The notes below the pieces were generated by a model. The model ran no database searches, was not told the origin of the DNA, and worked only from the letters and a program-made list of their open reading frames with translations. From assembly GCA_001295775.1 (NCBI GenBank), contig LJIA01000001.1, positions 248,001-312,000 of the forward strand: a stretch of 64,000 bases of DNA, read 5' to 3'. This document shows, piece by piece, positions 1 to 64,000 of this stretch (its first letter is position 1; the number at the start of each line of letters is the position of its first letter). This DNA is from a beta proteobacterium AAP99 (lineage in GTDB: Bacteria > Pseudomonadota > Gammaproteobacteria > Burkholderiales > Burkholderiaceae_C). A program made the translations under genes and the position numbers.

Positions 1-857
1 ATCGGTCCCCACTGCGCGGCTTGCGCAGCGTGCAGGATCTCGCCGGCGTCATTGACCTCGGAGGCCAGGGGCGCGAAGGCTTTGACGATCGGACGGATCT
101 GATCGGGGTGGATGCTCCACATGCGCAGGTAGCCGAACTCGTTGCGCGCGCGCTGAGCGTCGCCCGCGACCACGGCGGGGTCACGGAACTCGGTCGTGAC
201 GTTGTGGCTCGGCACCTTGCCGTAGGCATGGCAGGCTGCGGCGATCTCGGCCTTGGCGCGCACCACCAGCGGGTGGTCGAACTGCCCCGGGGAGCGCATG
301 GCAGCGGCCGGGATGGCGCCATGGTGCGCGGACACGAAATCCATCAGACCCAGCGACAGGCTCTGCACCTTCGGATGCGCTGCGATGCGAAACACCTCGC
401 GCAGCGCACCGTGTGTCTCGATCAGCACATGCACGGAAGGGGCGGGCAGGGCGGCTTCAGCGCTGATGCGTTCGATGGCCTCTGCCGCATTGGCGACGTC
501 ATTGGCGCTACCGACCTTGGGCACCATGACGTAGGCCAGACGCCCTTGCGCTGCCGGCAGAGCGATGCGCAGGTCGTCAATGAAGTGCGGGTGGTGCGGC
601 GCATGCACGCGCAGCCCCACCCGGTCATGCAGGTTTTCAGCAGAAGCCGCGAGATGGCCGAAGGTCTCGGCCAGTGCAGCTTCCTCGCCCACCGCGGCAC
701 CGTCTTCAAGATCGAGTGTGATGTCGAAGAGCGGCCCCATCTCACCTTGCAAAGCCAGCGCCTTCTGCGCAAAGCGCAGATTGCCCGCATAGTGATCGCA
801 GGCCGGCAGGATCACCGGCGGCTTGTCACCTGCAAACAGAGCGGCGCTGGGGTGCAT
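1..857 (-). CDS. CitE-like HpcH/HpaI aldolase/citrate lyase family protein (partial)
   Basis: This minus-strand frame is open from an ATG at 857 to the window edge, giving 285 codons; the C-terminus is missing. The start reads MHPSAALFAGDKPPVILPAC. The interior has DITLDLEDGAAVGEEA, YVMVPKVGSANDV, HVLIETHGALREVF and LSLGLMDFVSAHHG. These are the successive strands of the TIM-barrel of the CitE/malyl-CoA lyase family: the LDLEDG metal-binding Glu/Asp, the VPKV strand and the IET strand. Family members cleave or form CoA esters such as malyl-CoA, citramalyl-CoA or citryl-CoA; the substrate cannot be told from the sequence. It starts 11 nt after the mdh stop on the same strand, so it is probably co-transcribed with mdh, which suggests a link to C4-dicarboxylate/CoA metabolism. 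A long open frame on the opposite strand here is a shadow. Confidence 0.85.
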   Translation of the reverse strand, partial: MHPSAALFAGDKPPVILPACDHYAGNLRFAQKALALQGEMGPLFDITLDLEDGAAVGEEAALAETFGHLAASAENLHDRVGLRVHAPHHPHFIDDLRIALPAAQGRLAYVMVPKVGSANDVANAAEAIERISAEAALPAPSVHVLIETHGALREVFRIAAHPKVQSLSLGLMDFVSAHHGAIPAAAMRSPGQFDHPLVVRAKAEIAAACHAYGKVPSHNVTTEFRDPAVVAGDAQRARNEFGYLRMWSIHPDQIRPIVKAFAPLASEVNDAGEILHAAQAAQWGP

Positions 858-868
858 GGCTGGACGGC

Positions 869-1855
869 TTACAGCAGGTGCGCCACGCCGTCCTTCTCTT
901 CGTTCAGCTCGGCCAGCGTCTTGTTGATGCAGGTCTGGCTGAACTCGTCGATGGCCAGGCCCTGGACGATCTTGTACTCGCCGCCTTCGCAGGTGACGGG
1001 GTAGCCGAACATCGTGTCCACCGGAATGCCATAGGAGCCGTCCGACGGGATGCCCATCGTGACCCACTTGCCCTGTGTGCCCAGCACCCAGTCACGCATG
1101 TGGTCGATGGCGGCATTGGCGGCCGATGCGGCCGAAGACAGGCCACGCGCCTCGATGATGGCGGCGCCGCGCTTGCCCACCGTGGGCAGGAAGGCCGTGC
1201 GGTTCCATTCCTCGTCGCCGATCATGTCCTTGAGCGACTTGCCCTTGACGGTGGCGAAGCGGTAGTCGGCGTACATGGTGGGCGAGTGGTTGCCCCAGAC
1301 GCAGAAGGTCTCGATGTCAGCCACGGCCACACCGGCCTTGGCAGCCAGCTGGGACAGGCCACGGTTGTGGTCCAGGCGCAGCATGGCAGTGAAGTTCTTC
1401 TTGGGCAGATCGGGCGCGCTCTTCATCGCGATGTAGGCATTGGTGTTGGCCGGGTTGCCGACCACCAGCACCTTGACCGTGCGCTTGGCCACGGCGTTCA
1501 GGGCCTTGCCCTGTGCGGTGAAGATCTGCGCATTGGCGGCCAGCAGGTCCTTGCGCTCCATGCCGGGGCCGCGGGGGCGGGCGCCGACGAGCAGGGCGCA
1601 GTCGATGTCCTTGAATGCGGTCATCGGATCGCTGTGAGCGCTCATGCCGGCCAGCAGCGGGAAGGCGCAGTCCTCAAGCTCCATCATCACGCCCTTGAGC
1701 GCCTTCTGGGCCTTCTCGTCGGGGATCTCGAGCAGTTGCAGTGCAACGGGCTGGTCCTTGCCCAGCATTTCGCCCGAGGCGATGCGGAACAGCAGGGAGT
1801 AGCCGATCTGGCCGGCGGCGCCGGTGACGGCAACCTTCATGGGAGCTTTGCTCAT
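869..1855 (-). CDS. mdh: Malate dehydrogenase
   Basis: NAD-dependent oxidation of malate to oxaloacetate in the cytosolic TCA cycle. The protein is 328 aa, the usual length of the beta-proteobacterial enzyme. It has the Rossmann motif GAAGQIGY at residues 13-20, the substrate-loop arginines in [15 protein letters not shown] (R93, R95 region), the NPANTN stretch near 135, the catalytic Asp/Arg in [10 protein letters not shown] (D162, R165) and the catalytic His190 in [14 protein letters not shown]. The frame is open further upstream, but the ATG at 1855 is chosen because AAAGGA lies about 8 nt before it and the family N-terminus starts there. It is divergent from the GntR gene and followed closely by the CitE-like gene. 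A sigma-70-like promoter is visible at 1985-2014. Confidence 0.97.
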
Positions 1856-1984
1856 GGAGCGGGTCCTTTCGGTGATGAACGAATTCGCGCGATCCGGCCG
1901 ATGCGTGGCGGGTCTGCAGTCCCGCTTGTCTGGATCTGACGCGCCTGTCATCGGCGTGTCTCGGTGCATCGGCGAAGATGCCGC

Positions 1985-2014
1985 AGTGTAGGCACTTGGT
2001 TCGCCCAACGTCAA
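1985..2014 (-). promoter_or_regulatory. Candidate mdh promoter
   Basis: On the minus strand TTGACG (2014-2009) and TACACT (1990-1985) are separated by 18 nt, close to the sigma-70 consensus. The mdh start lies about 130 nt downstream, leaving a leader of roughly 120 nt. This is prediction from sequence only. Confidence 0.5.
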
Positions 2015-2029
2015 CACAGATATCTTACG

Positions 2030-2041
2030 TCTTATATAAGA
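2030..2041. promoter_or_regulatory. Candidate GntR operator palindrome in the mdh/gntR divergent region
   Basis: TCTTATATAAGA is a perfect 12-bp palindrome, AT-rich in an otherwise GC-rich stretch. CGTCT (2028-2032) and AGACG (2046-2050) add an overlapping outer inverted repeat. It sits between the divergent mdh and GntR-family genes, 16 bp upstream of the candidate mdh -35 and about 55 bp upstream of the regulator start. An AT-rich palindrome is the kind of site HutC/GntR dimers bind, so autoregulation and control of mdh is a reasonable inference; it is untested. Confidence 0.45.
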
Positions 2042-2096
2042 AATGAGACGAAAGATGGGTGAGCTGGACGAAGTCTTGGGTCTTGTGTAAAACCCG

Positions 2097-2885
2097 ATGT
2101 TGATGAGCTCTTTGCCTCCCGTTTCGCCCACGACTGGTCCAGCCGATCCGCAGAACCCTGCGGCAGCCGGCCCGACGTTCAGCCCGCTGTACGTTCAGAT
2201 CAAGTCCCTGCTCATGCAAGGACTGGAGAGCGGCGAGTGGAAGCCCGGCGAGATGATTCCTTCGGAAGTCGAACTCGCCCAGCGCTTCAAAGTGTCCCAG
2301 GGCACCGTGCGCAAGGCGGTCGATGAGCTGGCTTCCGAGCACCTGCTGATCCGGCGCCAGGGCAAAGGGACCTTCGTCGCTACGCATTCGGAGTCCAAGG
2401 TCCAGTTCCGCTTCCTTCGCCTGCACCCGGACGCCGGTGAACCGACGCACCCCGACCACTTTGTCCTGGATTGCAAGCGCCTTCGTGCGCCGGCAGACAT
2501 CGCCCGGCAGCTGGACTTGAAGGTCGGCGAGACCGCCGTGGTGATTCGCCGCAGCCTGCACTTTGGCGGCGAACCCACCATTCTTGAAGAAATCTGGCTA
2601 CCAGGGCCGTTGTTCAAGGGATTGACCATGGATCGGCTGGCCGACTATCGCGGGCCGATGTATGCGCTTTTCGAGCAGGAGTTCGCGGTGCGCATGATCC
2701 GCTGCGAGGAGCGCTTGAAAGCCGTGGCCGCCGATGAAAGCGCGGCGCAGGTACTCGCCGTGCCGGTGGGCACGCCCCTGCTGCAGGTGGAGCGTCTCTC
2801 GTTTTCCTACAACGAGCGGCCCGTGGAACTGCGCAAGGGCTGGTACCGGACCGACAAGCATCACTATCTGAATGCGTTGATTTGA
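2097..2885 (+). CDS. GntR family (HutC/UTRA-type) transcriptional regulator
   Basis: 262 aa. The N-terminal winged helix (about residues 30-95) has the GntR pattern: [19 protein letters not shown], then [20 protein letters not shown] and a wing reading [10 protein letters not shown]. The C-terminal half (about 100-260) looks like a UTRA ligand-binding domain, with [19 protein letters not shown] and [25 protein letters not shown] domains bind small metabolites that release the repressor from DNA. The gene lies between mdh (divergent) and sdhC (118 nt downstream, same strand), so it probably controls the surrounding TCA-cycle genes. The start is uncertain: ATG 2097 or ATG 2103, neither with a strong ribosome-binding site. 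Confidence 0.88.
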
Positions 2886-2910
2886 GAGGGTTCCAAAAAT
2901 CTCCGACAAT
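2882..2910 (+). promoter_or_regulatory. Candidate sdhCDAB promoter
   Basis: TTGAGA (2882-2887) and GACAAT (2905-2910) are 17 nt apart. The -35 overlaps the stop codon of the GntR gene (TGA at 2883-2885). The predicted start point is near 2917, about 87 nt before sdhC. This would let the sdh operon be expressed separately from its upstream regulator gene. Confidence 0.45.
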
Positions 2911-3003
2911 GCCGCGCTACCCATGAGTACGCGTCAGACGCCGATCTGATCGACTCAACAACAAAAAATCAATTCACTCCCTACATACGTTCTTCGAGGA
3001 GCC

Positions 3004-3420
3004 ATGTACATGGCAGAGGCAAAAGCACCCCCACGACCGCAGTACCGGAACATCCACGTCACGCAGATCATGCAGTACCGCCTGCCGCTGGCAGGCTACG
3101 TGTCCATCCTGCACCGCGTCAGCGGCGCTCTGATGTTCGTGCTGCTGCCCTTTGTGCTCTATCTGTTCGACCGCAGCCTCACCTCTGAAATCGCCTTCGG
3201 CCGCTTTCAAGCGCTGACCAGTCACTGGTTCGTCAAGCTGCTGATCCTCGCGTTGGCCTGGGCGTATCTGCATCACTTCTGCGCGGGCGTGCGCCACCTG
3301 TTCATGGACAAGCACATGTGGCTTGAGAAGGGCCAGGCCAAGTCGAGCGCCGTGGCCGTGTTTGCCGTCAGCCTGCCGCTGACCGCGCTGGTTGCCCTGA
3401 AGCTGTTTGGAGTGTTTTGA
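3004..3420 (+). CDS. sdhC: Succinate dehydrogenase cytochrome b556 subunit
   Basis: 138 aa, one of the two membrane anchors of succinate:quinone oxidoreductase (complex II), carrying quinone and haem b. Three hydrophobic helices are visible (about residues 32-55, 75-95 and 112-136). The conserved N-terminal stretch LAGYVSILHRVSGALMF and the haem-ligand region HHFCAGVRHLFMD are typical of SdhC. GAGGAG lies just upstream of the ATG. It is the first gene of a tight operon with sdhD, whose start is 2 nt after the sdhC stop. Confidence 0.95.
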   Translation: MYMAEAKAPPRPQYRNIHVTQIMQYRLPLAGYVSILHRVSGALMFVLLPFVLYLFDRSLTSEIAFGRFQALTSHWFVKLLILALAWAYLHHFCAGVRHLFMDKHMWLEKGQAKSSAVAVFAVSLPLTALVALKLFGVF

Positions 3421-3422
3421 GC

Positions 3423-3806
3423 ATGGCCGAGAACAACAACATCGGACCCAAGCGCCTGGTTGTCGGGGCGCACTACGGCCTGCGCGACTGGCTGTCGCAG
3501 CGCGTGACTGCCATCGTCATGGCAGTCTTCACGGTCATCCTGCTGATCGCGTTCCTCACCGGCAAGAACTTCACATACCAGGGCTGGGCAGGCCTGTTTG
3601 CCTCCACCTGGGGCGGCCTGCCGGTGATGAAGCTGCTCACCTTCGTGACCTTTGTGGCCCTCACGTGGCATGCATGGGTCGGCGTGCGCGACATCTGGAT
3701 GGATTACGTGAAGCCGGTCGGTATCCGCCTGGCGCTCCAAGTGTTCACCGTGTTCTGGCTGCTGGCGTGTGTGGTGTACGCCGGCCTGATCCTCCTGAAG
3801 GTGTAA
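3423..3806 (+). CDS. sdhD: Succinate dehydrogenase hydrophobic membrane anchor subunit
   Basis: 127 aa with three membrane segments. RLVVGAHYGLRDWLSQRVTA carries the conserved Ser/Arg near the quinone site, and LTWHAWVGVRDIWMDYVKP carries the haem-ligand His region and the conserved Asp-Tyr of SdhD. The ATG at 3423 is preferred; a TTG at 3417 that overlaps the sdhC stop is in frame but has no support. It is followed after 3 nt by sdhA, which implies translational coupling. Confidence 0.94.
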   Translation: MAENNNIGPKRLVVGAHYGLRDWLSQRVTAIVMAVFTVILLIAFLTGKNFTYQGWAGLFASTWGGLPVMKLLTFVTFVALTWHAWVGVRDIWMDYVKPVGIRLALQVFTVFWLLACVVYAGLILLKV

Positions 3807-3809
3807 GCA

Positions 3810-5597
3810 ATGACCGCAGTAAAGACGTCTCTCCCCCGCCGTCGCTACGACGCCGTGATCGTCGGCGCAGGTGGTGCCGGCATGCGCTGCTCGCTGCAGC
3901 TGGCCCAGGCCGGCCTGAACGTGGCGGTGCTTTCCAAGGTTTTCCCGACCCGCTCGCATACGGTGGCCGCGCAGGGCGGCATTGGTGCCAGTCTTGGCAA
4001 CATGAGCGAGGACAACTGGTACTGGCACATGTTCGATACCGTCAAGGGTTCGGACTATCTCGGTGATCAGGACGCCATCGAGTTCATGTGCCGCGAAGCA
4101 CCGAAGGTCGTGTACGAGCTTGAGCACTTCGGCATGCCCTTCGACCGCAATCCCGACGGCACGATCTATCAGCGCCCCTTCGGCGGCCACACGGCCAACT
4201 TCGGCGAAAAGCCCGTGCAGCGCGCCTGCGCCGCAGCCGACCGCACTGGCCACGCGCTGCTGCACACGCTGTATCAGCGCAATGTGGCTGCACGCACGCA
4301 GTTCTTCGTCGAGTGGATGGCGCTAGACCTGATCCGCGATGCGGACGGTGATGTGTGCGGCGTGGTGGCCTACGAAATGGAGACCGGCGAGGTCATGATC
4401 CTCGAAGCCAAGATCACCGTCTTCGCCACCGGTGGGGCAGGGCGGATCTGGGCCGCGTCGACCAACGCCTTCATCAACACCGGCGACGGCATGGGCATGG
4501 CTGCACGTGCCGGGATCCCGCTGGAAGACATGGAGTTCTGGCAGTTCCACCCCACCGGCGTGGCCGGCGCGGGCGTGCTGATCACCGAAGGCGTGCGCGG
4601 CGAAGGCGGCATTCTGCGCAACAAGAATGGCGAGCGTTTCATGGAGCGCTATGCGCCCACACTCAAGGACCTGGCACCCCGCGACTTCGTCTCGCGTTCG
4701 ATGGACCAGGAGATCAAGGAAGGCCGCGGCTGCGGCCCGAACGGCGACTACATCGAGCTGCACCTGAGCCACCTCGATCCGGACACCATCATCAAGAAGC
4801 TGCCTTCGATCCGCGAGATCGCGATCAAGTTTGCCAACATCGACCCGATCAAGGACCCGATCCCGGTTGTGCCGACCATCCACTATCAGATGGGTGGCAT
4901 TCCGACGAACTACTACGGTCAGGTCGTCGCGCCGAAGAACGGCAACCCGAACGCGATCATCAATGGCCTGTACGCAGTCGGTGAATGTGCCTGCGTGAGC
5001 GTGCACGGTGCGAACCGTCTTGGCACCAATTCGCTGCTGGACCTCATCGTGTTCGGTCGCGCAGCGGGCAATCACATCGTCGATCAGTTCAAGACCGGCA
5101 AGGTGGCCAAGGAGCACAAGGATCTGCCGTCTGATGCAGCCGATCGCCCCATGGCACGTCTGGCCAAGATCGATGGCTCGACCTCTGGCGAAAACACCCA
5201 GGTGGTGGCGCAAGCTATCCGCGACGACATGCAGAAGCACTGCGGCGTGTTCCGGACCAGCGCCTTGCTCGCCGAAGGTGTGACCAGGATCAACGAGCTG
5301 GCCGAAGCCGCCGAGAGCATCCATCTCAAGGACAAGTCCAAGGTCTTCAACACGGCACGTGTCGAAGCGCTGGAGCTCGCCAACCTTGTGGAAACCGCCA
5401 AGGCCACGATCGTCTCGGCCGAAGCTCGCAAGGAAAGCCGCGGTGCCCACGCGCACAGCGACTTCCCCGAGCGCGATGACGCCACCTGGATGAAGCACAC
5501 GCTGTGGTACAGCGAGGGCAACCGTCTCGACTACAAGCCGGTCAACACCAAGCCGCTGACCGTCGAGACCTTCCAGCCCAAGAAGCGCACGTTCTGA
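3810..5597 (+). CDS. sdhA: Succinate dehydrogenase flavoprotein subunit
   Basis: 595 aa, the catalytic subunit that oxidises succinate to fumarate on the cytoplasmic face of complex II. The Rossmann FAD motif VIVGAGGAGMR is at residues 16-26. His50 in RSHTVAAQGG is the residue that carries covalent FAD. The capping-domain and active-site segments are present (FHPTGVAGAG; PRDFVSRSMDQEI; MGGIPTNYYGQV; HGANRLGTNSLLDLIVFGR), and the C-terminal helical domain ends with KKRTF. The length matches the family. It is the third gene of sdhCDAB, with only 10 nt before sdhB. Confidence 0.98.
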   Translation: MTAVKTSLPRRRYDAVIVGAGGAGMRCSLQLAQAGLNVAVLSKVFPTRSHTVAAQGGIGASLGNMSEDNWYWHMFDTVKGSDYLGDQDAIEFMCREAPKVVYELEHFGMPFDRNPDGTIYQRPFGGHTANFGEKPVQRACAAADRTGHALLHTLYQRNVAARTQFFVEWMALDLIRDADGDVCGVVAYEMETGEVMILEAKITVFATGGAGRIWAASTNAFINTGDGMGMAARAGIPLEDMEFWQFHPTGVAGAGVLITEGVRGEGGILRNKNGERFMERYAPTLKDLAPRDFVSRSMDQEIKEGRGCGPNGDYIELHLSHLDPDTIIKKLPSIREIAIKFANIDPIKDPIPVVPTIHYQMGGIPTNYYGQVVAPKNGNPNAIINGLYAVGECACVSVHGANRLGTNSLLDLIVFGRAAGNHIVDQFKTGKVAKEHKDLPSDAADRPMARLAKIDGSTSGENTQVVAQAIRDDMQKHCGVFRTSALLAEGVTRINELAEAAESIHLKDKSKVFNTARVEALELANLVETAKATIVSAEARKESRGAHAHSDFPERDDATWMKHTLWYSEGNRLDYKPVNTKPLTVETFQPKKRTF

Positions 5598-5607
5598 GGA
5601 GTACCCG

Positions 5608-6369
5608 ATGTCTGCAAACCAATCCAACGAACTGAATGCCGTGGGCGACGCCGCTGCCGGCAAGCGCGTCGTCAAGTTCAAGATCTATCGCTACGACCCG
5701 GATTCCGGCCAGGCGCCGCGCATGGAAGATATCGAGGTCACGCTCGAGCCGACCGACAAGATGCTGCTCGATGCACTGATGCGCATGAAGCAGACGAGCG
5801 ACGACTCCGTCTCCTTCCGCCGCTCTTGCCGCGAGGGCGTCTGCGGTTCCGATGCGATGAACATCAACGGCAAGAACGGTCTGGCCTGCATCACGAACCT
5901 GCGGGACCTGAAGGAGCCGATCGTTCTCAAGCCGCTGCCCGGTCTGCCGGTCATCCGTGACTTGATCGTGGACATGACCCAGTTCTTCAAGCAGTACCAC
6001 TCGGTCAAGCCGTACCTGATCAACGACACGATTCCGCCGGAGAAGGAGCGTTTGCAGTCTCCTGCCGAGCGCGAGGAGCTGGATGGTCTGTACGAGTGCA
6101 TTCTGTGCGCCTGCTGCTCGACCAGCTGCCCGAGTTTCTGGTGGAACCCCGACAAGTTCGTCGGCCCCGCGGGTCTGCTGCAGGCCTACCGCTTCATTGC
6201 CGACACCCGCGACCAGGCCACCGCCGAGCGCCTGGACAACCTGGAAGATCCGTACCGTTTGTTCCGCTGCCACACGATCATGAACTGCGTGGATGTCTGC
6301 CCCAAGGGTCTGAATCCCACGCGCGCGATCGGCAAGATCAAGGAGCTGATGGTTCGCCGTACCGTTTGA
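5608..6369 (+). CDS. sdhB: Succinate dehydrogenase iron-sulfur subunit
   Basis: 253 aa. The N-terminal plant-type ferredoxin domain has SCREGVCGSDAMNINGKNG followed by LAC. C74, C79 and C94, with Asp82 at the third ligand place as in the E. coli protein, hold the [2Fe-2S] cluster. The C-terminal domain has CILCACCSTSCP and CHTIMNCVDVCPKGLNP for the [4Fe-4S] and [3Fe-4S] clusters. It passes electrons from SdhA to quinone. It is about 15-20 aa longer than the common 234-238 aa form, because of an extra polar N-terminus (residues 1-20). GAGGAG precedes the ATG. Confidence 0.97.
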   Translation: MSANQSNELNAVGDAAAGKRVVKFKIYRYDPDSGQAPRMEDIEVTLEPTDKMLLDALMRMKQTSDDSVSFRRSCREGVCGSDAMNINGKNGLACITNLRDLKEPIVLKPLPGLPVIRDLIVDMTQFFKQYHSVKPYLINDTIPPEKERLQSPAEREELDGLYECILCACCSTSCPSFWWNPDKFVGPAGLLQAYRFIADTRDQATAERLDNLEDPYRLFRCHTIMNCVDVCPKGLNPTRAIGKIKELMVRRTV

Positions 6370-6397
6370 GCCGCCTTTTCGTGCATCCGTAAGCGCC

Positions 6398-6664
6398 ATG
6401 ACAGCCGAAGCCCTGCAAGATCACGACTTGGCGCGCCTGCGCTGGCGTGCCCGCCGCGGTCTGCTGGAAAACGACCTGATCATGTCGCGCTTTTTCGACC
6501 GGTTTGGCAGCACGCTGTCGACCGCGGAGGCGCAAGGCCTTGAGCGTTTGCTCGACCTGACCGATAACGATTTGTTGGATCTTCTTCTGGCACGCAAGGA
6601 GCCGGATGCAGAACTGGCGGATGCCGACGTGCACTCGGTACTTGCCAAGCTGCGCAGCGCTTGA
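6398..6664 (+). CDS. sdhE: FAD assembly factor SdhE
   Basis: 88 aa small helical protein of the SdhE/YgfY family that promotes covalent attachment of FAD to SdhA. The family signature RRGLLENDLIMSRFFDRFG is at residues 15-33, corresponding to the RGxxE motif that touches SdhA. It lies 28 nt after sdhB and 57 nt before gltA on the same strand, so it is very probably part of the sdh transcript. Confidence 0.93.
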   Translation: MTAEALQDHDLARLRWRARRGLLENDLIMSRFFDRFGSTLSTAEAQGLERLLDLTDNDLLDLLLARKEPDAELADADVHSVLAKLRSA

Positions 6665-6721
6665 GGCGCGCCTGACCACCCGCCGCGAATACACCTGTAC
6701 CAAGAAAACAAAGGGCCAGCC

Positions 6722-8032
6722 ATGCAACTCTCAGACAAGAAAGCCACGCTGTCGTTCTCTGACGGCTCGCCGTCGGTTGAATTCCCCATCTACAAGGGCA
6801 CCGTCGGCCCGGACGTCATCGACATCCGCAAGCTCTATGGCTCGACCGGCAAGTTCACCTATGACCCCGGCTTCCTGTCGACGGCGGCCTGTCAGTCAAA
6901 GATCACCTACATCGACGGCGACAAGGGCGAGCTGCTGTATCGCGGCTACCCCATCGAGCAGCTCGCGACCAAGTGCGACTTCCTCGAGACCTGCTACCTG
7001 ATTCTCAACGGCGAGCTGCCCAACGAAACGCAGCGCAAGGACTTCGTGGGCCGCGTCACGCAGCACACGATGGTCCACGAGCAGATGCAGTTTTTCCTGC
7101 GCGGCTTTCGCCGGGACGCTCACCCGATGGCCATCCTGACTGGGCTGGTCGGTGCGATGAGCGCCTTCTATCACGACAGCACGGACATCAATAACCCGAC
7201 GCATCGCGAGATCAGCGCAATCCGCCTGATCGCCAAGATGCCCACCCTGGTGGCCATGGCCTACAAGTACACGATCGGCCAGCCCTTCGTGTATCCGCGC
7301 AATGACCTGTCCTACTCCGCCAACTTCATGCGCATGATGTTTGCGGTGCCGGCCGAGGAGTACAAGGTCAACGAAGTGCTCGTCCGCGCGCTGGACCGCA
7401 TCTTCATCCTGCATGCCGATCACGAGCAGAACGCGTCCACCTCGACGGTGCGTCTGTGCGGCTCCTCGGGCACCAACCCCTTTGCAGCCATTGCCGCCGG
7501 TGTGGCCTGCCTCTGGGGGCCGGCGCACGGCGGTGCCAACGAGGCCTGCCTGAACATGCTCGAAGACCTCCAGGCCCAGGGCGGCGTGGCCAAGGTGAGC
7601 GAGTTCATGGAGCAGGTCAAGGACAAGAACTCCGGCGTGCGCCTGATGGGCTTCGGTCACCGCGTCTATAAGAACTTCGACCCGCGCGCCAAGCTCATGC
7701 AGGAGACCTGCAAGGAAGTACTGGCTGAGCTCGGTCTGGAGAACGACCCGCTGTTCAAGCTGGCCATGGCGCTTGAAAAGATCGCTCTGGAAGACGACTA
7801 CTTCGTCTCGCGCAAGCTCTACCCGAACGTGGACTACTACTCCGGCATCGTGCAGCGTGCGCTGGGCATCCCCACGGCCCTGTTCACCGGCATCTTCGCG
7901 CTTGCGCGTACGGTCGGCTGGATTGCGCAGTGGAACGAGATGCTGTCGGATCCCGAGTACAAGATCGGTCGTCCGCGCCAGCTGTTCTCCGGTTATGCCG
8001 CCCGCGACGTGAAGCCGATCGCCCAGCGTTGA
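6722..8032 (+). CDS. gltA: Citrate synthase (type II, hexameric form)
   Basis: 436 aa. Condenses acetyl-CoA and oxaloacetate to citrate. The N-terminal beta domain ([19 protein letters not shown]) is typical of the long proteobacterial type II enzyme. Catalytic His269 lies in [12 protein letters not shown] and His313 in [14 protein letters not shown]; the third catalytic residue, an Asp, falls in the [16 protein letters not shown] region. The C-terminus [17 protein letters not shown] is standard. It is co-directional with the sdh genes and followed by a strong intrinsic terminator, so the sdhCDABE-gltA unit ends here. Confidence 0.98.
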
Positions 8033-8070
8033 GAGCATCTGGTCTCCGGGGCAACCCGGGGCGGGGCAGA

Positions 8071-8096
8071 AAAGGGCCGTGCAATCGGCCCTTTTT
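8071..8096 (+). terminator. Rho-independent terminator after gltA
   Basis: A perfect 9-bp stem (8071-8079 with 8086-8094), a 6-nt loop and a T run ending at 8096, placed 39 nt after the gltA stop. It separates the sdh-gltA unit from the odhA-odhB-lpdA unit. Confidence 0.9.
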
Positions 8097-8282
8097 CATG
8101 GCCGATTGCTTTTCACGATGCGCGACCCTACCTATACTGCGCGTCTTCTTTTTCGTTCTTTGCGCAATCCGTCGCGGGGCGTAGTCCCAAAGCGGAAGGG
8201 CCATGCAGCCGACCTTGAAACAATAGGCTGCGCCAATCCTGCACCAACCCGCACGAAACGTGCGCTTGAGAGGTGAAGCGTC

Positions 8283-11147
8283 ATGATGCAAGCGTTCCAG
8301 CAGAACTCGTATCTGTTCGGCGGCAATGCGCCGTATGTCGAAGAGCTCTACGAGCAGTATCTCAACAACCCCGCCAGCGTTCCCGAGAACTGGCGCGAGT
8401 ATTTCTCCCGCATGCAGCTCGTGCCTGCCGCCGACGGCAGCGCATCCACTGCGGACCAAGCCCACGCCCCCGTCATCGAATCCTTCGCGCAGCGCGCCAA
8501 GGCCAACGCCTTCCTGCCGCGTGCAGTGGGTGGTGCGGACGCTGCGGTGGCCCGCAAGCAGGTCCATGTCCAGTCGATCATCGCCGCCTATCGCTTCCTG
8601 GGCAGCCGCTGGGCAGATCTCGATCCGCTGCATCGCCAGGAGCGTCCGAGCATTCCGGAGCTGGAACCCGGCTTCTACGACCTGACCGAAGCCGACATGG
8701 ACCAGACCTTCTCTGCGTCCAACACGTACTTCGGCCAGGAGAACATGACGCTGCGCGAGATCGTCAAGTCTCTGCGCGAAACCTACTGCGGCACCATCGG
8801 CGCCGAGTTCATGTACATCAGCGATCCGGCGCAGAAGCGCTGGATGCAGCAGCGGCTGGAGAGCATCCGCAGCAAGCCGCAGTTCGAGCCGGCCAAGCGC
8901 AAGGCCATTCTCGAAAACCTCACGGCCGCCGAAGGCCTTGAGCGCTATCTGCACACCAAGTACGTCGGCCAGAAGCGCTTCTCGCTCGAGGGCGGCGAAA
9001 GTTTCATCGCTTCCATGGACGAGGTGATCCAGCGCGCCGGCGAGAAGGGTGTGCAGGAGATCGTGATCGGCATGGCCCACCGCGGGCGTCTGAACGTGCT
9101 GGTCAACATCCTGGGCAAGATGCCCAAGGATCTGTTTGCCGAATTCGAAGGCAAGGTCGCCGATGACGGCCTGTCGGCAGGCGACGTGAAGTACCACAAG
9201 GGATTTTCGAGCGACGTGTCCACCCCCGGTGGTCCAGTGCACCTGAGCCTCGCGTTCAACCCCTCGCACCTGGAGATCGTGAACCCCGTGGTGGAGGGCA
9301 GCGTGCGCGCCCGCCAGGACCGCCGTGGCGATGAGCATGGCCGTCAGGTGCTGCCGGTCCTCGTGCACGGCGACGCCGCCTTTGCCGGCCAGGGTGTGGT
9401 CATGGAGACGCTGAACCTTGCGCAGACGCGCGGCTATGGCACGGGCGGCACGATCCACATCGTCATCAATAACCAGATCGGCTTCACCACCAGCGACCCG
9501 CGTGACTCGCGCTCCACGCTGTATTGCTCCGACGTCGTCAAGATGATCGAAGCGCCGGTGCTGCACGTGAACGGCGACGACCCTGAGGCCGTGGTGTTCG
9601 CCACGCAACTCGCCGTCGATTTCCGCAGCGAGTTCGGCCAGGATGTGGTGATCGACATCATCTGCTACCGCAAGCTGGGCCACAACGAGCAGGACACCCC
9701 GAGCCTGACACAGCCGCTGATGTACAAGAAGATCGCCGAGCATCCAGGCACCCGCAAGCTGTATGCGGACAAGCTCGAGACGCAGAAGGTGCTCGATGTC
9801 GGTGGTGGCGATGCGCTCGTCAAGCAGTATCGCGCCGCGATGGACGAGGGCCGCCACACCGAGGAAATTGTCCTCACCAACTTCAAGAGCAAGTACGCGG
9901 TCGACTGGACGCCCTTCCTGAATCGCAAGTGGACGGACTCGGCGGATACCGCCGTGCCCATCACCGAGCTCAAGCGCCTGGCCGAGCGCATCACCACGAC
10001 GCCTGAAGGCTTCAAGGTGCACTCGATTGTCGAGAAGGTGCTGGCCGATCGCCGCGCCATGGGCAAGGGCGAGATGAATCTGGACTGGGGCATGGGCGAG
10101 CACCTCGCCTTCGCCTCGCTGGTGGCCAGTGGCTACCCCGTCCGCATCACCGGTCAGGACTGCGGCCGCGGCACCTTCACGCACCGTCACGCCGTGCTGC
10201 ATGACCAGAAGCGCGAGAAGTGGGACTCCGGCACCTATATCCCGCTGCAGAACGTGGCCGAAGGTCAGGCGCCGTTCACGGTGATCGACTCCGTGCTGTC
10301 TGAAGAAGCCGTGCTGGGCTTCGAATACGGCTACTCCACGGCCGAACCGAATGCGCTCGTCATCTGGGAAGCGCAGTTCGGTGACTTCGTCAACGGCGCG
10401 CAGGTCGTGATCGACCAGTTCATCAGCTCCGGCGAAGTGAAGTGGGGCCGCGCCAGCGGTCTGACGCTCATGCTGCCGCACGGCTACGAAGGCCAAGGCC
10501 CGGAACACTCCTCGGCCCGCCCGGAACGCTTCCTGCAGCTCTGCGCAGAGAATAACATGCAGGTGGTGCAGCCCACCACGGCCGCGCAGATCTTCCATCT
10601 GCTGCGCCGCCAGATGATCCGCCTGTTCCGCAAGCCGCTGGTCATCATGACGCCCAAGAGCCTGCTGCGCAACAAGGACGCCGGCAGCCCGCTGTCGGAA
10701 CTCGCCCGCGGTCACTTCCAGACCGTGATCGGCGAGCAGGACGACGCGATCAAGGCCGAGAAGGTCAAGCGCGTGCTGGTGTGCTCCGGCAAGGTCTACT
10801 ACGACCTCGTCAACGCCCGCAAGGAGCGTGGTTCGGAAGACGTGGCCATCATCCGCGTCGAGCAGCTCTATCCCTTCCCGCACAAGGCCTTCGGCGAGGC
10901 GATCTCCAAGTACACCAAGGCCACGGAACTGGTCTGGGTGCAGGATGAGCCGCAGAACCAGGGCTACTGGTTCTTCGTGCAGCACCATCTCCTGGAGAAC
11001 ATGTCCGAAGGGCAGAAGCTGGGTTATGCCGGCCGTGCTGCGTCTGCGTCACCGGCCGTGGGCTACTACAGCAAGCACAACGAGCAGCAGAAGGCCCTTC
11101 TGGATCAGGCCTTCGGCAAGCTCAAGGGCTTCGTCCAGACCAAGTAG
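8283..11147 (+). CDS. odhA: 2-Oxoglutarate dehydrogenase E1 component
   Basis: 954 aa thiamine-diphosphate enzyme that decarboxylates 2-oxoglutarate and transfers the succinyl group to the lipoyl arm of E2 (also called sucA). The N-terminus SYLFGGNAPYVEELYEQYL is the E1o recognition segment. GMAHRGRLNVLVNILGK, FNPSHLEIVNPVVEGSVRARQ and HGDAAFAGQGVVMETL are family hallmarks, the last carrying the GD of the ThDP site, with INNQIGFTT following. The C-terminal half has the transketolase-like pyrimidine domain (GQDCGRGTFTHRHAVLHDQ) and PHGYEGQGPEHSSARPERFL. AGGTGA precedes the ATG. The 186-nt gap after the gltA terminator must hold the promoter; a TATACT at 8133-8138 is a possible -10, but no convincing -35 was found. 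Confidence 0.98.
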   Translation: MMQAFQQNSYLFGGNAPYVEELYEQYLNNPASVPENWREYFSRMQLVPAADGSASTADQAHAPVIESFAQRAKANAFLPRAVGGADAAVARKQVHVQSIIAAYRFLGSRWADLDPLHRQERPSIPELEPGFYDLTEADMDQTFSASNTYFGQENMTLREIVKSLRETYCGTIGAEFMYISDPAQKRWMQQRLESIRSKPQFEPAKRKAILENLTAAEGLERYLHTKYVGQKRFSLEGGESFIASMDEVIQRAGEKGVQEIVIGMAHRGRLNVLVNILGKMPKDLFAEFEGKVADDGLSAGDVKYHKGFSSDVSTPGGPVHLSLAFNPSHLEIVNPVVEGSVRARQDRRGDEHGRQVLPVLVHGDAAFAGQGVVMETLNLAQTRGYGTGGTIHIVINNQIGFTTSDPRDSRSTLYCSDVVKMIEAPVLHVNGDDPEAVVFATQLAVDFRSEFGQDVVIDIICYRKLGHNEQDTPSLTQPLMYKKIAEHPGTRKLYADKLETQKVLDVGGGDALVKQYRAAMDEGRHTEEIVLTNFKSKYAVDWTPFLNRKWTDSADTAVPITELKRLAERITTTPEGFKVHSIVEKVLADRRAMGKGEMNLDWGMGEHLAFASLVASGYPVRITGQDCGRGTFTHRHAVLHDQKREKWDSGTYIPLQNVAEGQAPFTVIDSVLSEEAVLGFEYGYSTAEPNALVIWEAQFGDFVNGAQVVIDQFISSGEVKWGRASGLTLMLPHGYEGQGPEHSSARPERFLQLCAENNMQVVQPTTAAQIFHLLRRQMIRLFRKPLVIMTPKSLLRNKDAGSPLSELARGHFQTVIGEQDDAIKAEKVKRVLVCSGKVYYDLVNARKERGSEDVAIIRVEQLYPFPHKAFGEAISKYTKATELVWVQDEPQNQGYWFFVQHHLLENMSEGQKLGYAGRAASASPAVGYYSKHNEQQKALLDQAFGKLKGFVQTK

Positions 11148-11170
11148 GCAACACGCGAGGAGCGTGTTGC
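11148..11170 (+). other. Perfect hairpin between odhA and odhB
   Basis: Directly after the odhA stop, GCAACACGC (11148-11156) and GCGTGTTGC (11162-11170) form a perfect 9-bp stem with a GAGGA loop. There is no T run, so it is not an intrinsic terminator. It may stabilise or process the operon mRNA; the GGA in the loop resembles a CsrA/RsmA recognition site, but no binding is shown. Confidence 0.6.
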
Positions 11171-11252
11171 CGCCTGCATGCCCGGTGCGCCGCATCGGGC
11201 AGGCTGCAAGCAACGCTCCGAAAAGAACTGAAGAAATCGGAGTCACATTCAA

Positions 11253-12515
11253 ATGGCAATCGTAGAAGTCAAGGTTCCCCAACTCTCTGAATCCGTGGCC
11301 GAAGCCACGATGCTCGCCTGGAAGAAGAAGGTCGGCGAAGCCGTTGCGCAGGACGAGATCCTCATCGAGATCGAGACCGACAAGGTCGTGCTTGAAGTGC
11401 CCGCACCGGGCGCCGGCGTGCTCACCGAGATCGTCAAGGGTGACGGCGCCACCGTCACGTCTGACGAGCTGATCGCGCGTATCGACACTGCCGCCAAGGC
11501 CGGCGCAGTTGCTGCGCCCGCAGCCGCTCCGGCACCTGCTGCTGCTCCCGCACCGGCGGCGGCTCCGGCATCTGCTGCTGCAGCAGGCGGCGTGGCCATG
11601 CCCTCGGCCGCCAAGATCATGGCCGACACTGGCGTGAACCCCGCCTCGGTCACCGGCACCGGCAAGGACGGCCGCATCACCAAGGGTGACGCACTCGCCG
11701 CGGCCGCCAAGGTCGCCCCGCCCACCGCTGCGCAGGCCGTACCCGTGGCCGTGAGCACGGGCGCCGTGCTGCAGCCCGTGGCCGCGCCCATCAACGTGGC
11801 CGCCATCACCGAAGGCCGCCCCGAGCAGCGCGTGCCCATGAGCCGCCTGCGCGCCCGCGTGGCCGAGCGTCTGCTGCAGTCGCAGGCCACCAATGCCATC
11901 CTGACCACGTTCAACGAAGTGAACATGGCCCCCGTGATGGAGATGCGCAAGAAGTATCAGGAGAAGTTCGAGAAGGAGCACGGCGTGAAGCTGGGCTTCA
12001 TGAGCTTCTTCGTGAAGGCCGCCGTCGCGGCGCTCAAGCGCTACCCGGTGCTGAATGCCAGCGTGGACGGCAATGACATCGTCTATCACGGCTATTTCGA
12101 CATCGGCATCGCCGTTGGCAGCCCGCGTGGTCTGGTGGTGCCCATCCTGCGCAATGCCGACCAGATGAGCCTGGCAGATATCGAGAAGAAGATTGCCGAG
12201 TACGGCGCCAAGGCCAAGGACGGCAAGCTCAGCCTCGAAGAGCTCACGGGCGGCACCTTCTCCATCTCGAATGGCGGCGTGTTCGGCTCCATGCTCTCCA
12301 CGCCGATCATCAACCCGCCGCAGTCGGCCATCCTCGGTGTGCACGCCACCAAGGACCGCGCCGTGGTGGAGAACGGCCAGATCGTGATCCGTCCGATCAA
12401 CTACCTGGCCATGAGCTACGACCACCGCATCATTGACGGCCGCGAAGCCGTGCTCGGTCTGGTGGCCATGAAGGAAGCGCTGGAAGACCCGGCCCGCCTG
12501 CTGCTCGACGTCTGA
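11253..12515 (+). CDS. odhB: Dihydrolipoyllysine-residue succinyltransferase (E2 of 2-oxoglutarate dehydrogenase)
   Basis: 420 aa (also called sucB). The N-terminal lipoyl domain (1-77) has [17 protein letters not shown], with the lipoylated Lys in ETDKV. An Ala/Pro-rich swinging linker follows (about 82-115), then a peripheral subunit-binding domain ([20 protein letters not shown] with [10 protein letters not shown]), a second linker, and the acyltransferase domain (about 190-420) ending in the catalytic [16 protein letters not shown]. It transfers succinyl to CoA and forms the core of the complex. It is 105 nt after odhA, separated by the hairpin, and 109 nt before lpdA. Confidence 0.97.
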
Positions 12516-12624
12516 TGACCCCGGGGCTGTCTCGCAGCCCCAAGGCCGTGCGGAGCCCGCGCGCTCCGCACGCGTCAGTCCGCTTGGCGCCGCACTGTGC
12601 CCGCGTCAGCGCATGGAGAACCTC

Positions 12625-14046
12625 ATGAAGAATTTTGATGTGATCGTGATCGGCGGCGGCCCCGGTGGCTACATCGCCGCGATCCGCGCCGCCCAGCTGG
12701 GCTTCAATACCGCCTGCATCGATGCGTGGAAGAACGCCAAGGGCGCCCCGGCACCGGGCGGCACCTGCACCAACGTGGGCTGCATCCCGTCCAAGGCCCT
12801 CCTGCAGTCCTCTGAGCACTTCGAGCACGCTGCGCACGGCTTTGCCGAGCATGGAGTGGAAGTCAGCGGCCTGAAGCTGAACCTGGCGCAGATGCTCAAG
12901 CGCAAGGACGAGGTCGTCGGCCAGAACAATGCCGGCATCCTGTTCCTTTTCAAGAAGAACAAGGTCAGCTTCTTCAACGGCCTGGGTTCGTTTGTGGCCG
13001 CCAAGGACGGTGGCTACGAGATCAAGGTCGAAGGCACGGAAGAGACGCTGTTTGCCAAGCAGATCGTCGTGGCCACGGGCAGCAACGCCCGCGCGCTGCC
13101 GGGCACGCCCTTCGATGAAGACCGCATCCTGTCCAATGACGGCGCGCTGCGCATTGGCGATGTGCCCAAGAAGCTCGGCGTGATCGGCGCCGGTGTGATC
13201 GGCCTGGAGATGGGCAGCGTCTGGCGCCGTCTGGGGGCTGAAGTCACCGTGCTCGAAGGTCTGCCCAACTTCCTGGGCGCCGTTGACGAGACCATCGCCA
13301 AGGAAGCGCACAAGCTCTTCACCAAGCAGGGTCTGAAGATCAGCCTGGGTGTGAAGGTGGGCGAGATCAAGACCACCAAGAAGGGTGTGACGGTGAACTA
13401 CTCCGATAGCGCCGGTGCCGCTCAGGTGCTGGAGTGCGACCGCCTGATCGTCTCGATCGGCCGCACACCCAATACCAACGGCCTGAACACCGAAGCCGTC
13501 GGCCTGAAGCTCGACGAGCGCGGCTTTATCGCCGTGGACGACGAATGCCGCACCAACCTGCCTGGCGTCTGGGCGATTGGTGACGTGGTGCGCGGCCCCA
13601 TGCTCGCGCACAAGGCCGAGGAAGAGGGCGTGGCCGTGGCCGAGCGCATGGCCGGCCAGCACGGGCACGTCAACTTCAACACCATTCCCTGGGTCATCTA
13701 CACCAGCCCGGAGATCGCCTGGGTCGGCAAGACCGAGCAGCAGCTCAAGGCTGAAGGCGTGGCCTACAGGGCCGGCAGCTTCCCCTTCATGGCGAATGGC
13801 CGCGCCCGCGCGCTGGGCGACACCACCGGCATGGTCAAGATGCTGGCAGACGCCAAGACCGACGAGATCCTGGGCGTGCACATCATCGGCCCCGTGGCCT
13901 CCGAGCTCATCAGCGAATGCGTGATGGCCATGGAGTTCAAGGCGGCGTCTGAAGACATCGCCCGCATCTGCCACGCGCACCCGACCCTGTCGGAAGCCGT
14001 GAAGGAAGCAGCTTTGGCAGTCGACAAGCGGACTTTGAATTTCTGA
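12625..14046 (+). CDS. lpdA: Dihydrolipoyl dehydrogenase (E3)
   Basis: 473 aa flavoprotein that reoxidises the E2 lipoyl group with NAD+. The FAD motif [17 protein letters not shown] is near the N-terminus. The redox disulfide is in [16 protein letters not shown], the NAD motif is [20 protein letters not shown], and the C-terminal His-Glu pair is in [14 protein letters not shown]. The ATG at 12625 is preferred because GGAGAA lies 4-9 nt before it; an in-frame ATG at 12613 would add four residues. It is the last enzyme gene of the odhA-odhB-lpdA operon. Confidence 0.97.
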
Positions 14047-14242
14047 ATGACCGCCGCGGTGCGGCGATGATCTCGGCGGCTTTGCCGCCTTCGATGACCT
14101 CGCGCCCTTTGCGCTTGATGACGCCGCGCGCTGCGCGGCATGACGAACAGCAACAGTCGCCCAGTCATTGAGCGCCGCAAGGCGCGGAGTCATCAAAGCC
14201 CGCGCCGGCGGGCAAGATCATCGCCGCGTGGCGGCGGTCATC
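14047..14242. repeat. Array of seven mini-hairpins between lpdA and zapE
   Basis: Seven short GC stems occur in about 190 bp: 14052-14066, 14075-14089, 14102-14114, 14123-14139, 14172-14185, 14198-14213 and 14222-14236. Stems are 4-7 bp with 3-5 nt loops. The spacers on the left are ATGAC/GATGATC/GATGACC/GATGAC/CATGAC; those on the right are the complement, GTCAT/GTCATC/GATCATC/GTCATC. The block is therefore an inverted arrangement around about 14145-14160. There is no T run. No coding function is apparent, although a frame extending zapE upstream happens to run through part of it. Confidence 0.6.
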
Positions 14243-14254
14243 AGCGAGCCCAGC

Positions 14255-15346
14255 ATGCCCGTTCAAAGCGCCTACCAAGCACTGCTAAAAGCCCGCGGCT
14301 ACACCGCAGACCCCGCGCAGCTCGCCGCGGTCGCGCGTCTGCAGCGCCTGCACGACGAGTTCGTGGAGTACAAGCGGCGCCGCGCCAGCAAGCTCATGCG
14401 CATGATCAGCCCGCCGCCGCTGCCGCAGGGTGTGTGGCTCTGGGGCGGGGTGGGGCGCGGCAAGAGCTTCCTGATGGACTGCTTCTATGACACCGTGCCG
14501 GTGATCCGCAAGACGCGGATCCACTTTCACGAGTTCATGCGCGGCATCCATGCGGAGCTGGACCTGCTGCGCGGCACGGAAGACCCACTCGGCGAGGTGG
14601 CCAAGCGCACCGCGCGCAAGTACCGCCTGATCTGCTTTGACGAATTTCACGTTTCAGACGTGGCCACCGCCATGATCCTGGAGCGTCTGCTGCGACCCCT
14701 GTTCGAGTACGGCGTGGTCTTCGTCATGACCAGCAACTTCGAGCCGGATGGCCTCTACCCGGACGGCCTGCACCGCGACCGCATCCTCGGCGCCATCGAG
14801 CTGCTCAAGCAGAACCTGGACGTGATGAACGTGGACGCCGGCATCGACTACCGCAAGCGTTCGCTGGAGCAGGCCGAGGTCTATCTCGTGCCCAACGGCG
14901 AGGCCGCCACCGCCAAGCTCACGGGCGTCTTCAACGCCGTGGCCGAACGCAATGACGAGAACCCGGTGTTGCGCATTGAGCACCGCGAGATCCGCGCCCG
15001 GCGCCGGGCAGGCGGGGCCGTGTGGTTCGACTTCCAGACCCTGTGCGGCGGCCCGCGCTCGCAGAACGACTACCTGGAACTCGCCCGCCAGTTCCACACC
15101 GTCATTCTGAGTGACGTGCCCGAGATGGGCGTGAACATGGCCAGCGAGGCGCGGCGCTTCACCTGGCTGGTGGACGTGCTGTACGACCACAAGGTCAAGC
15201 TCTTCATCTCCGCCGCCGTGCCGCCCGAGGCGCTCTACACCCAGGGGCAGTTTGCGAACGAGTTCCACCGCACCGTCTCGCGGCTGATCGAAATGCAGAG
15301 CCGCGAGTATCTGGACGCCGAGCGCCGGCGGGCGGTGGAGTTGTAG
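14255..15346 (+). CDS. zapE: Cell division protein ZapE (AFG1-family AAA ATPase)
   Basis: 363 aa. The Walker A motif is GGVGRGKSFLMD (about residues 64-75) and the Walker B region is LICFDEFHVSDVATAMIL. TSNFEPDGLYPDGLHRDR and FLPAIELL-like GAIELLKQNLDVMNVD are characteristic of the AFG1/ZapE family. The family acts at the division septum and with the inner membrane insertase under stress. The frame is open upstream through the hairpin array, but the ATG at 14255 begins the family sequence (MPVQSAYQALLKARGY). It follows lpdA on the same strand, an order common in Burkholderiales. Confidence 0.92.
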   Translation: MPVQSAYQALLKARGYTADPAQLAAVARLQRLHDEFVEYKRRRASKLMRMISPPPLPQGVWLWGGVGRGKSFLMDCFYDTVPVIRKTRIHFHEFMRGIHAELDLLRGTEDPLGEVAKRTARKYRLICFDEFHVSDVATAMILERLLRPLFEYGVVFVMTSNFEPDGLYPDGLHRDRILGAIELLKQNLDVMNVDAGIDYRKRSLEQAEVYLVPNGEAATAKLTGVFNAVAERNDENPVLRIEHREIRARRRAGGAVWFDFQTLCGGPRSQNDYLELARQFHTVILSDVPEMGVNMASEARRFTWLVDVLYDHKVKLFISAAVPPEALYTQGQFANEFHRTVSRLIEMQSREYLDAERRRAVEL

Positions 15347-15752
15347 TCGGCGCTGGGCCGGCCGCCCTGTGTCGGGCGCTTTCCGCCCAGTCGAGCCGCC
15401 CTGGGTTAGCCTGAGTTGCGTCTAATGCAACGCGCCGCGCTTTCAGGGAAGCGTCTTGGAGTTCCCACGCGCCATGTTTCAACCAAACATGGCCGATAGT
15501 TATTGATATTGAAGCGTTTTCGGCACTGGATTGCCTCAAGATCCGCTTCCATCATGCGGAAACGGGCGAATTGGTCTTTCTTTAATATTTTGGCCGAAAA
15601 TAAAGTATACGTGTCTGGACCCGACGACTCTGCGCCGTTGGGAAGCAGCACGCGGCTCCATCTGCATGCTTGCCCGAAGCAAGCTCAGACTCGCCGGTTT
15701 TTCTTCATAAGCTGCTTTATATATCGAATGTAAATAGTTGATTTAAAACAGA
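15347..15752. other. AT-rich intergenic stretch of about 400 bp with no recognisable gene
   Basis: The gap between the convergent zapE and alaX genes is clearly richer in A+T than its flanks, above all 15495-15620 and 15700-15750. GCCATGTTT (15471-15479) and AAACATGGC (15486-15494) form a perfect 9-bp stem with a 6-nt loop, without a T run. The only open frame (15503-15733) starts at an ATT and has no recognisable protein features. It may be a decayed remnant or a composite regulatory or terminator region. Confidence 0.5.
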
Positions 15753-16475
15753 TTAGACCAGCGAAATCTCCACCCGCTTGTTGTGCTTGCCCTCGCTCTT
15801 GATGCGCAGCACGCGGATGCCACCGATCTCGCGGATGTCCTTCACGTGCGTGCCGCCGCAGGGCTGCAGATCGATGCCGGGGATGCTCAGCAGGCGCACC
15901 CGGCCTGCCCCGCGCGGTGGCTTCACGCTCATGGTCTTCACGAGTTCCGGCCGCGCGTCCAGCTCCTCGTCGGTGATCCAGATGGTTTCGGTGGCGCAGC
16001 CGGCGGCGATCAGCCGGTTGGTTTCAGCTTCGATCTTCGCTGCGTCCAACAGGCTCATGTCGATGTCGAAGTCCAGCCGACTCTTCTCAGCGCCGATGTT
16101 CCCGCCCGTCACCGGCGCCTGCACCGCCTGCCACATCACGTGCAGGGCGGTGTGCATGCGCATGTGCAGGTAGCGCCGCGCCCAGTCCAGCGTGGCCGTC
16201 ACCTCGTCGCCCACCGCGAGGGCGGGCGAGGGTTGACCAGCGACTACGGGCGCCGGCACATGCACCACCGCATCCAGCCCCTCGCCCTTGCGGGTGTGCA
16301 CAATCGGCACCATCCGGCCATCCGCCGTGGAAAGCGTCCCCACATCCCCCGGCTGCCCGCCACCCATGGGATAGAACACCGTCCGGTCCAGCTCGATACC
16401 CTTGTCCGTCACCGCAACCACACGGGCCGTGCAGGATTGGAGATAGGCGTCGTCGCGAAAGAGCAGGGTGGTCAT
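15753..16475 (-). CDS. alaX: Alanyl-tRNA editing protein AlaX
   Basis: 240 aa free-standing editing domain that hydrolyses mischarged Ser- or Gly-tRNA(Ala). The zinc ligands are visible: HTALH (H108, H112) within HMRMHTALHVM, and the C-terminal CGGTH (C206, H210). The N-terminal TVFYPMGGGQPGDVGTL stretch is the family beta-barrel with the G-rich motif. The size matches the AlaX-M class (AlaRS editing domain without the catalytic core). It stands alone, convergent with zapE. Confidence 0.92.
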   Translation of the reverse strand: MTTLLFRDDAYLQSCTARVVAVTDKGIELDRTVFYPMGGGQPGDVGTLSTADGRMVPIVHTRKGEGLDAVVHVPAPVVAGQPSPALAVGDEVTATLDWARRYLHMRMHTALHVMWQAVQAPVTGGNIGAEKSRLDFDIDMSLLDAAKIEAETNRLIAAGCATETIWITDEELDARPELVKTMSVKPPRGAGRVRLLSIPGIDLQPCGGTHVKDIREIGGIRVLRIKSEGKHNKRVEISLV

Positions 16476-16510
16476 GGGCGGGTTCGGATGGGCGTTTGAG
16501 AGCGAAAGCC

Positions 16511-16582
16511 TAGCAAGACGCGCTATTGGCGCGGCTCTTCAAGCCAAACAGGCCGGAGAGGGGCTTGGGGCAAGCGGGAGGG
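16511..16582 (+). repeat. Dispersed palindrome family, copy A (degenerate)
   Basis: Shares the order of motifs with the other copies: CGCGCT..TGGCGCGG, then CTTCAAGCCAAACAGGC, then a terminal CAAGCGGGAG. It lies between alaX and the TM2 gene (both minus). The rest of 16476-16653 shows no gene. Confidence 0.5.
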
Positions 16583-16653
16583 GGTCGAATGGCCTGCCGA
16601 TCTGGCCCCGGGTGTGCAGTCAGCGCCTGGGAGCTGGATATCTCGTGTACCGG

Positions 16654-17091
16654 TCAGCCGAGGCTCAAGCCTTGCGCCTCAAAGTAAGTCTGAAACATCA
16701 GCACCAGCGTGATCATCAGCAGGGTGGTGCCGATCATCAGGCCGGCAATCGCCACCAGCACGGGCGGCCAGCGGTTGTCTGAGCGGCGTTCGCTGCCGGG
16801 GTTGAAGCGGGCGTCCCATTTTTCGTCGGGGGTCAGCGCAAGGTAGATGGCCTCGCCCATGCCGATCAGGATGGGAATCATTCCGATGAAGAAAGTGGGG
16901 TGCTGGTACCAGTTACGAAACTGCAGAGCCATCACAAACAGCGGAATGCATAGCGGGTACAGCCACCACAGGCGCAGGCCCAGGTAGAGCCGGTGGGCGC
17001 CCAGCGCGCCGGCAAACAGGGCGAGGGCGGCGCCGACGGGTTTGGACTTGAACGGTTTGGTGGTCACACGCGGATGGGCGGGTTGGGTCAT
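16654..17091 (-). CDS. TM2 domain-containing membrane protein
   Basis: 145 aa from the ATG at 17091 (the frame is open further upstream without support). The N-terminal part has PVGAALALFAGALGAHRLYLG and LRLWWLYPLCIPLFV, the TM2-type pair of helices joined by a short turn with conserved Gly-His-Arg-Tyr. Two further hydrophobic segments follow (FIGMIPILIGMGEAIYLAL and VLVAIAGLMIGTTLLMITLV), so four membrane spans are likely. The function of TM2 proteins in bacteria is unknown. It sits alone between copy A of the palindrome family and the rpsP leader. Confidence 0.75.
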   Translation of the reverse strand: MTQPAHPRVTTKPFKSKPVGAALALFAGALGAHRLYLGLRLWWLYPLCIPLFVMALQFRNWYQHPTFFIGMIPILIGMGEAIYLALTPDEKWDARFNPGSERRSDNRWPPVLVAIAGLMIGTTLLMITLVLMFQTYFEAQGLSLG

Positions 17092-17510
17092 TCGGCAGTC
17101 TTGGCGGTGGGCGACGAGGGCGCGGGGTGATGCAGTGCAAGCAATTGGTGCGCGCGCTGGCGGCAGAGCGGTCGTTGCAGGCACCTGCCTGCAAGGACCC
17201 CGGCTTCGCCCCGCAGAATCAGAGGCGCGCCACGAGGGCGCCCGGGTTCGGTGCATTGCAGCATTCGCACGACGCGGGCTAGAATAGAGAGTTTTCCGGA
17301 ATCTCGCAGGCAAGTGTCGGCCCGCGCCCGGAACGACTGTGCATCATGCGGGCTGTTGCGCGGCAGGTGGTGAACCGACGAGTTCGCACCGGCTGCAGGC
17401 GGCTCCCGAGCCTGACCGCGGCCCATCTAACCGCGCCGGGTGCTCCGCGCAGAGTCCGTGCCCCGAGCACAACCCATACCGTCTGCTGACTTTTCAAGGA
17501 TTGAAATCAC
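17092..17510. other. Intergenic region with rpsP operon leader
   Basis: About 420 bp between the divergent TM2 gene and rpsP. Positions 17092-17250 show no gene or clear signal. The promoter candidate at 17256-17285 implies a leader of about 220 nt before rpsP, unusually long for a ribosomal protein operon and GC-rich enough to fold; no known leader motif was recognised. Confidence 0.5.
17256..17285 (+). promoter_or_regulatory. Candidate promoter of rpsP-rimM-trmD-rplS
   Basis: TTGCAG (17256-17261) and TAGAAT (17280-17285) are separated by 18 nt, a good sigma-70 match, upstream of the ribosomal protein operon. Confidence 0.6.
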
Positions 17511-17780
17511 ATGGTCGTGATCCGTCTGAACCGTGGTGGCGCCAAGGCCCGCCCTTTCTTCAACATCGTTGTGACCGACAAGCGCAACCGTCGTGACGGC
17601 GCCTTCATCGAGCGCGTCGGCTTCTACAACCCCGTGGCCACCGGCGGCGAAGAAGGTCTGCGTGTCCACATGGACCGCCTGAACTACTGGACCGGCGTCG
17701 GCGCCCAGGTGTCGCCGACCGTGGCCCGTCTGGTCAAGGACTACGCCAAGAAGACCGCTGCCGCCACGCCTGCTGCCTAA
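17511..17780 (+). CDS. rpsP: 30S ribosomal protein S16 (bS16)
   Basis: 89 aa. [20 protein letters not shown] at the N-terminus, then [20 protein letters not shown], is the canonical S16 sequence. It binds 16S rRNA early in 30S assembly. It is the first gene of rpsP-rimM-trmD-rplS, a conserved operon. AAGGA precedes the ATG. Confidence 0.98.
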
Positions 17781-17798
17781 GCAGGACAGGCTGCACCC

Positions 17799-18365
17799 GT
17801 GAACGTGGCCGAACAGGCGAGTGATCAGCGCATTCTGGTCGGCCACATTCGCGGGGCCTTCGGCATCAAGGGCTGGGTCAACATCCAGCCCTACAGCGAC
17901 GATCCCGTCGGGCTGCTGAAGGTCAAGCGCTGGACGCTGGTGAATCCAACGTCCAAGAGCGCACCGGCCCAGGCCGTGGAGGTGGAGCAGGCCAAGCTGC
18001 ACGTCGACACGGTGGTGGCCAAGCTCAAGGACTGCCCGGACCGCAATGCCGCAGAGGCGCTGCAGGGCCGTGAAGTCTGGGTCGAAAAGACCAGCCTGCC
18101 CAAGGCCGGCAAGAACGAGTTCTACTGGGTGGACCTCATCGGCTGCCGCGTGGTGAACAAGAGCGACTTCGAGCTCGGCACCGTGAGCGCAGTGGATGAC
18201 AACGGCGTGCATGCGGTGTTGAGCGTGCGCCGCGAGGTTCAGGAAGAAGGCAAGGCCGAAGCCAGCCGCCTGCACTTGATCCCGTTTGTGGATGCCTACG
18301 TGGGCAAGGTGGACATCGAAGCCCGGCTGATCCGTGTGGATTGGCAGGACGAATGGGCGGACTGA
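17799..18365 (+). CDS. rimM: Ribosome maturation factor RimM
   Basis: 188 aa. The N-terminal domain begins ILVGHIRGAFGIKGWVNIQP, the RimM signature. The C-terminal PRC-barrel has FYWVDLIGCRVVN and ends with IPFVDAYVGKVDIEARLIRV. It binds S19 and helps process the 30S 3' domain. The GTG at 17799 is the likely start; it lies 18 nt after the rpsP stop. Confidence 0.95.
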   Translation: MNVAEQASDQRILVGHIRGAFGIKGWVNIQPYSDDPVGLLKVKRWTLVNPTSKSAPAQAVEVEQAKLHVDTVVAKLKDCPDRNAAEALQGREVWVEKTSLPKAGKNEFYWVDLIGCRVVNKSDFELGTVSAVDDNGVHAVLSVRREVQEEGKAEASRLHLIPFVDAYVGKVDIEARLIRVDWQDEWAD

Positions 18366-18437
18366 TGCGGGCGAGCCAGGTTCGCCCAGGTGGTTGATGC
18401 AAGACAGCGAGAACCCTGCGGAAAGCTCGTGAGATCC

Positions 18438-19217
18438 ATGCGATTCGATGTACTCACGATTTTCCCGGAGATGTTTTCCGCACTGACCGGCTCGGGCATC
18501 ACCCGGCGCGCGGCCGAAACCGGGGCACTGCAGCTCAAGCTGTGGAACCCGAGGGAGTTCACGCAGGACGCTTACCGCCGCGTGGACGACCGGCCCTTCG
18601 GCGGTGGCCCCGGCATGGTGATGCTGGCGGCGCCGCTGCAGGCGGCACTGGACGCAGCCGCGGCCGACGGCAAGCGCGGCCCGGTGCTGCTGATGAGCCC
18701 GGCAGGCAGGCCGCTTACGCACCGCAAGGTGATGCAGCTGAGCCAGCTGGACGGCCTGACGATCATCTGCGGGCGGTATGAAGGCATTGACGAGCGATTC
18801 ATCGCCCGCAATGTGGATGAAGAAGTGTCGATCGGCGACTTTGTGGTGTCTGGCGGGGAACTGCCGGCCATGATGCTGATGGACGCGGTGGTGCGGCAGC
18901 TGCCCGGTGTGCTGAACACCGAGGGCTCGGCCACCGAGGAGAGTTTTGCTGACGGCCTGCTGGACTGTCCGCAGTTCACCCGGCCGGAAGTGATGGATGT
19001 GGATGATGCAAGTGAAGGCGTGCCCGCGGTGCTGATGTCGGGCAACCACGCCGAGATTGCCAAGTGGCGGCGCGAGCAGCAGTTGATCAGAACGCTTTCT
19101 CGCCGCCCGGAACTGATCGAGTCAGCGCGTGCCGCAGGTAAACTCTCGGCCCGCGATGAAGCGACGCTCAAGCGTTACACCCGTGATGCCTTGAGCACAA
19201 AGAAGGGGTCGGCCTAG
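18438..19217 (+). CDS. trmD: tRNA (guanine-N1)-methyltransferase
   Basis: 259 aa. Methylates G37 of tRNAs using S-adenosylmethionine. [20 protein letters not shown] opens the protein, and the trefoil-knot SAM site is visible as [28 protein letters not shown] and [15 protein letters not shown]. The ATG at 18438 begins the family sequence; the frame is open to 18390. It lies 72 nt after rimM and 90 nt before rplS. Confidence 0.97.
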
Positions 19218-19307
19218 CCGGCTCTCATGCAACCCCATCCTCTGGGGCGCCGACGTCAAGAACGATGTCAAAACAAGGCGCGTCCAAGATGGCCTGAAGG
19301 AAGAACG

Positions 19308-19685
19308 ATGAACATCATCGAAACGCTCGAAAAAGAAGAAGTTGCCCGCCTCACGGCCGGCAAGACCATCCCCGAATTCGCTCCTGGCGACACCGTGATC
19401 GTGAACGTCAACGTGGTTGAAGGCAACCGCAAGCGCGTTCAGGCCTACGAAGGCGTGGTCATCGCCAAGCGCAACCGCGGCCTGAACAGCTCGTTCATCG
19501 TGCGCAAGATCAGCTCTGGCGAAGGCGTGGAACGTACGTTCCAGCTGTACTCCCCGCTGCTGGCCTCCATCGAGGTCAAGCGCCGCGGTGACGTGCGCCG
19601 TGCCAAGCTGTACTACCTGCGTGGTCGTACCGGCAAGTCGGCTCGCATCAAGGAAAAGCTCAAGCTGCGCACCACCGCCGAGTGA
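19308..19685 (+). CDS. rplS: 50S ribosomal protein L19 (bL19)
   Basis: 125 aa. [20 protein letters not shown] and [20 protein letters not shown] are typical, followed by [20 protein letters not shown]19 sits at the 30S-50S interface. The ATG at 19308 is preceded by GAAGGAAGAAC. It is the last gene of the operon, with a terminator 34 nt later. Confidence 0.98.
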
Positions 19686-19718
19686 TGTGTGGCGCCTGCC
19701 GCTTGCGCGGCAGTGCGG

Positions 19719-19752
19719 AAAAGGCGCCCGGCTTCAAGCCCGGCGCCTTTTT
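19719..19752 (+). terminator. Rho-independent terminator after rplS
   Basis: AAAGGCGCC...GGCGCCTTT arms with a short inner GG/CC extension, followed by a run of T at 19748-19753. Confidence 0.88.
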
Positions 19753-19859
19753 TCTTGGTGCGTGGTCTGGGCCGGCCAACGCTCTGGCGCCTTGCCGCTC
19801 CGAGTAGCGCCCGACCACCCACCGGCTGAACCTCGCCTACCTGTTGCAGTCTTTCGTCC

Positions 19860-20552
19860 ATGAGTACCTCGCCACGCATCGTCGACCCGCAGGCTTCGCG
19901 CATCGTGCCCATCGACGCGCCACCGGCGGTCGAACCTGCGCGCCTGGCCGCGCAGCGCCTGCGCGAGCGATTTGCTGCGCCGCCGCTGTGGCAGCCCGAG
20001 ATGCCGGGTGACGGCGGGCTGTTTCCCGGCCGCGAGATCCGCGACGCCGCCGTGCTCGTGCCCTTGGTGCAACGCGACGACGGCCTGCGCGTGCTGCTCA
20101 CTCAGCGCACCGCGCATCTGCATGACCACGCCGGCCAGATCAGCTTCCCCGGCGGCCGGCGCGACCCCGAAGACACCTCGCTCGAGGCCACCGCGCTGCG
20201 CGAGGCGCATGAAGAAGTGGGGCTGAAGCCCGCCCAGATCGAACTGCTCGGCCGCCTGTCCGACTACCAGACCGTGACCGCCTATCGCGTCACGCCCGTG
20301 GTGGCGCTGGTGAACCCGCCCGTGGTGCTCGCCACCGACAGCTTCGAGGTGGCGGACGTCTTCGAGGTGCCGCTGAGCTTCCTGATGAACCCGCGCAACC
20401 ACCAGCGCCGCGCCATCGACACCCCCGTGGGCGAACGCCACTTCTTCGCCATGCCCTGGACCGACCCGCTGGACCCGGAGCAGCGCGAGCGGTTCATTTG
20501 GGGTGCAACGGCAGCGATGCTTCGAAACTTCTACCGGTTTCTCTCTGCGTAG
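19860..20552 (+). CDS. NUDIX hydrolase, CoA pyrophosphatase (NudL) type
   Basis: 230 aa. The Nudix box is GGRRDPEDTSLEATALREAH followed by EEVGL (about residues 99-123). It is preceded by LLTQRTAHLHDHAGQISFPG, the UPF0035 signature that marks the CoA pyrophosphatase subgroup, which splits CoA into 3',5'-ADP and 4'-phosphopantetheine. The substrate is inferred from that signature only. The C-terminal 18 codons (WGATAAMLRNFYRFLSA and stop) are repeated about 162 bp downstream with only synonymous differences (see findings). It is 107 nt beyond the rplS terminator, so probably has its own promoter. Confidence 0.93.
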   Translation: MSTSPRIVDPQASRIVPIDAPPAVEPARLAAQRLRERFAAPPLWQPEMPGDGGLFPGREIRDAAVLVPLVQRDDGLRVLLTQRTAHLHDHAGQISFPGGRRDPEDTSLEATALREAHEEVGLKPAQIELLGRLSDYQTVTAYRVTPVVALVNPPVVLATDSFEVADVFEVPLSFLMNPRNHQRRAIDTPVGERHFFAMPWTDPLDPEQRERFIWGATAAMLRNFYRFLSA

Positions 20553-20806
20553 GGCAGCGCAGCTCAAGGTCCAAATGAACACGGCAAACGCTTGCAAGCG
20601 TTTGCCGCGCCACGGCGGATCGATGCGCGCAGGCGCACCGATCTGTTCGCCGTGGCGTATTTGGGGGGCGACGGCGGCAATGCTCAGAAACTTCTACCGC
20701 TTCCTATCTGCCTAGGCTCACGTTCTGTGGGGGCCCAAATGAACACGGCAAACGCTTGCACGCGATTGCCGAGCCACGGCGGATCGATGCGCGCAGGCGC
20801 ACCGAC
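20497..20806 (+). repeat. Two-copy direct repeat, period about 162-164 bp, spanning the NUDIX gene 3' end
   Basis: Unit 1 is about 20497-20641 and unit 2 about 20658-20806. Each begins with the last 18 codons of the NUDIX gene (second stop at 20713-20715). Each continues with a non-coding tail containing CCAAATGAACACGGCAAACG and CGGCGGATCGATGCGCGCAG. Between the copies the coding part shows ten synonymous changes and no amino-acid change, while the tail is almost identical. The second copy has no start codon of its own. The rest of 20553-20892 shows no gene. Confidence 0.85.
20582..20607. promoter_or_regulatory. 26-bp perfect palindrome in repeat unit 1
   Basis: Arms CGGCAAACGCTT and AAGCGTTTGCCG flank a central GC. 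The second repeat unit has a degenerate copy at 20746-20771 with mismatched arms. The form resembles a LacI-family operator or a recombination core, but no such regulator is encoded nearby; it could also be an RNA hairpin. Confidence 0.4.
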
Positions 20807-20892
20807 CTGAACGCCGGCCGTCTCTGTAGCAAACCGTTGCCACAGCGCCGCGAGCCGAACGATGGCCAATTCCGACCCGCGATAATCGCGCG

Positions 20893-21828
20893 ATGGATCT
20901 CGCTGCCCTCCTGCTTGCCCTGCTGATCGAACAGGCTCACGCCATGCCGGCCAACAACCCGGTGTGGGCGAGTTTTCGGGGCTGGTCGGCCTGGTTTGCC
21001 AAGAATTTCAACGCCGGCGCGAAGTCGCATGGGCGCCTGGCCTGGGTGCTGTATGCGGCGGGCGTGGGCGTTGGGGTCACCCTGATTTGGTGGGGCGCCA
21101 CCAAGCTGCATCCGGCGCTGGGTTTTGCGGTGAATGTGATCGCGCTGCTGTTCACGATGGGCTTCCGGCGCTTCTCGCATGCCTTCACGCTGATCGAGGA
21201 CGCCGTGCGCGAGGGCGATGCCGACGCAGCCTACAAGGTGATGGCGCAGTGGCGTGCCGAGCAGGATCGGCCGCTGGATGTGCCCACGCTGCCGCTGCAC
21301 CGCAGCGCGGCGCTGGCCATCGAAGACGGCCTGGTGGCCTCGCACCGTTCCGTGTTTGGGGTGATGTTCTGGTTTGCGGTGTTGCCGGGGCCTGTGGGCG
21401 CGGTGCTCTACCGGCTGACGGATCACATCGCACGCCACTGGAGCCGGCCGCATGTGGGTGGCGACAGCCCGGAAGACCTGCGCTTCTCAAGCTTTGCGCG
21501 GCAGGCCTTCGAGGTCATTGATTGGGTGCCCGCGCGGTTGTCTGCGCTGGGCTTCGCCATCGTCGGCAACTTCGAGGATGCGATGCATCTGTGGCGCAAC
21601 CGTGCGCTGCGCTTTGGCGAGGACACCCGAGCGCTGCTCGTGGCGGCCGGCGCCGGTGCGCTGGGTGTGGAGATTGGCCCGCCGGGCAAGGCGGATTCAG
21701 GGCTGGACTGGAGCGGCACGCAAGCGGGCGCCGCTGCCATGCGCAGCGCAGCCGGGCTGGCGTGGCGCACGGCCATCCTGTGGCTGACGATCATCGCCGT
21801 CTGGACCGTGGCGCAGCTGTTCGGCTAA
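20893..21828 (+). CDS. CobD/CbiB family integral membrane protein
   Basis: 311 aa with about five hydrophobic segments (1-18, 50-70, 75-95, 155-180 and 290-311). ASHRSVFGVMFWFAVLPGPV followed by GAVLYRLTDHIA corresponds to the most conserved part of CobD/CbiB (adenosylcobinamide-phosphate synthase). FDVIDWVPARLSA-like FEVIDWVPARLSALGFAIVG, with the Asp-Trp-x-Pro-x-Arg core, is also shared. No other cobalamin genes are nearby and the N-terminus differs from true CobD, so a role in B12 synthesis should not be assumed. A GATAAT eight nucleotides before the start is tempting as a -10 but would imply an almost leaderless mRNA. Confidence 0.7.
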   Translation: MDLAALLLALLIEQAHAMPANNPVWASFRGWSAWFAKNFNAGAKSHGRLAWVLYAAGVGVGVTLIWWGATKLHPALGFAVNVIALLFTMGFRRFSHAFTLIEDAVREGDADAAYKVMAQWRAEQDRPLDVPTLPLHRSAALAIEDGLVASHRSVFGVMFWFAVLPGPVGAVLYRLTDHIARHWSRPHVGGDSPEDLRFSSFARQAFEVIDWVPARLSALGFAIVGNFEDAMHLWRNRALRFGEDTRALLVAAGAGALGVEIGPPGKADSGLDWSGTQAGAAAMRSAAGLAWRTAILWLTIIAVWTVAQLFG

Positions 21829-22039
21829 TCCGCTCGGCCGATCTTCAAGACTGGTTTGAATATGGGGCTGTTCCGAGGCCAATATTCAACATTCAATTGA
21901 ATAACCAACTGGTCGCTTTCCGCTTGTGGCAAGCGGATCTCGGGCGATTTTGAGCTTGAGTTCTCTCTCTCTGCATCTCACGCCGGTGCTGATCAGCCGA
22001 TCGTGAAGCGGGTGGACGCGGAAGCCGGCGGTAGACGCC
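21829..22039. other. Intergenic region with inverted repeats, left of the MITE-like element
   Basis: TTGAATAT (21856-21863) pairs with ATATTCAA (21882-21889), and ATTCAATTGAAT (21891-21902) is a perfect 12-bp palindrome. TTTCCGCTTGT at 21916-21926 matches one end of the dispersed palindrome family but the rest does not. No gene is apparent. Confidence 0.45.
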
Positions 22040-22388
22040 TAGGGCCTGTTAACGCGACTTATGCACGCTGCGTTGTGAGTCAAAAAGGTCATGCACAAGG
22101 CGCACTGCGCAGGCAGGGTGCCCTTGCAGGGCGCGCTTGGCCAGAGGCCAAGCCGTTCGCAAGGCAACAAGCGTACGCAGGGACGCTTGTTGTCCGTGCT
22201 CACCCCTGCCGAGCAAGGGCAACGCCGTGCATGGCCTTTTTGGCCACAACCCTGTGGGAGCCGGTCGCTGGGGCCGCCATGCTGCGTTGCACCCCTTGCG
22301 CGTATTGACATACGCGCGGCGCGCTGCGCCTTGCCTGCCAGCCCCAGTGACCGGTTCGCACGCGCATAAGTCGTGTTAACAGGCCCTA
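22040..22388. mobile_element. MITE-like non-autonomous element, 345 bp, TA target duplication
   Basis: The ends are inverted repeats: GGGCCTGTTAACGCGACTTA from 22042, and GGGCCTGTTAACACGACTTA read inward from 22386, extending to about 27 bp with few mismatches. TA flanks both sides (22040-22041 and 22387-22388), consistent with a TA target duplication as made by IS630/Tc1-type transposases. The interior has further nested inverted segments (CATGCACAAGGCG near 22091 against CGCCGTGCATGG near 22228). No transposase-like frame is present. The right junction coincides with the stop codon of the neighbouring DUF2007 gene. Confidence 0.75.
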
Positions 22389-22691
22389 ATCCGGCCGCGC
22401 CTGGCCGCAGCGCCAGCAGGCAAAGAACTGCGCCTCGATGGACTCGCCGCAGGCACAGCGCCAGGGGCCGGCGGGGTGGGGCGCCTGGGCCTCCTGAATC
22501 AGCGAGCGCGCGAGCGGCTCGTCCTTCGGATTGCTGATCCAGACCTGCGCCGCGCAGGCGTCGGCTGGCAGATCGCCAAAGGCGCCGGCGAGGTACTCAC
22601 CCTGCACCTGCGCCGGAATGCCGGCCGCACGCAGCAGGTTCACCCAGTGGTGAGCCTCGAAGGCGTGGCGGGCGGTGAGCAGGCGCTTCAT
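22386..22691 (-). CDS. DUF2007-type putative signal-transducing protein
   Basis: 101 aa from the ATG at 22691 (MKRLLTARHAFEAHHWVNLL). The first 65 residues have the DUF2007 pattern: AHHWVNLLRAAGIPAQVQGE, YLAGAFGDLPADACAAQVWI and KDEPLARSLI. The C-terminal part has CACGESIEAQFFACWRCG, two CxC/CxxC pairs likely to bind zinc. The role is unknown. It is the last gene of a minus-strand series after rsgA. Its TAG stop is formed by the TA duplication and the first G of the MITE-like element; the uninterrupted site would also have read TAG, so the insertion did not change the protein. Confidence 0.75.
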   Translation of the reverse strand: MKRLLTARHAFEAHHWVNLLRAAGIPAQVQGEYLAGAFGDLPADACAAQVWISNPKDEPLARSLIQEAQAPHPAGPWRCACGESIEAQFFACWRCGQARPD

Positions 22692-22799
22692 GGCTTGGAG
22701 GCTATTCGCATTTGCCGCCGGCGCAAACGCGGGTTCACGCGCGTGCGGCCTGCGGGCGACAGCCGCGCGCATGACCCGCAGGCAGCGCGGCGCATCCAG

Positions 22800-23684
22800 C
22801 TAGCTCGCGGCGGTTGCGAGCTTGCGAAACACCGCATAGCGCTGCGCAGCAATCTCGCCGGCATCCGCCGCGGCGCGCACGGCGCAGGCGGGCTCGTCCA
22901 GATGGCGGCAGTTGTAGTAGCGGCAGTTGGGCGCGTACTGCTCGAACTCGGGGAAGGCGCGCTCGATCTCCGTGCTGCTCAGGTGCGCGATGCCGAAGGC
23001 CTGGAAGCCGGGGGAGTCGATGATCTCGCCGCCGCCGGGCAGGTTGATCAGCCGCGTGCTGGTGGTGGTGTGCTTGCCGGCCGAGAGCGCCACGGAGATC
23101 TCGCCCACGGCCAGATCCAGCCCGGGCACCAGGCGGTTGAGCAGGCTGCTCTTGCCCATGCCGGATTGACCCGCGAGCACGGTGCGCTTGCCCTTGAGCG
23201 CCGCGGCGAGCTGCGCCACGCCATCGCCCGTGCTGGCCGACAGCGAGAACTGCCGGGCAAAGGAGGGCGCATGCCACTTCATGCGCTGCATGAGGTCGGC
23301 GCCGCCGGGTAGGTCGCGCTTGCCGATGATCAGCCAGACCTCGATGTCCGCCGCGCGGGCAGCGGCCACGGCGCGCATCAGCAGCTCGTCGCTCACCGGC
23401 GGCTCGCTGGCCACCACATAAGCGAGCACATCCAGGTTGGCGGCAAAGCGCTTCTCGCGATGCTCCTCGGCGCGCATGAGCAGGTTGCGGCGCTCGGCCA
23501 CCTGCTCGATGACGGCCTCGCCGGGGCCGGTGACTTCGATCTGCACCGCATCGCCCACCACGCATTCGCTCTTCTTGCCGCGCGGGCGGGCCTGCAGTAC
23601 TTCGCCGCCGGCGGTGCGAGCGGTGTAGTGCCGCCCGTGGGCTTCGATGATGAGTGCGGAGGTGCTCAACGCTGAGCTTGCCAC
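22800..23684 (-). CDS. rsgA: Ribosome small subunit-dependent GTPase RsgA
   Basis: 294 aa. An OB-fold N-terminus (10-70) precedes a circularly permuted GTPase domain: the G4 position (IIGKRDL, 119-125) comes before G1 (GQSGMGKSS, 172-180) and G3 (DSPGF, 223-227). The C-terminal zinc motif is C254/C259/H261/C267 in NCRYYNCRHLDEPAC. RsgA checks late 30S assembly. The G4 motif is normally NKxD; here the Asn is Gly (GKRD), which might weaken guanine specificity. It lies 5 nt after the PCD gene on the same strand. Confidence 0.94.
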   Translation of the reverse strand: MASSALSTSALIIEAHGRHYTARTAGGEVLQARPRGKKSECVVGDAVQIEVTGPGEAVIEQVAERRNLLMRAEEHREKRFAANLDVLAYVVASEPPVSDELLMRAVAAARAADIEVWLIIGKRDLPGGADLMQRMKWHAPSFARQFSLSASTGDGVAQLAAALKGKRTVLAGQSGMGKSSLLNRLVPGLDLAVGEISVALSAGKHTTTSTRLINLPGGGEIIDSPGFQAFGIAHLSSTEIERAFPEFEQYAPNCRYYNCRHLDEPACAVRAAADAGEIAAQRYAVFRKLATAAS

Positions 23685-23689
23685 GCTCG

Positions 23690-24028
23690 TTAACGCTGTG
23701 CGTACAGCGCGTTGGCCTTGGCCGCGACGATGAAGTCGTTCATCGACAGGCCGTTCACATCGTGCGTGTTCAGTCGCACCACGCAGCGGTTGTACGAGAC
23801 CATGAGGTCCGGGTGGTGATCATCCAGATGCACCACGTAGGCCAGCGCGTTCACGAAGGCCAGGGTCTCGTGGTAATTGGCGAAGCTGAAGGTCTTCTCG
23901 ATGGCGCCGTCCTTCACGGCCCAGCCCGGCACGGAGGTGAGCATGGCGGCCACTTCGCTGTCGCTCATGGCCGGCTGGCCCTTCATGGGCTTGCCGCGCA
24001 TGCGGGTGAGTTCGGTGGCGTTGGTCAT
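23690..24028 (-). CDS. Pterin-4a-carbinolamine dehydratase
   Basis: 112 aa. Motifs HHPDLMVSYNRCVVRLNTHD and VNGLSMNDFIVAAKAN match the PCD/DCoH family, which dehydrates 4a-hydroxytetrahydropterin during phenylalanine hydroxylation. No phenylalanine hydroxylase is nearby; in many bacteria this gene serves molybdopterin or other pterin repair. Its ATG overlaps the stop of the M48 protease gene by 4 nt, and rsgA follows after 5 nt, so all are one transcript. Confidence 0.93.
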   Translation of the reverse strand: MTNATELTRMRGKPMKGQPAMSDSEVAAMLTSVPGWAVKDGAIEKTFSFANYHETLAFVNALAYVVHLDDHHPDLMVSYNRCVVRLNTHDVNGLSMNDFIVAAKANALYAQR

Positions 24029-25332
24029 GCGGGGGCTCCTTGCAGCGGGGTGGGGTGCTGGGCGGCCTGCGCCTCGATGTGCGCAATGCGCACCGGCGCC
24101 GGCGGGTGCGAGTAGTAGAAGGCGGCGTAGATGGGGTCCGGCGTCAGCGTGGCGGCGTTGTCCTCGAACAGCTTGACCAGCGCGGTCTTCAGCGGCTCCG
24201 CGCCGCTGGTCTGCACGGCAAAGGCATCGGCCTCGAACTCATGCTTGCGGCTGAACCACGCGCCCACGGGGCTCAGCACATAGGTGAACACCGGCAGCAC
24301 GAACATGAAGAGAATCAGCGCCAGTGCGGCATTGCTGCCATTCAGGATCGGCGCCACCCCCAGCTGCTCGTAGAACCAGCTTTGCTCGGCCAGATAGCCC
24401 AGCAGCGCCAGGCCGCCGAGCATGATCAGGCTGCTGGAAATCAGCCGCTTGGTGATGTGCTTGTGCTTGAAGTGGCCGAGTTCGTGCGCGAGCACGGCTT
24501 CGATCTGCAGGGGGTCGAGCTTCTCCAGCAGGGTGTCGAAGAAGACGATGCGCTTGTTCGCGCCGAAGCCGGAAAAATAGGCGTTGCCATGCGCAGAACG
24601 CGTGCTGCCGTCCATGACGAACACACCGTTCGACTTGAAGCCGCAGCGTTCCAGAAGTGCGATGACGCGGGTCTTCATCGCTTCGTCGGCAAGCGGCGTG
24701 AACTTGTTGAAGATGGGTGCAATGACCGTCGGCGCGATGAGCTGGATGAACATCATGTAGATGACCAGCGCACCCCAGGCCCAGAGCCACCACAGTGCGC
24801 CCGCTGTCTGCATCAGCCAGATGATGAGTGCAGCGATCGGCAACAGCAGCGCAGCGCCCAATCCGAGGCCCTTGATCAGATCCATGAAGAACAGCCCCGG
24901 CTTCATGCGGTTGAAGCCGAAGCGCGCCTCGATCCGGAAGGTCTGCCACGCGTCCAGCGGCAGTTCGATCAGCGTGGTGATGAGCCCGAGTGCGGCAAAC
25001 AGCAGCACGCCGTGCAGCACGCTGCCCAGCGGTGCGTAGGGCTCGGCCAGTTGCGCGACGCCGACAGACAGCAGGTTCAGGCCGCCGGCCAGCGTGAGCG
25101 CGACCAGCACGGCGCAATCAATGATGGCGCGGGTGAAGCCGAAGCGCTGGTTCACCACGGTGTAGTCCGCTGCCTTCTGGTGCGCCGCAAGCGTGACCTT
25201 GTCGGCAAAGGCCGCGGGCACGGCGTTGCGGTGCGCGATGACGGCGGCGATCTGACGGCGCGACAACCACAGCGCAAGGCCCAGACGCAAGGCGATGAAG
25301 GCGAGCAACAACCAGGTGAGCATGCGAGACAA
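24025..25332 (-). CDS. M48 family (Ste24-like) membrane zinc metalloprotease
   Basis: 435 aa. The zinc motif HELGH is at 283-287 within [12 protein letters not shown], and the third ligand Glu lies in HEFEADAFA (E367 region). About six or seven hydrophobic segments flank it. The central [11 protein letters not shown] corresponds to the CAAX prenyl protease 1 family core. The bacterial substrate is not known; such enzymes act in the inner membrane on misfolded or processed peptides. It is the first gene of the minus-strand operon M48-PCD-rsgA-DUF2007, divergent from orn. Confidence 0.92.
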
Positions 25333-25451
25333 CCGTCCATTCCGACCCGGGCTGCCGTCATGAGACGCAGGGGCCGCTGTGCAACAATTTCGGGCTTTGC
25401 GCAGACGCTTTCACGATCTGCTCCCACCCCAAGAGAACAAGGTGCAAGTGT

Positions 25452-26000
25452 ATGGCAGCCAATGACAACAACCTGGTGTGGCTCGACATGGAAATGACCG
25501 GTCTGGAGCCGGACAAGGAGCGCATCATTGAGCTGGCCTGCGTGGTGACCGACATGCACCTGAACACCATCGCCGAAGCTCCGGTGTTTGTGGTTCACCA
25601 GAGCGATGAGCTGCTCAATGCCATGGACGCCTGGAACAAGGGCACGCACGGCAAGAGCGGGCTGATCGACAAGGTCAAGGCCTCCACCACCACGGAAGCA
25701 CAGGCCGAGGAGCAGATGATTGCGTTTCTGCGCCAGTACATCGGCCCGGGCAAGTCGCCCGTGTGCGGCAACTCCGTGCACCAGGACCGCCGCTTCATGG
25801 AGCGCTACATGCCCAAGCTGGACGCGTTCTTCCACTACCGCAATCTGGATGTGTCCACGCTCAAGGAACTCGCCCGCCGCTGGCGCCCGGATGTCTACAA
25901 GAGCTTCGAGAAGGGCCAGAAGCATGAGGCCCTGGCGGACATCTACGACTCGATTGCCGAGCTCAAGCACTACCGCGAGCACTTCCTGAAGATGGCTTGA
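25452..26000 (+). CDS. orn: Oligoribonuclease
   Basis: 182 aa DEDDh 3'-5' exonuclease that degrades short RNA oligonucleotides and pGpG from c-di-GMP turnover. Exo I is WLDMEMTGL (D12, E14); the conserved [16 protein letters not shown] and [13 protein letters not shown] segments (Exo II/III region) follow. The C-terminus ends with [13 protein letters not shown]. It is followed after 19 nt by the ABC-F gene. Confidence 0.97.
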
Positions 26001-26019
26001 GTCGGGGTCGCGCACACTC

Positions 26020-27981
26020 ATGGCCCTGCTCAGCCTCATCAAGGTCTACCAGGCCTACGGCCATGTGCCGCTGCTGGACCACGCAGACTTTTCCGTGGAG
26101 CCCGGCGAGCGCATTGCGCTGGTGGGCCGCAATGGCGCGGGCAAGAGCACGCTGCTGCGCATCGTCCTGGGCGAGATCACGCCCGACGATGGCGAGCGCC
26201 GCGCGCAGACCGGCCTGAAGCTGGCGGCCGTGTCGCAGGAGCCGGAGTTCGGCAGCGCACTCACCATCGAGCAGGCCGTGGCCCAGGGGCTGGGCGAGAC
26301 CCAAGGCCTGCTGGATGAATACACCCGCATCGCCGAAGACCCGAACCACACGGCGGACGAACTCGACAGCATTTCCCAGCGCATCGACGCCGTGCAGGGC
26401 TGGCAGATGGGCGCCAAGGTGCAGGCCGCGCTCACGCGTCTGGCACTGGACGGCAGCCGGCCGCTGGCGGGCCTGTCTGGCGGGCAGCGCAAGCGCGTGG
26501 CCATTGCCCGGGCGCTGGTGGCGCAGCCCGATCTGCTGGTGCTTGACGAACCCACCAACCACCTGGACCTGGAAGGTATCCAGTGGCTGGAAGACACGCT
26601 GCTGGCCTTTGCGGGCAGCGTGCTGCTGGTCACCCACGACCGGCGCTTCATGGACCGCGTGAGCACCCGCATCGTTGAGCTGGACCGCGGCAACCTGCAG
26701 AGCTACCCCGGCAACTACAGCGCCTTCCGCCAGCGCCGGGCCGAGCTGGATCATGCCGAGCAGCTCGCCAACGCCCGCTTCGACAAACTGCTCGCCCAGG
26801 AAGAAGTCTGGATCCGCAAGGGCGTGGAAGCGCGCCGCACACGCAGCGTGGGCCGCGTGGCCCGGCTCGAAGACATGCGCCGCGAGCGCGCCGAGCGCCG
26901 CAATCGCCAGGGCAATGTGAACCTGGCCATCGACACCGGCAACCTGGGCAGCAAGCGCGTGGCCGAACTGGAGAACGTGAGCAAGGTCTGGGTGGCGGAG
27001 AGCGGCGAGCGGATCACGGCGGTGAAGGACTTCAGCGCCACCATCCTGCGCGGCGACAAGGTCGGCATCGTCGGCCCCAACGGCGCGGGCAAGACCACGC
27101 TGCTCAAGCTGATCCTGGGCCAGCTGGATGCGGATGCCGGCACCATCAAGCGCGGCAACGGCCTGGAGGTCGCCTACTTCGATCAGCTGCGCGAACAGCT
27201 CGACCCCGAGCGCACCGTGGTGGACACCATCGCCCCCGGTGGCGACACCATCGAGATCGGCGGCCAGAAGAAGCACGTCATGAGCTATCTGGCGGACTTT
27301 CTCTTCCCGGGCGCGCGGGCCCGCTCACCGGTCAAGAGCCTCTCCGGTGGCGAGCGCAACCGCCTGCTGCTCGCGCGCCTGTTCGCCCGCCCCGCCAATG
27401 TGCTGGTGCTGGACGAACCGACGAATGACCTCGACATCGAAACGCTGGAGCTGCTCGAGGAACTGATCCGCGACTACGACGGCACCGTTTTCCTCGTGAG
27501 CCACGACCGCGAGTTCCTCGACAACATCGTCACCCAGACGATTGCCTGGGAAGGCCCGGGCCAGTGGGTGGAATACGCCGGCGGCGTCACTGACTGGCTC
27601 ACCCAGCAGGCGCGGCGCCAGGCCACGCAAGCCGCTGCAAGCCGCGCCGGCGGCACGCCTGCCGCTGCAGGTGCAGTGGCTACCGCGTCCGCACCCGCGT
27701 CCGCACCCGCGGCCGCGCCGGTGGCCAGTGCGGCGCCCAAACGCGGCGTGAAGCTGTCCTTCAAGGAGCAGCGCGAGCTGGACGAACTGCCGGATCGCAT
27801 CGCCAAGCTCGAAGCCGAGCAAGCGGCGCTCAACGCCAAGCTGGCCGACCCGAACTACTACGTCAGTGCCGGCACCGAAGCCGCCCAGACCGCCGCGCGC
27901 GTGGCCGCCATCGACGAAGAATTGCTCGGCCTGCTGGAGCGCTGGGAAGGGCTGGAAGCCAAACGGGCCGGGGCGGCGTAG
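26020..27981 (+). CDS. ABC-F family ATP-binding protein (Uup-like)
   Basis: 653 aa with two ABC domains and no membrane span. Domain 1 has GRNGAGKST, LSGGQRKR and LLVLDEPTNHLD; domain 2 has GPNGAGKTT, LSGGERNR and VLVLDEPTNDLD. The linker between them has the charged helical region RFDKLLAQEEVWIRKGVEAR. An Ala/Pro-rich tether (about 535-575) leads to a C-terminal coiled coil (ELDELPDRIAKLEAEQAALN), as in Uup. ABC-F proteins act on the ribosome or in DNA metabolism rather than transport. It is probably co-transcribed with orn. Confidence 0.93.
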   Translation: MALLSLIKVYQAYGHVPLLDHADFSVEPGERIALVGRNGAGKSTLLRIVLGEITPDDGERRAQTGLKLAAVSQEPEFGSALTIEQAVAQGLGETQGLLDEYTRIAEDPNHTADELDSISQRIDAVQGWQMGAKVQAALTRLALDGSRPLAGLSGGQRKRVAIARALVAQPDLLVLDEPTNHLDLEGIQWLEDTLLAFAGSVLLVTHDRRFMDRVSTRIVELDRGNLQSYPGNYSAFRQRRAELDHAEQLANARFDKLLAQEEVWIRKGVEARRTRSVGRVARLEDMRRERAERRNRQGNVNLAIDTGNLGSKRVAELENVSKVWVAESGERITAVKDFSATILRGDKVGIVGPNGAGKTTLLKLILGQLDADAGTIKRGNGLEVAYFDQLREQLDPERTVVDTIAPGGDTIEIGGQKKHVMSYLADFLFPGARARSPVKSLSGGERNRLLLARLFARPANVLVLDEPTNDLDIETLELLEELIRDYDGTVFLVSHDREFLDNIVTQTIAWEGPGQWVEYAGGVTDWLTQQARRQATQAAASRAGGTPAAAGAVATASAPASAPAAAPVASAAPKRGVKLSFKEQRELDELPDRIAKLEAEQAALNAKLADPNYYVSAGTEAAQTAARVAAIDEELLGLLERWEGLEAKRAGAA

Positions 27982-27989
27982 CCCGGACT

Positions 27990-28068
27990 TGAAAGACTAG
28001 ATGGGCTTCTGGTGCGGGTCTTCAGGCCAAAATGGCTGGAGAGGGCCGTGGGACAAGCGGGAAGGCTT
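27990..28068 (+). repeat. Dispersed palindrome family, copy B
   Basis: Contains GCTTCTGGTGCGGGTCTTCA, GGCCAAAATGGCTGG and GGACAAGCGGGAAGGC in the same order as copies C and D. It lies between the ABC-F stop and a small membrane protein gene. Confidence 0.75.
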
Positions 28069-28097
28069 TGCAGGATTAGGCGGTTGAGCGTGGACGA

Positions 28098-28424
28098 ATG
28101 AGTGACATGAGCGACGACCAGACACCCCTTCGCCAAGAGATTGATCCAAAGTCGGACTCCATTGACCGCCCTACGCTGGTCGTGCTGTGCATCAAGGCCT
28201 ACCTGTTGGTTTGCGTGCTTGGCGCGATGTTTCTGCTAGGTAATGGAGTTGCAGGAGGGAAGCTGACACCGGGGCAGTTTGCGGTGATCTTCTTTCTCGC
28301 GGGGCCGGCTTTGGTATTGGCTTACATCGCGCTGCAGGCGTTGATGGAGGGAGCCTCCCTGAAGAGCACCGCGCTCGTGCTCGCCGCCATTGCTGTCGCC
28401 GTGCTCGCCTGGGTGTTGTTCTAG
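28098..28424 (+). CDS. Small membrane protein of unknown function
   Basis: 108 aa. A polar N-terminus (1-25) is followed by three hydrophobic segments: TLVVLCIKAYLLVCVLGAMF, FAVIFFLAGPALVLAYIALQ and ALVLAAIAVAVLAWVLF. No family was recognised. The gene is followed by a strong terminator and preceded by palindrome copy B, so it may be monocistronic. The hydrophobic pattern and terminator support a real gene; the start could also be the second Met (28107). Confidence 0.6.
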   Translation: MSDMSDDQTPLRQEIDPKSDSIDRPTLVVLCIKAYLLVCVLGAMFLLGNGVAGGKLTPGQFAVIFFLAGPALVLAYIALQALMEGASLKSTALVLAAIAVAVLAWVLF

Positions 28425-28442
28425 CTCACACAGGGAAATGGA

Positions 28443-28468
28443 AAACGGCCGGTTCTCACCGGCCGTTT
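28443..28468. terminator. Intrinsic terminator hairpin between the small membrane protein and tRNA-Arg
   Basis: An 11-bp perfect stem AAACGGCCGGT/ACCGGCCGTTT with a 4-nt loop. On the plus strand it ends the membrane protein transcript. On the minus strand, where TTTT follows the stem, it sits 5 nt downstream of the tRNA 3' end, so it is likely bidirectional. Confidence 0.8.
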
Positions 28469-28473
28469 GTATT

Positions 28474-28549
28474 TGGCGCCCCCGACACGAATCGAACGTG
28501 CGACCCTCCCCTTAGGAGGGGGATGCTCTATCCACTGAGCTACAGGGGC
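28474..28549 (-). tRNA. tRNA-Arg (anticodon CCT)
   Basis: The reverse complement reads GCCCCTG acceptor, D arm GCTC/GAGC, anticodon stem TCCCC/GGGGA with loop CTCCTAA, T arm GCACG/CGTGT around TTCGATT, then CGGGGGC, a G discriminator and an encoded CCA. The length is 76 nt. The anticodon CCT (28514-28516 on the plus strand as AGG) reads the AGG arginine codon. Confidence 0.96.
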
Positions 28550-28575
28550 AATGGCGTGAATCTTAACGGGACGGC

Positions 28576-30357
28576 CTACAGCATCCACTCCACCGGCAGC
28601 CAATGCAGCAGCCAGCTCAGAAAGCGGCGCCAGAGGCCGGCATTGGGTTCGGTGCGGTGCTCGAGCTCGCCTTCGGCCGTGCGTTCGATCCAGACCACCT
28701 GGCCGCGCGCGTCTAGGCGCACTTCGTAGGCCTCGGTGGTTAGTTCGCGGTCGAGGCCCTCGGCCACCTGGCGGCTGATGGCGGGGCTGTCGATGATCAG
28801 GCCCATCTCCGAGTTCAGGAAGAAGGAGCGTTGATCGAGATTGAAGCTGCCCACGAACAGGCGCGAGCGGTCCACGAGGAAGGTCTTGCCGTGCAGGCTG
28901 GCGGCCGAACCCGCGGCGCTGCCGCCACCGGCCAGCAGCGCACGGTCGCGCCGCGTGGCATTGAGCAGGCCGGCGCGGCCGCTGCGTTGTGCGAGCGTTG
29001 CGTCCGGCTTGAATTCGTAGAGGCGCACACCGGCGGCGAGGAGGGCCTTGCGGCGCTTGGCGTAGCCGGCGTGGACGGAAGCCACGTCCGTCGCGGCGAG
29101 CGAATTGGTGACGATGCGGGTCTGCACGCCGCTCTTTGCGAGTTCGGCCAGGATGGCGCTGCCACGCTCGCCCGGCACGAAGTAGGCGGACACCAGATCG
29201 ACCTCGCTTTGCGCGCGGCCGAGCTCGGTGCTCAGGCGATCCAGCATCAGCGCACGCTCCGGCGCGGTGCCGCTGAACTTGCTGGGTGGGTCGGACACCA
29301 CGCGCACCCGCGCCCAGTTCAGCGGGCGGCTTTGCTGCAGCAGGGCCTGCACGGTGGTGCTGCGGTCCAGCGCATCCAGGTAGGGCTCGGCGGCCAGCCC
29401 GCTCTTGATGGCGGCCACGCGATCGGCCAGGGACTCCGGCGGCTCCACGGCCTGCGCCTGGCCGGCATTGGCGAGCAGGCGGTCGATCGGGTAGGCGAAG
29501 TCACTGTTCCAGTATTGGTCGAACCAGGCGCCGACCTCGCGCGCCACGGGGCCGATGGCCAGGGCATCCACGTCGGCAAAGTTCACTTCATCGTCGATGC
29601 CGAAGTAGGGGTCGCCGATGTTGCGCCCGCCCACCAGCGTGGCCAGCGAATCGGCCGTGAGGGACTTGTTGTGCATGCGCTGGTTCAGGCGCGAGAAGTC
29701 GCTCAGGTAGCCCAGGCGCTTGAAGCTGCGGCCGCTGAAGGGGTTGAACAGGCGCACCTCGAAATGGGGCAGGGCATGGAGTTCGGCCAGCAGCCGGTCC
29801 ATGCCCTCGATGCCGTTGTCATCCAGCAGCAGGCGCACGCGCACGCCGCGCTCGGCCGCGGCGCGCAACTCGTCGAGTAGCAGCAGGCCGGTGGTGTCGC
29901 TCTTCCAGATGTAGTACTGCACGTCCAGGGACTGCACGGCATTGCGCACCAGCAGCACGCGCGCCGCATAGGCCTCCAGCGGCGAGCTCAGAACCAGCAC
30001 GCCGCTGTGCTCGGCCGGCACGCCTGCCGGGTGGCGGATGGCGGCAAAGGGGCTGGCGGGCGGCGCGGCAGCCGCGCTTTGAGCGGAGTGTTGGGTCGGG
30101 AGGGTCGGGGGCATGGTGTGGCTGGGCGAGGCAGCGGCGGTTGTTGGTGCGGGCGCTGCGGCCCGAGGCGCCGGCAGGGGCAAGGGAAACTGCATGGACG
30201 AGCTGCGCCCTTCCAGCGAGGGCAGCGGGGCCGCACAGCCTGACAGCAGCCACACCAGCGCGCCCAGCAGCGCGAGCTTGATGCAGGCGGCGATCAGCCC
30301 GATACGCCAGCCGTGTGAGGCCGGGCGCCAGGCGTGCGTGCTCGAACGATGGGGCAT
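28576..30357 (-). CDS. Phospholipase D/cardiolipin synthase-like lipoprotein
   Basis: 593 aa from the ATG at 30357. A signal sequence with lipobox LLSGC (Cys41) suggests a lipid-anchored envelope protein. Two HKD motifs are present: MHNKSLTADSLATLVGGRNI in the first half and LHGKTFLVDRSRLFVGSFNL in the second. The D-N-G segment LLLDDNGIEGMDRLLAELHA precedes the first. This layout fits the PLD superfamily of phosphatidyltransferases or phospholipases (ClsC-like). A frame open to 30600 is rejected because it would translate palindrome copy C. It lies just after tRNA-Arg on the same strand in genomic order. Confidence 0.88.
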   Translation of the reverse strand: MPHRSSTHAWRPASHGWRIGLIAACIKLALLGALVWLLSGCAAPLPSLEGRSSSMQFPLPLPAPRAAAPAPTTAAASPSHTMPPTLPTQHSAQSAAAAPPASPFAAIRHPAGVPAEHSGVLVLSSPLEAYAARVLLVRNAVQSLDVQYYIWKSDTTGLLLLDELRAAAERGVRVRLLLDDNGIEGMDRLLAELHALPHFEVRLFNPFSGRSFKRLGYLSDFSRLNQRMHNKSLTADSLATLVGGRNIGDPYFGIDDEVNFADVDALAIGPVAREVGAWFDQYWNSDFAYPIDRLLANAGQAQAVEPPESLADRVAAIKSGLAAEPYLDALDRSTTVQALLQQSRPLNWARVRVVSDPPSKFSGTAPERALMLDRLSTELGRAQSEVDLVSAYFVPGERGSAILAELAKSGVQTRIVTNSLAATDVASVHAGYAKRRKALLAAGVRLYEFKPDATLAQRSGRAGLLNATRRDRALLAGGGSAAGSAASLHGKTFLVDRSRLFVGSFNLDQRSFFLNSEMGLIIDSPAISRQVAEGLDRELTTEAYEVRLDARGQVVWIERTAEGELEHRTEPNAGLWRRFLSWLLHWLPVEWML

Positions 30358-30738
30358 GGGCGGATTGCGGCAGCGCCGGAAGACTCGCAAGGGGTGCGCC
30401 GGACTGTAGCCAGAACCGCCAGCCTCCGCCGCCATCGTGCCCTGTTTGCGGGGCTTCAGCCCGCATCCGCGAGGCAAGACGCGCTTCTGGTGCGGCTTTT
30501 CGGGGCAAACCGGCTGGAAAGCCGCGCCGGACAAGCGGAAAGACTTTGGCTCGGACGCTGACCGCGCAAGCCGGTGAGCCCGCATGCGTTGCGCGTGCAC
30601 GTCGGCCGGGCCGAAGGCATGAACGATTGCCTAAGAAGTTGCTCAGTCTGCATTTGCTATCGACCGCGCTCAAGACCTGCGCCCGCGCTGCCGAAAGCAT
30701 TGCCGTAGGGGGCCAAGCCTCCGCAACCGGAGCAGAGC
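30358..30738. other. Intergenic region with hairpin and palindrome copy C
   Basis: Between the divergent PLD gene and a secreted protein gene. TTGCGGGGCTTCAGCCCGCA near 30445-30466 is a stem-loop, followed by copy C at 30472-30546. No gene was found. Confidence 0.5.
30472..30546 (+). repeat. Dispersed palindrome family, copy C
   Basis: GCGCTTCTGGTGCGGCTTTT, then GGGCAAACCGGCTGGAAAGC, CGCGCCGGACAAGCGGAAAG. The same arrangement as copy D at 36535. Confidence 0.8.
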
Positions 30739-31185
30739 GTGAGCAGCATGGCGCGATGGAGTGCATGGATAGCCGTAGTGGCGGGCTGGGCGGCGGCAAT
30801 GCCCGCTGTGGCACAGTCCCACAGCAACACCATGCTGGTGACGGCCAGCGTCCGCGCCTATACACAGGTGCGCATGATCGAGCAGCCTGCGCGCATCCAG
30901 GTGACCGCAGCGGCGCGCGAGCGCGGCTATGTGGACGTACCGGCCGCATGGGTGGTGCTGATCCGCTCCAATGAACCGCGCGGCCACCAGCTCAGCCTCG
31001 CGCCCGTGGCGCTGCCGGGCGTGCGGATGAGCCTGCTCAACGGTCAAGGGCTGCCGGCGGCGGCCCTGCGTGTGGCGCCGGGCGGGCCAGCGCCGGCACC
31101 GGTGACGGTAGGCGCGCGCATCTGGGTGGGGCCGGACACGCCGGCCGAACTGCCGGCGCCGCGTCTGGCCGTGGAAGCGATCTGA
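30739..31185 (+). CDS. Secreted protein of unknown function next to the fimbrial operon
   Basis: 148 aa from GTG 30739 (or 145 aa from ATG 30748). A clear signal peptide ends in AMPAVA before QSHSNT. The mature part is about 120 aa, beta-rich by appearance (VTASVRAYTQVRMIEQPARI; YVDVPAAWVVLIRSNEPRGH). No family was recognised. It converges on the chaperone-usher operon, whose last gene ends 40 nt away, so a role in pilus function is possible but only inferred from position. Confidence 0.6.
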   Translation: MSSMARWSAWIAVVAGWAAAMPAVAQSHSNTMLVTASVRAYTQVRMIEQPARIQVTAAARERGYVDVPAAWVVLIRSNEPRGHQLSLAPVALPGVRMSLLNGQGLPAAALRVAPGGPAPAPVTVGARIWVGPDTPAELPAPRLAVEAI

Positions 31186-31224
31186 GCGCCGCCGCGGCGA
31201 ACAGCCGAGCAAGCGCGACCGGAT

Positions 31225-31743
31225 TCAGAACGTGATGCTGATCACAACCGGCGCCGTGGTGGTGTAGGTGCCGGGGGCGACATTCTGGCCGCCGGGAACG
31301 CGCACAAACACCTGGCCGGTCGCCTGCTGCGTCGGGTTGGTGGGCGTGAGTGTGAGCACGACCGGGCCGCCCACGAAGGTGCCCGCTGATCCGTCGCCGC
31401 GCACCAGGGTGTAGGCCGCGTCGGCAAACAGGTTGTAGTTCAGCGTGTCCGCCACGGGGCTGCCGACGAGCGTGCGATTGGCATAGCTGCCTGAGCCTGT
31501 GCTGAAAAACGAGCGCAGGGTGACGCTCTCTGACTGGCCGCCACCCACGGTGCGTGTGCAGGTGACGGTGAAGGTCCACGGCGCAGGTTGCAGCGCATTG
31601 ATGGTGTCGTACACGCCCAGGTTGAGCGTGGACGGAAAGCTCACGGAGCAGCTCGCCGCCCAGGCGTGGCCCATGCTCATGCCCAGCGCCGCCGCGAGTG
31701 CGAGCGCGGCGCGCTTCAGTGAGTGTGTCCTGCCCTGCGTCAT
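31225..31743 (-). CDS. Csu-type fimbrial subunit (spore coat U/SCPU domain), probable tip protein
   Basis: 172 aa. A signal peptide ends in HAWA before ASCSVSFPSTLNLGVYD. The SCPU domain shows the paired cysteines (ASC..., TVTCTRT), LNYNLFADAAYTLVRGDGS in the middle and a C-terminal VVISITF strand for donor-strand exchange. It is the last gene of the minus-strand fimbrial operon, where Csu systems encode the tip adhesin; it has only one SCPU domain, whereas CsuE-like tips usually have two. Confidence 0.85.
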   Translation of the reverse strand: MTQGRTHSLKRAALALAAALGMSMGHAWAASCSVSFPSTLNLGVYDTINALQPAPWTFTVTCTRTVGGGQSESVTLRSFFSTGSGSYANRTLVGSPVADTLNYNLFADAAYTLVRGDGSAGTFVGGPVVLTLTPTNPTQQATGQVFVRVPGGQNVAPGTYTTTAPVVISITF

Positions 31744-31753
31744 GGCCTGAATC

Positions 31754-34267
31754 CTATCGTGCCGGCGGCGTGCAGCGCAGCCGACCCCAGTCCTTCATGC
31801 CGTCTGCAGTGTGGCCCTCAGGTACGTTTGCACGGCACAGCGTTTGCCCTGCTGCACGCGCCTCGAGGGCCTGCACGCCGGTCGCGTCATTCATGAACAC
31901 ACGGCCGTCGCGGCCAAGAGCCACCGTCTGGTCACCCGGCAGGGCGCGCAGCTCGGTGCCGGGGGGCAGGGGCTGGTCACGCTCATTCACAATCAGGCCG
32001 GTGGCCGGGCTGAGCCGGCGCACGGGCATCGTCACGGCCACGCCGCTGCGGGTGTAGGGCACGACGTCCACCTTGAGGCTGCGGATCTCCATGTCCATGG
32101 CCAGATCCAGCGGCTCGATGGCGATCTCGTTGCGGTTGTAGGGCAGCAGGTTGGGGATGACGATGCGGCCGCGCGCGTCCGTGCGGCCGGCCGGCAGGTT
32201 GTTGGCGTAGATGCGGGTTTCCGGGCTGTCGGGCACGGTGACCACGGCAAAGGCATCACCCAGGTTGCGCGAGACGATCCATTCGCCATCGAGCCAGCCC
32301 ACTGCGCCGCGCACGCCGGCCCGTACGGCCTGGCTGCCGGGGCGGCGCTCGGCGTCCAGGCTCACGCCGTACTGCATGGCTTCATACTGGGACTCTGCGC
32401 GCAGCAGGCCGCGGTCAGACACCTCGATTGCGCCACTGGCACCCAGGCGGCCCTCGGGCGCGCGCTGCGCCCGCAGTGAAAACTCGCGCCGGCCTGCGGT
32501 GTCTTGCGCGGTCGCGCTGGCGGACCAGCCGGCATCCAGAGGCAGGCTGATGAAGGCAGAGGCTGAGTGGCTGCCGCAGGACTGACCGGGCACCGATCCG
32601 CAGGCCTGCGCCACATGCTGCAGGCTCACACCCAGAAAGGCGCGGCGGCCCACGGGCTGGCTGTAGCTGAGCGAGCGGATCGTCGTGTCGCTTCGTGATC
32701 GGTCAAAGGGAGAGGTTCGGATCCATGCTGCCGCCAGCGAACCGCGTCCGCCCAGGCTCATGCTCGCGCTGGCGTCCAGCTCTGCGCGAGCCTGCAGACT
32801 GGCGAGCACCAGGCCGCTGGCAGGCGCATCCAGCGTGGCCAGGCTGGTGAAGGCTTGCGAAGTCTGGCGATAGCGCAGCGCCAGGCCGAGCCGGGCGGCG
32901 CCCAGGTTGCTGGCCGAGATGCTCACGCCCGCCTGCGTGCCGCTGCCCTTGCCGTCGGCACTGCTTGCGGCAAGCTGCGTGGACAGCACGCCCCAGTCAC
33001 CCAGCAGGCTCACCAACCCGCCAGTGGCAAGGCGGTGCTTGGCACTGAGTTCGCCACCCAGCTCGGTGGTGAGCCGTTCGCTCAGGCCGCGGCGCCAGCT
33101 GCCGCTTGCGAACGCGGTGCCGTAGGCATCGCTGCGCTCTCCAAAGCCCTGACGCAACGCGCCGATCTCGGCGCTGTACGACTGCAGCCCGGGCGCAAGC
33201 AGGCTGGCACTGGCCACGAAGGGCTGGGTGAGCACGGTCTCGCGGCCCAGCAGATCACGCACGATGACGGTGACGGTGCCGGCACCGCTGACGGTCGGAA
33301 TGCCGCTGATGCTGAACGGCCCCGCAGGCACCGACTGCGAGCGCGTGAGCGCGTTGTTGACGAACACGTCCACCGTGGACGGTAGGCTGGCCGACGCGCC
33401 GAACTGCAGCAGGGGCGAGGTGACGAGCGTGGGGTCCGTGGCAAAGTTGGACGCGAACTGCACGCCGCCAAAGCGCACCGGCCGCGTGAGGTTGGCCCCG
33501 GTGATCGCGTCGCCCACGCGCAGGCTGGCCAACTGCTCCGGCAGATCCCGCACGTAGGTGGTTTCCAGACGCACGAATCGGCTGTCGCGCGCGGGCAGGC
33601 GGGCGAGCAGCTGCTGCGAGTTCAGCGCGCCCCATGGGCCGAAGACGGCCGCATCCGTATTGAGCACGAGCGTGTCGTCAGTCACCTGCGCTTTGCTGCG
33701 CGTGGCGGACAGGTCGTAGTTGAGGAAGCCGCCCGGGCTGGGTGGGGTGGGCAGCAGGCGCTGGCGCTGGCCCGCAGCCAGGCTCGTCGCATCAAACGCC
33801 TCGGCCGGCAGGGTGAGTGCGAGGGTGAGGCGCGTGGCGTCGTATCTGCTTGCTTGAGCGCCGAGCGCGGCCAGCGGCAGCCAGCGCTGGCCATCGATCA
33901 GTACCGCTTGGGCGGCCAGCTGCCCAGCCAGACGGCGCAGTCGCCATGCGGCGAGATCGTCAATGTTCACCAGCAGGGCGCCGCTGACGGTGCGCTTGAA
34001 GGCCGTTGCCGCGCCCTGCGCCACGCCGTTGACGGTGACCTCCAGCAGCACATCCTGCGCCCCAGCGGTGTCCACCGGCGCCGGATCGGTGGCGCGGAGC
34101 TCGGATGGCAGGCTGGGCGCGGAAGTTTGGGCGCTTGCCGGTGACTGGCCTCCGAGGGCGCACACGGCCAGCAGGGCGGCGCGTAGTGCCACGCGAATCG
34201 GCGCGCTGTATGGCGCGTCTCCGGCGAGGCGCGTGCAGGCGAGCGCTGGAGAACCGCCGGAACTCAC
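31754..34267 (-). CDS. Fimbrial outer membrane usher protein
   Basis: 837 aa. Signal peptide ending in SPASAQ, then an N-terminal domain (VLLEVTVNGVAQGAATAFKR), a beta-barrel with the usher signature (RVGDAITGANLTRPVRFGGV; FVNNALTRSQSVPAGPFSIS; GAGTVTVIVRDLLGRETVLT) and C-terminal domains (LLPYNRNEIAIEPLDLAMDM). It forms the pore through which chaperone-subunit complexes are assembled. GTG at 34267 overlaps the chaperone stop by 4 nt. Codon use and GC are like the neighbours. Confidence 0.94.
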   Translation of the reverse strand: MSSGGSPALACTRLAGDAPYSAPIRVALRAALLAVCALGGQSPASAQTSAPSLPSELRATDPAPVDTAGAQDVLLEVTVNGVAQGAATAFKRTVSGALLVNIDDLAAWRLRRLAGQLAAQAVLIDGQRWLPLAALGAQASRYDATRLTLALTLPAEAFDATSLAAGQRQRLLPTPPSPGGFLNYDLSATRSKAQVTDDTLVLNTDAAVFGPWGALNSQQLLARLPARDSRFVRLETTYVRDLPEQLASLRVGDAITGANLTRPVRFGGVQFASNFATDPTLVTSPLLQFGASASLPSTVDVFVNNALTRSQSVPAGPFSISGIPTVSGAGTVTVIVRDLLGRETVLTQPFVASASLLAPGLQSYSAEIGALRQGFGERSDAYGTAFASGSWRRGLSERLTTELGGELSAKHRLATGGLVSLLGDWGVLSTQLAASSADGKGSGTQAGVSISASNLGAARLGLALRYRQTSQAFTSLATLDAPASGLVLASLQARAELDASASMSLGGRGSLAAAWIRTSPFDRSRSDTTIRSLSYSQPVGRRAFLGVSLQHVAQACGSVPGQSCGSHSASAFISLPLDAGWSASATAQDTAGRREFSLRAQRAPEGRLGASGAIEVSDRGLLRAESQYEAMQYGVSLDAERRPGSQAVRAGVRGAVGWLDGEWIVSRNLGDAFAVVTVPDSPETRIYANNLPAGRTDARGRIVIPNLLPYNRNEIAIEPLDLAMDMEIRSLKVDVVPYTRSGVAVTMPVRRLSPATGLIVNERDQPLPPGTELRALPGDQTVALGRDGRVFMNDATGVQALEARAAGQTLCRANVPEGHTADGMKDWGRLRCTPPAR

Positions 34268-35058
34268 TGCAGCGTCAGTTCCACCCGGCGCTGCCCAGCC
34301 ACGGTGCCCAACTGCAGCTCGAAAGCGGTACCAGCGGCCAGGGCCGAGGCTTGCGCGGGGCTGAGTGGGATGTCCACCGTGCGGGTGGCGCCGGGCAGCA
34401 CATAGATCAGACCCTGATCTTCACCCACCGCAGTGCTGTTGCGCAGCAGCCGGGCCGACACAAAGCGCGCCGTGTGCTTGCCGCTGTTGGTGGCGCTGAG
34501 CCGGGCAAGCTCCGTGCCTTCAGCCGTGCGCGCCCGGCGCAAGGTCCAGTCCACCTGCGCAGCCAGAGACTCGTCGCTGGGTGCTGTGGTCATGCCGGCG
34601 GGTTCCACGAACAAGGGCACGGACATGCGCAGCGCCAGTTGAACGGCAGCTGCACCCGGCGCCGGCGCGGGCGGCACCTCGTCCACGATGATGCGGTAGG
34701 TGCGCTGCTGCGCCTCGGCCGCCACCGCGCCGCGCAGGCCCACGCGGATCATCTGCGTGGCCTTGGGCGGCACGGTGACCACCAGCGGCGTGACGATCAG
34801 GTCGCCCGTGGCTTCGGTGGCGTCGGTGCCCTCGCGCTGGTGCCAGCGCAGGCCGCTGATCTGGATGGTGACCGGGTTGGCGTCGTTGTTGGTCAGCATC
34901 ATGACCGCGGAGCGGCTGCGTTCGTGCAGGTCGATGCGCGTCGGGCTGATGGCAAAGTCGCCCGCGGCCGCCATGCCGGGCAGGGTCAGCAGGGTCGCCA
35001 ACCACCCGATCAGCAGGCCGGTGCGGAGATGATCAATCCAGTGGTGCAAGGGCTTCAT
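34264..35058 (-). CDS. Periplasmic fimbrial chaperone
   Basis: 264 aa. Signal peptide ends near GMAAAGD. The PapD-like first domain has FAISPTRIDLHERSRSAVMM, LTNNDANPVTIQISGLRWH, and LIVTPLVVTVPPKATQMIRV with the conserved Pro-x-x-x-Gln-x-x-Arg motif. The second domain ends with YVLPGATRTVDIPLSPAQA. It holds SCPU subunits in the periplasm and delivers them to the usher. It lies between the paired pilin genes and the usher gene. Confidence 0.93.
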   Translation of the reverse strand: MKPLHHWIDHLRTGLLIGWLATLLTLPGMAAAGDFAISPTRIDLHERSRSAVMMLTNNDANPVTIQISGLRWHQREGTDATEATGDLIVTPLVVTVPPKATQMIRVGLRGAVAAEAQQRTYRIIVDEVPPAPAPGAAAVQLALRMSVPLFVEPAGMTTAPSDESLAAQVDWTLRRARTAEGTELARLSATNSGKHTARFVSARLLRNSTAVGEDQGLIYVLPGATRTVDIPLSPAQASALAAGTAFELQLGTVAGQRRVELTLQ

Positions 35059-35129
35059 GATGGAAAGAGGGCGCGTGGAACAGGTAGAAGCCTACCCGCT
35101 CGACGCGCCCGGTCGGCGATGAATCCTGC

Positions 35130-35654
35130 TCAGTACGCCACGGACACCGTGATCGTGTCGCTGTAGGTCGTCGAGGGCACTGCAGTGGGTTGCACCGGGA
35201 TGCGGCCAAAGACCGTCAGCGCCACAGCATTGCCGGCCGCCATGCCCAAGCCTGTTCCACCGACAGGCGCTGTGCCCGCGGTGCCGTCGCCCCACACGGT
35301 GGTGCGGGCGGTGGTCGTGAACAGGTTGTAGTTCAGGGTGTTGGGCGTCGGAGCCGTGTCGCGCATCACGCGGCTGGCAAAGGTGCCGCCCGTGCCGCCG
35401 GTATTCAGGCTGACCGTGAACGGCGTGGTGCGGGTGCAGCGCACGCTGATCGTGCTGGACTGGTCCAGCGGACCGGCGCTTGACGGGTCATAACTGCCGA
35501 AGGCCAGCGTGGTGGCGCTGACATTGCAGATCTTCGCCACGGTGGCCGTGACGTTGAAAGTTGTCGTGGCGGTCTGGGCCGAAACCATCGGCAGCCAGAG
35601 CACGCCCAGCGCGGCAAGCGCCGCGCTGCGCAAGGCAAGAGCGCGCGTGTTCAT
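35130..35654 (-). CDS. Csu-type major pilin-like SCPU protein, paralogue 2
   Basis: 174 aa. Signal peptide ending in PMVSAQ, then TATTTFNVTATVAKICNVSA, FGSYDPSSAGPLDQSSTISV, TPNTLNYNLFTTTARTTVWG and a C-terminal YSDTITVSVAY. It is close to the 35656-36165 protein along its whole length and starts 1 nt after that gene's stop, so the two arose by tandem duplication. Confidence 0.9.
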   Translation of the reverse strand: MNTRALALRSAALAALGVLWLPMVSAQTATTTFNVTATVAKICNVSATTLAFGSYDPSSAGPLDQSSTISVRCTRTTPFTVSLNTGGTGGTFASRVMRDTAPTPNTLNYNLFTTTARTTVWGDGTAGTAPVGGTGLGMAAGNAVALTVFGRIPVQPTAVPSTTYSDTITVSVAY

Positions 35655-35655
35655 G

Positions 35656-36165
35656 TCAGTAGGCGACGCTCACCGTGATGGTGTCGCTGTAGGTGGTGGA
35701 CGGCACGGCGGTCGGTTGGTCCGGGATGCGGCCGAAGACGGTCAGCGCGACGGTATTGGGCACCCCCATGCCGGCACCAACTCCAGGCATGGTTCCGGTT
35801 GTGCCTGTGCCGTCACCCCACACGGTGGTGCGCGCGCTGGTGGTGAACAGGTTGTAGTTCAGGGTGTTGGGCGTAGGGGCGGCGTCGCGCATCACGCGGT
35901 TGGTGAAGGTGCCGCCGGTGCCGCCGGTGTTCAGGGCGACCGTGAACGGCGTGTTGCGGGTGCAGCGCACGTTGATGGTGCTGGTCTGGTCCAGCGCCGT
36001 GCCGCTCGACGGGTCATAGCTGCCGAAGGCCAGCGTGGTGGCGCTGACGGTACAGACCTTGGTCACGGAGGCGGTGACGTTGAAGGTGGTCGTGGCGGTT
36101 TGGGCCATCGCAGACGTGCCGAGGGCGGCGAGGCCCAGCGCGAACAGGGTTTTGAAGTAGCGCAT
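35656..36165 (-). CDS. Csu-type major pilin-like SCPU protein, paralogue 1
   Basis: 169 aa from ATG 36165, with AAAGGAACGG just upstream. Signal peptide ending in SAMAQ, then TATTTFNVTASVTKVCTVSA, FGSYDPSSGTALDQTSTINV, TPNTLNYNLFTTSARTTVWG and YSDTITVSVAY at the end. It is the first gene of the operon, so probably the most abundant subunit. The frame is open to 36273 but the extra residues do not form a signal peptide. Confidence 0.92.
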   Translation of the reverse strand: MRYFKTLFALGLAALGTSAMAQTATTTFNVTASVTKVCTVSATTLAFGSYDPSSGTALDQTSTINVRCTRNTPFTVALNTGGTGGTFTNRVMRDAAPTPNTLNYNLFTTSARTTVWGDGTGTTGTMPGVGAGMGVPNTVALTVFGRIPDQPTAVPSTTYSDTITVSVAY

Positions 36166-36818
36166 GTGTTCCGTTCCTTTGAAGCGCGCCTCAGATCGGG
36201 CTGAGGCGTCATGTGTGCACAGTCTGAAGCGTTTTCCAGGCCTTGTCTTTTGTAAGAAATGATCTCCATGCAATTTCGGCTCAAGTTTTCACAATCCTCG
36301 ACACATTGGGGAGACAAGTTGGTTTCTAAGCAACGTTTATGAGGCGTTTGATGAGGTTCCCGGCGCAAGTATCTGAGATTTGAGTGAGGCCTCTAACAGA
36401 GGTTCGCCGACGAGGACACTGACGCCGTGCGGCCGCCCAGCGCCGGCCGGCCGCCGGGATGCAGAACCCGCCCACCCGATCGCTGTTCGGCCGGCCTCGG
36501 CTGTCCGACAACCCGCCGGGCGGAAATGTGCTCCCCGCGCTTCTGGCGCGGTTCTTCAGGCCAAATGGGCTGGAAACCCGCACCAGACAAGCGGAACGGC
36601 TCTTGGTGTGCAGCCGTTTCCCCTTGATCCCGCCGGGCGCTGAGCAGCCCGCACAGACCCCGTCGATACAATCCCGGCCTTCTTGCGCTGACTGGGGGCG
36701 TGGCTCGATAGAGCGCCCGTCCCGGTAGCGGCCCGCCGGGTTTGCCGCTCAGGCGACCGGCCACGGCGCCGCACTGCTGCCTCGGGCCTGCGCGCCCGCA
36801 TCCTCCCCGAACTGCACC
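36166..36818. other. Intergenic region, 650 bp, between fimbrial operon and parE
   Basis: Near the fimbrial start GCCTCAG (36188-36194) and CTGAGGC (36201-36207) form a 7-bp hairpin in the leader. 36209-36420 is AT-richer and must hold the fimbrial promoter, but no convincing -35/-10 pair was found. Copy D of the palindrome family is at 36535-36600. Near parE, TACAAT at 36667-36672 could be a -10 without a good -35. No gene was found. Confidence 0.5.
36535..36600 (+). repeat. Dispersed palindrome family, copy D
   Basis: CGCGCTTCTGGCGCGGTTCT, TCAGGCCAAATGGGCTGG, AACCCGCACCAGACAAGCGG. The best-preserved copy in this orientation: the GGCGCGG and CCGCACC ends pair around the GGCCAAATGGGCTGG centre. 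Confidence 0.8.
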
Positions 36819-38789
36819 ATGGCCACCACCAACGCGTACAGCGAAGCCTCGATCCGGGTCCTCAAGGGCCTGGAGCCGGTCAAGCAGCGTCCGGGCATGT
36901 ACACCCGGACCGACAACCCGCTGCACATCATCCAGGAAGTGATCGACAACGCCTGCGACGAAGCCCTCGCGGGCTTCGGCAAGCACATCGAAGTCACCCT
37001 GCGCCGCGATGGCGCCGTGGTGGTGGACGACGAAGGCCGCGGCATCCCCTGCGGCCTGCACCCCGAAGAGAAGGTGCCGGTGGTGGAGATTGTCTTCACC
37101 CGCCTGCATGCTGGCGGCAAGTTCGACAAGGCCTCGGGCGGTGCCTACGCGTTTTCCGGCGGCCTGCACGGCGTGGGTGTGAGCGTGACCAACGCCCTGG
37201 CCACGCGGCTTGAAGTGACCGTGAGCCGCGACAAGCAGGTGCATCACCTGGTGTTCGGCAATGGCGGCGAGGTGATCGAGCCGCTCAAGACCCGCGCCGC
37301 TACGGCCGAGGACAAGAAGCAGGGCACGCGTGTCGTCACCTTCCCGGACGGGAAGTACTTCGATTCGCCCATGATCCCGCAGGCGGAACTGGCCCGGCTG
37401 CTGCGCAGCAAGGCGGTGCTCTTGGCCGGCGTGCGCTTCACGCTCCATGTGGAGAAGACCGGCGAGAAACAGAGCTGGCTCTACAAGGACGGCCTGCGCG
37501 GCTACCTGATGGCCGAGTTGCAGGGCGCCGAGCCGGTGATCCCGCCCTTTGCCGGCGAGCAATTTGCTCCGGCCGGGCACGAGACCTTCGCCGAAGGCGA
37601 GGGCGGCGAGTGGGTGGTGGTCTGGACCGAGGACGGCAACCTGATCCGCGAAAGCTTCGTCAACCTCATCCCGACCACGGCCGGCGGCACGCACGAAAGC
37701 GGCCTGCGTGAAGGCCTGTTCGGTGCGGTGAAGAGCTTCATTGATCTGCACAGCCTGCTGCCCAAGGGCGTGAAGCTGCTGCCGGAAGACGTGTTCAACC
37801 GCGCCAGCTTCATCCTGAGCGCCAAGGTGCTGGACCCGCAGTTCCAGGGCCAGATCAAGGAGCGTCTGAACTCGCGTGACGCCGTGCGCCTGATCGGCGG
37901 CTATGTGAAGCCGCAGTTGGAGCTCTGGCTCAATGAACATGTGGCCGAGGGCAGGAAGCTCGCCGAGCTGGTCATCAAGCAGGCGCAGAGCCGCCTGCGC
38001 AGCGCCCAGAAGGTGGAAAAGCGCAAGAGCAGCGGCGTGGCCGTGCTGCCCGGCAAGCTCACCGATTGCGAGAGCACCGACATCTCGCGCAACGAGATCT
38101 ATCTGGTGGAGGGGGACTCCGCCGGCGGCAGCGCCAAGATGGGCCGCGACAAGGAGTTTCAAGCGATCCTGCCCCTGCGCGGCAAAGTGCTCAATACCTG
38201 GGAAGTGGAGCGCGACCGCCTGTTTGCCAACAACGAGGTGCACGACATTGCCGTGGCCGTGGGCGTGGACCCGCACGGCACCACGGACACGGTGGATTTC
38301 AGCAACCTGCGCTACGGCAAGATCTGCATCCTGTCCGACGCCGACGTGGACGGCTCGCACATCCAGGTGCTGCTGCTGACGCTTTTCTACAAACATTTTC
38401 CGCAGCTGGTGGCGCGTGGCCATGTGCACGTGGCGCGGCCGCCGCTGTTCCGCGTGGACGTGCCGGCCCGCGGCAAGCGCCCCGCCCAGAAGATCTATTG
38501 CCTGGACGAAGGCGAGATGACCCACACCCTGGACAAACTGCGCAAGGACGGCTTTGCCGAGACCGCCTGGAGCATCAGCCGCTTCAAGGGTCTGGGCGAA
38601 ATGACCGCCGAGCAGCTCTGGGAAACCACCCTGAACCCCGACACCCGCCGCCTGCTGCCCGTGGCGCTCGGCGAGCTGGACGAATCCGGCACCAACAGCC
38701 TGTTTGAAATGCTCATGGGCAAGGGCGAGGCAAGTTCGCGCCGCAGCTGGCTGGAAGAGAAGGGCAACGAGGTTGAGGCCGACATCTGA
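36819..38789 (+). CDS. parE: DNA topoisomerase IV subunit B
   Basis: 656 aa. GHKL ATPase motifs are clear: EVIDNACDEALAGFG, VVVDDEGRGIPC and GGLHGVGVSVTNALATRLEV. The TOPRIM domain has YLVEGDSAGGSAKMGRDKEF and SDADVDGSHIQVLLLTLFYK. The C-terminus LPVALGELDESGTNSLFEML and its length match ParE rather than the longer GyrB. Topoisomerase IV unlinks daughter chromosomes. parC lies downstream, but separated by a toxin-antitoxin pair. Confidence 0.96.
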   Translation: MATTNAYSEASIRVLKGLEPVKQRPGMYTRTDNPLHIIQEVIDNACDEALAGFGKHIEVTLRRDGAVVVDDEGRGIPCGLHPEEKVPVVEIVFTRLHAGGKFDKASGGAYAFSGGLHGVGVSVTNALATRLEVTVSRDKQVHHLVFGNGGEVIEPLKTRAATAEDKKQGTRVVTFPDGKYFDSPMIPQAELARLLRSKAVLLAGVRFTLHVEKTGEKQSWLYKDGLRGYLMAELQGAEPVIPPFAGEQFAPAGHETFAEGEGGEWVVVWTEDGNLIRESFVNLIPTTAGGTHESGLREGLFGAVKSFIDLHSLLPKGVKLLPEDVFNRASFILSAKVLDPQFQGQIKERLNSRDAVRLIGGYVKPQLELWLNEHVAEGRKLAELVIKQAQSRLRSAQKVEKRKSSGVAVLPGKLTDCESTDISRNEIYLVEGDSAGGSAKMGRDKEFQAILPLRGKVLNTWEVERDRLFANNEVHDIAVAVGVDPHGTTDTVDFSNLRYGKICILSDADVDGSHIQVLLLTLFYKHFPQLVARGHVHVARPPLFRVDVPARGKRPAQKIYCLDEGEMTHTLDKLRKDGFAETAWSISRFKGLGEMTAEQLWETTLNPDTRRLLPVALGELDESGTNSLFEMLMGKGEASSRRSWLEEKGNEVEADI

Positions 38790-38821
38790 TGCGATGTGCC
38801 TGAAGGGGCAGCAGACGATGT

Positions 38822-38870
38822 TTGTTTGGTGTATGAAAAATAATATACTATGTGTATGATCAGTGTATCC
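38822..38870 (+). promoter_or_regulatory. vapBC promoter with repeated operator-like motif
   Basis: TTGTTT (38822-38827) and TATACT (38844-38849) are 16 nt apart. GTGTATGA occurs at 38829-38836 and 38852-38859, with a third partial copy (GTGTATCC) at 38863-38870. Such repeats around the -10 fit autorepression by a VapB-VapC complex. The stretch is markedly AT-rich. Confidence 0.6.
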
Positions 38871-38881
38871 AGGAGTCGATC

Positions 38882-39169
38882 ATGCGCACCAATATAGAGC
38901 TGGACGACGAGTTGATCGCCTACGTGCAGGCCGAGGGCGGGCACAAGACCAAGCGTGAGGCCGTGGAGGCCGCGCTCAAGGAGTACCGCCGCCGCCTGGC
39001 CATGCGCGCCCTGCTGGACATGGCCGGCAAGGTGGAGTTCTCCGGGTCCGCTGCCGAGCTGCGTGGCAAGGGCGACAGCACCGCGCTGCTCGTGCAGGAG
39101 CCGGCTGCGGCCTATGCAGCGCCTGAGGTTGCCGCCGCGCGCGTGCCCCGCAAGGCGCGTGGCACATGA
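38882..39169 (+). CDS. vapB: Type II antitoxin, VapB family
   Basis: 95 aa. MRTNIELDDELIAYVQAEGG followed by KTKREAVEAALKEYRRRLAM is the ribbon-helix-helix pattern of VapB antitoxins that bind their own promoter and neutralise VapC. The tail (60-95) is Ala/Arg-rich and may bind the toxin groove. AGGAG lies upstream of ATG 38882. The toxin gene overlaps its stop by 4 nt. Confidence 0.9.
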   Translation: MRTNIELDDELIAYVQAEGGHKTKREAVEAALKEYRRRLAMRALLDMAGKVEFSGSAAELRGKGDSTALLVQEPAAAYAAPEVAAARVPRKARGT

Positions 39170-39606
39170 TCAGTGCCGCGGCCATGGCCGAGCCCGCAGT
39201 TCCCATCCCTGAGCGCTTCATGGTCGACAGCTGCGTCTGGATCGACCACTTCAAGCAGAACCCCACGCGCGAGGTGCAGCGTCTGGGCTTGGCGCTGCTC
39301 GATGGTGCCAACGTCTGGACCTGCGGGCCGATCCTGCAGGAAGTGTTGGCCGGCGTGATGCAGCCCAGGCAGGCCGAGCGCCTACGCAGCCAGTTCGAGG
39401 CGCTGGACTATGCGCAGATTGATGACGAAGCCGATTTCCTGGCCGCCGCCGACATCTACCGCCGCTGCCGCCAGCAGGGCGCCACGCCGCGTTCGAGCTA
39501 CGACTGCCTGATCGCGCAGTTGTGCATCGCGCACGATGTGCCGCTGCTGACCAGCGACCGGGATTTCTCGGCCATCGCCCGCGCGGTGCCGCTGCGCTTG
39601 GTGTGA
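39166..39606 (+). CDS. vapC: VapC family toxin, PIN-domain ribonuclease
   Basis: 146 aa. The acidic PIN residues are in place: D21 (MVDSCVWIDHF), E59 (GPILQEVLAG), D113 (SSYDCLIAQL) and D131 (LTSDRDFSAIA). PIN toxins cut specific tRNAs or rRNA when freed from VapB. ATGA overlap with vapB implies coupled translation. The first 15 residues may be dispensable; an internal Met at residue 7 or 19 could be the start. It ends 35 nt before parC. Confidence 0.9.
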   Translation: MISAAAMAEPAVPIPERFMVDSCVWIDHFKQNPTREVQRLGLALLDGANVWTCGPILQEVLAGVMQPRQAERLRSQFEALDYAQIDDEADFLAAADIYRRCRQQGATPRSSYDCLIAQLCIAHDVPLLTSDRDFSAIARAVPLRLV

Positions 39607-39641
39607 TGCCTTCCGAACACATGAATCTCCTCTGAAACGAC

Positions 39642-41966
39642 ATGACTGACGTTCAAACCAATCTCTTCGGCAATGACGGCAACGGCGGCGGCGGCGATGC
39701 CGTCACCCTAGGGCACTTCGCGGAGCGCGCCTATCTGGAATACGCCGTCTCGGTGGTCAAGGGCCGTGCACTGCCGCAGGTAGAAGATGGCCTGAAGCCC
39801 GTGCAGCGGCGCATCCTGTATGCGATGGACGAGATGGGCCTTGGCCCCACGGCCAAGCCGCGCAAGAGTGCGGCTGTGGTGGGCGATGTGCTGGGCAAGC
39901 TGCACCCGCATGGCGACCAGTCCGTGTACGACGCGCTGGTGCGTCTCGCGCAGGACTTCACTCTGCGCTACCCGCTGATCGACGGGCAGGGCAACTTCGG
40001 CAGCCGCGACGGCGACGGCGCCGCGGCCATGCGCTACACCGAAGCGCGCTTGACGCCTATTGCCCGTCTGCTGCTCGATGAGATCGATCAGGGCACGGTG
40101 GACTTCATCCCCAACTACGACGGCACGCAGGAAGAACCGCGCCTGCTGCCCGCACGGCTGCCGATGCTGCTGCTCAACGGCGCCAGCGGCATTGCCGTGG
40201 GCATGGCCACCGAGGTGCCGCCGCACAACTTGAAGGAGGTGGCCGAGGCCGCCGTCGCGCTCATCAAGAACGAGAGCCTGCCGGACGCCGAACTCATGGC
40301 CCTCCTGCCGGGGCCAGACTTCCCGGGCGGCGGGCAGATCATCTCTAGCAGCGCCGACATTGCCGAGGCCTATCGCACGGGCCGTGGGTCCCTGAAGGTA
40401 CGTTCGCGCTACGAGTTCGAGGAACTGGCGCGTGGCCAGTGGCAGCTCGTCATCACGCAGCTGCCGCACGGTGTGTCGGCCGCCAAGGTGCTCTCCGAGA
40501 TCGAGGAGCTGACCAACCCCAAGGTCAAGGCCGGCAAGAAGAGCCTGACGCCGGAACAGCAGCAGCTCAAGGCGCAGATGCTCGGTGTGCTGGATGCTGC
40601 GCGCGACGAGTCCGGCAAGGAAGCCGCGGTGCGTCTGGTGTTCGAGCCCAAGACCAGCAAGATCGACCGGCAGGAGCTGGTCAACACCCTGCTGGCGCAG
40701 ACCTCGCTTGAAAGCAATGTGCCGCTCAACCTGGTGACCATCGGCCTGGATGGCCGGCCGCGCCAGAAGGCGCTGCGCGAGATTCTGGTGGAGTGGGGCC
40801 AGTTCCGCGTGGCCACGGTGCGCCGCCGCAGCCAGCACCGACTGGCCAAGGTGGACGACCGTATCCACATCCTCGAAGGCCGGCAGGCGGTCCTGCTGAA
40901 TATCGACAAGGTCATCAAGATCATCCGCGCGGCCGACGACCCCAAGGCCGACCTGATCGCCGCCTTCAAGCTCTCCGAGCGGCAGGCCGAGGACATTCTG
41001 GAAATCCGCCTGAGGCAGTTGGCCAAGCTTGAGGGCATCAAGATCGAGCAGGAGCTGGCCGAGCTGCGCACGGAGAAGACCGAGCTTGAGGAACTGCTGG
41101 GCAATGAAAGCGCGCTCAAGCGCCTGGTGATCAAGGAGATCCAGGCCGATGCCAAGCAGTATGGCGACGCACGTCGCACGCTGATCCAGGCGGCGGAGCG
41201 CGCCAGCATCGAAGTGAGAATCGAGGACGAGCCGGTCACGGTCATCGTCAGCGAGAAGGGCTGGGTGCGCGCGCGCCAGGGCCACGGCCACGACGCGAGC
41301 CTCTTCACCTTCAAGCAGGGCGACAGCCTCTACGGCGCGTTCGAGTGCTCCACGCTGGACAACCTCGTGGTGCTGGGCAGCAACGGCCGGGTGTACAGCG
41401 TGCCGGTGGCCAGCCTGCCGAGCGCACGTGGTGACGGCCAGCCTATCACCACGTTGATCGAACTCGAAGCCGGCAGCAAGGTGCTGCACATGCTGGCGGG
41501 CGCGGCAGACACGCCGCTGCTCATGGCCACCAGGGGCGGCATGGGCTTCGGTACCAAGCTGTCCGATCTCTTCACCCGCCAGCGCGGCGGCAAGACCTTC
41601 CTGTCGCTGGACGAAGGCGACGAGCCGCTGGGCCTGATCCGCTTTGCGCGCAACGCGAGCGCCGTGGCCGTGATCGGCGGCAAGCCGGGCAAGGAGCGCC
41701 TGCTGGTGTTCGGTCTGGACGAGCTCAAGACGCTGTCGGCTGGCGGCAAGGGCGTGATCCTGATGGAACTGGACAAGGGCGAGCAGCTGCTGCACGCGCT
41801 GCCCATCTCCGAGGCCGGCTTCGTGGCCATCACCGACTACCGCAACAAAACCCACGAGGAAACCTTCGGCCCGCGCCAGCTGGCACCCTTCATCGGCAAG
41901 CGGGCGCGCAAGGGCAAGCTGCTGGATGCCAAGGGCAAGGGGTTGCGGGTACGCATGCTCTATTGA
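39642..41966 (+). CDS. parC: DNA topoisomerase IV subunit A
   Basis: 774 aa. The catalytic tyrosine is Y132 in [12 protein letters not shown]. The N-terminal DNA-gate has [20 protein letters not shown] and [20 protein letters not shown] coiled-coil tower and a shorter C-terminal beta-pinwheel follow ([31 protein letters not shown]). In the quinolone-resistance region the residue aligned to GyrA Ser83 is Gln93. It is 35 nt after vapC with no terminator between, so it may be read from the vapBC promoter as well as from parE. Confidence 0.96.
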
Positions 41967-42009
41967 GTGTCATTTTCGGCCATGATTTTGTGAAAGTCAT
42001 GGTTTGGCA

Positions 42010-42050
42010 CTTTCCGCTTGTCAGTAGCCAGTCTTCAGCGCTTTTTGGTG
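42010..42050 (-). repeat. Possible degenerate copy of the dispersed palindrome family
   Basis: TTTCCGCTTGTC at 42011-42022 followed by CAGTCTTCAGCGCTTTTTGG keeps the order of copy F, but the second arm is lost. Confidence 0.4.
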
Positions 42051-42065
42051 AAATTTGTGTAATAA

Positions 42066-42094
42066 ATACGTCAATTTAGGACAGATTGACGTAT
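42066..42094. other. Perfect 10-bp inverted repeat upstream of the MBL lipoprotein gene
   Basis: ATACGTCAAT (42066-42075) and ATTGACGTAT (42085-42094) flank 9 nt. No T run follows, so it is an operator or cruciform candidate rather than a terminator. Confidence 0.45.
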
Positions 42095-42175
42095 CTGCGG
42101 CTTGTTTTGGGCGGCGGCGGTGCCATCTGGAGGCGGGTGGCGATAATCGCTGCACCTCCTCCAAAACAAGACCCC

Positions 42176-43258
42176 ATGAAACGCTTTGTGCTGGCCGCAT
42201 CGGCCATGCTGCTGACTGCCTGCGGCACCAGCAATCCGTACTACGACCCCGCGAAGAAGCACCACCGCCCGGACGGCTTCAACAACAACTACATCGATAA
42301 CTGGGCCGAGGGGCAGCCGAGCTTCTGGCAGTGGCAACGCGAACGCTGGAGCAACCCGCCGCCGCCCTCAAATGTGGCGCGGGTGCCGGTGGCCACGCCC
42401 GATCTGGCCTATCTCAAGCGCAACACGAAAGACGTGTCGGTGACCTGGATCGGCCACTCCACGGCGCTGTGGCAGATCAACGGGCTGAACATTCTCACGG
42501 ACCCGCACTTCTCCGAGCGCGCCTCGCCGGTGGGCTTTGCTGGCCCCAAGCGCGAAGTGGTCTTGCCGATCACGCTCGCGCAGCTGCCGCGCATTGACGT
42601 GGTGCTCGTCAGCCACAACCACTATGACCATCTGGACCGCCCCAGCGTGCGGGCCCTGAACCAGCAGGCCGGCGGGCCGCCACTGTTTGTGGTGCCCCTG
42701 GGCTTGGACCTCTGGATGAAGAACGAGGGCATCACCAACGTGCGCCGCATGGACTGGTGGGAGCGCTTCGAGCTGCCTGCGCCGGGCGGCGCAGTGACCG
42801 TGAACTTTGTGCCCGTGCAGCACTGGAGCAGCCGCACGCCCTGGGACCGCAACGCCACGCTCTGGGGCGGCTTTGTGGTGCAGGCGCAAGCGGCGGGCAG
42901 CCCCTATTCGATGTTCTTCACGGGGGACACCGGCTACAGCAAGGACTTTGCCGACATCGGCGCGCGCTTTGGCGGCTTTGATTTCTCGCAAATTGCCGTG
43001 GGCTGCTACCTGCCGCGCTGGTTCATGCAGACCCAGCATGTCAATGAAGACGACGCCGTGAAGATCCACCTCGATGTGAAGAGCCGGCTTTCCATGGGCG
43101 TGCACTGGGGCACCTTCCGCCTGTGCGACGACGTGATCGAGGCGCCGATCGACAATCTGCCCCTGGCACGCAGGAAGTACGGCGTGGCCGACGACGCCTT
43201 TGTGCTCTTTGCACTGGGCGAAACCCGCGTGCTCAGGAAAGCGGACACGAAACAATAA
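42176..43258 (+). CDS. MBL-fold hydrolase lipoprotein (NAPE-PLD-like)
   Basis: 360 aa from ATG 42176. Lipobox LLTAC near residue 16 marks a lipoprotein. The metallo-beta-lactamase fold shows VTWIGHSTALWQINGLNILT, DVVLVSHNHYDHLD (HxHxDH-type metal site), HWSSRTPWDRNATLWGGF, FFTGDTGYSKDF and MGVHWGTFRL. This combination fits the group related to N-acyl-phosphatidylethanolamine phospholipase D. The substrate is unknown; a phospholipid in the envelope is a reasonable guess. A frame from 42086 lacks support. Confidence 0.88.
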   Translation: MKRFVLAASAMLLTACGTSNPYYDPAKKHHRPDGFNNNYIDNWAEGQPSFWQWQRERWSNPPPPSNVARVPVATPDLAYLKRNTKDVSVTWIGHSTALWQINGLNILTDPHFSERASPVGFAGPKREVVLPITLAQLPRIDVVLVSHNHYDHLDRPSVRALNQQAGGPPLFVVPLGLDLWMKNEGITNVRRMDWWERFELPAPGGAVTVNFVPVQHWSSRTPWDRNATLWGGFVVQAQAAGSPYSMFFTGDTGYSKDFADIGARFGGFDFSQIAVGCYLPRWFMQTQHVNEDDAVKIHLDVKSRLSMGVHWGTFRLCDDVIEAPIDNLPLARRKYGVADDAFVLFALGETRVLRKADTKQ

Positions 43259-43274
43259 ACCGGGAAGCTGATCG

Positions 43275-43721
43275 ATGAACCGGGAGTTCTGGCTCTTCAT
43301 CCACGTGCTGGGGGTTGTGATCTGGGTGGGCGGCATGTTCTTCGCCCACGTGGTGCTGCGCCCCAGCGTGCAGGACCTCACGCCGGCCGAGCGCCTGCCG
43401 CTGATGCGCGAGGTGGTCGGGCGATTTCTGCACTGGGCACTGGTCGCGATCGCGCTGATCGTGGCCAGCGGCGTGTTCCTGTGGGGCAGTACGCCCATGG
43501 CGCGTGCGCCCGTGGGCTGGCATGTGATGCTCGGCACCTTTGGCGTGATGCTCGCCGTGTACCTGTTTCTGCGTTTTGTGCCCTACGGCCGGCTGGAGGC
43601 GGCGCTTGAGGCGGGAGATCTGCCCGCCGCCGGCACGCAGATGGCGATGATCCGCCTGCTGATGGGCGTGAATCTGCTGCTGGGCATTGGCGTGATCGCC
43701 GCCGTGTTCCTGCTCGGCTGA
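43275..43721 (+). CDS. CopD-like integral membrane protein
   Basis: 148 aa, four hydrophobic segments (6-26, 52-72, 82-102, 125-147). FWLFIHVLGVVIWVGGMFFA begins the protein, with the conserved His10 and His/Arg residues of the CopD/YccF-like family (FAHVVLRPSV; RFLHWALVAIALIV). Such proteins are linked to copper or haem; no metal gene is nearby. It starts 17 nt after the lipoprotein gene. Confidence 0.75.
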   Translation: MNREFWLFIHVLGVVIWVGGMFFAHVVLRPSVQDLTPAERLPLMREVVGRFLHWALVAIALIVASGVFLWGSTPMARAPVGWHVMLGTFGVMLAVYLFLRFVPYGRLEAALEAGDLPAAGTQMAMIRLLMGVNLLLGIGVIAAVFLLG

Positions 43722-43739
43722 GCCCGCAGCGCCGGCGGT

Positions 43740-44648
43740 TCAGCTGATGGTGAGCGTCCCGCGCGCCACGGGCACGCAATGCCCGCCCACCTGCACCTGC
43801 GTGGCCTGGCCGTCGGCCCGGGTGAAGCACAGGTGCAGCTCGCTGGCGCGGTTGATCTCCACCCCCTGGATCACCGTCCACTCGTAGCGGCCGTCCGCCT
43901 GTTCGATGTGCGCAGCGAGATAGCCCGCCAGTGCCGCTGCGGCACTGCCCGTGGCCGGGTCTTCCGGAAAGCCGAGGCCGGGGCAGAACATGCGCACGCG
44001 GGCGCGCCGTTTTTCCGCGTCGATCTGCATCGGATACATCCAGGGCCGCTCCGCCAGCACGTTGGCCGAGATGCGCAGCGCATTCCACTGCACCAGATCC
44101 AGCGCCGCGGCAGACAGCGCAGAACCGTCGCGCAAGGGCACCATGGTGAAGGGCACGCCGCAGCTCCAGATCTCGCAAGGCGCGCCCGGCACCAGCGAGG
44201 TGCTGGACAAGCCGAGCATGGACGCCAGCGTGGGCGGCTTCAGCGGCGTGTGGGTCATGGCCGGATTGCGCGGGCTCTCGAAGCTGACGCGCCCGGGGCC
44301 GTCCGCCGTGGCATCCAGCGCGATGTGCGTCACACCCACGGGCAGCTCGAGCAGCATGCTCGTGGCACCGGGCAAGCGCTCGCGCGCGATCGCGAAGGCA
44401 GTGCCCACGGTAGGGTGACCGGCAAAGGGCAGCTCGCTCTCCGGCGTGAAGATGCGCACGCGAGCCGTGTGCGCCGGCTGGGCCGGCTTGAGCACGAAGC
44501 TGGTCTCGGAATAGTTGAACTCGCGCGCGATGCGCTGCATCGCTTCCTCATCCAGCGAATCCGCATCGAACACCACGGCGAGCGGGTTGCCGCCGAAGCG
44601 CTGGCGGGTGAACACGTCGCAGGTGATGTACGGGAGTTCGAGGCTCAT
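43740..44648 (-). CDS. PhzF family isomerase/epimerase-like protein
   Basis: 302 aa from ATG 44648. YITCDVFTRQRFGGNPLAVV, REFNYSETSFVLKP with the catalytic Glu, and the C-terminal DPATGSAAAALAGYLA are the PhzF hallmarks. The fold catalyses proton-shift isomerisation in phenazine synthesis, but most chromosomal members have unknown substrates; no phz genes are nearby. It lies 87 nt downstream of the EamA gene on the same strand. Confidence 0.92.
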   Translation of the reverse strand: MSLELPYITCDVFTRQRFGGNPLAVVFDADSLDEEAMQRIAREFNYSETSFVLKPAQPAHTARVRIFTPESELPFAGHPTVGTAFAIARERLPGATSMLLELPVGVTHIALDATADGPGRVSFESPRNPAMTHTPLKPPTLASMLGLSSTSLVPGAPCEIWSCGVPFTMVPLRDGSALSAAALDLVQWNALRISANVLAERPWMYPMQIDAEKRRARVRMFCPGLGFPEDPATGSAAAALAGYLAAHIEQADGRYEWTVIQGVEINRASELHLCFTRADGQATQVQVGGHCVPVARGTLTIS

Positions 44649-44735
44649 GAGTCGGTGCTGTGAAGCGTTCGTTTCAGGACGTTGATGCGACCGGCCTGTC
44701 ACGAAAGCTACGGGTCAGTATATGTAACGGATTGT

Positions 44736-45728
44736 TTAACGCAATGCCGCGAACCGCCGCAGCAGAACAATCAGGGCGACGACCCCGCCGGCAAACAACC
44801 ACAGGTACCAGGGCACAGCCTCGCCGAAGAACAGGCCCGCCGCCGCGGCCGTCAGAAAGATCTGCAGCAGCTGAATCTGGCCGACCCGCGCCACGCCCCC
44901 GCGCGCCAACCCGCCATACCAGGCGAAGAAGCCCACGAGCTGCGACATCACCGTCACATAGGCAAAGGCGCTCCAGGCGCCAAGCCCTGCCGTGGCCAGT
45001 GCAGTGGGCTGCATCATCATGAGGCCTGCGGCCACCGGCACACTTACGGGCATGCTCAGAATCAGTGCCCAGCAGATCGTCTGCCACGCACCCAGGGTGC
45101 GCGAGGCCACGCCCCCTGCGGCATAGCCCAGCGCGGCGGCGAGCACCGCCAGCAGCATGAGTGCATCGCCCGCGTTCCAGGTGCCGCCACCCGCCAGCCA
45201 TGCAAAGGTGCAGACCAGCCCGGTGCCTACCGTGCAGAGCAGCCAGAAGGCGCGCGGCAGGCGCTCGCGGTAGAGCAGGGCGGCGGCCAGCGCGGTGAAG
45301 AAGGGCAGCAGGCCGTTGATCACGCCGGCGTGCGAGGCATTCACATACTTCACCGCCAGGGTCGACAGCAGCGGAAAACCCACCACCACGCCCAGCGCGG
45401 CCCAGAGCACGTCGCGCCATTCGCTGCCCTGCGGCCGGCGCACCTGGAGTGCCAGCACGATGGCTGCGGCAAGCAGGCCGGCACCCGCCATGCGCCCGAA
45501 GGCGACGAACAGCGGCGGCAGTTCCGTGTTCGCCAGCCGGGTCATCGGCAGTGAGAGCGAAAACACCATCACACCCATCAGACCGAGCAGCAGGCCGCCG
45601 CCCGCTTGGCCGGCGGATGTGTTTCGGGTGGGTGCAATGCCCGCCGCCGTGCCGGTTGCGACGTCAGCCGCGTTCAGCGCTGCGGCAGCCTGCCGCGTCG
45701 GCTGATAGTCAGTGCCCTGCGTCGCCAT
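44736..45728 (-). CDS. EamA/DMT-family permease
   Basis: 330 aa from ATG 45728, with a polar N-terminus of about 45 residues and ten hydrophobic segments in two EamA repeats (GGLLLGLMGVMVFSLSLPMT; ALLYRERLPRAFWLLCTVG; GLFFGEAVPWYLWLFAGGVV). Members export amino acids or other metabolites. It is divergent from the MocR regulator with 88 bp between, the typical arrangement for a regulator and its target. Confidence 0.9.
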   Translation of the reverse strand: MATQGTDYQPTRQAAAALNAADVATGTAAGIAPTRNTSAGQAGGGLLLGLMGVMVFSLSLPMTRLANTELPPLFVAFGRMAGAGLLAAAIVLALQVRRPQGSEWRDVLWAALGVVVGFPLLSTLAVKYVNASHAGVINGLLPFFTALAAALLYRERLPRAFWLLCTVGTGLVCTFAWLAGGGTWNAGDALMLLAVLAAALGYAAGGVASRTLGAWQTICWALILSMPVSVPVAAGLMMMQPTALATAGLGAWSAFAYVTVMSQLVGFFAWYGGLARGGVARVGQIQLLQIFLTAAAAGLFFGEAVPWYLWLFAGGVVALIVLLRRFAALR

Positions 45729-45742
45729 TGAAAAATCCAAAG

Positions 45743-45762
45743 ACCATAGCGGTGCACCATAG
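45743..45762. promoter_or_regulatory. Candidate MocR operator (direct repeats)
   Basis: ACCATAG occurs at 45743-45749 and again at 45756-45762, a 13-bp period, between divergent EamA and MocR genes. MocR/PdxR regulators are known to bind direct repeats in such regions. Confidence 0.45.
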
Positions 45763-45816
45763 TGTTTTCCTCCGATACACTCCCGGTACAGTTGATCATT
45801 CACAGAGGAAAGCGTG

Positions 45817-47304
45817 ATGGCATTGGAACGAGAACAGAGCATCGTCCCCGGCAACCTGGCTGAAGGCCGACCCGCACCGGCCCGGCGCAATGAGAACCTG
45901 GATCGCGCCGCCGACGAGACCCTGGTCGATCAACTGGTGCAGCGGTTTCGCCGTCGCATCGAGGAGCGCATCCTCAAGCCGGGCGGCAAGCTGCCCTCGA
46001 TCCGCTTGCTCGCCGAGCGCGAAGGCGTCTCGCGCTTTACGGTCGTCGAGGCCTATGACCGTCTGGTCGGGCAGGGCCTGATCGAATCCAAGCGGGGCAG
46101 CGGGTTTTTCGTGAGAGAACGAACTCTCGCGCCCGCCAAGCCGCTGGCCGTGCCGGAGCACCAGACCATGGATACGGTCTGGCTGCTGCGCAACCTGTTC
46201 CGCGATGTGGGCGGGCCACATCACATGCCGGGCACCGGTACGTTCCCCCCGGAATGGCTGGACGCCGAGCTGATTGCCCACGCACTGCGCGCCTACGCCC
46301 GCGGAGACGGCACCAGCCTGCTGCGCTACGGCACGCCCTACGGCTACGAGCCGCTGCGCGAACAGCTCACCATCAAGCTGGCCGAACTCGAGATCCAAGC
46401 CGCCCCGCAGCAGATCCTCACCACCACCGGCGTCACCCAGGCGCTCACGCTGGTGGCGCGCCAGCTGGCCCAACCGGGTGATGTGGTCTTTGTGGATGAC
46501 CCCGGCTGGTTCGTGCTGTTTGCCGCGCTGAATGCCCAGGGCCTGCGCGTGATCGGCGTGCCGCACACGCACGATGGCCCGGATCTGGGCGAACTCAAGC
46601 GTCTGGCCGAGCTGCACAAGCCCAAGCTGTACGTGATCAACAGCGTGCTGCACAACCCCACCGGGCACAGCCTGTCTGCCGCCAAGGCCTTCCAGATCCT
46701 GCGTCTGGCCGAGCAGTTCGACTTCCACATCGTCGAAGACGACGTGTACTGCGACTTCCACCCCGGCAGCCACATCCAGCCGGCCACGCGTCTGGCCAGC
46801 CTGGATCAGCTCAAGCGCGTGATCTACCTGGGCAGCTTCTCCAAGACCCTGGCCGCCAACCTGCGCGTGGGCTTCATTGCGGCCGAGGTGGGCCTGGCCG
46901 CCAGCCTCGTGGACCAGAAGATGCTGCTCTCGCTCACCAGCCCGGAGATCGGCGAGCGGGTAGTGCACAAGGTGTTGTCTGAAGGGCACTACCGCAAGCA
47001 TGTGGAGCGTCTGCGCCACAAGCTGGAAGGCCGCCGCGCCGCCACGCTCAAGGCACTCGAAGGCGTTGGCGTGAAGTTTCCCAATCTTGCGCCCTGCGGC
47101 ATGTTCCTCTGGGGTGACCTGGGCGTGGACTCCCTGCAGGTGACCAATGCCGGCCTGGACGAGAACTTCGTCTTCGCCCCCGGCAGCCTGTTCTCGCCCA
47201 CCCAGGCGCCCAGCACCTGGATGCGCTTCAACGCCGCCACCTCCGGCCACCCGCAGATGCTGCGCTTTTTGGCGCAGAGCATTGAGCAGGCGGCGCGGGG
47301 CTAG
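45817..47304 (+). CDS. MocR-type regulator (GntR winged helix fused to an aminotransferase-like domain)
   Basis: 495 aa. The GntR DNA-binding domain covers about 35-100 (GGKLPSIRLLAEREGVSRFT, then SKRGSGFFVR). The fold-type I aminotransferase domain follows, with LLRYGTPYGYEPLREQL, NPTGHSLSAAKAFQIL, EDDVYCDF (D308 to the PLP ring) and SFSKTLAANLRVGF (K343, the PLP lysine). MocR proteins sense PLP or amino acids and usually control the neighbouring gene, here EamA. The GTG at 45814 is a minor alternative start. Confidence 0.93.
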   Translation: MALEREQSIVPGNLAEGRPAPARRNENLDRAADETLVDQLVQRFRRRIEERILKPGGKLPSIRLLAEREGVSRFTVVEAYDRLVGQGLIESKRGSGFFVRERTLAPAKPLAVPEHQTMDTVWLLRNLFRDVGGPHHMPGTGTFPPEWLDAELIAHALRAYARGDGTSLLRYGTPYGYEPLREQLTIKLAELEIQAAPQQILTTTGVTQALTLVARQLAQPGDVVFVDDPGWFVLFAALNAQGLRVIGVPHTHDGPDLGELKRLAELHKPKLYVINSVLHNPTGHSLSAAKAFQILRLAEQFDFHIVEDDVYCDFHPGSHIQPATRLASLDQLKRVIYLGSFSKTLAANLRVGFIAAEVGLAASLVDQKMLLSLTSPEIGERVVHKVLSEGHYRKHVERLRHKLEGRRAATLKALEGVGVKFPNLAPCGMFLWGDLGVDSLQVTNAGLDENFVFAPGSLFSPTQAPSTWMRFNAATSGHPQMLRFLAQSIEQAARG

Positions 47305-47331
47305 AACCGGCTCCCGCTGCGCCGCCGCGGC

Positions 47332-47358
47332 CTTGAAACCGCGGCGGTCGCCCATAAT
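47332..47358 (+). promoter_or_regulatory. Sigma-32-type heat-shock promoter for htpG
   Basis: CTTGAAA (47332-47338), 12 nt spacer, then CCCATAAT (47351-47358), very close to the RpoH consensus. It lies 28 nt after the MocR stop and about 220 nt before htpG, a classic heat-shock gene. Confidence 0.8.
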
Positions 47359-47369
47359 TCGCAGCTGCC

Positions 47370-47400
47370 AAGGCCTTTTGGAGTGAATCCAGAAGGCCTT
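47370..47400 (+). other. Strong stem-loop in the htpG leader
   Basis: AAGGCCTTTTGGA (47370-47382) pairs with TCCAGAAGGCCTT (47388-47400) over 13 bp with one G-U pair and a 5-nt loop GTGAA. It is followed only by TCCGC, so termination is unlikely to be complete; partial attenuation or mRNA protection is possible. Confidence 0.7.
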
Positions 47401-47447
47401 TCCGCTTGTCTGCGGGTTTCGCGGCGCATGCGCCGTGCGCAGACAAG
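47397..47447 (-). repeat. Dispersed palindrome family, copy E (divergent)
   Basis: It begins GGCCTTTCCGCTTGTCT like copy F but the centre differs. CTTGTCTGCG (47405-47414) and CGCAGACAAG (47438-47447) are perfect inverted arms, enclosing a GC-rich second hairpin. Confidence 0.5.
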
Positions 47448-47488
47448 GGCTCGCGCCTGCCAGCGCGAGCTCCGTTGCGGTCTGGAAT

Positions 47489-47550
47489 TGGCTTTCCGCT
47501 TGTCTGGTGCGCTTCTTCAGCCATTTTGGCTTGAAGAACCGCATGAATCC
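47489..47550 (-). repeat. Dispersed palindrome family, copy F
   Basis: TTGGCTTTCCGCTTGTCTGG, TGCGCTTCTTCAGCC, ATTTTGGCTTGAAGAACCGC. Ends 27 nt before the htpG ATG, inside the predicted mRNA leader. The TTCTTCA/TGAAGAA arms form a stem. Confidence 0.8.
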
Positions 47551-47576
47551 TCGTTCTACGTTTTCGAACCTGAGCC

Positions 47577-49472
47577 ATGAGCACCGAAACCCTGGGTTTT
47601 CAAGCCGAGGTGAAGCAGCTGCTTCACCTGATGATCCACAGCCTGTACTCCAACAAGGAGATCTTCCTGCGCGAGCTGGTGAGCAATGCCAGTGACGCGC
47701 TGGACAAGCTGCGCTTCGAGTCGATTGCCAATGCGGCGCTTGCCGAGGGCGCAGGTGAGCCGCAGATCACCGTGAGCTTCGACAAGGCGGCCAAGACGGT
47801 GACGATTGCCGACAACGGCATCGGCATGAGCCGCGAGGAAGCCATTGCCCACCTGGGCACGATCGCCAAGAGTGGCACCAAGGAGTTCTTCAGCAAGCTC
47901 TCCGGCGACCAGCAGAAGGACGCCGCCCTGATCGGCCAGTTCGGCGTGGGCTTCTATTCCAGCTTCATCGTGGCGCACAAGGTCACGGTGCTGACGCGCC
48001 GCGCGGGCACCGCCTTCAACGCGGCAACGCGCTGGGAAAGCACCGGCGAGGGCGACTTCACGGTCGAGCCAGCCGAAAAGCAGAGCCCCGGCACCGAGAT
48101 CACGCTGCATCTGCGTGACGATGACGCGGAGTTTGCCGACCGCTGGCGCCTGTCTTCGATCATCAAGAAGTACAGCGACCACGTCGGCTTCCCGATCCGC
48201 ATGAAGAAGCAGGAATGGGACAAGGAGGCCGGCGAATACAAGCTGCTCGACGAATGGGAGACGGTCAACCAGGCCGCCAGCCTCTGGACGCGCAGCAAGA
48301 GCGACATCACCGACGAGCAGTACACCGAGTTCTACAAGAGTCTGGCGCATGACATGCAGGCACCGCTGGCCTGGACGCACAACCGCGTCGAGGGCCGCAG
48401 CGAGTACACGCAGCTGCTCTACCTGCCGGCCAAGGCGCCCTTCGATCTGTGGGATCGCGATCGCCCGGCCGGCGTAAAGCTCTACGTCAAGCGCGTCTTC
48501 ATCATGGACGATGCCAAGGAGCTGATGCCGGTCTATCTGCGCTTCGTGCGCGGCGTGATCGATTCGCAGGACCTGCCGCTGAACGTCAGCCGCGAGATCC
48601 TGCAGGAAAGCCGCGACGTCAAGGCCATCCGCGAAGGCTCCACCAAGCGCGTGCTCTCCATGCTCGAAGATCTGGCCGAGAACAATAAGGACGACTACGC
48701 CGGCTTCTGGAAGGAGTTCGGCCAGGTGCTTAAGGAAGGCCTGGGCGAGGACTTTGCCAATCAGGAGCGCCTGGCCAAGCTGCTGCGGTTTGCCTCAACT
48801 GCGGCCTCCACGAGTGCTGACGAGCAGACCGTCTCGCTGGCCGACTACGTGGGCCGCATGAAGGAAGGCCAGGAGGCGATCTACTACATCACTGCCGAAA
48901 GCCTCGCTGCCGCCAAGGCCAGCCCGCATCTGGAGATCTTCCGCAAGAAGGGCATTGAAGTCCTGCTGCTGACTGACCGCATCGACGAATGGATGCTCAG
49001 TCACCTGAACGAGTTCGACGGCAAGCCCCTGGCCAGCGTGGCCAAGGGCGGCGTGGACCTGGGCAAGCTTGAGGACGAGGAAGAGAAGAAGGCCCGCGAG
49101 GAAACCGCCGAGCAGTTCAAGGAGTTGATCGAAGGCGTCAAGAAGGTGCTGGGCGAGCGCGTGAAGGACGTGCGCACCACCGGCCGCCTGACCGACAGCC
49201 CCGCCTGCCTGGTGGTGGACGAGCACGAGATGAGCGCCAACCTGCAGCGCCTGCTCAAGCAGGCCGGCCAGAAGGCCCCGGAGACCAAGCCCATCCTCGA
49301 GATCAACCCCACGCACCCGCTGGTCTCGCGCATGAAGGCGGACTCCGCCCGCATCGAGGATTTGTCGCACGTGCTGCTGGACAACGCCCTTCTGGCCGAA
49401 GGCGGCTACCTGGAAGATCCGTCGGCCTATGTGGCGCGGATCAACAAGCTGCTGCTTGAGCTGGGTGCTTGA
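47577..49472 (+). CDS. htpG: Molecular chaperone HtpG (Hsp90)
   Basis: 631 aa. The GHKL ATPase N-domain has [40 protein letters not shown] and [19 protein letters not shown]. Middle-domain [20 protein letters not shown] and [17 protein letters not shown] follow, and a C-terminal dimerisation region ends the protein. It helps fold client proteins under stress in the cytosol. The heat-shock promoter upstream agrees. The stop overlaps an in-frame ATG for the next gene. Confidence 0.98.
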
Positions 49473-49485
49473 TGCGCAGTACGAA

Positions 49486-49583
49486 CCCTCCCCTGTGCAC
49501 AGGGGAGGGCAGGGTGGGGTTCCAGGAGCAACAGCACGTGCCTCATGACCCCACCCCAACCCTCCCCTGCGAGCAGGGGAGGG
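49486..49583. repeat. Inverted pair of a GC-rich palindromic repeat
   Basis: Unit 1 (49486-49520) carries CCCTCCCCTGTGCACAGGGG then a GGGTGGGGT tail. Unit 2 (49548-49583) is nearly its reverse complement, with ACCCCACCCC and CCTCCCCTGCGAGCAGGGGA. Each unit is itself a hairpin, and the two form a larger inverted repeat around a 27-nt centre. Repeats of this kind are common between genes in proteobacteria. Confidence 0.75.
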
Positions 49584-49588
49584 AGCGT

Positions 49589-50080
49589 TTGCGGCTTGCG
49601 GGGCTCGCCCCCGTTGTTCAGCGCGACACCCGCCTCCTGATTCTCGGTAGCTTCCCCGGCGCGGCCTCCCTGGCCGTGCAGCGTTACTACGCGCACCCGC
49701 AGAACCACTTCTGGTTCCTGCTTTCTGCCATCCTCAATGAGCCGCTGATCCACTGGCCCTACGCGCTGCGCTGCGAGCGCCTGCTGGCGCGCGGCATCGG
49801 GCTGTGGGATGTGCTGGGCGCCTGCGAGCGCGAAGGCAGTCTGGACAGTGCCATCGAGGCGGGTGAACCCAATGATCCCGCCGGCGTGCTGGCGCTCGCA
49901 CCGCGGCTTGAGCGGGCCTGCTTCAATGGCGCCTTTGCGCAGGCGCATCAGCAGCGCTGGGCGGCCGCCGGTCTGACGGCGGTCAGCCTGCCGTCGTCCA
50001 GCCCGGCCAACGCCGGCCAGCGCTTCGAACACAAGCTGCAGGTCTGGCGCGCAGCCCTGCACATGGAAGGACACCCTTGA
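49589..50080 (+). CDS. DNA-deoxyinosine glycosylase (uracil-DNA glycosylase superfamily)
   Basis: About 163 aa if translation starts at TTG 49589. RLLILGSFPGAASLAVQRYY, AHPQNHFWFLLSAIL, GIGLWDVLGACEREGSLDS and LPSSSPANAG are the motifs of the hypoxanthine-DNA glycosylase branch, which removes deaminated adenine. The start is ambiguous: ATG 49472, overlapping the htpG stop, is in frame, but would translate the whole GC-rich repeat pair into a 39-residue low-quality extension. The repeat places AGGGGAGGGAG right before TTG 49589, which then gives the normal family length. Confidence 0.82.
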   Translation: MRLAGLAPVVQRDTRLLILGSFPGAASLAVQRYYAHPQNHFWFLLSAILNEPLIHWPYALRCERLLARGIGLWDVLGACEREGSLDSAIEAGEPNDPAGVLALAPRLERACFNGAFAQAHQQRWAAAGLTAVSLPSSSPANAGQRFEHKLQVWRAALHMEGHP

Positions 50081-50739
50081 GCGCAGCCCGCAAGCCCGGC
50101 AGAGGCATCGAGCCGGCCTATGACCCGGTCACCATTTCGGAATCCGACGGGGTTCGCTACCTGCACTTGGGTAGCGAATGGGTGCAGGGCGCCATGCGGA
50201 TTCGTCGGCCCTTCGATCTGGAGATCGACTACACGCGCGACATGATGGCCTGGGAAGGCCTGGTCGAGTCGCCATCGCACATCGTGCAACTCGGCCTTGG
50301 CGCCGCCAGTCTCACGAAGTACTGCTGGCGTCAGTATCCGCAGGCGCAGATCACTGCTGTTGAACTGAACCCGCAGGTCATCGCCTGTGCCCGGCAGTTC
50401 TTCAAGCTGCCTGCCGACGACGCACGTCTGGGCGTGGTCCAGGCGGACGCACTGGCATGGATCGCCAACCCGCGCCGCAAGGCAAGCATCGATGTGCTGC
50501 AGGTCGACCTGTACGACGCCACGGCCTCCGGGCCGGTGTATGACGGCGAGGACTTCTACGCGGCCTGCCGCAAGTCGCTGGCGCCGGGCGGTGTGATGAC
50601 GGTCAACGTGTTCGGTCGTGGCTGGGGCTTCGAGGACAGCTTTGCCGCGGTATTCGCCGCGTTTGGTGGCCGCTGCGAGGCTCTTGCCCCGGTGGATGCC
50701 GGTAATCGCATCATCGTGGCGCAGAAGCTGCCGGCGTGA
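50077..50739 (+). CDS. Spermidine synthase-like methyltransferase-fold protein
   Basis: 220 aa. IVQLGLGAASLTKYCWRQYP is the nucleotide-binding glycine-rich loop, AQITAVELNPQVIACARQFF the acidic strand-2 motif, and DVLQVDLYDATASGPVYDGE the catalytic-region Asp motif of the spermidine synthase/SpeE-like family. It lacks the N-terminal beta domain of full SpeE, so true putrescine aminopropyl transfer is uncertain. The start TTG 50077 overlaps the previous stop (TTGA); a later start cannot be excluded. Confidence 0.82.
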   Translation: MSAARKPGRGIEPAYDPVTISESDGVRYLHLGSEWVQGAMRIRRPFDLEIDYTRDMMAWEGLVESPSHIVQLGLGAASLTKYCWRQYPQAQITAVELNPQVIACARQFFKLPADDARLGVVQADALAWIANPRRKASIDVLQVDLYDATASGPVYDGEDFYAACRKSLAPGGVMTVNVFGRGWGFEDSFAAVFAAFGGRCEALAPVDAGNRIIVAQKLPA

Positions 50740-50908
50740 CGGCGGTGGCATGCCTGGTTGGGTTCCGGTTACGCACTGAAACTTTGCGCGGGGTCGCTCG
50801 GCGCGACGTTCCGCGCGGGCGCCTAAACTCTTGGGCTTTCCTGATCAGAGCCGCGTCCCGCGCTGTCATGAGCCGCGTCGGAGCCGGTCCGTACCGAGAG
50901 GTTCTCAC

Positions 50909-51880
50909 ATGCATGTCCAGTCCGGCGTTCGCGCGCTGCTCGCAACACTTGTCTCCACTGTCGCCGCACTGAGCGCGCCGGCTGCACTCGCTCAGACGAG
51001 CGCTGCACCCGCAAGCCCCGCAGCACCTGCGCGCGTCGGTGTGACCGTGAGCCTCGCAGACTACGCACCGATCTTCGCAAGGTCGCTTGACGCCCCGGTG
51101 ACCGAGGATGCGATGAAGTTGCGCCTTTGGGGCCAGCAGGAGATCGCCGCGCGTCTGCTCAACGAGGCTCTGGGCGAAGCAGCCGTCAATCAGGCGGTAC
51201 TGGCCGCCTGGCCCAAGTACGACGCCGCAAAGGACACGCTCTCCAAGGGCTTCTCGGGTCTGACGCCATCGCCGGTGGACTCGATGAACCGTATCAACGG
51301 CGCGCTGCGTTTCCGCCAGGGCCTGAAGCTCAATTTCGTCACCTATGCCGGCTTTTTTGACGGCCGCGTGCTGTCCACGGCCGACGAGGGCGTGGGCACG
51401 CTCTTGCTGCCGGTGGAGCAGGGCGGAGCGCCGATCGTCCCGGCGGTGTCCCGCGAATACGCCCGCATCGTCGTCACCCAGCTGCTCGGCGCTCGTGCGA
51501 CCGGGCGGTCGCTGGCCGATCTGGCCGTCCATGAGGGCCTCGCGCTTCAGGTGGCGCGGCAGTCGCTGCCTGACGCCGACGAAGCGGCATTCTTCGCACC
51601 CGGCGAGTTTGCCCGCCTGAATGCGCAGTCCGCCGAACTGCTGCGCACCACCAAGACCCAGCTGGCCGAGACCAATGCGGACAAGCTCGCACGCTGGATG
51701 GACAACCGCAACGGTCAGGCCGTGCTCAAGCCCGAGGCCGTGTTCGTCGGCTACCTGATCGTCGGCCGCTGGCTGCGCGACGGCGTGACGATCGAGGAGG
51801 TGCTGAAGACCCCGCGTGCCGACATGGCCCGGGTGGCTGGTCGAGTGATTGACCGCCTGCAGCAAGGTGCCAAGCGCTGA
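50909..51880 (+). CDS. Secreted protein of unknown function
   Basis: 323 aa from ATG 50909. A clear signal peptide ends in AALAQ before TSAAPASPAA. The rest is mostly helical in appearance. Segments include LNFVTYAGFFDGRVLSTADE, SREYARIVVTQLLGARATGR and SLADLAVHEGLALQVARQSL. The order E-Y-x-x followed by H-E-G-L-A recalls gluzincin-type zinc peptidases, but the metal histidines of an HExxH motif are absent (REYAR), so if related it would be inactive. That is speculation. It is monocistronic, with a terminator. Confidence 0.7.
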   Translation: MHVQSGVRALLATLVSTVAALSAPAALAQTSAAPASPAAPARVGVTVSLADYAPIFARSLDAPVTEDAMKLRLWGQQEIAARLLNEALGEAAVNQAVLAAWPKYDAAKDTLSKGFSGLTPSPVDSMNRINGALRFRQGLKLNFVTYAGFFDGRVLSTADEGVGTLLLPVEQGGAPIVPAVSREYARIVVTQLLGARATGRSLADLAVHEGLALQVARQSLPDADEAAFFAPGEFARLNAQSAELLRTTKTQLAETNADKLARWMDNRNGQAVLKPEAVFVGYLIVGRWLRDGVTIEEVLKTPRADMARVAGRVIDRLQQGAKR

Positions 51881-51904
51881 ATTCCAGGGATCAGGACACA
51901 GACG

Positions 51905-51931
51905 AAACGGCCCGCGATGCGGGCCGTTTTT
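51905..51931 (+). terminator. Rho-independent terminator
   Basis: An 11-bp stem AAACGGCCCGC/GCGGGCCGTTT with a 3-nt loop and a T run, 25 nt after the secreted-protein stop. Confidence 0.9.
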
Positions 51932-52032
51932 CATTTGGTCGCTACCCACCGAGGGACAACCCTCAGCCGGACGGTCGGCGATTCACGATGCGCGGCGCGC
52001 CGCCACCCAAATCACGGCGCTAGCATTTGCGC

Positions 52033-54168
52033 ATGACGCAAACGCTTCCAAAGCAGCCCGCCATTGATGTGCACGGCGTACGCCGCGTGCTGCACGATCT
52101 GTGCACCGTGGCTGCACAGGCTTGCACGCCACCACCTGCGTTCTCGGGCAGTCTGGAGGATTCGCTCGTGGAAAGTCTGCGCCGGCAGCTTTCCGACACG
52201 ACATCCGTACGCACTGTGCTTGAGCGCCATCGACAAGCCTTCGCGGCGCACTATCCGGAGGTGTTGTTGAAGTCCCTCCAAGGTGCGGTAGAGCGCGCAA
52301 TCAGCCAGGCGAGCCTCACGACAGACTTTTCGGCGATTTCGCTCGAACTGATCCCGGAGGATGCGATCGTGCGTCGCATCCGCGTTGGCTATGCCGTGCG
52401 CGGTGTGAAGACCGAAGGCACGGAGGGGCTGGATTTCCTCAGCCATCGCATCAACGAGCTGCTCAAGCAGGCGGGCTGCAAGGCGCGCATCGATGCAGAG
52501 AACAACCCCTTTCGGCCAGCGCTGTTCATCGACGCTGTGGGGGTGGCCTGGCGGCAGGTCACTCAGGTCGATCGCGATGAGCTGATGGTGATCGATGGAT
52601 TCGGGCCGCTGCTCGCGTCCACCATCGAAGAGGCCCACAAGCTTTTGAACGAGCGGCTGGATCAGCGCTTTCCCGTCAGTTCGGCGCGACCGGTGCAGGC
52701 CCAGGGGCGCACCCATGCCCCAGCCGGCGGTGCGGCTGCGCCGCGGCCAAGTGCGGCGGATGTGCTGCGTGCGAGTGGTGGCGCACAGTCGCTGGGCAGC
52801 CCCACGCGCCCGCTGCCCACAGCCACGCAGGACCAGTTGATGCGGCGACTTGCCGGCGAGCGGGCACGAGAAGATGGCCCCGGCGAAAGCGCGGCACTTG
52901 GCCAGATGCTCGAGCGACTGCTGGCGATGCTTGGCGGCATGTCGCAAGCACGCGGGCACTCCGCGCAGGCCCCCGAACAGACTTCACTTGCGTCGACGGG
53001 TGCGGCGGGCCGCTCCGTACAGCCACAGACGGCCGATCTCAATGTCCTGACGCGGCTGACCGAGCTTGCCCGTGAGCACGCCGTCCAGGATGCGGACCAG
53101 CGTCGGCTGGCCTTGCTGGCACAGGTGTTCGGTGTGCTGCTTGACGATCCGGCGGTCCATGGCCGGGTCAAGGAGATCATCGGCCGCATGCAGGTGCCTC
53201 TGCTGAAGGTGGCGCTCGATGACGGGGACTTCTTCTTTGACGAGAACCACCCTGCGCGCCGCATGATGAATGAGCTCCTCGCGGCCGGCCTGCAGGATGA
53301 GTCGCCAAGCGAGGAACGCGTTGCGGCCCTGGACGCGCTGGTGGACCGCGCCGAGCGCGTGCTTGCCGATGCACCGGACGAGCAGGCGCAGCTGATGCTC
53401 GATCTGGACGAACTGCAGCGCGAGGAGCGCGAGTTTGCAGACTCAATCATTGCTGAGGCGGCACCGGTTCCCGATACCGAGACCGATCGCGTGGAAGCCG
53501 CACGGCACGAGGTGGCACAGATCCTGGGCGAGCGCATCAGCCGAGACGGCGTGCCGGAGTTCGTTGCCCAACTGCTGAGCGAGCAATGGAGCGAAGTGCT
53601 CGCCATGGCTTACGTGCGCCGCGCAGCGGACCCCGCGGTCTGGCTGGATGCTGTGCGCGTCATGGATCTGCTGATCTGGAGCGTGCTGCCTGCGACGGCG
53701 CCGGATCATCGGACGAAGCTGATCAAGAGCCTCGCAGAGCTCATCCAGGGTTTGAACGCAGGCTTTGATGCACTGAGCTGGCAGAGCGATGCGCGCGCCG
53801 AGTTTCTTGACCAGCTGGCGAGCTGGCATGCGTCGATCATGCGCACCGGCCGGGTGCCGGACGAACCGGATGCGGGGCGTCCCACCTCCGTCATGCTGCA
53901 TTTCGAAGCGGATCTTGATGCCCTGACACGCGGACAGTGGCTGGAATTCATCGACGAGCATGGCCCGGGCGAGATGTTCCGCATCTCATGGATCAGCCCG
54001 ATGCGCACGCGCTTCATCCTCACGCCGGCCAAGCGAGCAGGCGTGCGCCTGCTCACCGCCGTGGAGCTGGGGAGCCGCCTGGATACTGGCGTGATTCGTG
54101 TGGTGAATCGCGCCGCAGCCTTTGATCGTGCATTGCAGCTCGCCGTGGAAAGTGACGCGCTGGGTTGA
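52033..54168 (+). CDS. DUF1631 family protein
   Basis: 711 aa from ATG 52033 (a TTG at 52027 is in frame). N-terminal FAAHYPEVLLKSLQGAVERA and LSHRINELLKQAGCKARID-like LDFLSHRINELLKQAGCKAR, with NNPFRPALFIDAVGVAW. A Pro/Ala-rich low-complexity middle (about 220-320). The C-terminal part has FFFDENHPARRMMNELLAAG and ends with RGQWLEFIDEHGPGEMFRIS followed by WISPMRTRFILTP. The layout matches DUF1631, of unknown function. No signal peptide or membrane span; probably cytosolic. Confidence 0.82.
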   Translation: MTQTLPKQPAIDVHGVRRVLHDLCTVAAQACTPPPAFSGSLEDSLVESLRRQLSDTTSVRTVLERHRQAFAAHYPEVLLKSLQGAVERAISQASLTTDFSAISLELIPEDAIVRRIRVGYAVRGVKTEGTEGLDFLSHRINELLKQAGCKARIDAENNPFRPALFIDAVGVAWRQVTQVDRDELMVIDGFGPLLASTIEEAHKLLNERLDQRFPVSSARPVQAQGRTHAPAGGAAAPRPSAADVLRASGGAQSLGSPTRPLPTATQDQLMRRLAGERAREDGPGESAALGQMLERLLAMLGGMSQARGHSAQAPEQTSLASTGAAGRSVQPQTADLNVLTRLTELAREHAVQDADQRRLALLAQVFGVLLDDPAVHGRVKEIIGRMQVPLLKVALDDGDFFFDENHPARRMMNELLAAGLQDESPSEERVAALDALVDRAERVLADAPDEQAQLMLDLDELQREEREFADSIIAEAAPVPDTETDRVEAARHEVAQILGERISRDGVPEFVAQLLSEQWSEVLAMAYVRRAADPAVWLDAVRVMDLLIWSVLPATAPDHRTKLIKSLAELIQGLNAGFDALSWQSDARAEFLDQLASWHASIMRTGRVPDEPDAGRPTSVMLHFEADLDALTRGQWLEFIDEHGPGEMFRISWISPMRTRFILTPAKRAGVRLLTAVELGSRLDTGVIRVVNRAAAFDRALQLAVESDALG

Positions 54169-54186
54169 CAAAGCTCGCGCGTAGAG

Positions 54187-54218
54187 AAAACGGGCAGCCT
54201 GAGCTGCCCGTTTAGTTT
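54187..54218. terminator. Bidirectional terminator between DUF1631 and phoH
   Basis: An 11-bp stem AAACGGGCAGC/GCTGCCCGTTT with a CTGA loop. TTTAGTTT follows on the plus strand and TTTTCTC on the minus strand, between convergent genes. Confidence 0.85.
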
Positions 54219-54232
54219 GGCGCTGCGAGTAC

Positions 54233-55981
54233 CTACAACGCGTCCGCTGCAAAGTCCGCCAGACGCGAACGCTCTCCGCGAGCGAGGGTGACGTGCCCGC
54301 TATGCGGCCAGCCCTTGAAGCGGTCGACGACGAACGTCAGGCCGCTCGAGCCTTCGGTGAGGTAGGGCGTGTCGATCTGGGCGATGTTGCCCATGCAGAC
54401 CACCTTGGTGCCGGGGCCGGCGCGGGTGATGAGCGTTTTCATCTGCTTGGGCGTGAGGTTCTGTGCCTCATCGATGATCAGGAACTTCTGCTGGAACGTG
54501 CGGCCGCGCATGAAGTTCATGCTCTTGATCTTGATCTTGCTCTTGATCAGGTCGCTGGTGGCCTGCTTGCCCCATTCGCCGCCGTGACCGCTGCCTGAGG
54601 GGCTGCCGAGCAGGACTTCGAGGTTGTCTTCAACGGCACCCATCCAAGGCGCCATCTTCTCTTCCTCGGTGCCCGGCAGGAAGCCGATGTCCTCGCCCAC
54701 AGGCACGGTGGCGCGCGTCATGATGATCTCGCTGTACAGGCGCTTGTCCAGGCACTGCGCGAGCGCTGCAGCAAGGGTGATGAGTGTCTTGCCGGTGCCG
54801 GCCTGACCCAGCAGGGTGACGAAGTCCACTTCCGGATTCATGAGCAGGTTCAGCGCAAAGTTCTGCTCACGATTGCGCGCGGTCACTCCCCAGACGGCGT
54901 GCTTGGCGTGGGTGTAGTCCTTCACCGTCCGCATCACCGCGGTCTTCCCGCTGATCTCGGTCACCTGGGCGTACAGGCTCTGCCCGATGCCGTCGGTCGT
55001 TTCGTGGAACACGAACTGGTTGACGAGCATGCTGGCGACGGCTGGGCCGGTGACGCGGTAGAAGGTGGCGCCACCGTGCTGCCAGCTCTCCATGCCCTTG
55101 GAGTGCTTGTCCCAGAAGTCTGCGGGCAGGGCGAACACGCCGGAATACAGCATGTCGCGGTCTTCAAGGACCTTGTCGTTGAAGTAGTCCTCGGCCGACA
55201 GGTTCAGCGCCCGGGCCTTCACGCGCATGTTGATGTCCTTGGACACCAGTACGACTTCGCGGCCCGAATGGATCTCGGAGAGCGCGCGCACGACACCGAG
55301 GATCTGGTTGTCCGCCTTGCCCACGGGCAGGGTGGCGGGCAGCGCGTTGGCGGTGGCCTGGGTCTGGAAGAAGAGCTTGCCGGTGGCGTCCTTGTTGCCG
55401 AGCTTGGAGAGCGGGATGCCCTTTTCCATCGGCTCTGCAAAGCCCTCGACCAACTGGTCAAGCATGCGGCTCACGCTGCGCGCATTGCGCGCCACTTCGC
55501 TCATGCCCTTCTTGTTGTTGTCCAGTTCCTCCAGCGTCATCATCGGGAGGTAGATATCGTGTTCCTCGAAGCGGAACACGCTGGTTGGGTCGTGCAGCAG
55601 GACGTTGGTGTCGAGCACGAAAAGCTTGGCCGGGCCGGTGCCGCGGCGGGCGGCGCGCCCACCCTCTGCATGCTGAGTCGCGCGCTTGGCGCCGCCCAGT
55701 GTGGCGACGTTGCTGACCGGTTGGCGATCTTCTCTCTCCGCGCGGGGCGCGCGAAGTCCTCGACTGCGCGAAGGTTCAACGGCGGGCAGGCTCAACTCCT
55801 CGAACAGCGCCGGTTGCTCCACTGCACGCAGCAGTGCGGGGCTTTGCGCAGCGGGTTTTGACGGAGCACTTGCCTGAACGCCTTGCGGTTTCTTGTGGGC
55901 AGCGGGTTTGCGGCTGCTGGCGCGGTGTTCTTCGAGATCGACGATGTCAGCGGGCTTGGCAGGTGCTTTGGGCAGTGGCAT
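54233..55981 (-). CDS. PhoH family protein with N-terminal PIN domain
   Basis: 582 aa from ATG 55981. A basic, disordered N-terminus (1-115), a PIN domain (FVLDTNVLLHDPTSVFRFEE at 121-140; D124 is a metal residue) and a C-terminal PhoH ATPase domain with GQAGTGKTLITLAAALAQ, QKFLIIDEAQNLTPKQMKTL and TRAGPGTKVVCMGNIAQID. Domain order matches the PhoH2/YlaK type, shown in other bacteria to be an RNA helicase-nuclease. The frame is open upstream to 56059 but that part is not conserved in appearance. Confidence 0.93.
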   Translation of the reverse strand: MPLPKAPAKPADIVDLEEHRASSRKPAAHKKPQGVQASAPSKPAAQSPALLRAVEQPALFEELSLPAVEPSRSRGLRAPRAEREDRQPVSNVATLGGAKRATQHAEGGRAARRGTGPAKLFVLDTNVLLHDPTSVFRFEEHDIYLPMMTLEELDNNKKGMSEVARNARSVSRMLDQLVEGFAEPMEKGIPLSKLGNKDATGKLFFQTQATANALPATLPVGKADNQILGVVRALSEIHSGREVVLVSKDINMRVKARALNLSAEDYFNDKVLEDRDMLYSGVFALPADFWDKHSKGMESWQHGGATFYRVTGPAVASMLVNQFVFHETTDGIGQSLYAQVTEISGKTAVMRTVKDYTHAKHAVWGVTARNREQNFALNLLMNPEVDFVTLLGQAGTGKTLITLAAALAQCLDKRLYSEIIMTRATVPVGEDIGFLPGTEEEKMAPWMGAVEDNLEVLLGSPSGSGHGGEWGKQATSDLIKSKIKIKSMNFMRGRTFQQKFLIIDEAQNLTPKQMKTLITRAGPGTKVVCMGNIAQIDTPYLTEGSSGLTFVVDRFKGWPHSGHVTLARGERSRLADFAADAL

Positions 55982-56026
55982 CCAGAGGCTCCGGTTGCGT
56001 GGGTGAGAAAGCGGGAAGTGCAGAAG

Positions 56027-56066
56027 TGAAAAGGCCGCTTGACCGGGTAAACCGGGCAAGCGGCCT
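56027..56066 (-). terminator. Intrinsic terminator after bcp (minus strand)
   Basis: AGGCCGCTTG (56032-56041) and CAAGCGGCCT (56057-56066) form a 10-bp stem; on the minus strand TTTTCAC follows. It separates bcp from phoH, which must have its own promoter in the short remaining gap. Confidence 0.75.
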
Positions 56067-56115
56067 GGGTACAGCGGCCGATCGGGTGGGCACTGCGCTC
56101 AGGGCGCGGCGCGAA

Positions 56116-56577
56116 TCAGAGTGACTTGACGTAGGCAAGAACCTCTTCCGCGTGGCCCGGCACCTTCACGCCGCGCCACTCCCTGGCCAGTACGCCGTAC
56201 TGGTCGATGACAAAGGTGCTGCGCTCGACGCCCTGCACGGGCTTGCCGTACATGGTCTTGGTCTTGATGACGTCGAAGGAGCGGGTGAGCTGTTCGGCGA
56301 CATCCGAGATCAGCGGGAAGGGAAACTTCTCCTGTTCGCAGAAGGACTGATGGCTCTTCAGGCTGTCGCGGCTGACGCCGATCACCGCGGCGTTTTCCTT
56401 CACGAACTGATCGTGCAGGTCGCGGAAGTTCTGGCCCTCCAGCGTGCAGCCCGGGGTGTTGTCCTTGGGGTAGAAGTAAAGCACCACCTTGTGGCCCTTC
56501 AGCAGAGACAGGGTGATGTCGCCAAGGGTCGAGGGCGCCGTGAAGTCAGGAACCGGATGGCCAAGTTTGATCGTCAT
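56116..56577 (-). CDS. bcp: Thioredoxin-dependent peroxiredoxin, Bcp/PrxQ type
   Basis: 153 aa. The peroxidatic Cys44 lies in FYPKDNTPGCTLEGQNFRDL. The usual second Cys five residues later is Gln; instead Cys80 in SHQSFCEQEKFPFPLISD, 36 residues on, fits the PrxQ subgroup with the resolving Cys in helix 3. Reduces hydroperoxides with thioredoxin in the cytosol. It lies 21 nt downstream of the Mth938-like gene on the same strand. Confidence 0.93.
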   Translation of the reverse strand: MTIKLGHPVPDFTAPSTLGDITLSLLKGHKVVLYFYPKDNTPGCTLEGQNFRDLHDQFVKENAAVIGVSRDSLKSHQSFCEQEKFPFPLISDVAEQLTRSFDVIKTKTMYGKPVQGVERSTFVIDQYGVLAREWRGVKVPGHAEEVLAYVKSL

Positions 56578-56598
56578 GGGGTGATGCCTTTGGTGGTT

Positions 56599-56988
56599 TT
56601 AACTGGAAAGCTCGGACTCGATGATGAAAGCGCCCACAACCCGCCGGCCTTCGGCCATCAGGATGTTGTACGTGCGACACGCAGCTGCGGTGTCCATGAC
56701 TTCAAGGCCGATCCGCTGCCCGGCCAGCTGGGCAGCGACCCGCGGATGCGGGAAACGCTGCCTGCGCCCGGTGCCCAGCACGACGAGTTCGGGCTGCCCG
56801 TTCGCCAGCTTCGAGACGACATCTGCATCCAGCGCCGCAATGTCCTGAATGCCCCAGGAGGCCACGGGGCCTTCAGGAGCGACGACGATGCTGTGCGGGA
56901 ATGCGACGGCGTTGATTTCGATGCCGACGGCGGAGTAGCCCGTGACCGTGTTGAGCGATGCGTTGCGAGGATCGGCGTGGAGCTTCAC
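56599..56988 (-). CDS. Mth938-like domain (DUF498) protein
   Basis: 129 aa from GTG 56988 (MKLHADPRNASLNTVTGY); TTG 57000 would add four residues. GYSAVGIEINAVAFPHSIVV, LVVLGTGRRQRFPHPRVAAQ and LEVMDTAAACRTYNILMAEG are typical of the Mth938 fold, found also in NDUFAF3-like assembly factors. Function in bacteria is unknown. The divergent gap to alaA (57001-57201) contains TATAAT on the minus strand at 57038-57033, a possible -10. Confidence 0.85.
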   Translation of the reverse strand: MKLHADPRNASLNTVTGYSAVGIEINAVAFPHSIVVAPEGPVASWGIQDIAALDADVVSKLANGQPELVVLGTGRRQRFPHPRVAAQLAGQRIGLEVMDTAAACRTYNILMAEGRRVVGAFIIESELSS

Positions 56989-57201
56989 GGAGGACTGCAA
57001 AAGGTGCGCACACGGGGTGCAGCGACCCTGTCATTATACTCAGTTGTGCAACGCCGCATCGGGCTGCCATCCTGGCCGAAATTGATGCGCACCGAGCAAC
57101 CCTACCCAATCCGGGTGGCGGCTGCCGGGATAACCCTAGTGACCGAATGCCTTTGAGTGCGAAGCACCCAAGCGCGGTCGTATCGCTCCGAGCGCCTTGC
57201 C

Positions 57202-58479
57202 ATGAAAACCATCGAGAAGTCCCAGAAGCTCTCTAACGTCTGCTACGACATTCGCGGCCCCGTACTGGACCGCGCGCGGCAGATGGAGGAGGAGGGCCAC
57301 CGCATCATCAAGCTGAACATCGGCAATCTGGCCGCGTTCGGCTTCGAGCCGCCAGAAGAGATCGTGCAGGACATGATCCGCAACCTGCCCAGTGCAGTGG
57401 CGGCTGGCTACACCGACAGCAAGGGCTTGTTTGCGCCACGCAAGGCCGTCATGCACTACACGCAGGAAAAGGGCATTGCCGGCGTGCACGTGGACGACGT
57501 GTATCTGGGCAATGGCGCCAGCGAGCTGATCGTGATGGCCATGAACGGTCTGCTCAACGACGGTGACGAAGTACTGGTGCCCATGCCGGACTACCCGCTC
57601 TGGACGGCCGCAGCCACACTCTCCGGCGGCAAGGCCGTGCACTACGTGTGCGACGAGCAGAGCGACTGGTACCCGGACATCGCCGACATCAAGCGCAAGA
57701 TCACCGACCGCACGAAGGCCATCGTGGTGATCAACCCCAACAACCCCACGGGCGCGCTGTATCCGAAGGAGGTGCTGGAGCAGATCGTCGACGTGGCGCG
57801 CCAGCATCAACTGATCGTGTTTGCCGACGAGATCTACGACAAGACCCTGTACGACGGCAACGTGCACACCTCGATCGCCTCGCTGGCCGATGACGTGCTG
57901 TTCGTGACCATGAACGGGCTGTCCAAGAACTACCGCTCCTGCGGATATCGCTCGGGCTGGATGGTCGTCAGCGGCGAGAAGCGCCATGCGCGTGACTACA
58001 TCGAAGGCCTGAACATGCTGGCCAGCATGCGCCTGTGCGCCAACACGCCGGGGCAGCTCGCCATCCAGACGGCGCTGGGCGGCTACCAGAGCATCAAGGA
58101 TCTGGTTGCACCGACAGGGCGCTTGACGCGTCAGCGCGACACGGCGTGGAAGCTGCTGTCCGAGATCCCGGGTGTATCCGTCGTCAAGCCGAAGGCGGCG
58201 CTCTACATGTTCCCGCGGCTGGACGCGAAGATGTATCCGATCGCTGACGACCAGCAGTTCGCCTACGAGCTGCTGGATCAGGAGCGCGTGCTGATCGTGC
58301 AGGGCACCGGCTTCAACTGGAAGTCGCCGGATCATTTCCGGCTCGTTTTCCTGCAGGACACCGACAACCTGACCGAATCAGTGAACCGCATTGCGCGATT
58401 CCTGGACGGTTACCGCCGCCGGCACAACACGCAGCACTTCGTCAGCACGTCGGCCAAGCCATTGCGCTCGGTGGCCTGA
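57202..58479 (+). CDS. alaA: Alanine-synthesising aminotransferase (AlaA-type)
   Basis: 425 aa. KTIEKSQKLSNVCYDIRGPV at the start and LNIGNLAAFGFEPPEEIV are nearly diagnostic for AlaA (YfbQ), which makes alanine from pyruvate and glutamate. PLP residues: NPNNPTGALYPKEV, FADEIYDKTLYDG and K242 in NGLSKNYRSCGYRSGW. It is 68 nt upstream of hom on the same strand, so an amino-acid biosynthesis operon alaA-hom-thrC is likely. Confidence 0.95.
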   Translation: MKTIEKSQKLSNVCYDIRGPVLDRARQMEEEGHRIIKLNIGNLAAFGFEPPEEIVQDMIRNLPSAVAAGYTDSKGLFAPRKAVMHYTQEKGIAGVHVDDVYLGNGASELIVMAMNGLLNDGDEVLVPMPDYPLWTAAATLSGGKAVHYVCDEQSDWYPDIADIKRKITDRTKAIVVINPNNPTGALYPKEVLEQIVDVARQHQLIVFADEIYDKTLYDGNVHTSIASLADDVLFVTMNGLSKNYRSCGYRSGWMVVSGEKRHARDYIEGLNMLASMRLCANTPGQLAIQTALGGYQSIKDLVAPTGRLTRQRDTAWKLLSEIPGVSVVKPKAALYMFPRLDAKMYPIADDQQFAYELLDQERVLIVQGTGFNWKSPDHFRLVFLQDTDNLTESVNRIARFLDGYRRRHNTQHFVSTSAKPLRSVA

Positions 58480-58547
58480 AGCACTCGCACGACTGCGCGG
58501 GCCACGATGCCACGCGCTGATCGAAACAGAACATGAGGGAGAGTTCC

Positions 58548-59858
58548 ATGGAAGCGATCCGAGTCGGGTTGCTGGGTGCCGGTGTGGTCGGCAGCGGCGT
58601 GGTCAGCGTGCTCAAGCGCAACCGGGAGGAGATCGCCCGCCGCGCCGGGCGCGAGATTCGCGTGGTGCAGGTCTGCGCACGCAATCTGGAGAAGGCACGG
58701 CAGCTGGTGGGTGATGAGGTGCAGGTCGTGGCTGATCCGATCGCCATGGCCACATCGCCGGATGTGGACGTGCTGGTGGAGGTGATCGGCGGCACCACGG
58801 TGGCCAAGGACGCGATTCTGGCGGCGCTGAAGGCCGGCAAGGCGGTGGTCACAGCCAACAAGGCGCTGCTGGCCACCGCCGGCAATGAAGTCTTTGCTGC
58901 AGCGCGTGCCGGTCGCGTGCCGGTCATGTTCGAAGCCGCAGTGGCTGGCGGCATCCCGATCATCAAGGCCCTGCGCGAAGGGCTGGCGGCCAACCGCATG
59001 CAGTGGGTGGCCGGCATCATCAATGGCACCACGAACTTCATCCTGTCGGAAATGCGTGCCAAGCGCCTGCCCTTCGAGGCGGTGCTCAAGGAGGCGCAGC
59101 GTCTGGGCTATGCCGAGGCCGACCCGACCTTCGACATCGAAGGCGTGGATGCCGCGCACAAGCTCACGCTGCTGTCTGCACTGGCCTTCGGCATCCCGGT
59201 GCAGTTTGATCGCGCATCTGTAGAGGGCATCAGCAAGCTGCAGGCGGCTGACATTGCCTATGCCGAGGAGCTGGGCTACCGCATCAAGCTGCTGGGGATC
59301 ACGCGCAAGCATCCCGCCGGTATCGAACTGCGCGTGCACCCCACGCTGGTGCCCGCCAAGCGCCTGATCGCCAGTGTGGAAGGCGCCATGAACGCCGTGC
59401 TCATCAAGGGCGACGCCGTCGGGGCCACGCTGTACTACGGCCCGGGTGCCGGCAGCGAGCCTACGGCCAGTGCGGTGATTGCCGACCTCGTGGATGTGAC
59501 GCGCCTCTTCACCGCAGACCCGGAGCACCGCGTGCCAGCGCTGGCCTTCCAGCATGACGCGCTGGCCGCCACCCCCATCCTGCCCATGAGTGAGGTGGAA
59601 ACCGCCGCCTACATGCGCCTGCGCGTGGCTGACCAGGCCGGTGTGCTGGCCGATATCACGCGCATCCTCGCGGACAGCAACATCAGCATTGATGCCGTGC
59701 TGCAGAAGGAAGCCGCAGACGGCTCGAGCGAGACGGATCTGATCATCCTCACGCACCGCACCAAGGAAGGCTCGATCAATGCGGCCATTGCGCGCATGGA
59801 GATGCTGCGCAGCGTGAAAGGCAAGGTCGTGCGCATTCGAATGGAAGAACTTGCGTAA
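58548..59858 (+). CDS. hom: Homoserine dehydrogenase
   Basis: 436 aa. NAD(P)-binding VGLLGAGVVGSGVV near residue 6, VVTANKALLATAGNEVF, then MFEAAVAGGIPIIKALREGL and GIINGTTNFILSEM of the catalytic domain. DPTFDIEGVDAAHKLTLLSA follows. A C-terminal ACT domain (RVADQAGVLADITRILADSN) suggests threonine feedback. Converts aspartate semialdehyde to homoserine. GGGAGAG lies before ATG 58548. thrC follows after 102 nt that contain palindrome copy G. Confidence 0.97.
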   Translation: MEAIRVGLLGAGVVGSGVVSVLKRNREEIARRAGREIRVVQVCARNLEKARQLVGDEVQVVADPIAMATSPDVDVLVEVIGGTTVAKDAILAALKAGKAVVTANKALLATAGNEVFAAARAGRVPVMFEAAVAGGIPIIKALREGLAANRMQWVAGIINGTTNFILSEMRAKRLPFEAVLKEAQRLGYAEADPTFDIEGVDAAHKLTLLSALAFGIPVQFDRASVEGISKLQAADIAYAEELGYRIKLLGITRKHPAGIELRVHPTLVPAKRLIASVEGAMNAVLIKGDAVGATLYYGPGAGSEPTASAVIADLVDVTRLFTADPEHRVPALAFQHDALAATPILPMSEVETAAYMRLRVADQAGVLADITRILADSNISIDAVLQKEAADGSSETDLIILTHRTKEGSINAAIARMEMLRSVKGKVVRIRMEELA

Positions 59859-59867
59859 GCAGCCTCA

Positions 59868-59936
59868 GAGGGCTTTCCGCTGTATCCATGCGGGTTTTCA
59901 GCCGTTTTGGCCTGAAGGCCCGCACCAGAAGCGCGT
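59868..59936 (-). repeat. Dispersed palindrome family, copy G
   Basis: GAGGGCTTTCCGCT, GCGGGTTTTCAGCCGTTTTG, GCCTGAAGGCCCGCACCAGA, AGCGCG. The GCGGG..TTTTCAG and CTGAAGG..CCCGC arms pair, making an intra-operon hairpin that ends 25 nt before the thrC ATG. Confidence 0.8.
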
Positions 59937-59960
59937 CTCACTTTTCGGAATTTGAGTCTC

Positions 59961-61406
59961 ATGCGTTACATCTCCACCCGCGGCGCACTGGCTGACGCAC
60001 CTCAAGGCTTCTCCGACTCCCTGCTGGGCGGTCTCGCGCCGGACGGCGGGCTGACCTGGCCGGTGCAGATGCCCCAGGTCACGCCGGCCGAGCTTGAAGC
60101 CTGGCGCCACCTCTCCTATGCCGAGCTGGCGTTCGCGGTGCTTTCCAAGTTCGTGGATGACATCGAGCCTGCCACGCTCAAGGCCCTGTGCGAGAAGACC
60201 TACACGCCGCAGGTCTACTGCAACACGCGCCCAGGCGAGCGGGCGGCCGACATCACGCCCCTGACCGCGCTGGGTGTGGAGCAGGGCGCGCCGCTGTCCC
60301 TGCTGGCCCTGTCCAACGGCCCGACCCTGGCCTTCAAGGACATGGCCATGCAGCTGCTCGGCAACCTGTTCGAGCATGCACTTGCGGCCCGCGGTGAGCA
60401 GATCAACATCCTGGGTGCAACCAGCGGCGACACCGGCAGTGCGGCGGAATACGCCCTGCGCGGCAAGCGCGGCGTGCGGGTGTTCATGCTCAGCCCGCAT
60501 GGCCGCATGAGCCCCTTCCAGCAGGCGCAGATGTTCAGCCTGCAAGACGCCAACATCTTCAACATTGCCATGCACGGCGTGTTCGACGATTGCCAGGATG
60601 TGGTCAAGCGCGTCAATGAAGACCTGGCCTTCAAGACGCAGTACCGCATCGGCGCGGTGAACAGCATCAACTTCGCCCGTGTCGTCGCCCAGGCCGTCTA
60701 CTACTTTCGCGGCTGGTTTGCCGCCACGGCTGCAGGTGCCAAGGACGTCAGCTTTGCCGTCCCGTCAGGCAACTTTGGGAACGTGCTCGCTGGGCACATC
60801 GCGCGTCGCATGGGTCTGCCGATCCGCAGGCTGGTGGTGGCCACCAACGAGAACCGTGTGCTCGACGAGTTCTTCCGCACGGGCGTGTACCGCGTACGCA
60901 AGAGTTCGGAAACGCTGGAGACATCCAGCCCGTCCATGGACATCTCCAAGGCCTCCAATTTCGAGCGCTTCGTCTTCGACCTGGTCGGTGGCGATGCCGC
61001 CCGCGTGCGCGATCTGTTCGCGCAGGTTGAGCGCGGCGGCTTCGATCTGTCGGCCGATCCGGCGTTCAAGCGCATCAGCGACTTCGGCTTCGTCTCCGGC
61101 TGCAGCTCGCACACCCACCGGCTGGCGGTGATCCGTGATGTCGCGGGCCGCTACGGCGAGGTGATCGATCCGCACACTGCGGACGGCATCAAGGTCGCGC
61201 GAGAGTACCTGGAGCCGGGCGTGCCGATGGTGGTGCTTGAGACGGCGCAGCCCGTGAAGTTCGGTGCCACCATCGAGGCGGCGCTGCACCGTGCTGCGCC
61301 ACGGCCCGCCGCCTTCGAGGGTATCGAGCAACTCCCCAAGCGCTTTGAGGTCATGAACGCCGATGTGGCGGCCATGAAGGATTACATTGCCCGCCATGTC
61401 GGCTGA
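59961..61406 (+). CDS. thrC: Threonine synthase
   Basis: 481 aa. PLP-dependent conversion of O-phosphohomoserine to threonine. The start MRYISTRGALADAPQGFSDS with SLLGGLAPDGGL is typical of the proteobacterial form. The PLP Lys126 is in LSNGPTLAFKDMAMQ; GATSGDTGSAAEYALRGKRG and VPSGNFGNVLAGHIARRMGL are the phosphate and cofactor loops. An in-frame TTG at 59952 is less likely than ATG 59961. The end overlaps moeA by 11 nt. Confidence 0.96.
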   Translation: MRYISTRGALADAPQGFSDSLLGGLAPDGGLTWPVQMPQVTPAELEAWRHLSYAELAFAVLSKFVDDIEPATLKALCEKTYTPQVYCNTRPGERAADITPLTALGVEQGAPLSLLALSNGPTLAFKDMAMQLLGNLFEHALAARGEQINILGATSGDTGSAAEYALRGKRGVRVFMLSPHGRMSPFQQAQMFSLQDANIFNIAMHGVFDDCQDVVKRVNEDLAFKTQYRIGAVNSINFARVVAQAVYYFRGWFAATAAGAKDVSFAVPSGNFGNVLAGHIARRMGLPIRRLVVATNENRVLDEFFRTGVYRVRKSSETLETSSPSMDISKASNFERFVFDLVGGDAARVRDLFAQVERGGFDLSADPAFKRISDFGFVSGCSSHTHRLAVIRDVAGRYGEVIDPHTADGIKVAREYLEPGVPMVVLETAQPVKFGATIEAALHRAAPRPAAFEGIEQLPKRFEVMNADVAAMKDYIARHVG

Positions 61407-62673
61407 GCCATTCACTCCCCACGCTGAAGCGCGCGCACCGAAGGCGTTTCCGGCCCTCACGCCGGTCGCGGTCGCGATCGATCAACTGCGCGCCAGTGCA
61501 GATCCCGTTCCGACCGAGTCCGTCGCGCTCATGCAGGCCGCTGGTCGTGTGCTGGCCGAGGAGATCGTCGCGCCCATCAACGTGCCGCCGCATGACAACT
61601 CCGCGATGGACGGCTACGTCCTGCGCGTGGTGGATGCGCAGCGTTCGGTCGAGCAGGCTGCCGTGCTTCCCGTCAGCCAGCGCATTCCGGCCGGGCACCT
61701 CGGCGCGCCGCTGGCTTCGGGAACTGCTGCACGCATCTTCACCGGCGCGCCGATCCCCGACGGGGGCGAGCTGGTCGTGCCGCAGGAGCTGACCGAGGCG
61801 AGCGACGCGGGCATCCGGCTGCTGCAGCCGATGGGTGCCGGACAGCACATCCGCTGCGCTGGCGAGGATATTGCGCAAGGCAGCGTGCTGGTACCCGCAG
61901 GCACCCGCCTCTCCGCGGCGCATCTGGGCTTGATCGCCAGCGTGGGGCAAGGCCGTGTGACCGTTCGCCGGCGCCTGCGTGTGGCCGTGTTTTCCACGGG
62001 GGACGAGCTGCGCATGCCCGGCGAGCCCCTCGGCCCCGGGCAGATCTACAACTCCAACCGCTTCGTGCACACCGCGCTGCTCGCGCAGATGGGCCACGAA
62101 GTGACGGACCTCGGCATCGTGCGCGACTCGCTCGATGCAACCCGCGCGGCCCTGCGGGAGGCGGCTCAGCAGCACGACATCATCATCACCTGCGGCGGCG
62201 TGAGCGTGGGCGAGGAAGATCACGTCAAGGCTGCTGTGCAGGCCGAAGGCGAGCTCACCCTGTGGAGCCTGGCCATCAAGCCTGGCAAACCGCTGGCGCA
62301 TGGCAAGGTGCGGCGTGCCGATGGCAGCAGCGCGCAGTTCATCGGCCTGCCGGGGAATCCGGTTTCCAGCTTCGTCACGCTGCTGATCGTCGTCGCCCCC
62401 TTATTCAAGGCCATGTTGGGTGAGACGGCGCGGGAGCAGGCCCTGGATCTGCGTGCGGACTTTGCGTGGCCCAAGCCGGACAAACGGCAGGAATTCCTGC
62501 GGGTGCGCATGAATGCGGCGGGCGGTCTGGATCTCTATCCTAATCAGGGCAGTGGCGTGCTCACCTCCTGTGCGTGGGCCGATGGACTCGTGGACAACCC
62601 GGGTGGCCGCGCCATTGCGGAAGGCGATACGGTGCGCTTTCTTCCTCTTTCCGGATTGATGGGGCTCGCATGA
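61396..62673 (+). CDS. moeA: Molybdopterin molybdenumtransferase
   Basis: 425 aa. Inserts molybdenum into adenylated molybdopterin. INVPPHDNSAMDGYVLRV, GTAARIFTGAPIPDGGELVV, PAGTRLSAAHLGLIASVGQG, VAVFSTGDELRMPGEPLGPG, ITCGGVSVGEEDHVKAAVQ and IGLPGNPVSSFVTLLIVV are all family motifs. ATG 61396 lies inside the last codons of thrC, indicating coupling. moaD follows with a 4-nt overlap. Confidence 0.96.
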   Translation: MSAEPFTPHAEARAPKAFPALTPVAVAIDQLRASADPVPTESVALMQAAGRVLAEEIVAPINVPPHDNSAMDGYVLRVVDAQRSVEQAAVLPVSQRIPAGHLGAPLASGTAARIFTGAPIPDGGELVVPQELTEASDAGIRLLQPMGAGQHIRCAGEDIAQGSVLVPAGTRLSAAHLGLIASVGQGRVTVRRRLRVAVFSTGDELRMPGEPLGPGQIYNSNRFVHTALLAQMGHEVTDLGIVRDSLDATRAALREAAQQHDIIITCGGVSVGEEDHVKAAVQAEGELTLWSLAIKPGKPLAHGKVRRADGSSAQFIGLPGNPVSSFVTLLIVVAPLFKAMLGETAREQALDLRADFAWPKPDKRQEFLRVRMNAAGGLDLYPNQGSGVLTSCAWADGLVDNPGGRAIAEGDTVRFLPLSGLMGLA

Positions 62674-62927
62674 AGATCAAGCTCCTCTACTTCGCCAAGC
62701 TCCGCGAGCAGGTCGGTGTCGATGCCGAAACCCTGGAACTGGGGCAGGGCGCGTGGACCGTCGCGGATTTGCGCGCCCATCTGCGCGATCGCGGGGCCGC
62801 CTGGTCGGACGCCCTGGCCGAAGGCAAGGCCGTGCGCGCTGCGGTGAACCAGCAGATGGCGCAGGCCAGTACGGCTGTGCCCGACGGCGCCGAGGTCGCG
62901 TTCTTTCCGCCTGTCACCGGCGGATGA
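62670..62927 (+). CDS. moaD: Molybdopterin synthase small subunit
   Basis: 85 aa ubiquitin-like sulfur carrier ending in PPVTGG; the final Gly becomes the thiocarboxylate. MKIKLLYFAKLREQVGVDAE opens the fold. The ATG overlaps the moeA stop (ATGA). It supplies sulfur to MoaE, encoded 17 nt later. Confidence 0.95.
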   Translation: MKIKLLYFAKLREQVGVDAETLELGQGAWTVADLRAHLRDRGAAWSDALAEGKAVRAAVNQQMAQASTAVPDGAEVAFFPPVTGG

Positions 62928-62944
62928 GGCAGGGAAGTCTGGAT

Positions 62945-63418
62945 ATGAGCGTCCGCGTCCAGATCGAGGACTTCGACCTCGGAGTGGAAGTCGCTGCCAT
63001 GCGCGCTGGCCGCACCGACATCGGCGGCATCGCCAGCTTCATCGGCACGGTGCGTGATCTGAACGAAGGCGATGCGGTCTCGACACTGACGCTGGAGCAC
63101 TACCCCGGCATGACCGAAGGCGCGCTGCAGGGCATTGTCGAGGAGGCGCACCGCCGCTTCGAGCTGCTTGATGCACGCGTGATCCATCGGGTGGGCCGAC
63201 TGGCACCGGGCGATCAGATCGTGCTGGTCATCACGGCGTCGGGACACCGTGGCGAGGCCTTTGCGGCCTGCGAATTTCTGATGGACTACCTCAAGACCCG
63301 CGCACCGTTCTGGAAGAAGGAGGTCACGCCGGACGGCGAGCGCTGGGTGGATGCGCGTGAGCGTGATGACGAAGCCGCTGCGCGCTGGAGCTCTGCTGAC
63401 GAGCGAGGCGCGCCCTGA
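62945..63418 (+). CDS. moaE: Molybdopterin synthase catalytic subunit
   Basis: 157 aa. GGIASFIGTVRDLNEGDAVS, LEHYPGMTEGALQGIVEEAH, HRVGRLAPGDQIVLVITASG and the catalytic lysine region APFWKKEVTPDGERWVD match MoaE. With MoaD it converts cyclic pyranopterin monophosphate to molybdopterin. The ATG at 62945 begins the family sequence. crcB overlaps its stop by 1 nt. Confidence 0.96.
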   Translation: MSVRVQIEDFDLGVEVAAMRAGRTDIGGIASFIGTVRDLNEGDAVSTLTLEHYPGMTEGALQGIVEEAHRRFELLDARVIHRVGRLAPGDQIVLVITASGHRGEAFAACEFLMDYLKTRAPFWKKEVTPDGERWVDARERDDEAAARWSSADERGAP

Positions 63419-63828
63419 TGAACGTACTGGGCACGGCGAGCAGCGCGAGCCTCTGGGTCGGCGGTGCTGCGGTGTTCATCGGCGCCGGCGTGGGCGCCGT
63501 GGCGCGCTGGGTGCTCGGCATGAAGCTGCCGCTCTGGCAGGGCTTTCCGCTGGGTACGCTGGCAGCCAATCTCGTGGGGGCATTTGCAATCGGCGTGCTC
63601 TCCGTGTGGCTTGCGGGTCAGCAGGGCATGAACCCGCTGCTGCGGCTGGCGCTGATGACTGGTCTGCTGGGCGGGTTGACGACTTTTTCCACCTTCAGCC
63701 TCGAATCGGTCACGCTCATCCAGAACGGCCGCGCGTTCGAGGCGCTGCTGCATGCAGGCCTGCACCTGCTGGGCAGCCTGCTGCTCGTCGGCCTGGGTGT
63801 GTTTGCAGCGCGCTCCGCGCTGCAGTAG
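63418..63828 (+). CDS. crcB: Fluoride efflux transporter CrcB/Fluc
   Basis: 136 aa with four membrane segments. GAGVGAVARWVLGMKL, FPLGTLAANLVGAFAIGVLS with the pore Asn, and TGLLGGLTTFSTFSLESV with the Phe/Thr/Ser track and central Na+ site are the Fluc family signatures. It works as a dual-topology dimer that exports fluoride. It is coupled to moaE through a TGATG overlap; no fluoride riboswitch is seen because it has no leader of its own. Confidence 0.94.
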   Translation: MNVLGTASSASLWVGGAAVFIGAGVGAVARWVLGMKLPLWQGFPLGTLAANLVGAFAIGVLSVWLAGQQGMNPLLRLALMTGLLGGLTTFSTFSLESVTLIQNGRAFEALLHAGLHLLGSLLLVGLGVFAARSALQ

Positions 63829-64000
63829 GCCGCTCCGTCGCCACAGCCTCGCGCGCGGACGTGATCGCGCCGAAAAGTTCCCCAAACGGCTGAACATTCG
63901 CTGACGTCTGCGTGGCGCCACGCTGAACACGCGAATAGCCAACTTCGTTTGCAGCTTCACTGTCAACCCTAACTCGGTTTACAGCGCGTAACTGCGAAGT
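63829..64000. other. Non-coding tail of the window
   Basis: No gene start was recognised. GCGTGGCGCCACGC at 63910-63923 is a perfect 14-bp palindrome. The last 50 bases are AT-richer and could belong to the next promoter. Confidence 0.4.

Follow-up and report, generated by a model that had tools for sequence, protein, structure and literature searches.

The locus analyzed here lies in a window of 64,000 nucleotides (the whole stretch of DNA under analysis) and raises the question of how the end of a gene can recur a short distance downstream, out of frame, and differ from the first copy exclusively at silent positions. The gene matched the CoA pyrophosphatase model NF007980 with 144.9 bits (cut-off 134) and the Pfam NUDIX domain with 59.9 bits. 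Its last 18 codons (copy 1, C1) return 163 bp downstream (copy 2, C2; a sequence-only reading of the locus had put the distance at 162 bp), and both copies translate into IWGATAAMLRNFYRFLSA followed by the same stop, TAG, as that reading had noticed. Its estimate of about ten synonymous substitutions without any amino acid change was confirmed by the codon recount: of the 57 nt, 10 are unlike in C1 and C2, each in a codon of its own, and all 10 differences are synonymous. The pattern held under codon alignment. The near identity claimed for the adjoining non-coding tail of about 85 bp also proved right, with seven differences in 85 nt (92% identity); the 15–16 nt linker from stop to tail gave no alignment between the copies.

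Table 1. Features of the repeated gene end and related sequences (window positions unless another locus is named).
Feature	Position	Strand	Remark
CoA pyrophosphatase (NUDIX) gene, 230 aa	19860..20552	+	working 3' end is C1
A, GTTCATTTGG	20492..20501	+	lies across the repeat's left border: 4 nt outside it, 6 within
C1, copy 1: last 18 codons and TAG	20496..20552	+	in frame with the gene
Tail 1	20568..20652	+	85 nt; identity to tail 2, 92%
A', CCAAATGAAC	20571..20580	+	inverted copy of A
46-aa frame	20575..20715		runs through the tail into C2
Perfect 26-bp palindrome	20582..20607	.	
Second hairpin, 50 bp	20608..20657	.	foot 1 nt before C2
C2, copy 2: 18 codons and TAG	20659..20715	+	out of frame relative to the gene
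Tail 2	20732..20816	+	hairpins decayed
Second A', CCAAATGAAC	20735..20744	+	
CobD/CbiB family protein gene, downstream	20893..21828	+	NF005792, 299.2 bits (cut-off 291)
Dispersed repeat, window	28025 and 30488-30546		
Dispersed repeat, L201	15688-15909		
Dispersed repeat, L196	2546-2760		

With an expected synonymous share of about 0.26 among random changes in the repeated end, the chance of ten synonymous changes out of ten is about 1.6e-6; in 400,000 simulations of ten changes each, the protein was never preserved. C1 and C2 disagree at eight of 10 fourfold sites, the level that saturation would give, against seven of 85 positions in the tails (p=2e-6); counted over all sites, the contrast between end (10/57) and tail (7/85) was not significant (Fisher p=0.12). 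Since the fourfold sites are saturated and the tails are not, end and tail differ in history. At 42 of 51 identical nt, the distance between C1 and C2 is about that which separates either copy from its counterpart in other genomes. Among the 183 ends compared, repeated loci included, the best matches outside the own genome reached 43/51 for C1 and 42/51 for C2, and no donor for either copy was found. From the saturated silent sites and this distance we infer that both C1 and C2 evolved for long as working gene ends and that the tails split more recently. Judging from these sequences, a plain tandem duplication cannot be the origin of the repeat, because ends and tails have different histories. 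After tandem duplication or slippage an untranslated copy would be expected to diverge regardless of frame, and here 10 of 10 changes are silent; the earlier conclusion that a simple tandem duplication does not suffice is thus supported. The low GC3 of the gene end (0.56 vs 0.93) was dropped as a sign of foreign DNA, being present also in relatives' loci without an insert.

The stretch between the copies measures 106 bp, close to the 100 bp or so estimated before, and holds a perfect 26-bp palindrome and a 50-bp hairpin. Its inverted copy of the left border, A', begins 18 nt past the stop of C1. The tail-1 stretch folded far better than its shuffles (z = -6.0, DNA parameters); in the tail-2 stretch (z -0.7) the structure of palindrome and hairpin is lost. 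A search of Rfam over 19600-21200 gave a sole match, P17, which lies outside the repeat and reached 14.3 bits where the gathering score is 45. The CobD-like gene lies closely downstream of the NUDIX gene in many relatives (by eye and clustering), and its cluster accounts for 105 of 164 first downstream frames, the rest being smaller clusters, singles and several plainly spurious frames.

Second copies of the gene end were found in other genomes as well. An ungapped scan of the loci with the NUDIX gene (n=142, the own genome counted four times) revealed them in the own genome, L022 and L027. With a profile of the gene end, they were detected in four of 98 genomes of the family of L027, another Burkholderiales family than that of the window: G439, G440 and G491 carry intact tandems and G487 a decayed one. 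G492 holds a decayed remnant that the profile did not report as such, which shows that decay can hide a copy from this search. Of the 399 genomes in the window's family, 389 matched the profile at E 0.01, and only G000 had two ends; none of the other 388 showed a second one at this threshold, which strongly decayed copies could escape. An order-wide sample gave a gene-end match in 201 of 349 genomes at E 0.05 and, besides G439 and G487, two matches in four genomes (G643, G666, G794, G703). Altogether, a second copy was seen in no more than five genomes and a remnant in one further genome; at least L022 and L027 among them are MAGs.

Several candidates were discarded as tandems. The two matches each in G486 and G643 were overlapping contig ends or variants, in G666 and G794 no tandem was seen in the region of the listed match, and the second match in G489 was a different, poorly matching gene end. 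Apart from this, we observed that the draft assemblies of G486 (contigs C75/C110) and G643 (C7/C44) break at the NUDIX gene end; the contig ends overlap but are not quite the same, which would fit strain differences at this site.

The offset between copies is 163 bp in the window and 123, 122, 121 and 118 bp elsewhere. Within each of L022 and L027, copy 1 and copy 2 agree at every base over a length of 60 or more, and the differences between the two genomes fall at matching sites in both copies. The copies of L173 have one mismatch in 43 bases, and the stop of copy 2 lies one base before the start codon of the next gene (CobD-like, by eye). A similarly tight junction was seen by eye in several relatives, and hence copy 1 and the spacer constitute the insert in L173. 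In L177 (G487) and L269 (G492) copy 2 has decayed with amino acid changes.

Recurrence of this kind appeared confined to the one gene in the frames surveyed. Among 3,727 frames of at least 150 codons (1.69 Mb, 178 sequences including the window), 14 gene-end repeats were found; 12 of these belong to the NUDIX gene, repeated loci counted, and the other two are repeats between genes, lying in reading frames that we consider spurious. A scan of 3,108 frames (120 codons or longer) from 862 kb of the own genome scored the NUDIX gene end at 44/54, and the eight other gene-end matches scored 33-35/54, one of them being an overlapping frame at the same place. No comparable duplication was detected at another gene in either set, with nothing above 35/54 in the own genome.

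The intact tandems (window, G439, G440, G491) share an architecture: an inverted copy of the border, 9–11 nt long, lies 15–23 nt past the stop and is followed by a hairpin that ends at copy 2. An A' of at least 9 nt at the border was present in 4/4 intact tandem loci and in 0/156 other loci, where the inverted match to the border reached at most 8 nt (two loci); the decayed loci L177 and L269 retain 5 nt of it. The count comprised 162 distinct ends after 12 redundant names and exact duplicates had been dropped. Fisher's test gave 4e-8, or 5e-7 if the decayed loci are scored as lacking A', values that overstate independence because L022 and L027 are related. In an alignment of L027, L022, L173 and L177, six pairs changed on both sides, five of them in the hairpin, against zero to two with slid partners; with four sequences, and with A' of L173 placed a base or two off by the alignment, this is modest evidence of pairing. 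The spacers of the window, L027 (z -3.6) and L022 (z -2.9) folded beyond their shuffles; that of L173 did not (z +1.3), nor clearly did that of L177 (z -0.7). The units of the window and of the G439 family are alike in architecture and have no evident sequence in common, and for this reason their origins may be separate.

Our searches contained one further genome of the genus (G001, locus L003). It has a single gene end, no tail, and about 640 bp of different DNA before the same CobD-like gene. With regard to an empty site in relatives, the congener thus shows one end with other DNA downstream, and one end was found in 388 of the 389 matched family genomes. Codons 197–212 are identical between the window and L003 (16 codons), and from codon 213 on, 10 of 19 codons differ. 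The divergence thus begins abruptly at codon 213, which is the left border of the repeat. At fourfold sites, 32/127 differ before the border and 7/11 after it (one-sided p=0.012, uncorrected), the strongest jump among 121 close pairs of the NUDIX gene, drawn from 171 sequences with some loci counted twice. Six neighboring genes, named by eye, served as controls (a seventh, orn, lies beyond the contig of L003), and their last 18 codons were compared with the rest. In rimM the jump was similar (4/7 vs 13/80); the other five had none equally strong (rpsP 1/13 vs 7/44, trmD 1/8 vs 22/134, rplS 0/11 vs 4/61, zapE 2/7 vs 38/181 and the CobD-like gene 5/11 vs 58/177). Because rimM jumps similarly at its end, the jump at codon 213 is suggestive and falls short of proof. 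Between the NUDIX and CobD-like genes L003 also carries a reverse frame of 190 aa (8264-8905), with weak HemY_N/TPR similarity below the Pfam cut-offs and no PHROGs match.

The locus shows two ends that encode the same peptide and are saturated at silent positions, a left border at codon 213, and an inverted border copy with hairpins between the ends. The recurrence of this rare arrangement at the same gene in a few distant relatives points to a local hot spot for gene-end swapping rather than to a known mobile element. Our preferred reading, to which we give a probability of roughly 45%, is that duplication and replacement of gene ends would concentrate in a small hot spot at the end of the CoA pyrophosphatase gene, most likely driven by hairpins and inverted repeats. 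From the sequences we infer a mechanism of insertion at the codon-213 border, by which a short non-coding unit (gene end, linker, A' and hairpin), about 163 bp in the window and 118–123 bp in relatives, would be placed before the resident end or exchanged with it. The incoming unit would become the live gene end, and only its protein-equivalent versions would survive; such selection would account for silent differences alone. The likeliest route would be template switching during replication or the annealing of an incoming single strand, because A and A' form an inverted repeat and the hairpin touches copy 2. No dedicated recombinase for gene-end turnover is in evidence. The earlier proposal of DNA insertion at the 3' end of the gene stands to the extent that both ends look as if they formerly worked; its integrative element does not. 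Large elements with integrases are known to replace gene ends by protein-equivalent versions. If the end of one housekeeping gene were replaced recurrently and without an integrase, with a hairpin and an inverted border copy as its marks, it would offer a small, testable example of local gene-end turnover; it would also warn against taking every cargo-free repeat of a gene end for the att site of a lost island. A narrow search of the literature, which proves no absence from print, found no description of gene-end units of this kind.

In form, the nearest known phenomenon would be template-switch mutation. Known events are usually short. At inverted repeats and quasipalindromes they leave reverse-complement copies of adjacent sequence, perfect hairpins and compensated stems, as described in PMC8794818. 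The window and its relatives likewise show a reverse-complement copy of the border (A/A' of at least 9 nt in 4/4 intact loci) and hairpins. The gene end and A' can be traced to a neighboring template, and the hairpin sequences, by eye, cannot. The locus differs in that the repeat comprises an entire gene end, found at one gene in several lineages, and in that the copies in the window have separate histories.

These separate histories would also fit two steps, in which template switching driven by the hairpins and inverted repeats first duplicated end and tail in tandem and a later homologous import of the gene end from another species overwrote one end together with its linker. We regard this course as rather unlikely. 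It would explain why the tails are young (7/85) and the ends old (8/10 fourfold sites), the histories parting between end plus linker and tail, and the identical or nearly identical copies in L022, L027 and L173 resemble newborn or homogenized duplicates. Template switching is moreover able to make reverse-complement copies and to maintain hairpins, according to PMC8794818. The import would, however, need to end at both borders of the repeat, and the 183 ends compared include no donor. Nothing like A' plus hairpin follows copy 2 of L173 (by eye), and because of this a simple slip of a pre-existing unit fails there.

The nearest known case in effect would be prophage e14 in the icd gene of E. 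coli K-12. This prophage carries its own integrase. Its incoming DNA supplies an end that keeps the protein working, with one conservative amino acid replacement, and a displaced 163-bp copy of the resident icd end is left behind, as reported in PMC6379469. The window resembles e14 in icd in this displaced copy, and its gene end, too, is duplicated with a protein-equivalent, in-frame copy. If C1 and C2 were the attL and attR of such an element, its interior would have been lost, and we consider this quite unlikely, although elements of this class typically bring a protein-equivalent gene end in the incoming DNA. e14 is a whole prophage, and the window has 106 bp with hairpins and no integrase, cargo or other recognized gene between the ends. 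Loss of an interior is made unlikely by the tandem cases elsewhere, which have a similar small architecture of hairpin and inverted border; in the window, moreover, the tail follows both ends. The large element with an integrase that relatives might have shown between the ends was found neither in the family genomes (no second end in 388 of 389) nor in the 164 loci, whose first downstream frames, inspected by eye with one representative per cluster, contained no recognized integrase or transposase. These results speak against the integrative element proposed by the sequence-only reading.

Searches for a mobile relative agreed. The repeat had no match in phage and plasmid records, no copy of the tail lay elsewhere in the own genome, and in the 399 and 149 genomes searched the tail gave only weak, partial matches, taken for chance. 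A viral contig (L113) matched by a 19-base piece of the tail was a chance match as well. Degenerate gene-end patterns hit 3, 0 and 0 viral contigs, two of the three being unrelated (by eye), and in the viral contig L180 a NUDIX gene end is followed by another gene (by eye). A diversity-generating retroelement was rejected, the changes being neither adenine-specific nor amino acid changing and no reverse transcriptase being recognized among the frames by eye; an integron attC reading was likewise dropped because, on inspection, the boxes of such sites do not fit. Streptococcal ICEs integrate in the NUDIX gene mutT, as stated in PMC4701971, and share with our locus a NUDIX gene as the site. They differ in using another NUDIX gene, which is disrupted and not restored, and in having serine integrase triplets and direct repeats of 2-8 bp.

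A mini-element poor in protein and guided by base pairing is, in our estimate, very unlikely. Here A' would be a guide pairing with the gene at the border, the hairpin would be the recognized end, and insertion or copying at the border would duplicate or replace some 45-70 bp of gene end. If this were true, the loci with A', hairpin and copy 2 jointly intact (G439, G440, G491) would be active elements, and those with A' and copy 2 jointly decayed (G487, G492) dead ones.

Still less can be said for translation of C2 as the end of a small protein whose sequence would be conserved, which we hold to be highly improbable. The 46-aa frame (MNTANACKRLP...IWGATAAMLRNFYRFLSA) is open from an ATG with AAGG upstream (by eye) and would account for purely silent change. 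The frame has, however, no relative in Pfam or among plasmids and a PHROGs match at E 0.38 only, its tail-2 version stops ahead of any gene end (by eye), the offsets of 163, 123, 122, 121 and 118 bp share no common frame, and copy 2 decays with amino acid changes in G487 and G492. An ordinary old tandem duplication, silent by luck, is barely credible, since even in so short a sequence of 18 codons its probability is about 1.6e-6.

The window also holds another, dispersed repeat (Table 1). It is about 60-80 bp long, with the palindromic core GCGGCTTYCCAGGCCAAAATGGCTGGAAAGCCGC...GACAAGCGGAAAGCC (consensus by eye), and the own genome matched it 45 times. Twice it was seen as a tandem pair, spaced 141-142 bp, and the repeat is present also in the congener L003, near 3260-3339. 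In L196, an endonuclease III-like frame (2448-3581, minus strand; name by eye) has two in-frame copies in its C-terminal tail, and for that reason the repeat may be translated within it.
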